Of a stretch of 40,885 bases of DNA, positions 1 through 40,885 are shown in pieces. The notes under the pieces were generated by a model. That model ran no database searches and was not told the DNA's origin. It worked only from the letters and a program-made list of their open reading frames with translations. Position numbers and translations under genes: made by a program. How positions within the stretch are numbered: the first letter of the stretch is position 1; every line of letters starts with the position of its first letter. Origin of the DNA: a virus. The stretch lies in IMG/VR virus record IMGVR_UViG_3300036760_000297, positions 1 to 40,885 of that record; one strand, given 5' to 3'.

Positions 1-146
1 GGTGGTGCGGCGCTAGTGTCTATCGACGGCAGGGGGGCGCGAGTAGCCGAAGGCAGGGGGGGGTACCCCTCCGCCGCCGTGAGCGCGGGATGGGACTCCC
101 CGACAGGGGGTCATCCCACTACCCTTCCACTTTCCCCTAAGGAGCC
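1..146. other. Non-coding structured start of the window
   Basis: I see no convincing gene here. The stretch has G-runs, a perfect 10-base palindrome at 60-69 (GGGGTACCCC), and an imperfect hairpin at 91-118 in which TGGGA pairs with TCCCA and CCCC pairs with GGGG around a GACA loop. Its place just upstream of the packaging genes would suit a packaging-initiation site or the terminator of an upstream operon, but the sequence alone does not decide. An AAGGAG ribosome site at 139-144 closes the region and serves the first gene. Confidence 0.4.
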
Positions 147-263
147 GTGTTGCCTGATCTGACGCGCTATCTGACCGAGCCTGTCCCTCGCCGTATCTGG
201 TGGAAGATCGTGGTCTGGTCGGCGTTTTCCGTCTTCTTCGCGATCGCGGTGGTGTTGCGGTGA
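147..263 (+). CDS. Small single-pass membrane protein (38 aa)
   Basis: A 38-residue reading frame begins GTG-TTG; either codon could be used. AAGGAG at 139-144 is 2 bases before the GTG and 5 bases before the TTG at 150, so the TTG may be the true start. A short polar N-terminus with several Arg/Pro residues is followed by one hydrophobic segment (about residues 19-36, IWWKIVVWSAFSVFFAIAVV) and a final Arg, so it is a likely inner-membrane protein with a short positive tail. Its stop overlaps the next start. The function is unknown; placement before the packaging genes gives no clear hint. Confidence 0.55.
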   Translation: MLPDLTRYLTEPVPRRIWWKIVVWSAFSVFFAIAVVLR

Positions 264-508
264 TCCATACCACCTGTGAGACGTGCGGTGCCACGATCAG
301 CGCGTCGGACGAGGCGACGCTGGCCTGGGGACTCGACACGCACGTTTGTGCTGCTTCGTCGCCGACGCATTTGCCGTTCGGTGAGGCGATGCGCGGTTTT
401 TCGGATCGCGATCACCTGGAGACGACGGTGGTCTGTTGGCTGGTGGGGGTGTACGCTGGGCCGCTGTGGTGGTTTCGCAGGGACGCTGCGCCGTTGGTGG
501 TGACGTAG
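260..508 (+). CDS. Small Cys-containing protein, unknown function (82 aa)
   Basis: The GTG start at 260 overlaps the previous stop (GTGA), which fixes the start despite an open frame upstream. The N-terminus carries a CETCG knuckle (Cys-x2-Cys) and later a His/Cys pair (DTHVC), so it may bind zinc as a small treble-clef or ribbon. The C-terminal third is hydrophobic and Trp-rich (VVCWLVGVYAGPLWWF), perhaps a membrane-contacting helix. It belongs to the head/packaging transcript. I do not recognise the family. Confidence 0.6.
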   Translation: MIHTTCETCGATISASDEATLAWGLDTHVCAASSPTHLPFGEAMRGFSDRDHLETTVVCWLVGVYAGPLWWFRRDAAPLVVT

Positions 509-509
509 A

Positions 510-761
510 ATGGCCCAGGTGGACAATGTGATTCAGGCGTACAAGGACGTTCTCAGTCCTATGCGCGGGCATCTCGTGGAGCGGGTTCCGACGCTCGTCA
601 CGATGGACGCCGAGGGTATGGTCAAGATGGATGGGCGCTACTGGATGGAGTACGCGCGGCTGGCGAACATCTACCGTCAGTGTCTGCTCGCGATCGAGGG
701 GTTGCCGCCGGAGCGACTGGACGAGGTGGCCTTGATGGTGGAGAAGGCGCTGAAAGAGTGA
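510..761 (+). CDS. Small helical protein of the packaging operon (83 aa)
   Basis: It starts with ATG directly after the previous stop. The protein is predicted mostly alpha-helical, with a mixed-charge middle (VTMDAEGMVKMDGRYWMEYA) and an acidic helix at the end (PERLDEVALMVEKALKE). It has no Cys motif, signal or membrane segment. The position just before the terminase-like gene fits an accessory packaging protein, but this is inference from context only. Confidence 0.6.
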   Translation: MAQVDNVIQAYKDVLSPMRGHLVERVPTLVTMDAEGMVKMDGRYWMEYARLANIYRQCLLAIEGLPPERLDEVALMVEKALKE

Positions 762-1177
762 GCGGTTTCGTCGGCCCCCGCGATCTGCTCAAGGAGTCGT
801 GGCAGTTCCTTGGTGAAGACGATCCCGAGGAGCTACGGCGGATGGCGCTGGAGTTGTGGCGTGAGACGCTGTCGGCGTCGAAGACGAAGCAGCACAAGGG
901 GCGCTTCAATTGCCGTCATTGTGGTGAGGAGAACTTGACGGTGATGGAGGTCGAGCAGCCGGATTTGACGACGCGGACGAAGGCGTTCGAGATTCTTGCG
1001 AATCAGGCGTATGGGAAGCCGGAGGAGACGAAGACGATCGTGCATGACATCGGCAAGGTGGCGTTGGAGGCGCTGGGGTCGATGTCGACGGCGGAGTTGG
1101 CGCGCTATGCCGGCGTGGACGTGGTCGACGGCGAGTTTGTGGAGCTGGGGGCGCCTGTGTTGCCGTCGGTCGCGTGA
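758..1177 (+). CDS. Putative terminase small subunit
   Basis: The GTG at 758 overlaps the preceding stop (GTGA) and is preferred to the upstream in-frame ATG at 680. The 139-residue product has an N-terminal helical part, a Cys-x2-Cys pair (FNCRHCGEEN), and a segment TRTKAFEILANQAYGKPEE typical of phage terminase small subunits and related HTH proteins, in which each residue set (array of helices then AYGKP) is widespread. Together with its place just ahead of the large subunit, this supports DNA recognition during packaging. The Cys pair is unusual and hints at an added zinc site. The assignment is by motif and position, not by full-length similarity. Confidence 0.6.
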   Translation: MSGFVGPRDLLKESWQFLGEDDPEELRRMALELWRETLSASKTKQHKGRFNCRHCGEENLTVMEVEQPDLTTRTKAFEILANQAYGKPEETKTIVHDIGKVALEALGSMSTAELARYAGVDVVDGEFVELGAPVLPSVA

Positions 1178-1225
1178 ACGAGGCGCTCTATGGCGACTGG
1201 CCGAGCGCGGACGAGGAGACCTGAT

Positions 1226-1405
1226 ATGGCTGACATCAAGTGGTGGTGCGGCACGTGCGGGGTGGAGCGTGACATCTCGGTGACGGCGTGCCCGTCGTGT
1301 AAGGGCGTCGTCCTGACTTCGCTGCCTCTCGTAGTCGCTCCGGTGAGGGTGAGGGTCGAGGCGAAGCCGCCGCCGTTCCCGCCGATCATCCAGGGTCCGG
1401 TCTGA
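1226..1405 (+). CDS. Small zinc-ribbon protein (59 aa)
   Basis: The ATG at 1226 has a good GAGGAG site 6-11 bases upstream, better than the GTG-like start at 1190. The N-terminal 35 residues form a classic zinc ribbon: WWCGTCG and ACPSCKG give two Cys-x2-Cys knuckles 15 residues apart. The rest is Pro/Val rich and probably unstructured. It sits between the two terminase genes, so a role in packaging or DNA binding is possible but not shown. Confidence 0.65.
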   Translation: MADIKWWCGTCGVERDISVTACPSCKGVVLTSLPLVVAPVRVRVEAKPPPFPPIIQGPV

Positions 1406-1464
1406 CCCAGGCGACGCAGGAGGACGCGCGAAAGCTCCTCTACCTTCGCGCCTATGAGCAGCGC

Positions 1465-3120
1465 TTGGCGCGGACGCAGCCGCTGTATCTGGCTTCGCGG
1501 ATGGTTGGCGTCGACCAGCGCTCGGGTGAGCGCTTCGACCTTTCGCATCTGCGCGAGCCGCTGCAACCGGGTGAGGTGACGCTGGAGGGGAGCCTGCTCG
1601 TCTCCCAGGACTCGTGGCGTTGGCAGCGGCTGCTGGCGGAGAAGATCAAGTTCGAGCGCAGGCTGATCGTCGGCAAGGGGCGTCAGATCGGCGCCACCTG
1701 GATCGCGCTTGCGGTCGATGTCGAGGAGGCGATCACGATGCCGGGGACGGTGTCGCTGATCTACCGGCAGCGTGAGGACGACGCGATCGACAACCTGCGT
1801 CGCTGGTGGGCGCTGTACCAGTCGCTGCCGCCGCACTTCACCGAGCAGATCAGGGTTGTGAAGCCGGATCGTTCGCCGCAGCCGGGTGAGGGCGGGATCG
1901 CGTTGCAGTTCCCTGACGGCGCCATCTCCGAGGTGTTCCCGATGACGTCGGCGTCGAGCTCGGGCCACGGCCGTTCGGTGCGTCGGATCACAGCGGACGA
2001 GGCGGCGCACATCGAGAAGTTCTCCGACATTCGCGCTGCGATCGAACCGGCGGCGGGTGATGCGGCGATCACGGTGATCTCGACGGCGGCGGGGCGCGCG
2101 AACATCGACACGGGTGAGGGCAACGAGTTTCACCGCTTGTGGGTGACGGCTGAGGAGGGCGGCTACGAGCGGATCTTCCTCGCCTACGACGTTCACCCTG
2201 GGCGGGACGAGACGTGGTATGCGACGCATCCTTCGGTGCAGTCGCTTCGGCCTCGGCAGCGGAACGAGCAGTTCCCGCGCAACGAGCACGAGGCGTTCCG
2301 GCTGACGGCGGGGACGTGGTTCGACGAGGAGGTTCTGGCGGAGTACGCCGAGCGGGTGCGGCAGCCTTTGATGCGCTGCGACCTGCGGATGTTGACGCCG
2401 CAGCGGGGTGAGTGGCGCGAAGTCGAGCGGGGTGGGCCGCTTCGGATCGTGGAGTTGCCTCGGGCGGGCGCGAAGTACGGTCTTGCGGCGGACGTCGCGA
2501 CGGGCGGCGGCAGGGACTTCTCGGCCGCCTACGTTGTTGACATGTCGAGCATGGGGTTGGTGGCCGAGTATCACGCGAAGCTCGACCCGGACGTGTATGC
2601 GCGCGACCTGCACTTTCTCGGCCGTTTCTACAACGACGCCGAGGTCATGGTCGAGTCCGGCGGCGGCTACGGCGACGTCACGATCGTGGCGTTGCGCGAC
2701 GGCAAGGCGGGACGCAGGCCGTATCCGCACCTGTACCGGCATCCGCAGTCGGCGAAGCCCGCGTTGCCGGTGGCCTCGAAGTACGGGTTCCCGATGTCGC
2801 AGCGCACCCGGCCGCAGGTGATCAACCAGCTCGACAAGGCTCTGCGGGAACGTTCGCTGCCGTACCTGAGCGACGATCTGCTGCTCGAGATGGAGAACTT
2901 CGTGGGTGAGCCGCCGGCGGATTCGCGCGGGTCGAAGCGGGGGCCGTGGCCGCGTGCGGCGGACGGCTTCCACGACGACCGCGTGATGGCCGCGTGCATG
3001 GTGCTCGAGCTGTACCGGCTGCGGGGCGCACACGAGGACGTGCGACCGAACCGGGTGAAGCGGAAGCGCAAAGAGGTCTATCCCTGGATCAGACCGAAGA
3101 CGACCGTGAGGACGGGCTAG
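1465..3120 (+). CDS. Terminase large subunit (ATPase-nuclease)
   Basis: This motor pumps DNA through the portal and cuts it. The ATPase part shows a variant Walker A (VGKGRQIGATW, residues 69-79), a Walker B (ITADEA, 175-180) and a coupling motif STAAG (206-210). The RNase H-like nuclease part shows candidate metal ligands D343 (AADVATGGG), E397 (MVESGG) and D504/D505 (FHDDRVMA). Residue numbers assume the TTG start at 1465. The frame stays open and protein-like upstream to a CTG at 1402 overlapping the previous stop, so about 21 residues (beginning LTQATQEDARK) may be missing; no ATG or GTG lies in that stretch. The length of 551 aa is normal. The identification is firm. Confidence 0.93.
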   Translation: MARTQPLYLASRMVGVDQRSGERFDLSHLREPLQPGEVTLEGSLLVSQDSWRWQRLLAEKIKFERRLIVGKGRQIGATWIALAVDVEEAITMPGTVSLIYRQREDDAIDNLRRWWALYQSLPPHFTEQIRVVKPDRSPQPGEGGIALQFPDGAISEVFPMTSASSSGHGRSVRRITADEAAHIEKFSDIRAAIEPAAGDAAITVISTAAGRANIDTGEGNEFHRLWVTAEEGGYERIFLAYDVHPGRDETWYATHPSVQSLRPRQRNEQFPRNEHEAFRLTAGTWFDEEVLAEYAERVRQPLMRCDLRMLTPQRGEWREVERGGPLRIVELPRAGAKYGLAADVATGGGRDFSAAYVVDMSSMGLVAEYHAKLDPDVYARDLHFLGRFYNDAEVMVESGGGYGDVTIVALRDGKAGRRPYPHLYRHPQSAKPALPVASKYGFPMSQRTRPQVINQLDKALRERSLPYLSDDLLLEMENFVGEPPADSRGSKRGPWPRAADGFHDDRVMAACMVLELYRLRGAHEDVRPNRVKRKRKEVYPWIRPKTTVRTG

Positions 3121-3284
3121 TGCCGATCCCGAACAGTTTTCAGTGGGCGCCGCCTGCGTCCAGGACGCCGATCCCCGACGACGCGCATGTGCGCGCAGCC
3201 GTGATCGCGATGCTCGCACAGTGGGGCGTCAAGCCTCCCGCCCCCCCGGCGGCACTGCCGCCCTACGCCCCGCAAGGAGGCTGA
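3120..3284 (+). CDS. Short Pro-rich protein (54 aa)
   Basis: A GTG start overlaps the terminase stop (TAGTG). The product has one predicted helix (DDAHVRAAVIAMLAQWGV) and a C-terminal run rich in Pro and Ala. Codon use keeps G/C at third positions and the frame ends just before a strong AAGGAGG ribosome site, consistent with a real gene in the head operon. I do not recognise it. Confidence 0.5.
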   Translation: MPIPNSFQWAPPASRTPIPDDAHVRAAVIAMLAQWGVKPPAPPAALPPYAPQGG

Positions 3285-3285
3285 G

Positions 3286-3336
3286 ATGCCATTCAACGGT
3301 GGTCATCCAAAGGCGACTACGGGACGGAAACGATGA
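3286..3336 (+). CDS. Micro-ORF or leader peptide (16 aa)
   Basis: ATG at 3286 follows a near-perfect ribosome site (AAGGAGG at 3274-3280). It encodes MPFNGGHPKATTGRKR and its TGA overlaps the next ATG (ATGA), so translation could be coupled to the following gene. The peptide resembles the start of the protein at 4109 (MAFHGGP), which may mean a shared short head-associated motif or a truncated duplicate. It is also possible that the ribosome site only serves for loading ribosomes onto the downstream gene. Confidence 0.4.
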   Translation: MPFNGGHPKATTGRKR

Positions 3337-4100
3337 GTGAAGCAGCAGCAACGCATGCGAAGGCTGTCCTGGATTCCTACACGTCGGCGCCAACCGCAGC
3401 CGCAGTCTACGCCGACACCGACGTGTTTCCGGCGCAGGCGCTCGCGGCTGCGGCGGCGGCGCACGCGGTCGATCATTCGGAAGCGACCCCAACGGCGGCC
3501 AGCGTTTCCGCCGACTCCACGACTCTCGTCGGTACCGGCGTCACCGTGCAGGCCGTCCTCGAGGAACTCGACAACGGGATCGCGGATCATCTCGCGGACA
3601 CGGTCGCAGCCCATGCCGCGACCGCGATCTCGGCTGACTCGACGACCCTCGTCGGTGTCGGGACGACGGTCCAGGCTGTCTTCGAGGAGTTGGACGATGC
3701 AATCGCAGCGGTGACTCCGGGGCCGATCTTGGCCCGCAGGCTGACGTTCACGGAGACGGCTGGGGCAGGAACCTACGCGGCCTCGGCCGTACTGGCAGCG
3801 GGGGCCGCGATCCATCAGGTTTCGTGGGAGACGACGGCAGCCTGGGATGCGGACACGGCCACGATCGATCTCGGCTACACGGGGACGCTGACGGCTTACG
3901 GCAACGACCTCGACGTGGACGGGGTAGCGGAGGCGACGGTGTTCCTGGCGGCGGCTGCGAGCGTACCCGACTACTTCGCGGGCGGCACGACGTTCACGGC
4001 GACGCTGACGGCGGTCGGCACGGGCGGCACGACGGGTCGCACGATCGTCTGGGTCTGCTATTCGATTCCGCCGGCCGCGACCGCAGCGACGAAGAGTTAG
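3333..4100 (+). CDS. Virion surface or fibre-type protein with VQAVLEELD repeats
   Basis: This 255-residue protein has an Ala-rich N-terminus, then two similar segments (DSTTLVGTGVTVQAVLEELD and DSTTLVGVGTTVQAVFEELD, about residues 60-130), then a Gly/Thr/Ala-rich beta-sandwich-like C-terminal half. The VQAVLEELD repeat is common in phage fibre and baseplate proteins and also occurs in the protein at 21310. The start is ATG with GGGACGG 5 bases upstream. Between terminase and portal a decoration protein or short fibre is plausible. The exact role is inferred. Confidence 0.6.
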   Translation: MSEAAATHAKAVLDSYTSAPTAAAVYADTDVFPAQALAAAAAAHAVDHSEATPTAASVSADSTTLVGTGVTVQAVLEELDNGIADHLADTVAAHAATAISADSTTLVGVGTTVQAVFEELDDAIAAVTPGPILARRLTFTETAGAGTYAASAVLAAGAAIHQVSWETTAAWDADTATIDLGYTGTLTAYGNDLDVDGVAEATVFLAAAASVPDYFAGGTTFTATLTAVGTGGTTGRTIVWVCYSIPPAATAATKS

Positions 4101-4108
4101 GGGGCGCG

Positions 4109-4516
4109 ATGGCCTTTCATGGTGGCCCACTAGACGGAAGTCCCGTCACGCCAGACACGCTCGGACAGGCAGGCCAGGGCGGCGCCGTCGACCTGCAGGC
4201 GCTTCTCGCCGGGATGCCATCCGGGGCACAAGCGTCGCCGGTGGGCGCGCCGACCCCGCCTCCTGCTGGCGCACCCCCGGCGGCGGACGCCGCTCCCTCC
4301 TCCGGCGACATGACGGAGGGCGACAAGCTCGGCCGCGTCCTCGCCGACCTGCTCTCCGTCTCCGGCACGGGCGACCTCTCCGAAGCGAACCGGCTGAAGG
4401 CGCAGAAGGCGATGACGCTGATTCAGGAGATCAAAGCCTCGGAAGAAAAGGAAGCCCACGATGCGCTCGGCGGCAAGGTGTCGCCCCGCCTGATGTCGAA
4501 GGCGTACGGTGGCTGA
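4109..4516 (+). CDS. Head-operon protein with disordered linker (135 aa)
   Basis: The ATG at 4109 follows a purine-rich TTAGGGGG. The N-terminal third is Gly/Pro/Ala-rich and probably disordered (PTPPPAGAPPAAD), followed by two predicted helices rich in Lys and Glu (residues about 72-125). The last codons overlap the portal gene by 8 bases, suggesting translational coupling. A portal-associated or scaffold-like role is possible, but I recognise no family. Confidence 0.6.
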   Translation: MAFHGGPLDGSPVTPDTLGQAGQGGAVDLQALLAGMPSGAQASPVGAPTPPPAGAPPAADAAPSSGDMTEGDKLGRVLADLLSVSGTGDLSEANRLKAQKAMTLIQEIKASEEKEAHDALGGKVSPRLMSKAYGG

Positions 4517-6371
4517 GAAGAAGCCCTCGAAGACGCTGACGCAAGCAGCGACACGGGCGCTCGGCGAGTTCGACCAGACGACGACGGCACACGACGAGTT
4601 CGTCACACAGTACGAGAAGAATCGCCGCTCCTATCAGGCTGTCCTCGAAGCGGGGGCCGAGGCGGCGCAGTGGACGCACCAGCTCACACCCCCGTATGCG
4701 GAGCACATCATCGAGACGACGATCGCCTCGATGCTGGACGAGCAGTTCCGCTTCCGGGTGACGCCGAAAGCACGGCTGTTCCAATCGCCCGGCGACGTGG
4801 AGCGGGCGGCGAAGGGCGCGAAGGCGTTCGAGATTCTGCTGACGCAGCAGTTGCAGCAGGATCGTTTCGACGAGATCCAGCGTCCGCTCGTGCTGCAGGA
4901 GCGGCTTGCGGGCCTGTCTCCGGTGAAGGTTTACTGGCGGGCGACGGGCAAGAACCGGATGCGGACGAAGTGGTCGCTCGACGAGAAGACGCAGATGCCG
5001 GTGTGGTCGCGGGAGGAGGAGCCCGAGACGATTCGTGACGGGCCGTGCGCCGAGGTGGTCGACGTGCGCGACTTCTTCTGGGACGACCAGGCGCCCTCGA
5101 TCGAGCGCTGCGGGCTCGTGGCGCACCGGACGTGGCCGACGTTCGAGGAGTTGCAGCGGCTCGAGAAGGCGGGCTACTACAAGAACGTCGACGAGCTGCC
5201 GCAGACGCGCGATCTGTCGGCGAGTCTGGCCGAGCGGGAGAAGGGCGGCCCGGACACGAAGAGGGGCCGGATCGAGGTGATCGAGATCTGGCGGCGCGAG
5301 AACGGCAAGATCCGCGTCTACACGGTCGGGAACCGCACGGTGCTGCTGCGCGAGGTCGGCAACCCGTTCGATCACGGCGAGTTCCCGTTCGTGCTCTTCG
5401 TGGGTCAGTCGCAGCCGTTCCGCATTCCCGGCCGGCCGCAGATCGAGAAGCTGTCGGCGCTACAGGAGGCACTGTGGTCCGTCTCGAATCAGCGTCTGGA
5501 CTCCTTGATGTTTCTCAACAATGCGATCATGGGCCTGAACGAGGATCTGATCGACGACATCGACGCGGTCGAGTACTACCCCGGCGCCCGGATCAGTGTG
5601 CATGGCGACATCAACGCGGCGATGAGCATGTGGACGCCGAACCCGACACCCGCGCAGGTCAGCATCCCGGCCGAGTCGATGCTGAAGGCCGACCTGCAGA
5701 ACCTCGCGGGCGGCTTCCCGTTCACGTCCACGTCGGAAGCGCAGATTTCGGGCGCGGCAGGCACGGCAACAGAGGCTTCGCTCGTCGCGTCGCTGGCGCA
5801 ACGGTCGATCATCAGCGCGAAGCGCCACCTGTACGACTCCTACCGGCGGATCGGACAGATGTTCGTCGATCTGGATCAGCAGTTCGTTCGCGAGCCCGTC
5901 TACGCGCTCGTCGTCGGTGCCGATGACACGGTGGAGCAGCAGGAGATCGTGCCGTGGGTCCTCGATGGCGACTTCATCTTCGACGTGGAGCCGATGACGG
6001 AGTCGCTGATGCGGCAGGAGCGTCGGGCGGAGGCGCTGTCGCTGTTCCAGGCGATCTTGCCGACGGCGCAGGTCGCAGCGCTGACGGGGGCGACCCTGAA
6101 CACGAAGAAGCTGTACGAGCATGTGCTGGAGGCGTTCGACATCCAGAACACGGACGCCTACTTCATGCCTGCGGGTGCGGCGCCTCCCGGTGGTGCGCCG
6201 CCTCCGAACGCGGCGACGCCCCCGAATGCCGCCGCACCGGCGAGCAACGGCGGTGTCACGAACCCGTCGCTTGCCGCGGGTCCGCAGGCTGTCTCGAACG
6301 GGAACAGTCTTGCGCCGGCGAGCATGATGGCCTCGATGCTCGGCGGGGCGGGCGACAACCGCAATGCCTGA
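4509..6371 (+). CDS. Portal protein
   Basis: The 620-residue protein matches the portal family used by short-tailed and some other phages: an N-terminal helical region with YEKNRRSYQAVLEAG, a wing with alternating beta strands and Trp-rich segments (VDVRDFFWDD, GRIEVIEIWRR), a central FPFVLFVGQ stretch, the helix ALQEALWSVSNQRLDSL, and a long C-terminal helix (ISAKRHLYDSYRRIGQMF). A dodecameric ring at the capsid vertex would dock the terminase and the neck. The C-terminal 70 residues are Pro/Ala/Asn-rich and disordered. It starts at GTG 4509, overlapping the gene upstream. Size and position after terminase support the call. Confidence 0.88.
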   Translation: MAEKKPSKTLTQAATRALGEFDQTTTAHDEFVTQYEKNRRSYQAVLEAGAEAAQWTHQLTPPYAEHIIETTIASMLDEQFRFRVTPKARLFQSPGDVERAAKGAKAFEILLTQQLQQDRFDEIQRPLVLQERLAGLSPVKVYWRATGKNRMRTKWSLDEKTQMPVWSREEEPETIRDGPCAEVVDVRDFFWDDQAPSIERCGLVAHRTWPTFEELQRLEKAGYYKNVDELPQTRDLSASLAEREKGGPDTKRGRIEVIEIWRRENGKIRVYTVGNRTVLLREVGNPFDHGEFPFVLFVGQSQPFRIPGRPQIEKLSALQEALWSVSNQRLDSLMFLNNAIMGLNEDLIDDIDAVEYYPGARISVHGDINAAMSMWTPNPTPAQVSIPAESMLKADLQNLAGGFPFTSTSEAQISGAAGTATEASLVASLAQRSIISAKRHLYDSYRRIGQMFVDLDQQFVREPVYALVVGADDTVEQQEIVPWVLDGDFIFDVEPMTESLMRQERRAEALSLFQAILPTAQVAALTGATLNTKKLYEHVLEAFDIQNTDAYFMPAGAAPPGGAPPPNAATPPNAAAPASNGGVTNPSLAAGPQAVSNGNSLAPASMMASMLGGAGDNRNA

Positions 6372-6630
6372 AGTCCGAACACCGCGCGCCGTCGACGACG
6401 TTCTCGCCGACCTAGCCCGCCATCCCGGCTGGGCGATCCTCGAAGAGCGCGCGAAAGCCGAGCATCAGCGGCAGGCCGAAGACCTGGCGCGCACGATCAT
6501 CCATCTTCCCGCCGCGCTCGACCCGCTCAAACTCGAACGGGCTCGTGGCTTCTGGGCGGGGCAGCGGTGGCTGCTTCGGCAGGCCAAGCATGAGCTCACC
6601 GCGTACCGCAAGCAGCAACCCACAACCTAG
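6364..6630 (+). CDS. Small helical head-operon protein (88 aa)
   Basis: The ATG at 6364 overlaps the portal stop by 8 bases. The product is all-helical in appearance, rich in Arg, Ala and Leu, with a conserved-looking HPGWAILEERAKAEHQ start and a basic tail (RQAKHELTAYRKQ). Small proteins of this kind often follow the portal gene in podovirus-like genomes, but their role is generally unknown. No membrane or metal motif is visible. Confidence 0.65.
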   Translation: MPEVRTPRAVDDVLADLARHPGWAILEERAKAEHQRQAEDLARTIIHLPAALDPLKLERARGFWAGQRWLLRQAKHELTAYRKQQPTT

Positions 6631-6642
6631 GAGTCGATCCGA

Positions 6643-7725
6643 TTGGCCGACATCATCGGCGAGGAGCAGATCGACTGGGAGACATTCCAGGTCACTGACG
6701 AAGCGGCACCGGAGTTCGAGCAGCCGGTAGCGGAGACGGTCAAGACGGAATCCCCAGAAGACGAAGCTCTCGCAGCGGACGACGCGGACACCGCTCAGGG
6801 AGAGCGCCCGCGCGACCCAGAGACAGGCCGCTTCGTCGCGCAGGAAGACGACGGGCCGGAACCCGAACCAGAGACACCGCAAATCGTCGTTGATCCGCTC
6901 GTCGAGCAGTACCTGCAGCGCTACGGTGGCGACGCCGAAGCGGCGCTTAAGGCGGCGGCGCATCAGACTGCTCTGATCGGCCGTCAGGGGTCGGAGATCG
7001 GGGAGTTGAAGGCGCAGCTCCAGGGGCTCGTCGACCTGACCCGGCAGGGGCAGCAGCAGCCGCGCTTTGCGCAGTCGATCGACGTGGACAACGTGATCGA
7101 GCGTGAGGGCTTGTACGCGGCAGCCGAACGGACGGCGCAGGCGCAGGACTGGGATTCCCACAACCGCGTGCTGCGGGCGTGGGCCGAGGTAGACCCCGAT
7201 CAGGCTGGCGTCTACCAACTGTCGAAACAGGCGCAGCACGAAGCGTCGCTCGCACGACAGCGTGCGGCCGACGCGGAGCAGCAGCAGACGCAGGCGAGCA
7301 AGAGCTCGAGCGCCGAGAGCGCCTGGGCGCGGCTCGCGGGAGAGATACCGGACTTGGAGACGCTGGCACCGCTGATGACCGAGGAGGCCGCAGAGGCTTA
7401 CCGGATCAGCGGCGGCAAGGTGGCGTACTCGGAGATGATCGAATCAGGCGACCCGAACACCGCCTACATGGCGCTTCGGACACTCGCCCTGAGCGCGAGA
7501 GGCAAGCAGGTTGGCAACGAGGAGCATCGCCAGCAGGCCGCTGCCACGATCGCGCGTACCGCCGCTGTGGAATCGCAGCGTGCGAAGGCGGAAGCGCTCG
7601 TCACGTCCTCGGACGCGACGGCTCCCGACCTGCCGGCCCCGAAGTTGTACGACGACGAGCTCTACGACGAGTTCGTGGCGCAGGACGCGCCTCGTGCGGA
7701 CGGATGGAAGATCGGCAACCACTAG
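6643..7725 (+). CDS. Putative capsid scaffolding protein
   Basis: TTG at 6643 is the start, with TAGGAG about 9 bases upstream. The 360-residue product is strongly acidic at the N-terminus (many Glu/Asp, residues 1-90), has a Gln/Ala/Arg-rich helical middle likely to form coiled coils (residues 100-240), and ends in an acidic helix. This composition and the position directly between portal and major capsid protein are standard for a scaffold that guides procapsid assembly and then leaves. No protease signature is visible. The call rests on composition and synteny. Confidence 0.75.
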   Translation: MADIIGEEQIDWETFQVTDEAAPEFEQPVAETVKTESPEDEALAADDADTAQGERPRDPETGRFVAQEDDGPEPEPETPQIVVDPLVEQYLQRYGGDAEAALKAAAHQTALIGRQGSEIGELKAQLQGLVDLTRQGQQQPRFAQSIDVDNVIEREGLYAAAERTAQAQDWDSHNRVLRAWAEVDPDQAGVYQLSKQAQHEASLARQRAADAEQQQTQASKSSSAESAWARLAGEIPDLETLAPLMTEEAAEAYRISGGKVAYSEMIESGDPNTAYMALRTLALSARGKQVGNEEHRQQAAATIARTAAVESQRAKAEALVTSSDATAPDLPAPKLYDDELYDEFVAQDAPRADGWKIGNH

Positions 7726-7734
7726 ACGCACGGC

Positions 7735-7748
7735 CCCCGCAAGCGGGG
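7735..7748 (+). terminator. Small hairpin before the capsid gene
   Basis: CCCCG and CGGGG form a 5-base-pair stem around a CAAG loop in the 78-base gap between scaffold and capsid genes. No T-run follows, so it is more likely a weak terminator, an RNA-processing site or an mRNA-stabilising 5' structure for the highly expressed capsid message than a strong terminator. Confidence 0.35.
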
Positions 7749-7803
7749 ACACCCGGCGGGCTAGACGACCACATTCACGTCTAACCCATAGGGACGGAAA
7801 CTG

Positions 7804-9012
7804 ATGGCGTACACCGTCAACAGCGGCAACGTCGACACCGCCGACCCGACCGCGAGTACCGACATTCGGTCGGTCGCGAAGGCGATGTCATATCTCGACC
7901 AGGACAACACCCAGTTCACGACGATGCTTCAGCGGATGCCGTCGGAGCAGATCGCGCACTGGAAGCATGAATGGCCGGAAGACCAGCTGCTTCCGCAGCA
8001 CACGTCTCTCTCGGCTTCGATCACGAGCGGCGCGACCGTGATCACGGTGACGACCGACGAGGGTGTGATTGCCCGCGCCGGCGACGTGGCGCTCTGCACG
8101 ATCACGGGCGAGCGGATGCTGATCACGAATCAGTACGCCTCGGCCTGGTCGGTGGTGCGCGGCTTCGGAGGCACGGCGGGCACGTCGTCCGTGTCGGCCG
8201 GGGCGAAGATGGTGATCGTCGGCAACACGAACGAGCAGAACGCTGCTGCGCCGACGGCGATCATCACGGCCCGGACGATCAACTACAACTACTCGGGCAT
8301 CTTCCGCGATGTTCTCGACTTCGCCGGCACCACGGAGGTGCTGCAGTACTACGGCGAGGAGGGCGGCCTGTTCTCGTCGGAGAAGCGGCAGAAGCTGATC
8401 GAGCACAAGTGGCGGCAGGAGCGCGCGGCCTTCTGGGGCGCCCGCGCCTACACCACCGGCTCGAACGGCAAGCCGCAGACCTCAACAGGAGGCCTGTTCG
8501 ACTTCATCTCGTCGAACAGGACGAACGTGTCGGCATCGCTCGGCACGTCCGAGTTCCAGGACATCCTGCGGGTGGCGTTGCAGTACGGGAACCGTGCTCG
8601 CAAGGTGCTGTTCGTCGCTCCGCTCGTGGCCCAGGTGATCTCGTCGTTCCTGTCTGCCAACTGGGTGCGGGCGACTCCGCAGGACACGGTCTGGGGCGTC
8701 AGCGTCGACTACGTGGTCTCGGGTGCCTTCGCGGGACGCGAGATCCCGGTCGTCGTGAAGACGGACTGGATGCGGTTCGGCGAGGTCGGCGGCTTCGACC
8801 CGGGTACGTGCGGGTTCATCGTCGACATGGACAACGTGGCTCGACTGCCGCTGGTTCGTAACGGCGTCAACCGGGACACGCACTTCCGCGACAACATCCA
8901 GAACAACGACATCGACGGCCACAAGGCCGAGTACCTGACAGAGGTGGCGTACCGCTTCCAGGTGGAGCAGTCGCACTCCCTGTTCTACAACGTGCTCGTC
9001 GCTGCGGCGTAG
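7804..9012 (+). CDS. Major capsid protein
   Basis: The 402-residue protein resembles the DUF5309/SU10-type major capsid family with the HK97 fold: the segment TARTINYNYSGIFRDVLDFA, then GTTEVLQYYGEEGGLFSSEK and a helix with KLIEHKWRQERAAFWG, then TGGLFDFISSN are in the order expected for that family. An inserted beta-rich domain near residues 65-150 (SASITSGATVITVTTDEGV) looks like a surface insertion. It starts at ATG 7804 with GGGACGG 6 bases upstream and lies directly downstream of the scaffold. The family assignment is from remembered motif order. Confidence 0.85.
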   Translation: MAYTVNSGNVDTADPTASTDIRSVAKAMSYLDQDNTQFTTMLQRMPSEQIAHWKHEWPEDQLLPQHTSLSASITSGATVITVTTDEGVIARAGDVALCTITGERMLITNQYASAWSVVRGFGGTAGTSSVSAGAKMVIVGNTNEQNAAAPTAIITARTINYNYSGIFRDVLDFAGTTEVLQYYGEEGGLFSSEKRQKLIEHKWRQERAAFWGARAYTTGSNGKPQTSTGGLFDFISSNRTNVSASLGTSEFQDILRVALQYGNRARKVLFVAPLVAQVISSFLSANWVRATPQDTVWGVSVDYVVSGAFAGREIPVVVKTDWMRFGEVGGFDPGTCGFIVDMDNVARLPLVRNGVNRDTHFRDNIQNNDIDGHKAEYLTEVAYRFQVEQSHSLFYNVLVAAA

Positions 9013-9090
9013 TCGGACGTTCTTCATCGGGCCATCAGTGGCCCGGTGACGGGCGCCCGGATTCGCACGGTGACGGGCGGGAGGGAACAC

Positions 9091-9672
9091 ATGCATTTCG
9101 TTTCGGAGAACGCAGGGCGGCTTCTAGTCCGTCCCTCGAAGGACGTGTTTTCGCAGGCGTCGGGCGAGAAGGTCGCGATCCTGCCGACGATCTGGCTGAA
9201 GTACGAGCGCGGGATGTGCCCGGACTGGGCGGCGGCGGCGGCAGCAGCGCATTTCAGCTTCTCGAAGCGGCCGAAGCCGGGCTCTCTCGGTGGTGCCGAC
9301 ATTCCGGTGGCGACGTGGTGCGTCTACGTGGACACGGAGGCGTGGGCAGTGATGAACGGCCACGACGACGCGATCAGGGAGTTGGCCGAGGAGAAGCTCC
9401 TCGCTGACCCGGAGATGCTGCGGGTGGTCCCGCCTGTGCAGCGTCTGCCCTGGCCGAACTACGACAAGCTGGCGGTGCAGGGTTCGCGGACGGCCGAGAA
9501 GGTCGCGGCCCGGAATCTCGAGACGGCGGCCGAGATCGGTGTCTCGCTCGACGACCTGATCGCGTACGAGTCGGCGACGCTGAGGCGTGAGGGTGTGCTG
9601 GCGGCGTATCAGGAAGCTTTGGACGCGGTTGTGCCGGATCCGGTCGCGGCGGCGTTCGCCGTCGAGGCGTGA
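9091..9672 (+). CDS. Unknown structural-operon protein (193 aa)
   Basis: The ATG at 9091 has a GGGAGGGA ribosome site and is preferred over the in-frame GTG at 9046. The protein has a mixed alpha/beta N-terminal half with an Ala run (WAAAAAAAHFSFSK) and a helical acidic C-terminal half. Its position between the capsid protein and the transferase cluster fits a head-completion or accessory virion protein. I do not recognise a family and see no catalytic motif. Confidence 0.6.
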   Translation: MHFVSENAGRLLVRPSKDVFSQASGEKVAILPTIWLKYERGMCPDWAAAAAAAHFSFSKRPKPGSLGGADIPVATWCVYVDTEAWAVMNGHDDAIRELAEEKLLADPEMLRVVPPVQRLPWPNYDKLAVQGSRTAEKVAARNLETAAEIGVSLDDLIAYESATLRREGVLAAYQEALDAVVPDPVAAAFAVEA

Positions 9673-9703
9673 CCTGAGCGAGCAAGGAGAACCCCTCCAC
9701 GAT

Positions 9704-11359
9704 GTGACCGTGGTCGTGCCGTTCCTTCGCGGCGGCAACGAGCAGTGGCTCGCGCAGGCAAAGGGCGGCTTCCCGGCCGGGCAGAAACTGATCGTCGTCG
9801 AGAACGACGGCGAAATGGCCGAAGCTCTGAACGACGCGATCATCAACCACGTCGAGACGCCGTGGGTGTACCGCTTCGACGCCGACGACATCGCAGGGCC
9901 GCTCCTCCTCCAGCAGCTGCGGGACGCGGTCTGGGACGGAGCGGACGGAGCCTACCCCACGATGATCCTCGTCCCGGAGGAGCGGGCGCCAGAGGGGTTC
10001 GTGCCGATCGGCGTCCATCACGCCGACCAGTTCTGTTCGCATCGGCTGGAGACGTACAACTACATCACGGGCGCATCTCTGTTTCGGCGTGAGATGTTCG
10101 TCAAGGTGGGCGGCTACCGGGATCTGCCGGCGCTCGAGGACTGGGATCTGTGGCTGCGGATGGTGCGCGAATGCGGCGCCCGCCTCAAGGCGGTGCCGGA
10201 GGCGTTCTTCTACTACCGACAGGTTTACGGATCGCGGAACAAGCACACGGGCGACCCGCTCGAGATGAAGCGGCTCTACAACGAGATCACGGGTGAGCGC
10301 CCAAGGCCCGACGACCTCGCGACGTTCTACTTTCAGGGCACCCCGATGGTCGCCCATCTCCGCTGCGTCAATCCGGCCAAGTGGCTGCCGGGGATCGCAC
10401 AGCCTGCGTATCAGGTTCCCTACACCGAGCATGAGGAGCAGCCGCGGATGCGGTTTCTCCACCATCGCGGCGCGGCGGTGATGCAGTTTGCCTCGACGCA
10501 GGCGGATTCGCTGATCGGACGGTGGCTCCAGTTGAACGGCCATCCCTTGTTCGTCGAGATGGACGACAACTACACCGTCACGGGCGGCCGGATCGCCAGG
10601 TGGGCGAACTGGCAGGCGAAGGTGATCGAGAAGGGGAAGGCCCTGGAGGCGCAGAAGCCTTCGGTGGAGGGGCACATCAGGATCGTCAGGTCTGCCGACG
10701 GGGTGATCTGCACGACGGAGTATCTGGCGGAGCAGTACAGGCCGCTGAACCCGAACGTGTGGGTGTGCCCGAATCAGGTGGAGCCGTCGGAGTGGCCGGC
10801 GGAGCCTCTGAGCCCGGACGACGGGATTGTGCGGATCGGCTGGTTCGCGTCGGGGTCGCACGACCGCGACTACCCCTTGATTGCGAAGGCGCTGCGCTGG
10901 GCGGGATCTCGGAAGAATGTCGAGATCGTCTCGATGGGCGTCGAGATCAGCGAACGGAAGATCCTGCGCTACAGGCCGATTCCGTGGTGTGACGACTGGG
11001 GCGTCTACCGCCTGGCGCTCGGAGCTCTCGACATCGGTCTTGCACCTATCCTTGCTACGCCGTGGTCGCTCGGACGCTCTGACCTGAAGGCGCTCGACTA
11101 TGCGATGGGAGCGGCGCTGCCGATCCTCCAGGACGACCGGCCGTACGAGGAGTGGGTCCACGGCGTCAACTGCTTGAAGGCCAAGACGCCGGAGGATTGG
11201 CTCAGGGCCGTCAAGTACGCGGTCTACAACGCGGAACGGCGTCGTGAGATCGCGGCTGAGGCGCGGCGCTACACGCTGGAGGAGCGGACGTTCGAGAAGA
11301 ACTCCTACAGGTGGGCTGAGGCGATCTCCTCGGCGCGCAGGGAGGCGGTTGCAGCGTGA
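9704..11359 (+). CDS. Two-domain glycosyltransferase (GT-A plus GT-B type)
   Basis: The N-terminal domain (about residues 1-200) is GT-A family 2-like: a VVVPFLRGG start, VENDGEMAEALNDAI, and a DADD metal-binding motif (59-62), then LEDWDLWLRMV typical of the acceptor side. The C-terminal domain (about 230-551) resembles GT-B family 4 enzymes, with FVEMDDNYTV, ADGVICTTEYLAEQY, IGWFASGSHDRDYPLI and an ALPILQDDRPYEEWV segment. It should move a sugar from a nucleotide donor to a protein or glycan acceptor in the cytosol. GTG 9704 lies 13 bases after AAGGAGA, somewhat long, so the start is uncertain. The next gene overlaps by 4 bases. The location within the structural operon suggests virion modification. 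Confidence 0.85.
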   Translation: MTVVVPFLRGGNEQWLAQAKGGFPAGQKLIVVENDGEMAEALNDAIINHVETPWVYRFDADDIAGPLLLQQLRDAVWDGADGAYPTMILVPEERAPEGFVPIGVHHADQFCSHRLETYNYITGASLFRREMFVKVGGYRDLPALEDWDLWLRMVRECGARLKAVPEAFFYYRQVYGSRNKHTGDPLEMKRLYNEITGERPRPDDLATFYFQGTPMVAHLRCVNPAKWLPGIAQPAYQVPYTEHEEQPRMRFLHHRGAAVMQFASTQADSLIGRWLQLNGHPLFVEMDDNYTVTGGRIARWANWQAKVIEKGKALEAQKPSVEGHIRIVRSADGVICTTEYLAEQYRPLNPNVWVCPNQVEPSEWPAEPLSPDDGIVRIGWFASGSHDRDYPLIAKALRWAGSRKNVEIVSMGVEISERKILRYRPIPWCDDWGVYRLALGALDIGLAPILATPWSLGRSDLKALDYAMGAALPILQDDRPYEEWVHGVNCLKAKTPEDWLRAVKYAVYNAERRREIAAEARRYTLEERTFEKNSYRWAEAISSARREAVAA

Positions 11360-12609
11360 GTTGGATCAGCAACTGCCGTTCGTGCGATTCGCTAGGTCTC
11401 GAGCCGGTTCTCGACCTTGGGGCGCAGCGGCTCACGGACTTCCGCGACGACGACAAGTTGGGGAAGGCGTTTCCGCTCGATCTTGTCTACTGCTCGGACT
11501 GCCATCTCGTCCAGTTGTCGTACAGCGTGCCACCCGAGCTGATGTACCACGACCGCTATGGCTTCAAGTCGGGCGTCAACGAGGCGATCCGTGCCGATCT
11601 CCATTCGATCGTCAAGGACGGACTTCGCCTCCACCCTGACCCACGAAGGTGGCTTGACATCGCGTCCAATGACGGCACCCTGCTCTCGTACGTCAACGGC
11701 GACATCCTCGACCAGTCTGACTGGCACTCCCGAATCCTGACCGTCGGTATCGACCCTGTTGCCCCGCTGTGCGCCGAAGCGGTGGCGCGCGCGGACCAGA
11801 TCATAAACGACTACTTCGCGCCCGGGCTTGTTGCCGAGCATGGCCCGTTCAACGTGATCACGTCGATCTCGATGTTCTACGACCTGGACGATCCGAACGA
11901 GTTCGTGGAGGGCGTCAAGCGGGTGCTCGCGGCCGGCGGCGTCTGGATCGTGCAGCAGAACTACGTCGGCTCGATGCTCGACCTGAACGCGGTCGACAAC
12001 ATCTGCCACGAGCACCGCGAGTATTACTCGCTGCTGGCGCTGAATGCGTTGCTCGACCGACACGGCCTGGAGGTGTTCGACGTGTCGCTTTCGTCGGTCA
12101 ACGGCGGCTGCTTCAGAACTGCGATCGCGCGAACTGGGGAGCGAAAGGTCAGCGCGAACGTGTACCGGCTGATGGGCGAGGAGTCCGTGACGGGGATCGG
12201 GGAGGTCGGCAGCTACCGTCGTTTCGCCGCTGACGCGCTCGACACGCTCGACGCGATCGGAAGCCTGATCCGGGGAATCATCGCTAAGGGTGAGCGCGTC
12301 TGGATCTACGGCGCTTCGACGAGGGGCGGCACGATCTGGCAGGGTGCCGGGCTGACGCGCGACGATCTGCCGTTCGCGGTCGATCGGAACCCGGCGAAGG
12401 TGGGGAAGTTCATGTCGTCGATCGGGTCGGAGATCATCTCGGAGGAGCGGGCGCGCGCCGAGCGGCCGGAGTACATGGTGGTGTCGCCGTGGTTTTTCCG
12501 CGATCTGTTCGTCAAGCGCGAGCGCGACTATCTCGCGGCCGGCGGCAAGCTGATCTTCCCTTTGCCGGAGCTCGAGGTCGTGTCCGACGCGAAGGCGATA
12601 GCGGCGTGA
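11356..12609 (+). CDS. Sugar C-methyltransferase-type enzyme
   Basis: The 417-residue protein has the three-part layout of NDP-hexose C-methyltransferases (TcaB9/NovU-like): an N-terminal zinc domain with Cys7-x2-Cys10 and Cys46-x2-Cys49, a SAM-binding Rossmann domain with DIASNDGTLL (101-110) and CHEHREYYSL, and a C-terminal domain with WIYGASTRGGTIWQ. Such enzymes add a methyl group from S-adenosylmethionine to a keto-sugar nucleotide. GTG 11356 overlaps the previous stop. Sitting between two transferases, it probably tailors the sugar they attach. The exact substrate cannot be read from sequence. Confidence 0.85.
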   Translation: MSWISNCRSCDSLGLEPVLDLGAQRLTDFRDDDKLGKAFPLDLVYCSDCHLVQLSYSVPPELMYHDRYGFKSGVNEAIRADLHSIVKDGLRLHPDPRRWLDIASNDGTLLSYVNGDILDQSDWHSRILTVGIDPVAPLCAEAVARADQIINDYFAPGLVAEHGPFNVITSISMFYDLDDPNEFVEGVKRVLAAGGVWIVQQNYVGSMLDLNAVDNICHEHREYYSLLALNALLDRHGLEVFDVSLSSVNGGCFRTAIARTGERKVSANVYRLMGEESVTGIGEVGSYRRFAADALDTLDAIGSLIRGIIAKGERVWIYGASTRGGTIWQGAGLTRDDLPFAVDRNPAKVGKFMSSIGSEIISEERARAERPEYMVVSPWFFRDLFVKRERDYLAAGGKLIFPLPELEVVSDAKAIAA

Positions 12610-13250
12610 TCGCGATCTACTGTCCTACCTACGGTCGTCCCGGTTCATTGCAGCGACTGGTCGACAACGTCTCGGCTGTGACGACGACTCCTCACAGGGT
12701 CGTGTTCGTGGTCGAGTCCGACGACTCCGCCTCCTCCGAGGCTGCTAGTGCGACCGGGGCGACCGTTCTCTACAACGAGGGTGACCCGGGGTATCCAGGA
12801 AGCATCCAGACCGCTTTCGACAACGACGACAGCGAGTTCTTCGTGACCGCGAACGACGACTTCGACTTCCAGGCGGGGTGGGACACGGAGGCGCTAGCGA
12901 AGATGGTGGAAGGCGTCTGCGTCGTTGGTCTGAACGACGGGTCGGGGAACGGTGTCCTTTCGACGATCGCGTTCGTTCGCCGCTCGTACATCGTCGAGCA
13001 GTCGGGCGTGGTCGATATGCCGGGGCGTGTGTTCGGCCCGTATGGGCACAATTTCGCGGACACGGAGTTCTACGCGACTGCCGTGGGGCGAGGGGTGTTC
13101 GCGTCGGCACCGGAAAGCGTGGTCGTGCATATGCACCCGGATTTCGGACGAGGACAGTGGGACGGCACGTATCACCGAAGCCGCACGATGTTCGGTCGTG
13201 ACGCTCGCACGTTCTCGTCTCGGAGGCATCTGTGGGAGGCGGTCGAGTGA
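12606..13250 (+). CDS. GT-A family 2-like glycosyltransferase
   Basis: GTG 12606 overlaps the preceding stop; the open frame upstream is ignored. The 214-residue protein begins IAIYCPTYGRPGSLQRLVDN, the usual nucleotide-sugar-binding start of GT2 enzymes, followed by VVFVVESDD and a metal-site-like TANDDFDF. HMHPDFG near residue 180 could supply the late metal or acceptor ligand. It is short and lacks a membrane anchor, so it should be a cytosolic transferase acting on a protein or small acceptor. It forms a tight three-gene unit with its two neighbours upstream. Confidence 0.75.
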   Translation: MIAIYCPTYGRPGSLQRLVDNVSAVTTTPHRVVFVVESDDSASSEAASATGATVLYNEGDPGYPGSIQTAFDNDDSEFFVTANDDFDFQAGWDTEALAKMVEGVCVVGLNDGSGNGVLSTIAFVRRSYIVEQSGVVDMPGRVFGPYGHNFADTEFYATAVGRGVFASAPESVVVHMHPDFGRGQWDGTYHRSRTMFGRDARTFSSRRHLWEAVE

Positions 13251-13637
13251 CGCGCGTCGACCCGGGGATACCGAACCTCGAGGTGGAGTTCGGCGACGAG
13301 GTGTTCCAGCGTTCGGACGGTCGGGTGGTGGCCGGGACGCGGTTCGTGGTGGACGAGGAGACGTGGGGCCAGCTGATCTCGGGCTACCGCTGCATGAAGT
13401 GCATGCACGTACAGTCGGAGCCGTTCCCGGAGCAGTGCGAGGCCGAGTCCCACATCGTCAATGACGTGCTCGGCGTTGTCGATTGGCGCTGTCCGATGCG
13501 GATGCGCGACGATCAACTGCGCGAGCTGATGCAGGACTTCGGCGGTTTTGAGGATCGTTCGCTGCGTGACCCGTACGACGTGATCGACGTCGAGCAGGAG
13601 GACTGGAAGGCTCGCTCGGGGATCTGGCTTCCGGGCA

Positions 13638-13648
<11 letters not shown>
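13247..13648 (+). CDS. Small Cys-containing protein, unknown (133 aa)
   Basis: GTG 13247 overlaps the previous stop (GTGA) and is preferred to GTG 13232. The middle carries YRCMKCMHVQ, Cys at EQCEAES and WRCPM, a possible zinc-binding site with four Cys. The rest is acidic (DVEQEDWKAR). The protein lies just before the fibre gene. The ordering of paired Cys residues resembles small zinc proteins seen in other phage structural operons, but I cannot name a family. Confidence 0.6.
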
Positions 13649-16605
<2,957 letters not shown>

Positions 16606-16609
<4 letters not shown>

Positions 16610-17172
16610 GCAAACCGGCGTTCCTGTTCTCCACTCGGCCGCACGTCAACGATACCAAACCAAATATCGTGGTGCCGTATGCGAACGCCGAAAGCGAATC
16701 GTTCGTCCATAAAGCCATGAAGCTGAACCTGCTCATGCAGGGATTGAAGCCACGGATGGAACGCCTCGACGACACGCTCGATGCGGATTTCGCCTATGCG
16801 CGTCTGTTCCGGTCGCTGTGGCAGGAAGAACGGCCGTTCGTTCTCGTCGAGCACGACATCCTGCCGTGGCCGGGAGCATTGCAGCAGATATGGGAGTGCG
16901 AACATCCGTGGTGCGGTTTCCGCTATTACATCTTCGGAGAGTTACGTTCGGCGCTTGGCTGCGTCAAGTTCGATCCCGTTCGCCTGGGCGAATGCCCGCT
17001 TCCCGATGAACTCATTCCGTGGTCGAAGATTGATATGAAAGTGATCCGTTCATTGTCCGAACGGGGCGAACGCGGCCATCTCCACGAACCTGCCGTTGGA
17101 CATCTAAATTACGGCCATCAGCGAATCACGGCCCCAGAGGGGATCATCCAACCCACCTGGATAAACGAGTGA
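16606..17172 (+). CDS. Putative glycosyltransferase-like protein (188 aa)
   Basis: GTG 16606 overlaps the previous stop. A segment PFVLVEHDILPWPGALQQIW looks like the metal-binding stretch of a GT-A fold, with EHD in place of the usual Asp-x-Asp, followed by CEHPWCGFRYYIFGELRSA. I have a memory of similar proteins in actinophages labelled as glycosyltransferase-like. The short C-terminus ends with HLHEPAVGHLNYGHQR. Base composition resembles the fibre gene rather than the rest. The assignment is moderate because no family-wide motif is complete. Confidence 0.55.
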
Positions 17173-17232
17173 GAGATATGAGATGATAGAAAAGCATCAG
17201 AAAGTGCGAACTAATCCTTGGGTCTGGGTAAA

Positions 17233-18069
17233 ATGACCGTCTCTCTCGTCATGCTCGCCGGAGGCGCCGCCGCCAACCCGGTGGCCGCAATCGAGTCCGC
17301 CCTAACCCTGATCGACAGCTACCAGGTCGTCGACACCGGCATCCCCGCCGATACCCGTCAAGCGATAGAAGGGGCGCTCGCCGACCTTCCCGGCGACCTG
17401 GTCGACGATCCGTGGGACGGCAGCGGCCCCGGCTTCACACGCGCCTTACAACGCGCCCAAGGAACAGCCGATTGGCTTCTCCATCTTCACGCTGACGAAG
17501 TAGCCGAGATTCACCCTGACATGCGCGAATGGCTCCAAGCCGACGAATCACCCGACACCGACGCATGGATGCTCGAGATCGTCAACCCGCACCTCACCCA
17601 CCGCCTGCCACGACTCCTGCGAGGCAACCAAGAATGGATCTACCAAGGCTGCGCCCACGAATACCTGGAAATCGCGGGCAGACAAACCAGATGGCTGAAC
17701 GGACTCACTTTGCATCACCACGGTTGGAGTGACCCGGCCAAGTTCGAGTGGGCGCTGGAAGCACTCAAGCCCGCCTACGAAGCCAAAGAGCCGCGAGCCG
17801 TGTTCTATACCGGTGAGTCGCTCAGAGATTTAGGCCGCACCGAAGAAGCAATCAGTGTTTACCGCGAACGGGCCGCGATGAACAACGGCTGGGACGAGGA
17901 ACGATGGTACGCCAGCTACCAGGCCGCGGCACTAGCGGGCGACGTCGAGGAGCTCCTGTACGTCTACCGGCTGCGGCCGTGGCGAGCCGAGCCGTTGGCC
18001 TTCGCCGCTCGCATCATCGCCCACCAAGGCCACGGCGACGACACCCTCTTCATCGAGGAGGTCGCATGA
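17233..18069 (+). CDS. Family 2-type glycosyltransferase with TPR-like C-terminus
   Basis: ATG 17233 is chosen within a slightly longer frame beginning at 17218. It has an N-terminal beta-strand start (SLVMLAGGAAANP), the segment TADWLLHLHADEVAEI, where HADE matches the position of the metal-binding Asp-x-Asp motif, and WIYQGCAHEYLEI, the usual acceptor-side signature of this GT2 subgroup. The C-terminal half is helical with TPR-like repeats (GESLRDLGRTEEAISVYRER). Such fusions often glycosylate proteins or peptides. It is the fifth carbohydrate-active candidate around the fibre. Confidence 0.75.
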   Translation: MTVSLVMLAGGAAANPVAAIESALTLIDSYQVVDTGIPADTRQAIEGALADLPGDLVDDPWDGSGPGFTRALQRAQGTADWLLHLHADEVAEIHPDMREWLQADESPDTDAWMLEIVNPHLTHRLPRLLRGNQEWIYQGCAHEYLEIAGRQTRWLNGLTLHHHGWSDPAKFEWALEALKPAYEAKEPRAVFYTGESLRDLGRTEEAISVYRERAAMNNGWDEERWYASYQAAALAGDVEELLYVYRLRPWRAEPLAFAARIIAHQGHGDDTLFIEEVA

Positions 18070-18150
18070 CTTCTGCTGTGAGGTGGTGGCCTCGGTGACC
18101 GGATGATCTCAGACCCGCGAATCGAGACTTTCGGTCGTAGGACGTAGCGT

Positions 18151-18369
18151 GTGCCGACCTGGGACTCCTACCTCGTCCGCGAAGAAGACGGCACAAGCCG
18201 GTTCATCCTCGAAGACTCCTCCGGGTTCGTCCTGCTCGAACAAGCGCGCGACAGCGAAGCAGAGTTAGGGCTCTTCTCCTGCGACACGCTCACGCTCGCC
18301 ACGAACGTCTGCGACACACTGACACTCGACGCTGCAGACGATGACTCTCTCGCCCTGACCACCGCATAG
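18151..18369 (+). CDS. Small acidic protein with DTLTL repeats (72 aa)
   Basis: The GTG start lies 4 bases after AGGACG. The N-terminal half has alternating beta strands (RFILEDSSGFVLLEQ), while the second half repeats CDTLTLATNVCDTLTL and then DDDSLAL. Short beta repeats like this occur in small virion proteins. The function is unknown; the gene lies just before the neck proteins. The 81 bases before it hold no further gene that I can support. Confidence 0.5.
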   Translation: MPTWDSYLVREEDGTSRFILEDSSGFVLLEQARDSEAELGLFSCDTLTLATNVCDTLTLDAADDDSLALTTA

Positions 18370-18380
18370 GACGGCCAGAC

Positions 18381-19067
18381 GTGAACCTCGCCACCCTCCG
18401 TAACCGTGTCCAGTCCACCCTCGGGCTGAAGACGACCGGCAACGAACTAACGTTGCTCGACGGCTATCTCAACGAGGGCTACGAGGACGTGCTCGCCCGC
18501 ACACGCTGCCGCGTCAACTGCGGCGACCTGACGACGACTGACGGCGTGTGGAAGTACCGGATGCCTTCGGGCAGCATGGCCGTGCTCGAGTTGTGGGCCG
18601 AGGCTGACGGTGCGGTGCAGCAGTTCGAGCGAACGACATCGAGGCACATTCTCGACATGCGAATGTCGACGGCATCCACGTCGAGCGGTGTTCGCTACTA
18701 CGCCGTCGAGGGCCACGACCTGCTCATCCTCTGGCCGACGCCTACGAGCGTCGAGAACCTGGCGTTCTTCTACGTGCCGCGCCCGACCCCGATGTCCGCT
18801 ACGGCGGACACGCCTTCGTTCGTCCCGGCGCAGTGGCATCGCGCCGTCGAGCTCTACGCGGCCTGGAAGATGGCCGACTACGACGACGACGGCTCCTCCC
18901 AGGTGGGGCAGATGTACCGGGTGCAGTACGAAGGCCCGGACGGACGCGGAGGCATCCTCCGCGACATCACGCAGAACAAGAAGTGGCAGGGCGGACGCAG
19001 ACTAGCGCCCGCACGGGCGGGTCGTAGGCCGTCGTGGCGTCCTTCGTCGCGGGCCTACGACGCCTGA
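18381..19067 (+). CDS. Head-tail adaptor (neck) protein, gp4-like
   Basis: GTG 18381 with AGGACGG 6 bases upstream. The 228-residue product begins with helices (NLATLRNRVQSTLGL, LLDGYLNEGYEDVLARTRCR), followed by beta-rich segments and helices (PAQWHRAVELYAAWKMADYDDD). This pattern matches the adaptor proteins that sit under the portal, such as P22 gp4 and similar. The C-terminal 25 residues are Arg/Pro rich and probably disordered. The next protein is the gp10-like propeller, as expected in a podovirus neck. Similarity is by pattern, not by alignment. Confidence 0.65.
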   Translation: MNLATLRNRVQSTLGLKTTGNELTLLDGYLNEGYEDVLARTRCRVNCGDLTTTDGVWKYRMPSGSMAVLELWAEADGAVQQFERTTSRHILDMRMSTASTSSGVRYYAVEGHDLLILWPTPTSVENLAFFYVPRPTPMSATADTPSFVPAQWHRAVELYAAWKMADYDDDGSSQVGQMYRVQYEGPDGRGGILRDITQNKKWQGGRRLAPARAGRRPSWRPSSRAYDA

Positions 19068-21310
19068 TGTCGAACCCGGTCCTTCTGCAACAGGGCTTCG
19101 CGGGAGGGATGCGACAAGACGGCCCGCGTGACGCACTGTCGAAAGACGCGGTCTGGAACGCGGTCGACTACATCCCCGACTACGGGGTGCCGCTGATGAA
19201 ACGTGGTGGCTGGACACGACCGATCGAGGTGTTGACGGACGGCAACTACATCGCTGCGGTTGGGTACACGCCGACGACGGGCGCGGGTCAGGTGATCCTG
19301 ATTAGCGACGGCGGTGATCTGTTCTCGTCGGAGTCGGGTTCGATCTCGTCGGAGGGGTCGACGAACGTGCCGGCGCACCCGCCGACCTTTTACCGGGGAT
19401 TCTCGATCTTGTGCGATTCGACGGGGGCAGCGGCTCCCGACACCTGGGACGGGGCGAACATCGCCGCGCTCGGCGGCTCCCCTCCCGAGGGGCGCGTGTC
19501 GACGGTCTACAAGGACCATCTTGTGCTTGCGTCCTCGGCTGCAAACCCGGAGCGGATCTGGTTCGCGTCGGCGGGTGATCCGTCTTCCTGGGAGTTGGGA
19601 GTCGCGGGCCAGTGGCTCGACATGACGAACCCGGTTGCGGCGATTGCCTCTCTCAAGAACATGATCGTCGTCTTCTCGGAGGGGTCGACGGAGCGAATCA
19701 CGGGCGACATCATTCCTGGTGTCATCGGTTCCGATGTGCGGTCGGAGCCGTTGTTCCAGACGATCGGCTGCGGGGCTCCTGCTTCGATTGCCGCCTACGG
19801 CGACTACGTGGTGTTCGCGAACACTGCCGGGGTCTACATGACGGACGGGATCACGTTCGCGGATCTGACGACCGAGGGCGGGATCGTGAACCTGTGGCAG
19901 GGGATCGTCAACGATTCCGCGTTCAACATCACGGCGACGGTCTTTCAGGGCTACTACATCGTCGCGGTCATGGATGGTGCCGACTTCGTCTGTGCCTTCA
20001 TGTGCGATGTCAAGAAGCGCGTCTGGACGCGAATCTCGAACCTGCCTGCGGCGATGCTGGCAGCGACTCCAGTGGGCGTCTCCAACATCGTCTCCAACAA
20101 CTGCTACTTCGCTGATCGCACGTCGCTCTATGCGGGCGAGGTGTCTGCCTTCTTCACGCCGTCGCTGGCCTACGGGTCTGACGGTGACGGGACGGCGGTC
20201 GAGCCGGTGCTCGAGCTCGGCTACTTCCGCGATAAGCCGGGGCGGAAGCGGTTGAAGCGCGTGTACGTCTCCTACTACATGCCGGGCGATCCGACGTTGT
20301 ACGCGGCCGAGGGGCTCGACGCGACGACGTCGAATCTCTACACGGTCAACACGGCGACCTGTGTCTGCACGTCGGTCGGAGCGCTCGGGGTTGCGCTCTC
20401 CGCGCTCGCGTACGACAGGGAAACGGACACGATGTACGGGGTAACGACGCCGACGAGCGCCCCTAACCCCGAGAGCCTCGTGACGGTGAATCTGGAGACC
20501 GGCGCGGCGGCCGTCGTCGCAGCTCTGTCGGGTCACACGCCTGCGTACCCGGACTTCGCCATCGCCTTCCGGCCTGACGGGCAGCTGCTCGGCTTCGACG
20601 GCGACACGATCTGGCAGATCAACAGCACGAGCGGCGTCTGCACGTCGTTCGGATCAGGTGCCGGCGGCGGTACGGACGGAGGCAATACGAGTTACGAGGG
20701 TGTCGCGCTCGTCGTCAAGGACGGGTACCTGTACGGCTGGTGCTCCTCGGACGAGATCATCCGATACGACCTCTACACCGGAGAACAGCTCTACCAGTAC
20801 ACCCACATCAATACCGACTGGCCGGTCGTAGCGACATCTATTTCCCCGTCCGGCACTGTGTGGGACGTGGAGTACAACGCGGTCGGAGAGCCCCTACTCG
20901 GTCACTGGACGACGATCGACGATGAGCGCGATCCCGACCCGAACGTCGGGAGCCATACCGCGAACCCGGCCGTGCCGGACGACCCCAACCCGACCGGGCA
21001 CAGCGATGGGGGCGACACCCTCTTCGTCGGGATCATGGACGTCGCGAAGATCGACGCGCTCGCCTGGGCCTACGCGCCGCTGACCGCCGAGCTCGTCGTC
21101 TCCTACGCGACCGACGTGGCGACGGGCTACTACACGCCGATCGCGGAGCGTCTTCCGTCCGGCAACCGCTTGCAACGAATCCGGGTGGACATCCACAACG
21201 CGGACGAAGGGGCAGCGTTCAAGATCGTCCAGGCGGGCGCGTCCGGGCTAACGAACATCCACAAGATCGAGATCGACCAACTTCCGTCCGAAAAGTCGAG
21301 GACGCGCTAG
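19067..21310 (+). CDS. Neck hub / packaged-DNA stabilisation protein, gp10-like propeller
   Basis: ATG 19067 overlaps the previous stop (TGATG), so it is preferred to the in-frame GTG 19034. The 747-residue protein is beta-rich throughout, with features of the P22 gp10 class: EGRVSTVYKDHLVLASSA, then NPERIWFASAGDPSSWE, then VAAIASLKNMIVVFSEGSTE. Blade-like repeats with LYTVNTATC, DTMYGVTTP and LVTVNLETGAA in the second half indicate further propeller blades. It should plug the portal and hold packaged DNA, docking fibres at its outside. This class is a hallmark of short-tailed phages. Confidence 0.75.
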   Translation: MSNPVLLQQGFAGGMRQDGPRDALSKDAVWNAVDYIPDYGVPLMKRGGWTRPIEVLTDGNYIAAVGYTPTTGAGQVILISDGGDLFSSESGSISSEGSTNVPAHPPTFYRGFSILCDSTGAAAPDTWDGANIAALGGSPPEGRVSTVYKDHLVLASSAANPERIWFASAGDPSSWELGVAGQWLDMTNPVAAIASLKNMIVVFSEGSTERITGDIIPGVIGSDVRSEPLFQTIGCGAPASIAAYGDYVVFANTAGVYMTDGITFADLTTEGGIVNLWQGIVNDSAFNITATVFQGYYIVAVMDGADFVCAFMCDVKKRVWTRISNLPAAMLAATPVGVSNIVSNNCYFADRTSLYAGEVSAFFTPSLAYGSDGDGTAVEPVLELGYFRDKPGRKRLKRVYVSYYMPGDPTLYAAEGLDATTSNLYTVNTATCVCTSVGALGVALSALAYDRETDTMYGVTTPTSAPNPESLVTVNLETGAAAVVAALSGHTPAYPDFAIAFRPDGQLLGFDGDTIWQINSTSGVCTSFGSGAGGGTDGGNTSYEGVALVVKDGYLYGWCSSDEIIRYDLYTGEQLYQYTHINTDWPVVATSISPSGTVWDVEYNAVGEPLLGHWTTIDDERDPDPNVGSHTANPAVPDDPNPTGHSDGGDTLFVGIMDVAKIDALAWAYAPLTAELVVSYATDVATGYYTPIAERLPSGNRLQRIRVDIHNADEGAAFKIVQAGASGLTNIHKIEIDQLPSEKSRTR

Positions 21311-21825
21311 TGGCGTCGCTGTCGCAGCGGGAACGGGATCAGGTCGGACGGCTGTTGTCGTCGCCGCTCGACCTTCCCGCCGAGCATGTCGCCTGGATCC
21401 AGGAGATGATCCGGCTGACGATGCGAACGTCGAAGAGCGACCTTGCGGTTCACAGTCACACCGCTACCGAGGTTACGGTCGACACGACGACGCTCGAAGG
21501 TACCTCGACGGTGTTGCAAGGCGTGCTCGAAGAACTGGACGACGCTATCGCCGCGATCGCGTTCCCGGCCGCGTGGGATGTGTCGGTCGACTCGGCCAAC
21601 CTCGTCGGCGTCGCGACGGACGTGCAGGGCGTGTTGGAGGAGTTGGACGACGGCATTGCCGATCATCTCGCGGACACGGTCGGCGCTCATGCTGCGTCTG
21701 CGGTGGCGTTCACTCCGAACGGCTCGATCGCTGCGACGAACGTGCAGGCCGCGATCGTCGAGGTACGAGACGAAGCTGCTTCCGGCGCGATGTCGCTCGG
21801 TTTCCTGATCGCGGTGGCCGGCTAA
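21310..21825 (+). CDS. Short fibre-type protein with VQGVLEELD repeats
   Basis: GTG 21310 overlaps the previous stop. The N-terminal helix (LSQRERDQVGRLLSSPLDL) is followed by two repeats STVLQGVLEELDDAIA and TDVQGVLEELDDGIAD, and a third degenerate TNVQAAIVEVRDEA. These repeats are the same as in the protein at 3333. The Ser/Thr-rich setting is typical of fibre or baseplate attachment proteins. The 171-residue length suggests a short fibre or an adaptor that tethers a larger fibre. Confidence 0.65.
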   Translation: MASLSQRERDQVGRLLSSPLDLPAEHVAWIQEMIRLTMRTSKSDLAVHSHTATEVTVDTTTLEGTSTVLQGVLEELDDAIAAIAFPAAWDVSVDSANLVGVATDVQGVLEELDDGIADHLADTVGAHAASAVAFTPNGSIAATNVQAAIVEVRDEAASGAMSLGFLIAVAG

Positions 21826-22142
21826 TGGCCGACACGCTTTCCCGGATCGTCGGCCCGGTCAACATGGGGAACGGAACTACGACGATCTTCACGGGCACCG
21901 CAGCACACCGCTACTCGTTCCGGGGGATCAGGGTCGTCAACAACTCGGCCGGGTCGATCACGTTCAAGCTCGGGATCGGCGGCGTCACGGATGCGCTCCT
22001 GATCGTGCATGAGGTGGCGTTGGCCTCGAAGGCGACCTACTACGACTCGGATCTGGTGGTGCTGTCGGGGACGGAGACGTTGCAGGCGAACACGTCTGCT
22101 ACGGGGCTGACGATGACCGTGTCCGGGGTGGATCAGACCTGA
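21825..22142 (+). CDS. Small beta-rich virion protein (105 aa)
   Basis: The ATG overlaps the preceding TAA (TAATG). The protein is beta-rich with Thr/Ser/Gly (TFKLGIGGVTDALLIVHEVA, GTETLQANTSATGL) and has the look of a small decoration or fibre-tip sandwich often encoded near phage necks. No catalytic motif, signal or metal site is visible. The next gene starts within its stop codon, so this stretch is one coupled run of small virion genes. Confidence 0.6.
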   Translation: MADTLSRIVGPVNMGNGTTTIFTGTAAHRYSFRGIRVVNNSAGSITFKLGIGGVTDALLIVHEVALASKATYYDSDLVVLSGTETLQANTSATGLTMTVSGVDQT

Positions 22143-22351
22143 TGCCGAGGATCGCCAGCTCTGACGGATTCGTTATCGAATCTTCGGTGCCGCAGGCTAT
22201 CGCTGCGGCCGACATTCGTGTGGCGGAAGGGGTTCCGAGCGGGATCCCGGTGGCGGGAGAGGTTCCGTTCGCTTACGACACGACTGCTGTGACGGGCGGA
22301 TTTTACTTCTGGAACAATTCGGCCTGGGTCAAGGTCGCGACGATCATCTAA
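22142..22351 (+). CDS. Small virion protein (69 aa)
   Basis: ATG 22142 overlaps the previous stop (TGATG). The sequence is beta-rich (FAYDTTAVTGGFYFWNNSAW), resembling short segments found at the ends of fibre or baseplate proteins, where small beta hairpins cap a trimer. It is probably part of the fibre complex. The function is inferred from context. Confidence 0.55.
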   Translation: MPRIASSDGFVIESSVPQAIAAADIRVAEGVPSGIPVAGEVPFAYDTTAVTGGFYFWNNSAWVKVATII

Positions 22352-22364
22352 CTAGGACGGACGC

Positions 22365-23090
22365 ATGGCCTTCGTTGACGAGCAAGGCGACGGAACCATC
22401 AGGCTCCCAACCCGAGCTGCCCCTTACACGGCGCCCGCATACACGGCGCCCTCCCCGTCCTACGCGGGAACGGCCCCGTCGCCGACGGGTGTGCCGACCT
22501 ACGACCAGATCAAGGCCAACCTCGAGAACAGTCCCTTCTACAAGCAGGCGGTCGAGACAGCACAGAGCGCCTACAACCTGCAGGGCGACTACGCCCGCAA
22601 AACGACCGGAATCCAGAACGAGCAGGACGCCGCCTCGCAGGCGGACGCCGCCCGCACCAAGCAGATGAACGACAAGGCGATCCGGGAGGCGCTCGGCAGC
22701 CGCGGTCTGATCAACTCGGGGCAGACCGGCCTCGAGCTCGGCCAGTCGAACTACAACTATGACAAGTTCCTGCGCGATCTGTCGTTCCAGAAGCAGTTGC
22801 GGGAGGCGGGCCAGGGGCTGTCGCAGGCGCAGCGTGATCAGCAACTCGGACAGGACAGCTATCAGGCGTTGCTGTCGGCCGCGAATTGGTATCGCGACCT
22901 CTGGTGGGATCCGGCGACGGGCAAGTACGTCGGCCCAGGCTCCGCCCAGGCGGCTCCTGCGGCGTCGGTAGCGGCCGCCCCTGTTGCGCCTGCCCAACCC
23001 GCGGCCAAGACGGCCTCCGGCCCGTACAACTACATCGCGAACAAGCAGCTGACCGGCGGCCCCGTCCCCTACTACTACGGCGGACGCTGA
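22365..23090 (+). CDS. Putative internal virion protein (241 aa)
   Basis: ATG 22365 follows AGGACGG by 4 bases. A Pro/Ala/Tyr-rich N-terminus (residues 15-45) precedes a long helical region (residues 50-190) rich in Gln, Ala and Arg (YKQAVETAQSAYNLQGDYAR, LRDLSFQKQLREAGQGLSQ), and a Pro/Ala/Tyr-rich tail. It resembles the helical internal proteins ejected ahead of DNA by short-tailed phages. It is followed immediately by two further large proteins of that class. Confidence 0.55.
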   Translation: MAFVDEQGDGTIRLPTRAAPYTAPAYTAPSPSYAGTAPSPTGVPTYDQIKANLENSPFYKQAVETAQSAYNLQGDYARKTTGIQNEQDAASQADAARTKQMNDKAIREALGSRGLINSGQTGLELGQSNYNYDKFLRDLSFQKQLREAGQGLSQAQRDQQLGQDSYQALLSAANWYRDLWWDPATGKYVGPGSAQAAPAASVAAAPVAPAQPAAKTASGPYNYIANKQLTGGPVPYYYGGR

Positions 23091-23091
23091 G

Positions 23092-24951
23092 ATGGCTAGG
23101 GGCTATCCACCCTACTCGGGGCCGCTCGTGGCGAAGAAGCCGATCGCGTCGGCGGCCGGCAAGACCGGGCAGGTAGCTCGCGCAACCGCTCCCGCGGTCG
23201 GCTCTCCCGCCTGGCTTGCGGGGGCATCTTCGGGCGACATCGCTGTCTACAACCTCGGCCTGGCCCCCGACTACTCGAAGGTGCCGAAGGTCGACGTCAA
23301 GGCCGCCGCGTCGTACGCGAACGCTGGAGCCGAAAAGACGCTCGCCCCGGTGCTGTCGGAGTACAAGCAGCAGTGGACAGACCTCGCGGCCCGCGAGCAG
23401 GTGTCGCTTGGGGCTTCTACCGCGTTCACGAAGGCGCTCTCCGACATCTTGACGGGAGGCCAGTCGGGTGAGGCGGGCCGCGACTACGCGCTGAAGACGT
23501 TCGGCGGCTCGTTCCTCGGTGAGATCCAGACGGCCGAGGGACTGAAGATGTTCGTCAACCTCTCCCGCGAGTTCGACGCGCAGGACGCTGCGATCGTCGC
23601 GAACATGAATGCCGCGATTGCGAAGCGCCCCGACATCTACAAGTCGCTCTACGACGACTTCGTGCAGCAGGAGACGGCGAACCAGAAGCTCGGCATTGCG
23701 CTCGCCGATTCGGCCTACGACCATCGGATGAAGGCGGTCGCGCTGATCCTCTCGACGCGTCAGAAGCAGGAGGCGGCGGCTGCGAAGACGACGCGCGGCC
23801 AGGTGATCTACGCCGGCGACGGCTCGTCGATGTTGGTCGACCCGGTGACGGGGAAGAAGATCGCGGATCTTGGCGGCGCGCGTCCCGACACGACGAACGT
23901 GCAGACGCAGACGGTCGGCAAGTCGCTCTACGAACGCGACCCCGTGACCGGGGAATGGAACCTCGCTGTCAAGGGGCCGGATGCCGCTGCCCGTCAGGTG
24001 ATCTACAGGGGCGACGGTTCTTCATTCCTGATCGACAAAGCGACAGGAAAGAAGATCGCTGAGTTGGGGTCCGCGCGTCCCAAGGGCGCGGGATCCAAGG
24101 ACACGCAGACGGGAATGGTCGCTGGCTCACTCTACGAGAAAGATCCCGCGGACGGGAAATGGAAGCTCGCGATCGAGGGCGCGGCGGGTGACAGTCAGAG
24201 CAAGATGACGGGTGCCTACGCGGTCCTGAACGGGCTAACTGCGAACGGACGCGCAACGAAGATCATCGACTGGAAGGAAACGGCTGCGAACACGGCTCAG
24301 GCTGCGTTCAGGGGGGTCGTCGACAAGGACACGAAGGAGGTTTCGCACACCTCCTACCAGGACGCGCTCGCGCTGATGATGAACCACGGCGTCCCCCTCG
24401 ACATCGCTCAGGATGCGCTCAATCGCTACTGGAAGCGCGGCGAGGACAAGTCGTGGGAGAAGCCCGGGCAGGGTCGTCCCCTCAAGTCGTACCAGGAGCG
24501 CAATCCCGGCACGCGCGACAAGAAGAACATCGCGTACACGGTGCCGCCGGCCAGCTTCGAGTCCCTGTCCGAGCGAGCGCTAGGACTCGTCGGCTCGAAT
24601 CTCGGTGGCCCCGAGGCGCACTACGCGAAGCACGACTCGGGCGAGAACTGGCAGAGCAACAATGCCTGGGACATCGGCGTTCCCGTCGGCACACCCGTCT
24701 ATGCCGTCTCGGACGGTGTAATCGGCTCCGGTGTCGGCGTCCAGTCGTCGAGGTCCGCAGACGGCGCGCGGCTTACCCTCACCGGGCCGGACAACTCCTA
24801 CTGGTACGGGCATTTGTCCAAGATCAACGTCAGGCCGGGACAGCGCGTGACAGCCGGTCAATTACTCGGCTACTCGGGTGCGTCCCAGAACGGAGCGGCG
24901 CATCTTCACATCGCCGTCCAGCATCTACCTTCCACGGGCGCGAGCGTCTGA
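23092..24951 (+). CDS. Internal virion protein with M23 peptidase domain
   Basis: The 619-residue protein has a long helical N-terminal part (about 1-230), a pair of beta-hairpin repeats (RQVIYRGDGSSFLID-type, about 240-360) and a C-terminal M23/LytM peptidase domain (about 515-615). The latter shows NAWDIGVPVGTPVYAVSDG, SYWYGHLSKINVRPGQRV and HLHIAVQH. Visible zinc ligands are D527 and H604/H606; the usual first His position, four residues before the Asp, is Asn523. It should cleave peptidoglycan peptide bridges to let the DNA path cross the wall at infection. ATG 23092 follows the previous stop directly. Confidence 0.8.
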   Translation: MARGYPPYSGPLVAKKPIASAAGKTGQVARATAPAVGSPAWLAGASSGDIAVYNLGLAPDYSKVPKVDVKAAASYANAGAEKTLAPVLSEYKQQWTDLAAREQVSLGASTAFTKALSDILTGGQSGEAGRDYALKTFGGSFLGEIQTAEGLKMFVNLSREFDAQDAAIVANMNAAIAKRPDIYKSLYDDFVQQETANQKLGIALADSAYDHRMKAVALILSTRQKQEAAAAKTTRGQVIYAGDGSSMLVDPVTGKKIADLGGARPDTTNVQTQTVGKSLYERDPVTGEWNLAVKGPDAAARQVIYRGDGSSFLIDKATGKKIAELGSARPKGAGSKDTQTGMVAGSLYEKDPADGKWKLAIEGAAGDSQSKMTGAYAVLNGLTANGRATKIIDWKETAANTAQAAFRGVVDKDTKEVSHTSYQDALALMMNHGVPLDIAQDALNRYWKRGEDKSWEKPGQGRPLKSYQERNPGTRDKKNIAYTVPPASFESLSERALGLVGSNLGGPEAHYAKHDSGENWQSNNAWDIGVPVGTPVYAVSDGVIGSGVGVQSSRSADGARLTLTGPDNSYWYGHLSKINVRPGQRVTAGQLLGYSGASQNGAAHLHIAVQHLPSTGASV

Positions 24952-27707
24952 TGGGCGACTCCTTGATCGGAGGCGGCACGGTGGTCGGGAAGTCACTGAT
25001 CAGCGGCGCCACGGCTACGTCAGCGGCGAAGCCGAAGAAGAAGGGCAAGAGCGTAGGCGGCTTCTTCGGCAACCTTGCGGGCGACGTAAAGGACACCGCG
25101 CTCGGACTCCCGGCCGGAATCAAGATGACAGTAGAGCATCCGGTCCGCACGGCGAAGGCGGTCGGAGCAGCATACGTGTACCAGTACACGCCGCTCTACC
25201 ATCAGATCGGCGCCCAGTTGCACGGCGACGTCAAGTCGGCCGAGAAGTGGCGCACGATCGCCGACGAGCGCCTCTACCAACACCCCTTGGGGCCGCTCAC
25301 TGATCTCCTCACTGTCGCCTCTGGCGGGGCCACAGCGATGACGAAGGTAGGTCTTGCCGAGTCCACGGCGGGGAAGACGATCGGCATCGCCGGCCCGTCC
25401 GGCAAGGTCGTGGAGAAGGCGATCTCGATAAAGCCGGTACGCGGCTACACACAGGCGTACGGGAACGCCGCTGCCGACAAGTTCCCGGCGACGACGCCCG
25501 TCGTTGGTAGCGCATCTCGCGCCGGACGTGAGATCGGGGCGCAGGCGCGCAGGAAGGCTCGGGCGAATCAGCAGGCCGCGGCCGGGTTGAAGCGCGCCAC
25601 GTCCAAGCTCTCGAAGGACGAACAGGTCGCCTCGTTCCTGCTCACGACGTTGCCGCATCCTGCCGACGTTGCCCGCTACCTAAAGCAACTGTCGGACTCG
25701 GGCGATCCGGCACAACTCGCAACGATCAAGGTCATCACGCGACCCGCCGTGCGGAAGCTATACGACGATCCTTCTCCGAGGATGCTGCGCGCCGACGCCG
25801 AGATCGTGAAGGTCGGCGCGAAGCAGGAGCAGATCCTAGGGTCGCTGTTGTCGGACGAGTCGAAGCAGGTCCGGCCGTGGCTACACACGCTGATCGCACG
25901 CGGCGCGAAGATGGAAGACGGCAACCTTGTCCCAGCCGAAGGGTTCGCCTCCGTGCCGGAGATGATCGCCTCGGCCAAGACCGACCTCGCGGTAGCAGGG
26001 CGCCCGGAGCCGAAGTACCTCCCCGACGTGCAGGCCGTGACGAAGGACAAGATCCGCTACGGCGGTTCGGGCGGCGGCGTACAACGGATGCCCGGAGAGA
26101 CGAAGCAGAATCAGGCGATCCTGTTCCAGTCCGGCAGACTCGTCCAAGATCCCTCGGTGCTCTCACAGTCGTACCTGCACTCGGTCAAGTACGCCCACTA
26201 CACAGACCTCCACAACCGGCTCACCGACCACGCCCGGGTGCTGCCAGCGGCCTCTACGTTGCCGAAGGGCTGGGAGTACCTTCGCCGCCCCGCCAAGCCA
26301 TTCAAGGCGACCCTCGACGACACGACACAGACGGTCGGTAAGAGCGCGGAGCGCATCCCGCGCTCCGTACAGACGCGCGCCGACTTAGAGGAGTGGGCGG
26401 CGCAGCATCTCGACAAGGCCGACGTCGAGAACTTCCTCACTGAGCGCGACGGCGGATTCACGACAGCGAACCATGCCGAAGCCGCAACCGACAAGGGCAA
26501 CTACCTGATCGTCCCGAAGCGGTTCGCGAATCAGGTCAAGGGCGAGTTCATCCGCAGTAACGACTTTGCCCACTGGATGAACCGCTACCCCGTCCGCGTC
26601 TGGCGCGCGCTCGTCCTCAACCTGCGCCCCGCATGGCTCGTCAACAACGTGGTCGGTAACACGCTCATGTACGCGATGCACAACACGAGCCCGCAGGGGG
26701 CTACGGCGCTGCTCGACTCGTTCAAGCGCATGTTCCCGCATCAGGCAGACGAGTTCGACCGGATCATGGAGCAGCGCTTCTCCGGCCAGATCGGCGGCAC
26801 GTTCATCGGCACACAGCGCCCCTCGGGCGTGCTGCCCGGACTCGCGGGCAAGGTCGAGAAGGTCGTCGATACGCTCGCGAACTTCGACCGCGCCTACGAG
26901 CAGGCTCTACGCCGTGCAGCCGTCAAGAAGCAACTCGCGACCCACCCGTCCATCAGGGCAGTGACGAAGGGGCTGCGCGACGACGTCGAGCGCTGGAAGA
27001 CGGCCGACGCGGCTCTCGCGAAGAATCCGGCCATCGCCGTACAGATCGAGGACAAGGTCAACGCGATCCTCGGGAACTTCTCGCACATGAGCGGCGTCGA
27101 GCGGAACGTGCTGCGGACTCTCTTCCCGTTCTGGGCGTGGTACCGGGCGATCACCGGAGTGATGGTGAAGTTGCCGCTCGAGCAGCCGCTCAAGGTGTCG
27201 ATCCTAGCGCGTCTCGGTGCGCTCGGAGTCGACGAGACGATGGCCGATCTCGGCGTCGCCCGCGAGGACGTGCCCGACTTCATCCGTGGCCTGATCCCTG
27301 TCGGTAAGATGGGTGCCGATAGACGAGTGCCGGTCATCACGACGGCCTGGAATCCGTATCAGACCGGCCCCGCGCTCGTCGAGTTTGCCACGGCGATCGC
27401 CACGATGGATCGCGCTCGGATCGTCAACTCCCTGCCGGGACTGAACCCCGTCTTCCAGCAGGCGCTCTCGGGCCGCGACTATGGGTTGGGGATATTCAAC
27501 CTCCCCGTCGGCTTTGTTGACTCGCTCCCTGAGACGCAGTTGATTAAGGACGCGCTCGGACGACAGTACAAGGGCGCCCCGGGGAAGCCGACCGTGTACG
27601 ACAAGAACTTCCCGGCCGACGCGAAGCGGTTCGTTGGTGTGCCGAAAGCGCGCCTGTCGGTGCAGGCCGCGAAGAACCGCCAGCAGCGCCTCAAGTCCGG
27701 GCGCTAG
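24951..27707 (+). CDS. Large internal virion / ejection protein (918 aa)
   Basis: ATG 24951 overlaps the stop of the peptidase gene (TGATG); the longer open frame upstream is only a shadow. The protein has a Lys/Gly-rich N-terminus (AAKPKKKGKSVGGFFGNLAG), long helical stretches with many Lys/Arg/Ala, and a segment VRVWRALVLNLRPAWLVNNV with amphipathic helices seen in large phage ejection proteins. A further amphipathic stretch lies around residues 720-760 (LRTLFPFWAWYRAITGVM). It probably leaves the virion with the DNA and forms or lines the channel across the envelope. The exact family is not recognised. Confidence 0.65.
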   Translation: MGDSLIGGGTVVGKSLISGATATSAAKPKKKGKSVGGFFGNLAGDVKDTALGLPAGIKMTVEHPVRTAKAVGAAYVYQYTPLYHQIGAQLHGDVKSAEKWRTIADERLYQHPLGPLTDLLTVASGGATAMTKVGLAESTAGKTIGIAGPSGKVVEKAISIKPVRGYTQAYGNAAADKFPATTPVVGSASRAGREIGAQARRKARANQQAAAGLKRATSKLSKDEQVASFLLTTLPHPADVARYLKQLSDSGDPAQLATIKVITRPAVRKLYDDPSPRMLRADAEIVKVGAKQEQILGSLLSDESKQVRPWLHTLIARGAKMEDGNLVPAEGFASVPEMIASAKTDLAVAGRPEPKYLPDVQAVTKDKIRYGGSGGGVQRMPGETKQNQAILFQSGRLVQDPSVLSQSYLHSVKYAHYTDLHNRLTDHARVLPAASTLPKGWEYLRRPAKPFKATLDDTTQTVGKSAERIPRSVQTRADLEEWAAQHLDKADVENFLTERDGGFTTANHAEAATDKGNYLIVPKRFANQVKGEFIRSNDFAHWMNRYPVRVWRALVLNLRPAWLVNNVVGNTLMYAMHNTSPQGATALLDSFKRMFPHQADEFDRIMEQRFSGQIGGTFIGTQRPSGVLPGLAGKVEKVVDTLANFDRAYEQALRRAAVKKQLATHPSIRAVTKGLRDDVERWKTADAALAKNPAIAVQIEDKVNAILGNFSHMSGVERNVLRTLFPFWAWYRAITGVMVKLPLEQPLKVSILARLGALGVDETMADLGVAREDVPDFIRGLIPVGKMGADRRVPVITTAWNPYQTGPALVEFATAIATMDRARIVNSLPGLNPVFQQALSGRDYGLGIFNLPVGFVDSLPETQLIKDALGRQYKGAPGKPTVYDKNFPADAKRFVGVPKARLSVQAAKNRQQRLKSGR

Positions 27708-27853
27708 ACGCCGGTCAAGAACTGGATCGCGGCGCTGATCCCGACAAGGACGGCGACGAACACGGCTGCCGCGAGCGCGAAGAACACGAGCCCGCTAATC
27801 CACAGAACGACGACGACGGCGATTCCGCCTGTCCATTCGAGCACTCGTCTCAT
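27704..27853 (-). CDS. Small two-helix membrane protein on the minus strand (49 aa)
   Basis: Read on the minus strand, a frame ending at 27704 (its stop overlaps the stop of the large internal protein on the other strand) encodes two hydrophobic segments separated by almost no loop (VVVVLWISGLVFFALAAAVF then VAVLVGISAAIQF). ATG at 27853 is one possible start; the frame extends to 27901. No good ribosome site is visible. A minus-strand gene between tail and lysis modules could be an antiholin-like or superinfection-related membrane protein, but a non-coding gap remains possible. Confidence 0.4.
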   Translation of the reverse strand: MRRVLEWTGGIAVVVVLWISGLVFFALAAAVFVAVLVGISAAIQFLTGV

Positions 27854-27891
27854 CCCCGCACTATGACACACCCGACACGGGAGGACGCCGC

Positions 27892-28398
27892 ATGCTGACA
27901 CCCACCCAGAAGAAGCAGTGGCGCGCCGCCCTTACCGCCTACTGTGAGGCAGCTGAAGACGCGCGAATGAACCGCGGCTACAGCCAACGCCGCCGCGTGC
28001 TCGGCTACGGCCTCCACCCCGCAGCCATCCAGATCGACGACTGCTCAGGCTTCATCTCCAAGGCCGTCTACTACGCGAACGCGAAATCGAAGCTGATCGT
28101 CAGCGACCCACTCGGCTTCCACTTCACCGGCTGGGGCAACACCGAATCGATCCAAGACGAAGGCTTCGCAGTCGCCGCCGGCAAAATCCAGGTCGGCGAC
28201 ATCGCACTCTGGGGACCGAACGATCGGAACACCTCACACACCGCGATCTGCCGCACCGCAGGCACGAAGAAGACGGCGATCTTCACATCTCACGGCCACC
28301 AGTCGTGGCGGTTCTTGTCTGACGCGCCCGAAGCGATCCTGCTGCCGAACTTCCCCGAGCACCTGATCGGCATCTACCGGCTCCCGGAACTCCGCTGA
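27892..28398 (+). CDS. Endolysin, NlpC/P60-like cysteine peptidase
   Basis: ATG 27892 has a GGGAGGA site. The 168-residue protein shows a nucleophile motif IDDCSGFISKAV (Cys51) and a later SHTAICRTAG that supplies the His (His116); this is the layout of NlpC/P60 peptidases that cut peptidoglycan stems. A third residue may come from SHGHQ near residue 132. There is no signal peptide, so it would need the holin for release. No cell-wall-binding domain follows, which is typical of some single-domain actinophage lysins. The lysis genes follow directly. Confidence 0.72.
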   Translation: MLTPTQKKQWRAALTAYCEAAEDARMNRGYSQRRRVLGYGLHPAAIQIDDCSGFISKAVYYANAKSKLIVSDPLGFHFTGWGNTESIQDEGFAVAAGKIQVGDIALWGPNDRNTSHTAICRTAGTKKTAIFTSHGHQSWRFLSDAPEAILLPNFPEHLIGIYRLPELR

Positions 28399-28766
28399 TG
28401 ACGGTAGCCATGATCAGCATCGGATCAGTGTCCGGCTGGCTCACAGTCGTCGTCATCATCGGCGCCGCCTGGACGTTCCGCCGCGGGGGCGGCGGCACCG
28501 CCCTCGCCAGCCTCGAAACCGCCAACCGCGTCCTCGAAAAACGCGTCCTGCAGCTCGAACAACAGGCCAAACATGACGCCGCACTGATCTCCGAACTGAA
28601 AGCCCGCACCGACCTGTCCGTCCAGCTGCAGCCGATCGTGAAATGGACGGGCGACCACGAACGCCACGACCAGGAACGGTTCGACCACACGTTGACGATC
28701 CTCGACCGGATCGCAGGACTGCTCGACACCTCAACAGTGCTCGATACCTCAACCAAGGAGACCTGA
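28398..28766 (+). CDS. Membrane-anchored coiled-coil protein of the lysis cassette (122 aa)
   Basis: ATG 28398 overlaps the endolysin stop (TGATG). One N-terminal membrane helix (GSVSGWLTVVVIIGAAWTF) is followed by Arg/Gly residues and a long coiled coil (VLEKRVLQLEQQAKHDAAL) ending with a Thr-rich tail. The layout fits a membrane-linked lysis accessory, such as an envelope-disrupting coiled coil or a co-holin. I would not call it a spanin, because the host appears not to be confidently Gram-negative. Confidence 0.6.
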   Translation: MTVAMISIGSVSGWLTVVVIIGAAWTFRRGGGGTALASLETANRVLEKRVLQLEQQAKHDAALISELKARTDLSVQLQPIVKWTGDHERHDQERFDHTLTILDRIAGLLDTSTVLDTSTKET

Positions 28767-28948
28767 TGCTCACCAAGATCGCGGCCGTCACCGCGGCCGT
28801 CACCGCCGTCCTCAACGCCGTCGTCCTGCTCGGCTGGTGGAACCTCAGCGCCGACCAGATCACCGGCATCACCGTCGCCGTCGTCGCCGTCGGCAGCGTC
28901 ATCCACGTCTGGGTCAACCCGGACACCGCACCCAACAAAGGAGCATGA
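28766..28948 (+). CDS. Putative holin (60 aa)
   Basis: ATG 28766 overlaps the preceding stop (TGATG). Two hydrophobic helices are visible, VTAVLNAVVLLGWWNL and ITVAVVAVGSVIHVWV, with a short polar turn between (SADQITG) and a Lys near the C-terminus. Size, two membrane segments and position two genes after the endolysin support a holin. Some actinophages use similar two-helix holins. The family is not named. Confidence 0.65.
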   Translation: MLTKIAAVTAAVTAVLNAVVLLGWWNLSADQITGITVAVVAVGSVIHVWVNPDTAPNKGA

Positions 28949-28949
28949 C

Positions 28950-29180
28950 ATGTCCGGCAAGTTCGTAGGCGCACACGTCTGGGCCGACTTCGGAGACGCC
29001 CTCCCGGAACTCGGAGGCCCGGTGCTCGCGCACGTCGTCGAAGGCGCGCACGACAACGCTGCTGGCGAAACCAAGTACGGCATTCAGGCGCCCGACGGGT
29101 CACGGCACGAGCTCGCCTACCGTGAGCCCGACGACCGCGACGACGCAGGATCGGGCGGCACCTTCTGGACGATCACGTAG
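28950..29180 (+). CDS. Small unknown protein after the lysis genes (76 aa)
   Basis: The ATG follows GAGCATGAC with a weak ribosome site. The sequence is acidic with His-rich patches (HVVEGAHDNAAGETKYGIQA) and no membrane segment; its end is Asp/Gly-rich. The next gene appears to share its last bases, since the HTH gene's frame overlaps the end of this one. I cannot name the protein. Confidence 0.55.
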   Translation: MSGKFVGAHVWADFGDALPELGGPVLAHVVEGAHDNAAGETKYGIQAPDGSRHELAYREPDDRDDAGSGGTFWTIT

Positions 29181-29599
29181 CAGCGTTCCCCGAAACCGGC
29201 AGAGAGTGCGCCAGCCGCGGCACGGATGTTGAACTGATCTACCGCGAATGGCTCACCAACCAGATCGGGAAGACAGGCGAGGAACTCGAGCGGTACATCG
29301 CAGCGAGGACAGCATACGGAGCGGTCATCGAACGCCACGAAAACAAATCGAACCAGCGAACCGACCTGTCCAGAACAGCGCTGCAGGCCGCCAGACAGCA
29401 GGGCCGGCTGACCGACGCGCAGGTGCGGGCGCTTGATCTTGCCGCGGATGGGCTGATGGAGAAGGAGATCGCCGCCCGCATGAACATAGCCGAATCGACC
29501 GCTCACGCCCACCTGGCCGTCGCACGCCGCGTCTTGGACGCTAGGAACACGGCGCACTCCGTCAGGCTGGCGATCCGCGCGGGTGCGATCGCCGCGTGA
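29165..29599 (+). CDS. LuxR/GerE-type helix-turn-helix protein, start uncertain
   Basis: A clear reading frame runs to TGA 29599 and ends in a complete LuxR/GerE-like HTH: LTDAQVRALDLAADGLMEKE, then EIAARMNIAESTAHAHLAV, then ARRVLDARNTAHSVRLAIRAG. Upstream lie 75 or so further codons with charged helical residues (IYREWLTNQIGKTGEELERY) that also look coding. No ATG, GTG or TTG precedes the HTH in this frame after the stop at 29123-29125, so the start given (CTG 29165) is provisional; CTG 29234 is an alternative, or the frame could be joined by a -1 shift from the previous gene. It could regulate late or early transcription. Confidence 0.6.
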   Translation: MDDHVAAFPETGRECASRGTDVELIYREWLTNQIGKTGEELERYIAARTAYGAVIERHENKSNQRTDLSRTALQAARQQGRLTDAQVRALDLAADGLMEKEIAARMNIAESTAHAHLAVARRVLDARNTAHSVRLAIRAGAIAA

Positions 29600-29633
29600 T
29601 GGAGCATCCTGCGTCTGTGGTAGCGTTCATGTT

Positions 29634-29704
29634 CGCGCTCTGGAGGAATGGCACCTCGGCGGCCTCATAAGCCGCAGGACCGAGTTCGACTCTCGGGGGC
29701 GCTA
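29634..29704 (+). tRNA. tRNA-Met (CAU), initiator-like
   Basis: A complete cloverleaf can be drawn by hand: acceptor CGCGCTC with GGGCGCT, U8-G9, D arm GAGG/CCTC with loop AATGGCA, anticodon arm GCGGC/GCCGC with loop CTCATAA (CAU anticodon), a 4-base variable region AGGA, and T arm CCGAG/CTCGG with loop TTCGACT. CCA is not encoded. The first base pair is a C1-U72 mismatch and the second D-stem pair is A11-U24. In bacteria, a mismatch at 1-72 and a purine 11-pyrimidine 24 pair are features of initiator tRNA. The three G-C pairs of the anticodon stem are only partly present. Confidence 0.85.
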
Positions 29705-29730
29705 TAGGTAGTAGCTCGCCGGGTATCGAG

Positions 29731-29760
29731 GTCGCCGGTTCGAGCCCGGCCGTCGCACCC
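29731..29760 (+). other. Orphan tRNA 3' half (T arm plus acceptor strand)
   Basis: A perfect T arm (GCCGG, loop TTCGAGC, CCGGC at 29734-29750) is followed by a 7-base acceptor-like strand CGTCGCA and CCC. I found no matching 5' acceptor strand, D arm or anticodon arm in the 30 bases between it and tRNA-Met, which is too short for a full tRNA. It could be a degraded tRNA, an attP-type core from integration at a tRNA gene (no integrase is visible), or a tRNA-like structure. Confidence 0.4.
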
Positions 29761-29788
29761 TAAAGCTTGACCGGACGATGTAGCACCC

Positions 29789-29819
29789 CCCGTCCCTCTA
29801 TGTGAGGGGCGGGCGCTTT
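29789..29819 (+). terminator. Strong hairpin terminator of the late operon
   Basis: A 10-base-pair stem (CCCGTCCCTC with GAGGGGCGGG, one G-U pair) and a TATGT loop are followed by CGCTTTCGT. The T-run is short, as is common in GC-rich genomes. It lies between the tRNA and the next promoter, so it would end the long left transcript. Confidence 0.75.
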
Positions 29820-29861
29820 CGTCGTCCCACGGATACAGCCGCGCCAGCGCGACTCGGTCTA

Positions 29862-29890
29862 TTGACAATCCCCGCACAGTGTGGTAGAAC
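29862..29890 (+). promoter_or_regulatory. Consensus housekeeping-type promoter of the early operon
   Basis: TTGACA at 29862-29867 is a perfect -35 box, followed by a 17-base spacer and a -10 like TAGAAC at 29885-29890. Expected transcription start is around 29896-29898, only a few bases before the ATG at 29900, so the message would be leaderless or nearly so. It follows a terminator and precedes the first gene of the right operon. Confidence 0.8.
29872..29884. promoter_or_regulatory. Candidate operator dyad inside the promoter spacer
   Basis: CCGCACAGTGTGG is an almost palindromic 13-base dyad (CAC/GTG half sites around AGT) placed between the -35 and -10 boxes. Binding here would block RNA polymerase. 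The next gene encodes a ribbon-helix-helix protein, so autorepression is a natural inference, not shown. Confidence 0.45.
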
Positions 29891-29899
29891 GTCCCACGC

Positions 29900-30067
29900 A
29901 TGTCGGAACAGGTCGCCACAACCAAGGCACGCTCGGAACACATCACACTTCGGCTGGACGAGAAGATCGTGGCCGAACTCCGGCGCGTCGCCGCCCTGAA
30001 CGACCGTAGCGTCTCCTCACAGGTACGCATCCTGCTTCGCGACGCACTGCGGGAATTAGCAGCGTGA
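29900..30067 (+). CDS. Ribbon-helix-helix (Arc-type) repressor
   Basis: ATG 29900 comes about 3 bases after the expected transcript start. The 55-residue product has the Arc/MetJ fold pattern: a beta strand EHITLRLDEKIVAELRRVA, then NDRSVSSQVRILLRDALRE. The strand residues in ITLRL would insert in the major groove as a dimer. It is the first gene of the early operon and sits beside a spacer dyad, so it is a strong candidate for the operon's repressor. Confidence 0.8.
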   Translation: MSEQVATTKARSEHITLRLDEKIVAELRRVAALNDRSVSSQVRILLRDALRELAA

Positions 30068-30255
30068 ACGCTCCTGACCATAGGTCGGTCGACGAGCGAC
30101 TGACGGAGCTGACTGCGCTACTCCACGAGCGCGCCGAGGCTACTAGTCCGATCACGCAGGCGGAGGCGATGGAGTTCTGCCGCAACGCGTACATGCGCGG
30201 GTACACGGACGCGCTCACCGAACCGCTGGCCCGCCGCGTGGAGCGCGTCACGTGA
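30064..30255 (+). CDS. Small helical protein of the early operon (63 aa)
   Basis: GTG 30064 overlaps the repressor stop (GTGA). The protein is helical with mixed charge (RLTELTALLHERAEATSPIT) and has a Cys and several Arg in the second half (AMEFCRNAYMRGYTDALTE). No metal motif or membrane segment is visible. The function is unknown. Confidence 0.6.
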   Translation: MNAPDHRSVDERLTELTALLHERAEATSPITQAEAMEFCRNAYMRGYTDALTEPLARRVERVT

Positions 30256-30473
30256 GCGCCGTCTTCCTGCCGCACCGCCGCACACACCAGCTCGGGCTCG
30301 GCCTGCTTCTCATCGACCTGCCGGTCCTCGTGGCCGTCGCCATCGTCGGCGCCTTCTACGGCTATCGGCACGTCTATTGGGCTGTGACGGACTACCGGCT
30401 CGAGCATCCCTGGAGTCTTCTGCCCTCGCTCGTGTTGGCCGTGCTGCTCGTCAGACGATGGCGGCGAGCATGA
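30252..30473 (+). CDS. Small two-helix membrane protein (73 aa)
   Basis: GTG 30252 overlaps the previous stop. Two hydrophobic segments (LGLGLLLIDLPVLVAVAIVG and WSLLPSLVLAVLLV) are separated by a Tyr/Arg-rich turn, and the C-terminus is basic (RRWRRA). Early-operon position suggests a host-takeover or exclusion membrane protein; no family is recognised. Confidence 0.6.
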   Translation: MSAVFLPHRRTHQLGLGLLLIDLPVLVAVAIVGAFYGYRHVYWAVTDYRLEHPWSLLPSLVLAVLLVRRWRRA

Positions 30474-30973
30474 CCGTGCGCGTCTACGTCCACAAGTTCG
30501 ACTGGGACGACGCACGCCGCCGCCGTGCTGCCGGCGAGACGTACACGGCGCTGGCATGCGAATACGGCGTCCACATCAACACGGTTCGTCTGGCCTGCAA
30601 TGACGTGGAGCGACAGAAGAGTAACGCCCGTGTTAGTGCATACCAGCGCAGCGGTATCTGCCGGGACTGCGGCGCCGCAGGTGTCGTCCCCCTGGCCCTC
30701 GCTCACGGCACACGCAACGGACGTTGCCGACCGTGCGCCGCCAAAGTCGCTGCCACATCGGTGCGCGACGACACGTTGTGGTGTACGAGCTGCCACGAGT
30801 GGAAACCCGACGCTGACTTCCCAGGCAGCAGATCCGAGCCTCATCGCCGCCTCCGTCACAACTCATGCCGTCCCTGTCTGACGGAGTTGAAGCGCGCCTA
30901 CCGTGCCCGCAACCGTGAGAAGACGCGCGCCTACGACCGCGACTACAAGCGGCGGCGAAGGGCAGCGGCATGA
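30470..30973 (+). CDS. HTH plus double zinc-knuckle DNA-binding protein (167 aa)
   Basis: ATG 30470 overlaps the preceding stop (ATGA). The N-terminal part has an HTH-like ETYTALACEYGVHINTVRLA, followed by two zinc knuckles (CRDCGAAG with CRPCAAK; CTSCHEWKPDADF with CRPCLTEL) and a very basic C-terminal helix (KRAYRARNREKTRAYDRDYK). The second knuckle and the basic helix look like the N-terminal zinc part of endonuclease VII-type proteins, but no catalytic core follows. It probably binds nucleic acid. Confidence 0.65.
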   Translation: MTVRVYVHKFDWDDARRRRAAGETYTALACEYGVHINTVRLACNDVERQKSNARVSAYQRSGICRDCGAAGVVPLALAHGTRNGRCRPCAAKVAATSVRDDTLWCTSCHEWKPDADFPGSRSEPHRRLRHNSCRPCLTELKRAYRARNREKTRAYDRDYKRRRRAAA

Positions 30974-31566
30974 CCGCGTTCTGGGATGTGTTCGACGCCG
31001 AGCTCGCCGACACGCAGCAGGCCGAACGCGCGAAGCGGCAGCCTGCCCTGACGTGCCGCTACTGCGGCGCCTTCCTGCCACGGCGCACCCGCACGACCGT
31101 GTGCTGCGACTGCTCAGACCTGCCCGCCGCCGACCCGCACACGATGCCGGTCGTGACTCGGGCGACAACTTCGGCCGCCACCAGCCGCGCCTCGACTCCC
31201 ATCGCGAGGCGTACTGCGTCCCCGGCGTCTTCCTCCCCCGGAACGCGAGGGACGGGCGGCCGAAACACACAGGAGGGCCACATCAGCAGCGGAGCGCGAG
31301 CCGCCGTCCTCCAGGCTCCGGGGGCAGTCGCGTGCGCCCCGGAGCCGACCCTTCCGCACGATCAGCCCGGCCGACTTCCCCGAGGACCATGCACGGGCAG
31401 TAGCGGGCATCGCGTTCCAACGTCGGCAGTGAGGGAGCACGGAGAAGCCCGGACCGCTCAGGAACGCGCGGTGCTTCCGCAGGAGCCGGGTACAGCAGGG
31501 GCGGCCGTAGTCACCGGCGGCCGCCCCGAACCTTTCGAGTACCCCACAGAAGGGGCGAAGCGATGA
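30970..31566 (+). CDS. Zinc-ribbon protein; coding confidence drops after about residue 60
   Basis: ATG 30970 overlaps the previous stop (ATGA). The first 60 residues look real: CRYCGAFLPRRTRTTVCCDC gives a zinc ribbon (Cys-x2-Cys then Cys-Cys-x-x-Cys) after an acidic helix (FWDVFDAELADTQQ). After about 31145 the given frame turns into Ser/Thr/Pro-rich text with mixed third bases, while the frame one base back shows near-exclusive G/C third positions to about 31263 (reading GDNFGRHQPRLDSHREAYCV) and a third frame does so near 31360-31430 (TISPADFPEDHARAVAGIAF). The gene may be frameshifted or the true gene ends early. Confidence 0.45.
   Translation: MTAFWDVFDAELADTQQAERAKRQPALTCRYCGAFLPRRTRTTVCCDCSDLPAADPHTMPVVTRATTSAATSRASTPIARRTASPASSSPGTRGTGGRNTQEGHISSGARAAVLQAPGAVACAPEPTLPHDQPGRLPRGPCTGSSGHRVPTSAVREHGEARTAQERAVLPQEPGTAGAAVVTGGRPEPFEYPTEGAKR
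31498..31527. repeat. Perfect 10-bp inverted repeat
   Basis: GGGGCGGCCG at 31498-31507 and CGGCCGCCCC at 31518-31527 are perfect complements with a 10-base loop. It is the first of three strong hairpins in the structured stretch 31.5-31.9 kb. Confidence 0.6.
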
Positions 31567-31814
31567 AGACGGCCGAGTGCGCCGGAGGTTGGGTTCAGCC
31601 GAGGCACCCGGAGCTATTCGGCGAAGGTGGCGACAACCATGAGAGTCGCACCGATGGGCCGCACAGAGCCGTCCGAGCAGAGCCCCGCCCAACGGAAGAC
31701 CGCGCAGGGAGCGATCCGGGCAACGCTCCCGCAGCGGAGCGACCCTCTTGCGGTGTGCTGACGGAGCGGGGTAGCGGATCCACGGTGCCACCGTCTTGGT
31801 ACTCCGCTCCGTGA
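31563..31814 (+). CDS. Doubtful small protein (83 aa)
   Basis: An ATG at 31563, with a purine-rich AAGGGGCGAAG just upstream, opens an 83-codon frame. It is rich in Glu, Pro and Arg and the first 30 codons look plausible. A competing short frame (31639-31761, 40 aa, starting MRVAPMGRTEPSEQ) has better third-base GC. Two inverted repeats run into the second half, which argues against conserved coding there. If neither gene is real, 31567-31897 is non-coding and carries only the hairpins. Confidence 0.3.
   Translation: MKTAECAGGWVQPRHPELFGEGGDNHESRTDGPHRAVRAEPRPTEDRAGSDPGNAPAAERPSCGVLTERGSGSTVPPSWYSAP
31761..31812. repeat. 13-bp inverted repeat with nested hairpin
   Basis: ACGGAGCGGGGTA (31761-31773) and TACTCCGCTCCGT (31800-31812) pair over 12 of 13 positions. 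Inside lies ACGGT-GCC-ACCGT (31782-31794), a second perfect stem. A further hairpin (CGCTCC/GGAGCG) is at 31724-31741. The nesting suggests a cruciform or a structured RNA. Confidence 0.6.
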
Positions 31815-31836
31815 ACACATCCCCCGCAACATCGAA

Positions 31837-31879
31837 GGAGGCAGGCGCTCGAGCTATCCCGGCAAGCGCGCCTGCCTCC
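31837..31879. repeat. Perfect 12-bp inverted repeat upstream of a small zinc-protein gene
   Basis: GGAGGCAGGCGC (31837-31848) and GCGCCTGCCTCC (31868-31879) are perfect complements with a 19-base loop. No T-run follows, so it is not a plain terminator. A separate ribosome site TTAGGAG lies just 3' of it, 12 or so bases before ATG 31898, so the hairpin could affect translation. Confidence 0.6.
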
Positions 31880-31897
31880 AGTTAGGAGCAAGCCTAC

Positions 31898-32059
31898 ATG
31901 AGCACCACGATCCGTCACGCTTGCGGCCGCTGCGGACGTCGGGCAGCAGCCGAACAGATGCTCTTCTCACGCTGGTCGCGAAAGCGCTACTGCATCGACA
32001 TGAAGCAGTGCGCCACACGAGCAGCCAGGGCGAAGGCGCGAAGGCGGGTGACAGCATGA
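31898..32059 (+). CDS. Small basic zinc-finger protein (53 aa)
   Basis: ATG 31898 with TTAGGAG upstream. The product has Cys-x2-Cys (HACGRCGRR) and, after a helical stretch (MLFSRWSRKR), a Cys-x5-Cys (YCIDMKQC), a spacing consistent with a small zinc finger. The C-terminus is basic (ARAKARRRVTA). The stop overlaps the next start (ATGA). Function unknown; nucleic-acid binding is likely. Confidence 0.6.
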   Translation: MSTTIRHACGRCGRRAAAEQMLFSRWSRKRYCIDMKQCATRAARAKARRRVTA

Positions 32060-32211
32060 TCACTGTCGGAGAGACGCTCGTCTACATCGGCGTCATCCTG
32101 CTGTTCTTCGCCGTGCTCGCAGGCGTCGGCGAACTGCTCGCCCGCCGCGACGCGCGGCTGCTGCGGCGGCGTGTGCGGGAGAACCGGCGCAGGACAAGGA
32201 CACAGGCATGA
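32056..32211 (+). CDS. Small single-pass membrane protein (51 aa)
   Basis: ATG 32056 overlaps the previous stop (ATGA). One hydrophobic helix (TLVYIGVILLFFAVLAGVG) is followed by a very basic tail (ARLLRRRVRENRRRTRTQA), giving an inside-positive topology. Early-gene membrane proteins of this size are common in phages and may alter host membrane functions or block superinfection. Confidence 0.6.
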   Translation: MITVGETLVYIGVILLFFAVLAGVGELLARRDARLLRRRVRENRRRTRTQA

Positions 32212-32438
32212 GCTATTTCCACTATCAGGCCAGCAAGAAGATCAGCGAAGGTGACCCGCCTTTCTACGCTCTGATCATGGCCGCCATGCGGAAGGCCGAC
32301 ACGCGGAACACGGCGCTTCTTCGCGCTGCCTGGCCCAAGGTGTGGGATGACCTGCAGGCCCGCCACTGGGCTCCCGGCGGCGTACTCGATTCAGACCCCA
32401 GATCGCTCCACGAGAAAGTCCTAGAGGCGTCAGCGTGA
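32208..32438 (+). CDS. Small unknown protein (76 aa)
   Basis: ATG 32208 overlaps the previous stop. The sequence is helical (FYALIMAAMRKADTRNTALL) with aromatic residues in the middle (RAAWPKVWDDLQARHW). No Cys, membrane or catalytic motif is visible. It belongs to the tightly overlapping run of small early genes. Confidence 0.6.
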   Translation: MSYFHYQASKKISEGDPPFYALIMAAMRKADTRNTALLRAAWPKVWDDLQARHWAPGGVLDSDPRSLHEKVLEASA

Positions 32439-32767
32439 CCAGACATGACCGCATCGTCAGCAGTTTCGCCGCCCTGCGCAGCATGTGCGACCCGCGCGGA
32501 CACGACCTTCTAGCCGCCATCGAAGCACAGGCGCTCTACACGCACGACCAGCTCACAACGATCATCGACGGTTCGGCCCCCGGTGGCGTGCCAGCGCCTG
32601 CCAGCATCCTCCCTAGCTCCGATGCCGGATCGCCCGCAGCGCTTACTGCGGCGACGGGGGCCGACACACACTCCGTCCGCGTCGACCGGCTGTCGCTGCC
32701 AGATGTTGGCGGCTACCAGCTCGGTTCACCCAAACTCCACGTTCTCAGAGAGGCAGGCGAACTGTGA
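32435..32767 (+). CDS. Small unknown protein (110 aa)
   Basis: GTG 32435 overlaps the previous stop. The N-terminal half is helical (FAALRSMCDPRGHDLLAAIE), with a His-rich patch near residues 20-40, while the second half is Ala/Gly/Thr/Ser-rich and likely extended. It immediately precedes the recombination nuclease gene and shares an overlapping start with it. Confidence 0.55.
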   Translation: MTRHDRIVSSFAALRSMCDPRGHDLLAAIEAQALYTHDQLTTIIDGSAPGGVPAPASILPSSDAGSPAALTAATGADTHSVRVDRLSLPDVGGYQLGSPKLHVLREAGEL

Positions 32768-33642
32768 GTACCGCCGTCGCCGAGATCATCGACATCCCCG
32801 AGGACGCCTACCATCGCGACGACATCTACGCGCGCCCATCGCTCTCGAAGTCGGTCATCCAGATCCTGCTCACGAAGTCGCCCGCACACGCGTGGGCCGC
32901 TCACCCGAAGAACCCCGACTGCATCCCCCGCGCCGACGAGAAGAAGTTCGATGCTGGCACGGCGGCGCACAACCTGTTCCTCGAGGGTCGCGACGACTCG
33001 ATCGTGATTGTTGACGCTGACGCGTTCCGAACGAATGCCGCGAAGGCAGCGCGCGACGAGGCGTACGCCGCCGGCAAGACGCCACTGCTGACGAAGGACT
33101 ACGCCGGGGTGCAGGCGATGGCGGCGGCGATCCGTCCGCAACTTGACCTGATCCGCGCGGATCCGCCGCTCTTCACGGACGGCCGCCCGGAGCAGACGCT
33201 CGTGTGGGAAGAGGACGGCGTCGTTTGCAAGGCCCGCCTCGACTGGCTGCGCGACGACTACCTCGCGATCGACGACCTGAAGACGACAACCGCTTCTGCT
33301 GCCCCGGAGGCGTGGCCAAAGACGATGCTCGGCTTCGGCGGCGACCTACAAATGGCGATGTACCTGCGGGGCGCCCGCGCGGTGCTCGGCATCACCCCGG
33401 AGTTCCGGTTCGTCGCGGTCGAGTCGTCGCCGCCGTACGCGCTGACGCCGTTCTCGCTGGCGCCCGATGCGCTCGCCCAAGCGGACGAGAGGATCGAGTA
33501 CGCGATCCGAATGTGGCGGCGATGTCTCGCGAGCGGCGACTGGCCCGGCTACCCGCGACGTGTCTGTTACATCCAGTCGCCCGCGTGGGCTGAGAACCAG
33601 TGGGCCGAACGCGAATACCGCGATAGCGGGGTGGCAGCATGA
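32764..33642 (+). CDS. RecE/Exo VIII-like PD-(D/E)XK nuclease
   Basis: The 292-residue protein has the RecE-C-terminal/Exo VIII-like pattern: YARPSLSKSVIQILLTKSPAH-type start, GTAAHNLFLEG, then CKARLDWLRDDYLAIDDLKT with D160 and D171-x-K173 as metal and catalytic residues, and later QMAMYLRGARAVLGI. It should resect double-stranded DNA 5' to 3' to make single strands for recombination. It pairs with the RecA-fold ATPase next to it. GTG 32764 overlaps the previous gene. Confidence 0.8.
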   Translation: MSTAVAEIIDIPEDAYHRDDIYARPSLSKSVIQILLTKSPAHAWAAHPKNPDCIPRADEKKFDAGTAAHNLFLEGRDDSIVIVDADAFRTNAAKAARDEAYAAGKTPLLTKDYAGVQAMAAAIRPQLDLIRADPPLFTDGRPEQTLVWEEDGVVCKARLDWLRDDYLAIDDLKTTTASAAPEAWPKTMLGFGGDLQMAMYLRGARAVLGITPEFRFVAVESSPPYALTPFSLAPDALAQADERIEYAIRMWRRCLASGDWPGYPRRVCYIQSPAWAENQWAEREYRDSGVAA

Positions 33643-34658
33643 GCTTCGAGTTTAGGGACGCCGTCCGCGCGGACGCGCCGATCCTCGTCCTGCTGGCAGG
33701 CGGCACGGGTTCAGGGAAAACCGAGAGCTCGCTCAGGCTCGCGACCGGACTCGCGGGCGGGAAGCCGTTCGCCGTGATCGACACCGAACGCGGCCGAGCC
33801 CTCCACAAAGCCGACGACTACACGTTCAAGCATTGTCCGTTCGAGGAGCCCTACACGCCCGAACGGTACGTCGAAGCGATCGAAGCCGCGGACGCGCAGG
33901 GGTTCCCGGTGATCGTCGTCGATTCTGGGTCGCATGAGTGGGATGGCTCCGGCGGCTGTCTCGACATTCAGGACGAGGAGTTCACTCGTCTCGGTCGGCG
34001 GGATAACGTGAAGATGATCACCTGGGCGACGGTCAAGATGCGCCACAAGCTCTACCGGAACGCTGTCACGCGGACTCGCGCTCACCTGATTCTTTGCCAT
34101 CGTGCGGAGGACAAAATTGAAATCGGCAAGGACGCCGCGGGCAAGACCGTGATCCGCCCTAAGGAGTCGCTGACGGGTCTTGGCGGTTGGATTCCGATCT
34201 GCGAACGCCGGCTGCCGTTCGAGGCGACGATCAGCCTGTTGTTCACCGCGGACGCTCCGGGCGTGCCGAAGCCGATCAAGCTCGAGCGCCGGCACGCCGA
34301 CCTCATTCCGCTCGACCAGCAGATCACCGAGGAGACCGGCAGGCAACTCGCGGCGTGGGCATCGGGTGCGGGAACACCCGCTACGGCCGGGGCGGCGGAG
34401 GAAGCACCAATCGCGCAAGCCGCCCCGGCCGGACAGTTCGCGTCGGAGCCGCAGCGGAAACGCCTGTTCGCGATCAAGAACGAGTTGGGCGTCGAGGACA
34501 AGCGGCTCAGGGAGATCCTGACGGAGGTGACGGGGCAGGCGTCGACAGCCGGCATCCCGGCTGACCTGTACGACACGGTGATCGCCGCCCTCCATGTTGA
34601 GGTGGCTGACGGCGGCGTGGTTGTGAGTGCGCAGAACCGTGACGGGATCGGATTCTGA
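33639..34658 (+). CDS. RecA-fold ATPase, Sak4-like recombination protein
   Basis: The 339-residue protein has Walker A GGTGSGKT (residues 21-28) and a Walker B with D95 (VIVVDSGSHEW). The stretch TRTRAHLILCHRAEDKIEI fits RecA-like phage ATPases of the Sak4 class, which anneal or pair DNA strands with a partner nuclease. The C-terminal 80 residues (QRKRLFAIKNELGVEDKRLR) form a helical tail found on several phage single-strand annealing proteins. ATG 33639 overlaps the nuclease stop by 4 bases, so the two likely act together. Its length exceeds a typical Sak4. Confidence 0.7.
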   Translation: MSFEFRDAVRADAPILVLLAGGTGSGKTESSLRLATGLAGGKPFAVIDTERGRALHKADDYTFKHCPFEEPYTPERYVEAIEAADAQGFPVIVVDSGSHEWDGSGGCLDIQDEEFTRLGRRDNVKMITWATVKMRHKLYRNAVTRTRAHLILCHRAEDKIEIGKDAAGKTVIRPKESLTGLGGWIPICERRLPFEATISLLFTADAPGVPKPIKLERRHADLIPLDQQITEETGRQLAAWASGAGTPATAGAAEEAPIAQAAPAGQFASEPQRKRLFAIKNELGVEDKRLREILTEVTGQASTAGIPADLYDTVIAALHVEVADGGVVVSAQNRDGIGF

Positions 34659-34720
34659 TGGCGGCCACCGATGCTGTGTTGGTGGAGCGCGGGCCTGGCG
34701 GATCGCGGGTGATCTTGTGA
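34658..34720 (+). CDS. Micro-ORF bridging two genes (20 aa)
   Basis: ATG 34658 overlaps the ATPase stop (TGATG) and its TGA overlaps the next GTG (GTGA). It encodes MAATDAVLVERGPGGSRVIL. Exact end-to-end overlap with both neighbours suggests coupled translation through a very short gene rather than chance. Confidence 0.4.
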   Translation: MAATDAVLVERGPGGSRVIL

Positions 34721-34914
34721 GCGATTCGCAGCATCGCGGGTCGCTGTTCGCATCCGAGCGACTGGACGTGGTCGAGACGGAGAACGGCGTGCTGGTGATT
34801 GTCGGCAACCGCGAACGCGGGCAGGCGGTTGGCGAGGAAATCTGGCCGGAGCAGATCGCGCATCTTGCCCACGCCCTCAACCAGTGGATAGCGATGTTCA
34901 CCAGCAATGCCTGA
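34717..34914 (+). CDS. Small unknown protein (65 aa)
   Basis: GTG 34717 overlaps the stop of the micro-ORF. The protein is mixed alpha/beta and ends with a helix (IAHLAHALNQWIAMFTSNA) with no Cys. It lies in the recombination section of the early operon and its end overlaps the next start by 8 bases. I do not recognise it. Confidence 0.55.
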   Translation: MSDSQHRGSLFASERLDVVETENGVLVIVGNRERGQAVGEEIWPEQIAHLAHALNQWIAMFTSNA

Positions 34915-35182
34915 ATGTTTGGCCTGCCCAAACCCCGTAGGAGGATGCCCGAACGTGCGTGACTGTCAACACATCACCGTTGGGCCACACACGATTACAC
35001 GACGGACTAAGGGGCGCTACGACCGCTTCAACCACGAGCGCCTTGATGACAGGTCGTTCGCGGAGGTAGATGTTGTCTTCCCGTTTCTCGCTCGTTGCGG
35101 TGCCGTCAGCGCGATTGGTAAGACCGCCGAGGGTGCCGTCGGGATGGTCGAGAAGATCCTTTCAACAAAGAAGCAGACGTGA
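34907..35182 (+). CDS. Small Cys-rich protein (91 aa)
   Basis: ATG 34907 opens a frame with four Cys in the first 20 residues (MPECLACPNPVGGCPNVRDC), consistent with a zinc or metal knuckle, followed by a mixed region (TITRRTKGRYDRFNHERLDD) and a hydrophobic patch (VVFPFLARCGAVSAIGKTAE). The function is unknown. Confidence 0.55.
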   Translation: MPECLACPNPVGGCPNVRDCQHITVGPHTITRRTKGRYDRFNHERLDDRSFAEVDVVFPFLARCGAVSAIGKTAEGAVGMVEKILSTKKQT

Positions 35183-35373
35183 CGGTTCAGGAGATCATCA
35201 ACGCGCTGATCGGTGTCCCCGGCAGTGTCGGAATCGAGATCGTCGACGCTGACGGCATCGCTGCGGAGCTAATCGGAATCAAGATCACGCAGTCGAACGG
35301 AACCATCTACGCCGAAGCTGCCATCGACCGGAAGCTGCTCGCGGACGATGAGACGGCGGTGGAGGCCGTATGA
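35179..35373 (+). CDS. Small unknown protein (64 aa)
   Basis: GTG 35179 overlaps the previous stop (GTGA). The product is a mix of strand and helix (EIINALIGVPGSVGIEIVDA, AIDRKLLADDETAVEAV) and slightly acidic. No motif is recognised. Its coding status rests on overlap and codon use. Confidence 0.5.
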   Translation: MTVQEIINALIGVPGSVGIEIVDADGIAAELIGIKITQSNGTIYAEAAIDRKLLADDETAVEAV

Positions 35374-35660
35374 CTCTGTGTACCTGTGGATGCCCCGACT
35401 ATGAACACTCGTATCGGCAAAGCAACCGCGCATGGGGCAGATATGAGTGTGGCGTGGGTGGATGCGATTGCGCTGCGTTCGAGCGTGATGCGTTTGTTGA
35501 TGTCGTGTTCGACGGGCCACCATCGCATGAGTCGGGGTGGTTCGTGGAGGTCGAGAACGAATCCGGCGCGAGCGTCAAGGCTGGCGAGTGGATCGACCGT
35601 GGAGACGGGTATTGGGCGCTGAGACTGCGGGCGTTGCCGTCAGTTGAGGTGTCTCCGTGA
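35370..35660 (+). CDS. Small Cys-rich protein (96 aa)
   Basis: ATG 35370 overlaps the previous stop. The N-terminus has CTCGCPDYEHSYR and later YECGVGGCDCAAF, six Cys in about 35 residues, suggesting a zinc-binding domain. The rest is acidic and beta-rich (GWFVEVENESGASVKAGEWI). Function unknown. Confidence 0.6.
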   Translation: MTLCTCGCPDYEHSYRQSNRAWGRYECGVGGCDCAAFERDAFVDVVFDGPPSHESGWFVEVENESGASVKAGEWIDRGDGYWALRLRALPSVEVSP

Positions 35661-36196
35661 ACGCCCAAGCCGCTCACCGATTCGACAACGCCCGCCGCTA
35701 CCGCGACGGCGATCACCCGTCGCAGACGTGGTTCACGCCCGACTACGTTCTCGACCTCGTGCGCTTAGACCTTGGGGGAATATGGGGTGATCCCTGTACG
35801 ACGATGGACAACCCTGTCAGGGCGGATCTCTTCTACACGGTTATGAACGATGGCCTGTCGCAGCCGTGGCACTCTGATGTTGGGCCTATTGAACAACAGA
35901 CGCTCTTTGTCAATCCGCCGTACAGCAAGGCTCGCGAGCCGTGGGTGAATAAGTGCATCGAGGCTGGCTCCCGGGGCCAGAAGGTCATCCTCCTGATCCC
36001 AGCCGCAACCGATACGCGCATCTTCCAGGAAGCTGCGTCGACGGCGAGCGCGGTCGTGTTCGTCAAGGGCCGCCTCAAGTTCGGCGTGCTGCGTCCGAAT
36101 CGTCGTCAGGTGGCCGCGTCTCACCCGTCCGCGTTGATCGGGTGGAACACCGATCTCGACGCCTGCGCGGCCCTCGGATGGAGGGCCGATGTCTAG
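35657..36196 (+). CDS. Phage adenine-N6 DNA methyltransferase (Dam-type)
   Basis: The 179-residue protein matches the phage N-6-adenine methyltransferase family: WFTPDYVLDLVRLDLGGIWG start, then DGLSQPW, then LFVNPPYSKAREPWV with catalytic NPPY (86-89), then GQKVILLIPAATDTRIFQE and VVFVKGRLKFG. It methylates adenine N6 using S-adenosylmethionine and could protect phage DNA from host restriction. GTG 35657 overlaps the previous stop. No matching restriction enzyme is near. Confidence 0.85.
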   Translation: MNAQAAHRFDNARRYRDGDHPSQTWFTPDYVLDLVRLDLGGIWGDPCTTMDNPVRADLFYTVMNDGLSQPWHSDVGPIEQQTLFVNPPYSKAREPWVNKCIEAGSRGQKVILLIPAATDTRIFQEAASTASAVVFVKGRLKFGVLRPNRRQVAASHPSALIGWNTDLDACAALGWRADV

Positions 36197-36422
36197 CCCG
36201 CGAACCACGCTTCCCGCCCGTGGCGACGACCCGATCTACTGGGCGCCGCCGGATGTTCGCGGCACCGTCGTCCGCATGAACGAGATGGGCGTCGCGTTCC
36301 TTCACCGCTGCCCCAAAGCTCGCATCGTCACCCTGACGAGCCGTGACAGCCTCGACCCGATGGCACTCGGAACCTGCCGCTACTGCCATCAGCCGCTACC
36401 CGTCCCGGAGACGAACGCGTGA
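36189..36422 (+). CDS. Small Cys/His protein (77 aa)
   Basis: ATG 36189 overlaps the methyltransferase stop by 8 bases. The final stretch carries CRYCHQPLP (Cys-x2-Cys-His) and an upstream LHRCPK supplies a further Cys, so it may bind zinc. The rest is mixed. It is one of several zinc-knuckle proteins in this operon. Confidence 0.55.
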   Translation: MSSPRTTLPARGDDPIYWAPPDVRGTVVRMNEMGVAFLHRCPKARIVTLTSRDSLDPMALGTCRYCHQPLPVPETNA

Positions 36423-36652
36423 CCGAGGAAGTCCTCCGCGTCGCGTGTCGCACCTGCCACGCCGAAGGCGACTGTCCCGACGTGATCGTACGCGGCTGGG
36501 ACGGCAGCACCTACGGGCTCGCCTGCGGCCACGACCACCACTTCGACTTCACCAACGGCGGCTGCCGCACCTGGCTCGTCGCCGAGACCAGCCCTCGCAC
36601 CAGCGGGGGAAAGCCAGCAAAGGAGACGGAGCGATCCGCCGCACAATGCTGA
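36419..36652 (+). CDS. Small Cys/His protein (77 aa)
   Basis: GTG 36419 overlaps the previous stop. A pair CRTCHAEGDC and a CGHDHHFDF stretch, with a third Cys (GGCRTW), resemble a zinc ribbon or treble clef with both Cys and His. The end of the frame overlaps the start of the secreted lysozyme-like gene by 7 bases. Confidence 0.55.
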   Translation: MTEEVLRVACRTCHAEGDCPDVIVRGWDGSTYGLACGHDHHFDFTNGGCRTWLVAETSPRTSGGKPAKETERSAAQC

Positions 36653-37158
36653 CACTCACACTCATTGCCATACTTCTTTTCGTCCTCGCAGCCGCTGCAG
36701 AAGCGGCTCATAACTCGCGTCCGAACACGATCAATCCAGAACGTCGACACGTTGTCGACAAATTGAACCACGGGCTTGCCGGCACACCCATGAGCGGCAC
36801 CGGACGGGAGCTCGAAGCCGCCGGCTGGAAATGGCACGTCCACCCGGCCTTCCTGGCCGCCATCACGGGAGCCGAGAGCAGCTTCGGCGTCGCCGCCTGC
36901 CGCAGCAACCGATTCAACGCGGCAGGCCTGGGCTCATGTGGGTCAGCCTGGACGCCCCCGTACTTCCGCTCGTGGGCGCACTTCTACGACTACTTCGCCC
37001 GCATGATCCGCCGGCAGTGGCCGTCCGCCAGGTCGCCGTGGGACATGCATGGCTACTGCGTCGATGCACATGGGAACGACTGCCCGACGTGGCCGGGGAA
37101 GGTCGCCGGCTTCATGCGACGCCTGTTCGGCGTCGGGCCGGGGGTGCGCTACCCGTGA
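36646..37158 (+). CDS. Secreted lysozyme-like protein
   Basis: ATG 36646 opens a frame beginning with a hydrophobic signal (MLTLTLIAILLFVLAAAAEA) and possible cleavage after AEA. The mature part has a lysozyme/glucosaminidase-like pattern: HPAFLAAITGAESSFGVAA with the catalytic Glu candidate in GAESSFG, then RFNAAGLGSCGSAW and WPSARSPWDMHGYCVDAHGN. It would act outside the cytoplasmic membrane on peptidoglycan. The placement in the early operon, not in the lysis cassette, is unusual. The nearest AGGAGA site is about 20 bases upstream, so the start is somewhat uncertain. Confidence 0.7.
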   Translation: MLTLTLIAILLFVLAAAAEAAHNSRPNTINPERRHVVDKLNHGLAGTPMSGTGRELEAAGWKWHVHPAFLAAITGAESSFGVAACRSNRFNAAGLGSCGSAWTPPYFRSWAHFYDYFARMIRRQWPSARSPWDMHGYCVDAHGNDCPTWPGKVAGFMRRLFGVGPGVRYP

Positions 37159-37340
37159 CCCCCTACGTCGAGATCGCGCGCAAAACAGCGCTCGAGACGC
37201 GCTGGTGTTTCGGCTGCCGCAAACGCCTCCCCCACGACTGGGTGACACTAGCCCCGGTCGGTCCGCGGTCGTACTACGGAGCCCACGGCCGCTGGGAATG
37301 CTCCGGCTGCGGCAAAGACCGCACGAGGCTCGGGTCGTGA
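37155..37340 (+). CDS. Small zinc-ribbon protein (61 aa)
   Basis: GTG 37155 overlaps the preceding stop (GTGA). A CFGCRKRLPHDW knuckle and a CSGCGKDR knuckle near the end, 35 residues apart, form a typical zinc ribbon. It is small, basic and likely DNA- or RNA-binding. Confidence 0.6.
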   Translation: MTPYVEIARKTALETRWCFGCRKRLPHDWVTLAPVGPRSYYGAHGRWECSGCGKDRTRLGS

Positions 37341-37519
37341 TCGGCTACGTCGTGATCGAGCGCAGCAAGCCGGGCGGCGGCTGGGACGTGCTCGACTGCT
37401 CGTTCTCAGAGGACCGCGAGGACGCGGACGCCCTCAGACATGACTGCGAGCAGGGCGCTCAGGCGCGCGGCCATCGCGGCGAGTACGCGGTCGCACGCGT
37501 CGAAAAGGACGAGCCGTGA
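37337..37519 (+). CDS. Small unknown protein (60 aa)
   Basis: GTG 37337 overlaps the previous stop. The product is beta then helical, acidic (SFSEDREDADALRHDCEQGA) and ends with EYAVARVEKDEP. It has two Cys and one His but no clear knuckle. Function unknown. Confidence 0.5.
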   Translation: MIGYVVIERSKPGGGWDVLDCSFSEDREDADALRHDCEQGAQARGHRGEYAVARVEKDEP

Positions 37520-37683
37520 GCGCCGCTGAACACTGCGAATACCTCGTGGAAACCTGCACCTACGTCAGGGTGCGAATCGCGGAAGGTTGCGACGCCATCA
37601 CCCGCGTCACGGGCGACGGAGGCGACGAGTGGCGAGCGCGGTTCTGGAACTTCCATCTGACCAAGCAAAGGAAACCGAAGTGA
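37516..37683 (+). CDS. Small unknown protein (55 aa)
   Basis: GTG 37516 overlaps the previous stop and its own stop overlaps the next GTG. The product is mixed alpha/beta (YVRVRIAEGCDAITRVTG) with three Cys and a basic tail (LTKQRKPK). Its coding status is supported by exact overlaps and third-base GC. Confidence 0.5.
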   Translation: MSAAEHCEYLVETCTYVRVRIAEGCDAITRVTGDGGDEWRARFWNFHLTKQRKPK

Positions 37684-37871
37684 GCGCCTACGTAGACCCA
37701 CGGCACCCATTCGAGATCACGCACGACCTTTGCAGCTACACCTTCCCGCTCTCAAACGGCGACGAGGCGCAGTTGATCCTTCCTAGGGTCGTCACAGAGG
37801 ACGACGCACGGCGGCTCGCTGAGTTCATCCGGTGCGTGTGTGCCGGCAAGGCCATCGAGGCTGGCGCGTGA
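37680..37871 (+). CDS. Small unknown protein (63 aa)
   Basis: GTG 37680 overlaps the preceding stop. A beta-rich first half (YTFPLSNGDEAQLILPRVVT) is followed by a helix with two Cys (LAEFIRCVCAGKAIEAGA). It ends within the start of the cytosine methyltransferase gene, suggesting coupling. Confidence 0.55.
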   Translation: MSAYVDPRHPFEITHDLCSYTFPLSNGDEAQLILPRVVTEDDARRLAEFIRCVCAGKAIEAGA

Positions 37872-39697
37872 ATGCGGGATCTCTCTTCAGCGGGATCGGC
37901 GGACTCGACCTTGGCGTCGGCGTCCCTCCCGCCTGGTTCTGCGAGTACGACAAGCACTGCCGAACCGTGCTCGAGCGCCACTGGCCCGGAGTCCCCATCT
38001 ACCACGACATCAGAGAGCTCGGAGCCGACGCAGCACGAGTCGACGTGCTCCACGGCGGATATCCGTGCCAGCCGTTCAGCGTCGCCGGGAAGCGCGAAGG
38101 AGCCAACGACCCCCGGCACTTGTGGCCCGAGTTCGCCCGACTCATTCGCGTCCTACGACCCCGAGTCGTCGTCGCTGAGAACGTCGCAGGCCACCTTCGA
38201 CTTGGGTTTCACGCCGTCCTTGCCGACCTTGCCGGCCTGGGGATGGATGTCCGGTGGGGAGTTGTACGAGCGTCCGATGTCGGCGCCCCTCACCAACGCG
38301 CAAGGCTCTTCGTTGTTGCCCACTCCACGGAGGGGCGAGACGGCGGATCAGACGAGCGAGGAGGGGTACTTCGAGAGCCTTTCGTCGCTGGTGCCGAGGT
38401 TGTTCCAGACTCCGAACGCGACCAGGGCAGAGGTTCGATCAGACGCGACTCCGCTCCTGCGCGAGCAGGTCAGACTACTACAAACGCCGAGCGCGGCGGA
38501 CGCGATGGGAGGACATCTGGGCCGCGGCGGGGCGAGGTCGGGGGAGTTGTTACTGAAAGGCCAAGTGAAGGCCCTACCGACGCCCAGGGCGACGCGTGGC
38601 GGCTCTCAGACGGAGACGGTGGTGCTGCTTCCAACGCCATCAGCGAACCAATACGAGCAGGACAACGATGTGCTTCTAGCCCGGAGGGAGCGGGAGGAGC
38701 AGAAGCACAGGAACGGCAACGGTTTCGGGCTGACCACTGCGAACGCGATGGCGCTCCTGCCGACCCCGAACACAATGGACGGAATGGGACAGCGAAGCCC
38801 GGAAGCTCTTGCTCGGGCGAAGAAGCTCGGCGGCTGCTCAAACCTGAAGGATGTGATCCCGCTGCTGCGGACGCCCTACGCGGGGACGCCGAACAGTCAT
38901 CGCGGACGACCGCAGGGAGCGGCTCTCAGGACGAGCCAGGGTCACACGGTTTCTCTAGGGGATCAGATCGTGGACTTGCTCTTCCAGACGCCGAGTGCAG
39001 CGGACGCGATGGGAGGGCACCTGAACCGGGGCGGAGCGAGGTCGGGGGAGTTGCTGCTCAAGGGTCAGGTGAAGGCACTCCTGCCGACGCCATGCTCGCA
39101 GGAGCCGGGAGGGACGCCGGAGCGGTTCCTCGAACGCAAGAATCGCGACGGCGGCAACCGCACGGCGGAGAACGGGAATCTAAGCCTAACTCACACGCTC
39201 CAACTCCTGCCGACGCCAACAGTGGGCGACTCAAAGCAGGCTCGCAACTCGACGGCGAAGCGGAACAAGATCCCGCCGACGGGCATCCACGCCGGAGACA
39301 CGCTGACGGATGCGGTGACGCTGCTCCCAACGCCGACGACGCAGCCGATGACGGGGAACGGTCACGCGCGGAACCTCGGGAAGGAAGCGCGGCTCCTGCC
39401 GACTCCGACCTCGGACGGCGGGATGCGGAACACGAACGACACGTCGGACTATCAGACGCTGCCTGGGGCGCTTATGCGCCTGCCATCCGTCGATGGGAGC
39501 GAGTCGTCGGAGACGCCCCCCGACCCACCGACGAAAGAGGCCGCCTGATGCCCGAGTTCGTCGAATGGATGTTAGGACTTCCGATCGGATGGACGGAAGG
39601 GCCAGCACGAACGCATCGATTGAGGATGCTTGGAAACGCGGTTGTCCCGCAGCAAGCTGCTCTTGCCATTCGTCTCCTCGGAGGCTTGGGTGACTAG
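37868..39697 (+). CDS. C5-cytosine DNA methyltransferase with long variable middle
   Basis: The catalytic half is intact: motif I LFSGIGGLDLGV (residues 6-17), motif IV with Cys67 in GGYPCQPFSVAGKR, motif VI AENVAG (103-108), and motif VIII HQRARLF (142-148). After residue 155 the frame becomes Glu/Arg/Gly-rich repetitive text, and the last 50 or so residues return to the conserved FVEWMLGLPIGWTE and motif X RMLGNAVVPQQ. The frame is open for all 609 residues, but the middle is overprinted by a second frame (see 37872-39548). GTG 37868 overlaps the previous stop (GTGA). The enzyme would add a methyl group to cytosine C5, probably against host restriction. Confidence 0.8.
   Translation: MNAGSLFSGIGGLDLGVGVPPAWFCEYDKHCRTVLERHWPGVPIYHDIRELGADAARVDVLHGGYPCQPFSVAGKREGANDPRHLWPEFARLIRVLRPRVVVAENVAGHLRLGFHAVLADLAGLGMDVRWGVVRASDVGAPHQRARLFVVAHSTEGRDGGSDERGGVLREPFVAGAEVVPDSERDQGRGSIRRDSAPARAGQTTTNAERGGRDGRTSGPRRGEVGGVVTERPSEGPTDAQGDAWRLSDGDGGAASNAISEPIRAGQRCASSPEGAGGAEAQERQRFRADHCERDGAPADPEHNGRNGTAKPGSSCSGEEARRLLKPEGCDPAAADALRGDAEQSSRTTAGSGSQDEPGSHGFSRGSDRGLALPDAECSGRDGRAPEPGRSEVGGVAAQGSGEGTPADAMLAGAGRDAGAVPRTQESRRRQPHGGERESKPNSHAPTPADANSGRLKAGSQLDGEAEQDPADGHPRRRHADGCGDAAPNADDAADDGERSRAEPREGSAAPADSDLGRRDAEHERHVGLSDAAWGAYAPAIRRWERVVGDAPRPTDERGRLMPEFVEWMLGLPIGWTEGPARTHRLRMLGNAVVPQQAALAIRLLGGLGD
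37872..39548 (+). CDS. Overlapping frame: Leu-Pro-Thr-Pro repeat protein
   Basis: ATG 37872 is 4 bases after the methyltransferase GTG, in the next frame (GTGAATG). From about 38148 this frame reads SFASYDPESSSLRTSQ, then LPAWGWMSGGELYERP, and then about twelve LLPTP or LFQTP repeats separated by 20-60 residues. It stops at 39548, overlapping an ATG in the methyltransferase frame (TGATG). A duplicated segment inside it (38481-38580 and 38985-39084) differs almost only at synonymous sites of this frame, so it appears to be translated. I recall similar repeat proteins beside phage cytosine methyltransferases, but cannot check. The part before about 38148 may be only a shadow. Confidence 0.6.
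   Translation: MRDLSSAGSADSTLASASLPPGSASTTSTAEPCSSATGPESPSTTTSESSEPTQHESTCSTADIRASRSASPGSAKEPTTPGTCGPSSPDSFASYDPESSSLRTSQATFDLGFTPSLPTLPAWGWMSGGELYERPMSAPLTNAQGSSLLPTPRRGETADQTSEEGYFESLSSLVPRLFQTPNATRAEVRSDATPLLREQVRLLQTPSAADAMGGHLGRGGARSGELLLKGQVKALPTPRATRGGSQTETVVLLPTPSANQYEQDNDVLLARREREEQKHRNGNGFGLTTANAMALLPTPNTMDGMGQRSPEALARAKKLGGCSNLKDVIPLLRTPYAGTPNSHRGRPQGAALRTSQGHTVSLGDQIVDLLFQTPSAADAMGGHLNRGGARSGELLLKGQVKALLPTPCSQEPGGTPERFLERKNRDGGNRTAENGNLSLTHTLQLLPTPTVGDSKQARNSTAKRNKIPPTGIHAGDTLTDAVTLLPTPTTQPMTGNGHARNLGKEARLLPTPTSDGGMRNTNDTSDYQTLPGALMRLPSVDGSESSETPPDPPTKEAA
38481..39084 (+). repeat. Diverged repeat pair inside the overlapping genes
   Basis: The segment at 38481-38573 recurs at 38985-39077. 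In the second frame both read QTPSAADAMGGHL then RGGARSGELLLKGQVKA, with one Gly/Asn difference among about 31 codons, while about 14 codons differ synonymously. In the methyltransferase frame the same DNA gives clearly different residues (for example NAERGGRDGR versus DAECSGRDGR). Confidence 0.8.
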
Positions 39698-40112
39698 ATG
39701 GATAGATGATCCCGTGCGGCTCTGCCTGGTCTGCGAGGAGCCGTTGACACGCAAGCGGTTCAACGGGCGCCTGGAGGATCGGACACGATTTCTCTCTCGC
39801 AGGACGTGCGGCCAGTCCTGCGGAAACTTCAGGCCGGAGCCATCGCTTGACGGCTACCGCAGTCGCGCCCGCAAACTACGTGGTGACTCCTGCGAACGGT
39901 GCAGCAAGACGACCGACCTCCACGCACACCATGTCAATGGCGACGTAACGGACAACCGCGCCGAGAACATCGAAACAGTCTGCGCGTCGTGCCACATCGC
40001 CGGCCACTGGGCTGGGAAGCGCACCCACGCACTGAGGATGCTCGGCAACGCCGTCGTCCCTCAACAGACGCGATTCGCCCTCGATCTGCTGTCACAAGGA
40101 GCGCCGTCCTGA
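39690..40112 (+). CDS. HNH endonuclease carrying a methyltransferase motif X tail
   Basis: GTG 39690 overlaps the end of the methyltransferase gene by 8 bases. The 140-residue protein has a first Cys cluster (CLVCEEPL at Cys12/15; CGQSCGNF at Cys40/44) and an HNH core: CERCSKTTDLHAHHVNGDVT (Cys68/71, His80/81), then NRAENIETVCASCHIAGHW (Asn93, Cys98, Cys101, His102). The last 30 residues (RTHALRMLGNAVVPQQTRFA) repeat the methyltransferase C-terminus just upstream. It is likely a homing-type nicking or cutting enzyme that inserted at the methyltransferase gene. Confidence 0.8.
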   Translation: MTRWIDDPVRLCLVCEEPLTRKRFNGRLEDRTRFLSRRTCGQSCGNFRPEPSLDGYRSRARKLRGDSCERCSKTTDLHAHHVNGDVTDNRAENIETVCASCHIAGHWAGKRTHALRMLGNAVVPQQTRFALDLLSQGAPS

Positions 40113-40144
40113 TGCCGCGAACCACGCCTCGAGGGGCCGTCTGA
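40112..40144 (+). CDS. Micro-ORF (10 aa) between two coupled genes
   Basis: ATG 40112 overlaps the HNH stop (TGATG) and its own TGA overlaps ATG 40144 (TGATG). It encodes MPRTTPRGAV. As with the bridging frame at 34658, it may only keep ribosomes moving into the next gene. Confidence 0.3.
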   Translation: MPRTTPRGAV

Positions 40145-40407
40145 TGCGTGACCTGTCCCTCTACGGCCCCACCGTACCCGCCCGCAACCTCACCTGCACC
40201 CAATGCGACACCCTAGTGCAAGTCGTCGAGCTGCCCGGGCCGTTCCTCGACCCGCACGCGTTCGTCTGTGGCCAATGCTTGAAAAGAGGGGCCGCTTTCG
40301 CAGCCCCTCGGTACACCCCAGCACGGACTTCTAGTCTAGCCGAGCCAGTCAGACTGGTCGCCGAGCCCGTGTCGCCGTTCGCCAGGCCCGAACCGAGACA
40401 CGCATGA
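40144..40407 (+). CDS. Small zinc-ribbon protein (87 aa)
   Basis: ATG 40144. Two Cys-x2-Cys knuckles (LTCTQCDTL and FVCGQCLKRG) 24 residues apart make a zinc ribbon, followed by a Pro/Arg/Val-rich unstructured tail. It ends at the start of the RusA gene. Probable nucleic-acid or protein binding. Confidence 0.6.
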   Translation: MRDLSLYGPTVPARNLTCTQCDTLVQVVELPGPFLDPHAFVCGQCLKRGAAFAAPRYTPARTSSLAEPVRLVAEPVSPFARPEPRHA

Positions 40408-40865
40408 GCCTGTCGTTCACCGTGCTCGGCACCCCCATTAGCCAAGGCAGCAAACGGCATGTGGGCCGCGGCATCATGGTCGAATCCTCCAAGAAGCTGC
40501 GTCCCTGGCGCGCGCTCGTCAGCGCCGAAGCCCAACACGCGATACAAGGGCGGCCGCCACTCCAAGGCCCCCTCGCCGTCGACCTCTACTTCCGCTTCGC
40601 CCGCCCCAAGAGGCATTACCGAATCGGCCGCCACGCCCACGAGCTCCGCGCCGACGCCCCCGTTTTCCACTCGATCGCGCCGGATGCTGACAAGCTCTGC
40701 CGCTCCATTTTCGACTCGCTCACAGACGCCGGCGTCATCCGCGACGACGGACAGATCGCGCTCGTCCGCTGCCGCAAGGCCTACTGCTCGACAGCGCCGT
40801 CGTCGCTGCCCGGCGTCACCGTCACCGTCGAAACCATCTCCAAAGTGAAGCTCGAGAGCGCCTAG
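40404..40865 (+). CDS. rusA: RusA-family Holliday junction resolvase
   Basis: The 153-residue protein shows FTVLGTPISQGSKRH at the start and the catalytic segment APDADKLCRSIFDSLTDAGV followed by IRDDGQIAL. Acidic residues D94, D96, D104, D114 and D115 match the metal-binding Asp set of RusA enzymes. It resolves four-way junctions made by recombination-dependent replication or repair, and so completes the set with the RecE-like nuclease and RecA-fold ATPase upstream. ATG 40404 overlaps the previous stop (ATGA). After it, 20 bases with no feature end the window. Confidence 0.88.
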   Translation: MSLSFTVLGTPISQGSKRHVGRGIMVESSKKLRPWRALVSAEAQHAIQGRPPLQGPLAVDLYFRFARPKRHYRIGRHAHELRADAPVFHSIAPDADKLCRSIFDSLTDAGVIRDDGQIALVRCRKAYCSTAPSSLPGVTVTVETISKVKLESA

Positions 40866-40885
40866 CCACCCATCAGTTCGACCCC

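Follow-up and report, generated by a model that had tools for sequence, protein, structure and literature searches.

Does a phage tRNA in which the G:C run of the anticodon stem is broken still belong to the initiator type, and could it serve in initiation? Three consecutive G:C pairs (the 3GC run) are taught as a near-universal signature of initiator tRNA. The question is raised by the sole tRNA gene of IMG/VR record IMGVR_UViG_3300036760_000297, whose 40,885-nucleotide stretch (the window) was analysed as a whole and carries genes for a large terminase, a portal, a tail fibre, an exonuclease, a methyltransferase and RusA. ARAGORN called this gene as tRNA-Met(cat) with bounds of 29633-29705, and the Rfam match, whose score (Table 1) compares with a gathering score of 29 (E = 8e-8), coincides exactly with the position given in the preliminary description. 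Both programs agree with that description on the CAU anticodon, and the gene is real.

Table 1. Coordinates of the tRNA gene and neighbouring features in the window.
Feature	Position	Strand	Evidence
Initiator-type tRNA (CAU), without encoded CCA	29634-29704	+	ARAGORN; Rfam RF00005, 49.7 bits; manual and scripted reading of features
Anticodon arm GCGGC-CUCAUAA-GCCGC (tRNA positions 27-43)	29659-29675	+	Sequence, structure parse, comparison
tRNA remnant that lacks the anticodon arm; an elongator-like D arm runs straight into the variable loop, T arm and 3' acceptor strand	29707-29761	+	Partial tRNA-Gly identity
10-pair G+C-rich hairpin 3' of the tRNA and the remnant, possible transcript end	29789-29813	+	Fold z -2.66

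The cloverleaf is complete, as had been proposed. The acceptor stem (CGCGCUC/GGGCGCU) forms six of seven pairs, with C1·U72 as the sole unpaired position and U·G at 6:67; the D stem (GAGG/CCUC) forms four of four (G10:C25, A11:U24, G12:C23 and G13:C22), and the anticodon stem and the T arm (CCGAG-UUCGACU-CUCGG) each form five of five. Positions 1 and 72 are open in both the ARAGORN and the Rfam structures, ARAGORN draws an additional outer U(-1)-A73 pair, and none of the folds examined for a paired alternative joins 1 to 72. G2:C71, C3:G70, G4:C69 and the discriminator A73 are also present. At -30.3 kcal/mol, the cloverleaf comes within 0.3 kcal/mol of the most stable predicted structure (-30.6 kcal/mol), whose fold is different, and 12 bacterial initiators evaluated in the same way gave cloverleaf energies of -26.7 to -31.5 kcal/mol; the fold z of the window tRNA is only -1.3. 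The variable loop comprises four bases (AGGA), so that 15·48 is A·A. Loops of this length were found in 2 of 88 viral and 0 of 117 bacterial initiator-type tRNAs among the matches listed. Inspection by eye revealed non-standard or swapped Levitt pairs in several viral initiator-type tRNAs: A15·A48 in the window, L093, L269 and L270, and U15:A48 in L052, L316 and L334.

The determinants of formylation in initiator tRNA include the 1-72 mismatch, G2:C71, C3:G70 and A11:U24, as given in the accessible text of PMC7949028, and all those that could be checked are present in the window tRNA. Their diagnostic value was assessed with tRNAs from 120 bacterial genome loci among the matches listed (272 tRNAs found, 252 parsed and 20 unparsed). 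Among the 117 parsed initiators, 1-72 is unpaired in 115, A11:U24 occurs in all 117 and both features occur in 115, whereas none of 135 parsed non-initiator tRNAs, eight of them with a CAU anticodon, has an unpaired 1-72 or A11:U24. Elongator and lysidine-isoleucine identities are therefore unlikely. The mismatch is C1·U72 in 27 of the 117 initiators, including Mycobacteriaceae and Streptomyces loci. A viral control covered 228 loci among the matches listed (1031 tRNAs found, 708 parsed and 323 unparsed); an unpaired 1-72 was observed in 14 and A11:U24 in 18 of 518 parsed non-CAU tRNAs, and no tRNA had both. Judged by these counts, the combination in the window tRNA is probably more than chance.

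Initiator-type tRNAs are no rarity among viruses, since each of two scans of viral_contigs returned at least 120 matches; that elongators make up most phage tRNAs is a fair statement that needs this addition. The 1-72 position is unpaired in only 114 of 168 viral CAU tRNAs of the pattern type (among the matches listed), which indicates that viral initiator-type tRNAs relax this position too. Among 22 other viral CAU tRNAs, 12 have both an unpaired 1-72 and A11:U24, and 10 have neither. Gordonia phage GodonK and Streptomyces phage Muntaha each carry an initiator-type beside an elongator-type CAU tRNA, which argues against the initiator type being a mere substitute for an elongator. The window tRNA lies on an IMG/VR viral contig and carries the formylation determinants and G30:C40, the features that define the viral class. 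The initiator type proposed in the preliminary description thus stands on the 1-72 mismatch, G2:C71, C3:G70, A11:U24 and A73; the tRNA is not a canonical initiator, because the G:C pair at 31:39 is lost. The roles put forward in the same description, a supply for many GTG and ATG starts or a mimic that alters initiation, are candidate functions.

This departure went unnoticed in the preliminary description. Initiator tRNAs carry G29:C41, G30:C40 and G31:C39 (PMC7949028 and PMC11497404, in the parts available). The anticodon stem of the window tRNA contains G29:C41, G30:C40 and C31:G39; two of the three initiator pairs are present, and C:G at 31:39 breaks the GGG/CCC run. A single pattern that left positions 27-31 and 39-43 free was run on the viral and bacterial collections and returned at least 120 loci in each. 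Among the matches listed, 120 viral loci (32 without a well-folded parse, 13 structures discarded) yielded 88 tRNAs, of which 81 were unique, and 120 genome loci (10 without such a parse, five structures discarded) yielded 117, of which 90 were unique. In these sets of matches, a pair other than G:C occupies 31:39 in 17 of 81 viral and 0 of 90 bacterial initiator-type tRNAs (Fisher 1.1e-6), 29:41 in 56 of 81 and 19 of 90 (Fisher 2.9e-10), and 30:40 in 3 of 81 and 0 of 90 (p 0.10). The middle pair is thus G:C in 78 of 81 viral initiator-type tRNAs versus 354 of 501 other viral tRNAs, so its retention exceeds the tRNA background. All 17 viral departures at 31:39 are still standard pairs, which points to a maintained stem.

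On the sequences compared, a relaxed 31:39 pair appears to be a wider viral habit that is rare in bacteria. When the changed-31:39 pattern was run on the phylum of a Mycobacteriaceae genome, it matched 2 of 296 genomes, and one of the two matches is a tRNA; in the phylum of a Pseudomonas genome it matched 3 of 150, again with one tRNA. The change is therefore rare, rather than absent, in assemblies, and the two tRNAs may belong to prophages. The unrestricted pattern matched 57 of 60 genomes of the Mycobacteriaceae-genome phylum, and GGG precedes CUCAUAA in all listed matches but one, a sequence in genome G024 (contig 195) that is not tRNA-like. The literature searched, with subscription papers largely outside its scope, contained no report of viral enrichment of 31:39 changes.

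The outer pair follows a different course. Among the matches listed, 19 of the 90 unique bacterial initiators have A:U or U:A at 29:41 (U:A in L134 and L167), which shows that bacteria themselves do not hold strictly to the 3GC rule at its outer pair. A29:U41 occurs in Agrobacterium, Bradyrhizobium and Mesorhizobium genome loci, and host lineage may account for part of the 29:41 difference.

A separate viral scan for C31:G39 returned at least 120 matches. Among those listed, 28 structures were discarded and 71 kept, which gave 64 unique well-folded tRNAs, 59 of them with G30:C40. In the matches listed, 1-72 is paired in 29 of the 64 viral C31:G39 tRNAs versus 11 of 64 viral G31:C39 tRNAs (Fisher 0.001). 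The C31:G39 subclass thus looks, from its sequences, as if it were drifting from initiator use.

The tRNA gene lies between a reading frame for a helix-turn-helix (HTH; LuxR/sigma-like) protein that ends at 29600 and a short protein at 29900-30067. The adjoining tRNA remnant was called by neither ARAGORN nor Rfam; its variable loop and T arm are identical in 24 of 24 bases to the tRNA-Gly of one genome. The remnant was considered as an attP core and rejected, as the sequences that it matches, in 119 genomes of a single phylum, amount to no more than T-arm segments of different tRNAs (Gly, Ala, Met and Pro). No integrase was found among the window proteins scanned, which represent part of the ORFs. 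The hairpin beyond the remnant has no U run after it, and the terminator scan found none at this site. A promoter scan gave no match for the tRNA gene.

The HTH frame spans about 29129-29600 on the + strand (LuxR/sigma-region-4-like; Pfam GerE, 4e-8). It is missing from the ORF list, which has a 60-aa cut-off, as no ATG, GTG or TTG start lies far enough upstream; it possibly uses another start codon or arises by frameshift from the ORF that ends at 29180. Several glycosyltransferase-like genes (PHROG matches) lie among structural genes at 9587-18069, beside a collagen-like tail fibre at 13788-16313. The window has no DNA match in the 'phages' collection, neither the product of 7804-9012 nor the HTH protein has a confirmed relative, and the portal resembles distant phages alone, with all 58 records below 60% identity. 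C1·U72 together with a G+C content of 64.9% would fit an Actinomycetota host; the same mismatch occurs in Methylobacter (L130) and Bacteroidaceae (L133) loci.

We consider it reasonably likely that the gene encodes a phage initiator-derived tRNA (tRNAfMet type) that is probably functional, is charged and formylated by the host and supplements or replaces the host initiator. The reading starts from what was directly observed: the sequence, the fold, the determinants and the viral enrichment of the 31:39 change. The transcript would be matured by host RNase P and the CCA-adding enzyme and charged by host MetRS via the CAU anticodon. Host Met-tRNA formyltransferase would use C1·U72, G2:C71, C3:G70 and A11:U24; because the formylation determinants are complete, host enzymes should charge and formylate the phage tRNA. 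IF2 would then deliver it to the P site. According to the cryo-EM structures described in the accessible text of PMC11497404, 16S A1339 and G1338 make their A-minor contacts with 30-40 and 29-41, both of which are kept as G:C in the window tRNA; A1339 and G1338 could thus grip the retained G30:C40 and G29:C41. The viral change to C31:G39 would be either tolerated or selected, and it affects the sole 3GC pair that these residues do not contact. During infection, the phage tRNA would add to or replace the host initiator, and it may work less strictly. Its expression, charging, formylation, use in initiation and benefit are predictions from the gene.

The broken run itself counts against initiator use, by analogy with the full 3GC mutant of E. 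coli, in which all three pairs are changed and which is charged and formylated but inactive in initiation (PMC10486304, in the part available). The accessible literature yielded no measurement of the effect on initiation of a change at 31:39 only. Further points against this reading are the divergence of the tRNA, the unusual A15·A48 and four-base loop, the more frequent pairing of 1-72 in the viral C31:G39 set, the decayed tRNA next to the gene and the promoter result. The GGG:CCC run was reportedly addressed by mutational studies in E. coli in 1987 and 1996, to which PMC2268962 refers.

The strongest competitor is that the gene is a passenger in decay, a host-derived initiator tRNA that drifts without use. 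The adjoining remnant, the overall divergence, A15·A48 and the unmatched promoter would all suit such a passenger, but its stems are intact except for the functional 1-72 mismatch and its Rfam score is well over the cut-off. Both A-minor pairs and all the checked formylation determinants are kept, and the viral 31:39 changes are compensated without exception (17/17). We hold decay to be unlikely.

A sharper form of the preferred reading is that the tRNA is a nuclease-resistant replacement initiator. VapC of enteric bacteria cleaves tRNAfMet between A38 and C39 (PMC4105405, accessible text); the change of C39 to G39 lies at this bond, cut by VapC-type toxins, and a phage copy could survive when the host initiator is cleaved. 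The concentration of 31:39 changes in viruses among the matches listed would agree with this, and nuclease-evading changes in the anticodon loop of phage tRNAs have been proposed in the available text of PMC10264068. The change is, however, not focused on the toxin cut site, since 29:41 varies more than 31:39 in the same viral matches. According to the same source, as far as it is accessible, phages generally avoid encoding tRNA-fMet where tRNA-fMet is the target; the many initiator-type tRNAs in the viral scans here come from a phage set other than that of PMC10264068. Resistance to cleavage is quite unlikely to explain the change. The broader proposal of a phage-evolved initiator class with a swapped third G:C, accepted by the ribosome and uncut by defence nucleases, is distinctly improbable.

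The tRNA might instead be an elongator tRNA-Met, or a tRNA-Ile2 in which C34 is modified to lysidine. When the D arm is left out, pair models trained on bacterial tRNAs place the window tRNA at -10.9 bits, on the non-initiator side (in leave-one-out evaluation, initiators scored at least -1.3 bits and others at most -10.0), a value driven by 27:43, 49:65, 5:68 and 6:67; C:G is also the commonest 31:39 pair in other viral tRNAs (158/501). Viral-trained models without the D arm, in contrast, favour the initiator type with +3.2 bits, at the 4.9th percentile of 164 viral initiator-type tRNAs and the 99.8th percentile of 491 other viral tRNAs. The two scores together suggest that the window tRNA is an outlying member of the initiator type. 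All 47 unique non-initiator CAU tRNAs, in which elongator Met and Ile2 are pooled, have a standard 1-72 pair and C11:G24; the window tRNA has neither. An elongator Met identity calls for a paired 1-72 and Y11:R24, a tRNA-Ile2 for a paired 1-72 and C11:G24, and both candidates were rejected because these sequence features are absent. The isoleucine identity, which the preliminary description named beside a fold with a paired 1-72 as grounds for refutation, is, like the elongator, very improbable.

An interfering mimic, formylated and bound by IF2 yet a poor initiator that hampers host initiation or ribosome maturation, has a precedent in the E. coli 3GC mutant, which is charged, formylated and IF2-binding, does not support initiation and interferes with ribosome biogenesis (accessible text of PMC10486304), but that mutant alters all three pairs including 30:40, the window tRNA alters 31:39 alone and the phage also needs initiation, so this reading is highly improbable.

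The viral variants keep 30:40, the most gripped pair, and vary 29:41 and 31:39, the latter unchanged in the sampled bacteria. These natural variants offer ready material for testing which 3GC pairs are important, and whether the initiators that phages carry are spares against tRNA-cutting defences.

Cultured phages carry the same kind of change. In 20 phage records, chosen from much longer match lists and including several CAU tRNAs without an automatic parse, 31:39 is changed in initiator-type tRNAs of Streptomyces phage Muntaha (C1·U72, C31:G39), Rhizobium phage RHph_TM3_3_3 (C31:G39) and Vibrio phage nt-1 (U31·G39), and also of Synechococcus phage S-CRM01, Campylobacter phage C3 and Klebsiella phage FZ41. 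Unparsed tRNAs of Sinorhizobium phage phiM7 (irregular D stem) and Vibrio phage 6E35.1a have C31:G39 and U31·G39, respectively, and a tRNA of Arthrobacter phage Racecar combines C31:G39 with G11:C24. The pair is unchanged in Myrna, ScoobyDoobyDoo, ValleyTerrace, GodonK, CN1A, Bertelyvirus and CBB, and all the Streptomyces, Vibrio and Agrobacterium genome loci have G31:C39. The tRNA-Met of Stenotrophomonas phage YB07 is not of the initiator type (U1:A72, U11:A24). Like the window tRNA, those of Muntaha, RHph_TM3_3_3 and nt-1 have a different standard pair in place of the third G:C; the three phage tRNAs carry A:U at 29:41, where the window tRNA has G:C.

Phage tRNA-fMet genes are already on record, and the relaxed 31:39 pair is the variant. 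tRNA-fMet is annotated in Mycobacterium phage ScoobyDoobyDoo (record note 'fMet') and Erwinia phage Omen. Erwinia phage pEa_SNUABM_47 carries a tRNA-fMet, for which a phage-borne initiator role was proposed (PMC9686651), and single tRNA-fMet genes occur in phiLM21-like prophages (PMC12429752), both according to the accessible texts. These genes resemble that of the window in being initiator-type CAU tRNAs on a phage and, in the phiLM21-like prophages, in being the sole tRNA; ScoobyDoobyDoo keeps G31:C39, in contrast to C31:G39 in the window, which comes from an uncultivated virus. The nearest D and anticodon arms found are those of tRNAs on viral contigs L053 and L303; they are near-identical to the arms of the window tRNA, with a 22-base identical run, C31:G39 and G27:C43. 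The two tRNAs differ in A1·C72, a five-base variable loop and an encoded CCA, and no shared proteins were found between the window and these contigs in the stretches compared; the exact D/anticodon-arm pattern of the window tRNA gave 0 matches in viral_contigs. Compared with bacterial tRNAfMet of the C1·U72 type (Mycobacteriaceae and Streptomyces), the window tRNA shares the CAU anticodon, the CUCAUAA loop, C1·U72, G2:C71, C3:G70, G4:C69, A11:U24, A73, G29:C41 and G30:C40. It differs in C31:G39 instead of G31:C39, in C5:G68, U6·G67, G27:C43 and C49:G65, in the four-base variable loop with A15·A48 and in the unencoded CCA.

Follow-up and report, generated by a model that had tools for sequence, protein, structure and literature searches.

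How is a stretch of phage DNA read when a cytosine methyltransferase gene and the reading frame one base later are both open? The question is raised by positions 37868 to 39697 of the window, by which we mean the whole stretch of DNA analyzed here, which is a virus record from IMG/VR, 40,885 bases long. The initial annotation of this locus offered two answers, namely that two proteins are made from one stretch or that a frame switch joins the two conserved ends of the methyltransferase through a frame of repeats. To our knowledge, it is rare in DNA phages for both frames of a long overlap to be genuinely used. From a comparison of homologous loci, we conclude that the stretch probably encodes two proteins, with the second partnering the methyltransferase as a target-recognition subunit in trans, a reading to which we give a probability of about 0.72.

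Two open frames in the window

Frame A runs on the plus strand from a GTG at 37868 to a stop at 39697 (609 aa, no internal stops) and consists of motifs I to VIII, a stop-free linker of ~380 aa opposite the repeat array of the other frame, and motifs IX and X. Motifs I, IV (PCQ), VI (ENV), VIII, IX, and X all occur in order, with GGYPCQP at 38054, ENVAGH at 38177, and HQRARLF at 38291. The C-terminal domain (WGAYAPAIRRWE; 39464 to 39697, plus strand) holds the motif IX region (RLMPEFVEWMLG) at 39542 to 39577 and motif X (LGNAVVPQQ) at 39629 to 39655. Pfam DNA_methylase (PF00145) matches residues 1 to 154 only (E = 8.9e-36), and PHROG_363 and PHROG_116 also match frame A. By its motifs and profile matches, frame A is thus predicted to be a C5-cytosine DNA methyltransferase, and the uninterrupted 609-codon frame with methyltransferase motifs at both ends that had been read from the letters is borne out by the absence of internal stops and by the Pfam match.

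Frame B, one base later than frame A on the same strand, has a maximal ORF of 558 aa from an ATG at 37872 to a stop at 39548 and appears to encode a nested LPTP-repeat protein. In the 5' overlap (38109 to 38313, plus strand), where frame A carries motifs VI to VIII, frame B carries a conserved N-domain ([WY][ND]P....W ... P.WG.MSGG..YE.P). It is followed by a 12-module LPTP-type array (38316 to 39463, plus strand) with motifs at 38316, 38403, 38478, 38574, 38628, 38757, 38865, 38982, 39081, 39207, 39324, and 39396. These 12 motifs, of the forms LPTP, FQTP, LQTP, and LRTP and spanning 38316 to 39407, agree with the initial annotation of a second frame open for 558 codons with about twelve repeats. 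PHROG_1008 ("DNA methyltransferase") matches frame B at aa 35 to 311 (E = 6.8e-35) and separately matches the 3' end of frame A at aa 460 to 604 (E = 1.2e-27), which indicates that in other phages the frame B part and the frame A 3' end form one protein. Searches of Pfam, NCBIfam, and PDB with frame B gave no match, and a search of IMG/VR with the window's own B protein gave no close relative.

Directly 3' of the methyltransferase gene and outside the dual-coded unit lies an HNH endonuclease gene (39690 to 40112, plus strand) with a second copy of motif X at its C terminus (HALRMLGNAVVPQQTRFALDLL). The arrangement looks like that of a gene which entered the methyltransferase gene at its 3' end and brought a replacement end along. 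HNH genes like this one are also found inside the LPTP array of two related loci, L178 (mid-array, past the third LPTP module) and L220. Elsewhere in the window, we observe a large ORF (13788 to 16313) in which GATGPTG repeats of collagen-like character occur in two stretches, probably a tail or fiber protein, and a tRNA-Met gene (29633 to 29705; anticodon CAT).

Three layouts of one gene family

Homologues were drawn from 12 phage loci, from IMG/VR and GTDB genome loci found via the C-terminal domain, and from further loci found via the N-terminal domain; one alignment (A2) lacked any stretch conserved enough to scan with. With the N- and C-terminal domains placed by profiles, 271 non-redundant loci were compared. 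Hundreds of phages and prophages, the majority from actinobacteria, have related loci, and in nearly all 271 loci the first LPTP module after motif VIII is in the +1 frame. In layout i (103 loci, the window included), motifs IX and X are in frame A and the LPTP modules in frame B; this group includes isolates such as CheeseTouch and ReT1v-2 as well as bacterial chromosomes. In layout ii (86 loci), frame A ends soon after motif VIII (12 to 39 nt past it in the 26 low-GC loci examined), and both the modules and motifs IX and X are in frame B. Layout iii (68 loci) has the first module or modules in frame B and the later modules together with motifs IX and X in frame A. The remaining 14 loci are irregular, and in some of them the array has decayed or an HNH insertion is present. 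Layouts i and ii are interconverted by a change of one base where the array meets the C-terminal domain, and frame B is a separate protein even in layout iii, whose enzyme chain has modules of its own.

Two individual loci add to this picture. In L071 (genes near 4000 and 6200), a second pair of methyltransferase N- and C-terminal domains lies ~2 kb further on, so that some phages carry two such genes. The array of L271, on a bacterial chromosome, contains a module of the common GGPNQRGSSGD type with an in-frame stop (GGPN*RGSS), which suggests a decaying prophage copy of frame B.

Both frames are kept free of stops

Expected stop numbers were obtained by synonymous shuffling with the protein of the other frame held fixed. 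Across 262 loci, the first 60 methyltransferase domain codons carry about as many frame B stops as chance predicts (449 versus 421 expected), whereas the last 40 domain codons, which cover motifs VII and VIII and precede any LPTP module, hold a single stop versus 206 expected. The drop falls just past motif VI in every layout, low-GC loci too, with the same per-bin pattern in each, and loci with a GC content of 0.38 to 0.47 are equally open in B.

Whether homologues keep both frames free of stops, a check proposed along with the initial annotation, has a clear answer: where motifs IX and X lie in A, frame A is open through the array in 175 of 177 loci, and B is usually open too. Where motifs IX and X lie in B, A has stops in 85 of 86 loci. 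Among loci with a GC content of at least 0.65, A is open in 150/150 with motifs IX and X in A versus 1/21 with them in B; base composition therefore does not explain the openness of A. As layout i is defined partly by open frames, these unconditional counts (262, 177, and 86 loci, and the 115 below) are preferable to figures of zero observed stops. Frame B is interrupted by one stop or more in 12 of 115 layout i-like loci (18 stops versus 90 expected), which indicates that B is dispensable or damaged in some.

Within the window array, 7.8 A-frame stops are expected with the B protein fixed and none is present (0 of 200 shuffles open), and 2.6 B-frame stops are expected with A fixed (P = 0.085). 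In L178, where the HNH gene is inserted in frame B within the array, A is open across the insertion (4.1 stops expected, none seen; P = 0.009). Judging from these stop counts, frame A appears to be translated straight through the array when motifs IX and X lie in A.

An internal start for frame B

Just upstream of the stop-free stretch, 215 of 257 loci have an internal Shine-Dalgarno sequence with an ATG or GTG for B, versus 36 expected. With the A protein fixed, the numbers for layouts i, ii, and iii are 85/103, 66/86, and 64/68, versus 12.6, 16.4, and 6.7 expected. The site forces unusual codons on frame A, namely, AGA or AGG for the Arg of ENVR (47 of 80 GC-rich loci; 11% elsewhere) and AGT for Ser (48 of 76; 5% elsewhere). 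In Arthrobacter phage Leona, the annotated start of gp42 is the internal GTG at this same site, and gp42 overlaps gp41 by 251 nt. Because B is stop-free before motif VIII and most loci have the internal Shine-Dalgarno sequence and start, B is, by the evidence of the comparison, a separately started +1-frame protein in most relatives, made without a frameshift.

With respect to the window itself, the Shine-Dalgarno position of the internal B starts in relatives is occupied by AAGGAG (38097 to 38102, plus strand), and the conserved start codon is absent, its position reading ACG/ACC, not ATG. Other possible B starts are the ATG at 37872, a TTG at 37911, and TTG or ATG codons past 38200; the true start may be the ATG at 37872 or a nonstandard ACG at 38106. 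The closest relative of the window (L331, 66%) also lacks the conserved internal start, and its B is open to its 5' end. In this subgroup, B may start beside the start of A. The openness of B at its 5' end in the window is uninformative (0.8 stops expected, P = 0.41).

Selection on the two frames

In the layout i array, changes that are nonsynonymous in A and synonymous in B occur at a rate of 0.514 per site, those nonsynonymous in both at 0.161, and those synonymous in A and nonsynonymous in B at 0.131, which gives a nonsynonymous/synonymous ratio near 0.3 for B; these rates come from pairs that are 65 to 95% identical, with related pairs pooled, and are descriptive rather than independent counts. 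The B ratio in the array is likewise ~0.3 in layouts ii and iii, and the corresponding A ratio in layout i is ~1.2. These rates point to purifying selection on B in the array; codon-position rates gave no sign of amino acid conservation of frame A there, A being simply stop-free. In the 5' overlap, the third positions of A codons are slowed, for example, from 0.358 to 0.194 in layout i pairs of 80 to 97% identity, and A is still conserved, which indicates that both frames act there. Between the modules that begin at 38478 and 38982 in the window, B codon positions 1, 2, and 3 have 3, 1, and 14 changes (32 codons compared), a pattern that marks selection acting on frame B.

The two frames that the initial annotation took to be constrained over more than 1 kb both show constraint in the 5' overlap; in the array, only B is constrained at the amino acid level. 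It had also pointed to protein-like text in both frames at 38150 to 38340; the look of the text does not establish coding, since the B text is partly a forced +1 reading of conserved motifs VI to VIII, but the comparative stop, start, and rate data indicate that B is translated there.

Modules form a shared pool and are rarely repeated

The 853 modules fall into recurring families, and the three layouts draw on the same ones, with frame B carrying them in layouts i and ii and frame A in layout iii. Clustering of 471 internal modules at 60% identity gives 156 types, and only 1 of 523 pairs within one array is of the same type, versus 9.8 to 20.5 by permutation (P <= 0.0005). The sole such pair is in the window (38478 to 38573 and 38982 to 39080), with 81% DNA identity and near identity in frame B. 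The median best identity of a module is 0.79 to modules of other loci versus 0.33 within its own array. Removal of identical copies by recombination may be an alternative cause of this nonrepetition.

Structural models were considered for two relatives. The layout iii chain of L280 resembles a C5 methyltransferase, with M.HhaI giving the best PDB matches, and the region between motifs VIII and IX is disordered and has no strands. In the layout ii B chain of L075, a small strand-rich N-domain (pLDDT, ~80 to 87) and the motif IX-X end are modeled with confidence, and the majority of the LPTP array is of low confidence. This model gave no fold match in PDB. Among viral structures, most of the matches were to further phage methylases of this type.

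Probable production of two proteins and the alternatives

In our preferred reading, frame A would yield the catalytic C5 methyltransferase chain, with motifs I to VIII and IX to X separated by a linker that is unconserved and stop-free in the repeat region, and frame B, from its own start, would yield a nested protein with a small N-domain overprinted on motifs VI to VIII and the LPTP modules behind it. B would bind A as a subunit that recognizes targets for it in trans, with one DNA target contributed by each module, and phage DNA would in this way be protected against several restriction enzymes. Structural support for the recognition role is lacking, since B has no PDB or Pfam match and its array is mostly low confidence in the model.

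The production of two proteins from one stretch, one of the two possibilities raised initially, is supported by the near absence of B stops before motif VIII and by the internal Shine-Dalgarno sequences and starts. These same observations bear on the other possibility, a programmed frameshift, in which ribosomes past motif VIII would slip by +1 and continue in the LPTP frame, returning before motif IX in the window layout, to give one mosaic chain. Such a chain would fit PHROG_1008, where a single protein has both LPTP modules and motif X, the position of the first LPTP module in +1 in nearly all loci, where it coincides with the tail of motif VIII as read in +1, and the inclusion of methyltransferases among phage genes with frameshifts (PMC10885494). 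B nevertheless lacks stops over 40 or more codons before the supposed shift site (1 versus 206 expected) and has start sites far in excess of chance, neither of which a frameshift at motif VIII would call for, and the openness of A in 175 of 177 loci would serve no need had translation left A. We reject the frameshift on the B-stop depletion upstream of motif VIII and the internal starts and consider it very improbable. Even less credible is that frame B is a passive shadow of GC-rich repetitive DNA, with only the methyltransferase real: chance ORFs are longer at high GC, and part of the B text is a forced reading of conserved motifs, but B is equally open in low-GC loci, purifying selection in the array acts on B and not on A, the same modules form an in-frame protein in layouts ii and iii, and the window paralogues differ by 3/1/14. 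A chance open frame is accordingly rejected on the low-GC loci, the GC-matched layouts, and the codon-position rates.

The one-base difference between layouts i and ii allows the window layout to be read as an otherwise ordinary enzyme of the alpha/beta split type that carries a sequencing error or an indel of recent date, with A running through the array by accident. Against this stand 103 independent layout i loci, isolates and bacterial chromosomes among them, the GC-matched contrast in A openness (150/150 versus 1/21), and the 7.8 A stops expected in the window and not seen; we hold it to be highly improbable and, at the level of the family, reject it on the number of loci and the openness of A. 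A different kind of doubt concerns the role of B, since two proteins could be made with B as a chaperone or scaffold, an inhibitor, or an anti-restriction protein that works without methylation. The lack of detectable homology between LPTP modules and known recognition domains would agree with such a role, as would the persistence of a separate B in layout iii despite modules in the enzyme chain. In layout iii, though, the enzyme chain holds modules between its motifs VIII and IX, and in layout ii the modules are joined to motifs IX and X; they are also diverse and not repeated within arrays, which a simple scaffold would not need. A role of B other than specificity seems to us unlikely, if still worth taking seriously.

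A wider proposal can be made, which we put forward tentatively and at somewhat less than even odds: this widespread phage methyltransferase family would place specificity in a separate overprinted +1 subunit that is a combinatorial array, with each LPTP module reading a different target, drawn from a shared nonrepeating pool, and with one-base shifts moving modules among free subunit, beta chain, and enzyme. Should the modules set DNA targets, they would amount to a code of short recognition units that is already at hand, and would show how phages gather protection against many restriction enzymes. The three layouts across hundreds of phages and prophages act as internal controls and make the origin and upkeep of overprinted genes directly testable.

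Relation to known methyltransferase systems

Existing annotation has either a single gene or a pair of "DNA methylases" that adjoin or overlap. In Leona, gp41 and gp42, overlapping by 251 nt, are both annotated as DNA methylases; in the loci examined, layouts i and iii are not given as two proteins. Genes called "DNA methylase" twice, or "hypothetical protein," would be parts of one system. A literature search covering LPTP motifs and overlapping frames in methyltransferases found, in the literature open to it, no published description of LPTP arrays, a nested start, or the three layouts.

The multispecific methyltransferases of Bacillus phages are single-frame enzymes. Those of SPR, SPbeta, phi3T, rho11, and H2 have tandem recognition domains, with several specificities in one C5 enzyme (PMC8936443). 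In layouts ii and iii, the LPTP modules likewise stand between motifs VIII and IX, and in the window they are in the other frame; the likeness is one of position, the modules being mostly 25 to 45 aa long, with up to 12 per array.

The small polypeptide of M.EcoHK31I is encoded in an overlapping +1 frame. M.EcoHK31I is one C5 methyltransferase made of two polypeptides, of which the small one holds only motif IX and the large one the recognition domain (PMC3404938). In the window, motifs IX and X are both in frame A (motif IX at 39542 to 39577) and B is the LPTP array; sequence comparison indicates overlapping frames under selection here, from which two polypeptides would be made.

C5 enzymes made of two chains, such as M.AquI and M.EcoHK31I (PMC3404938), are already known, as are phage enzymes with recognition domains in tandem (PMC8936443). 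In M.AquI, motifs I to VIII are in one chain and the distal variable region with motifs IX and X is in the other, and the text consulted describes neither the array nor a large dual-coded overlap for it (PMC3404938). This alpha/beta split corresponds to layout ii (86 loci), whereas in the layout i window motifs IX and X stay with motifs I to VIII.
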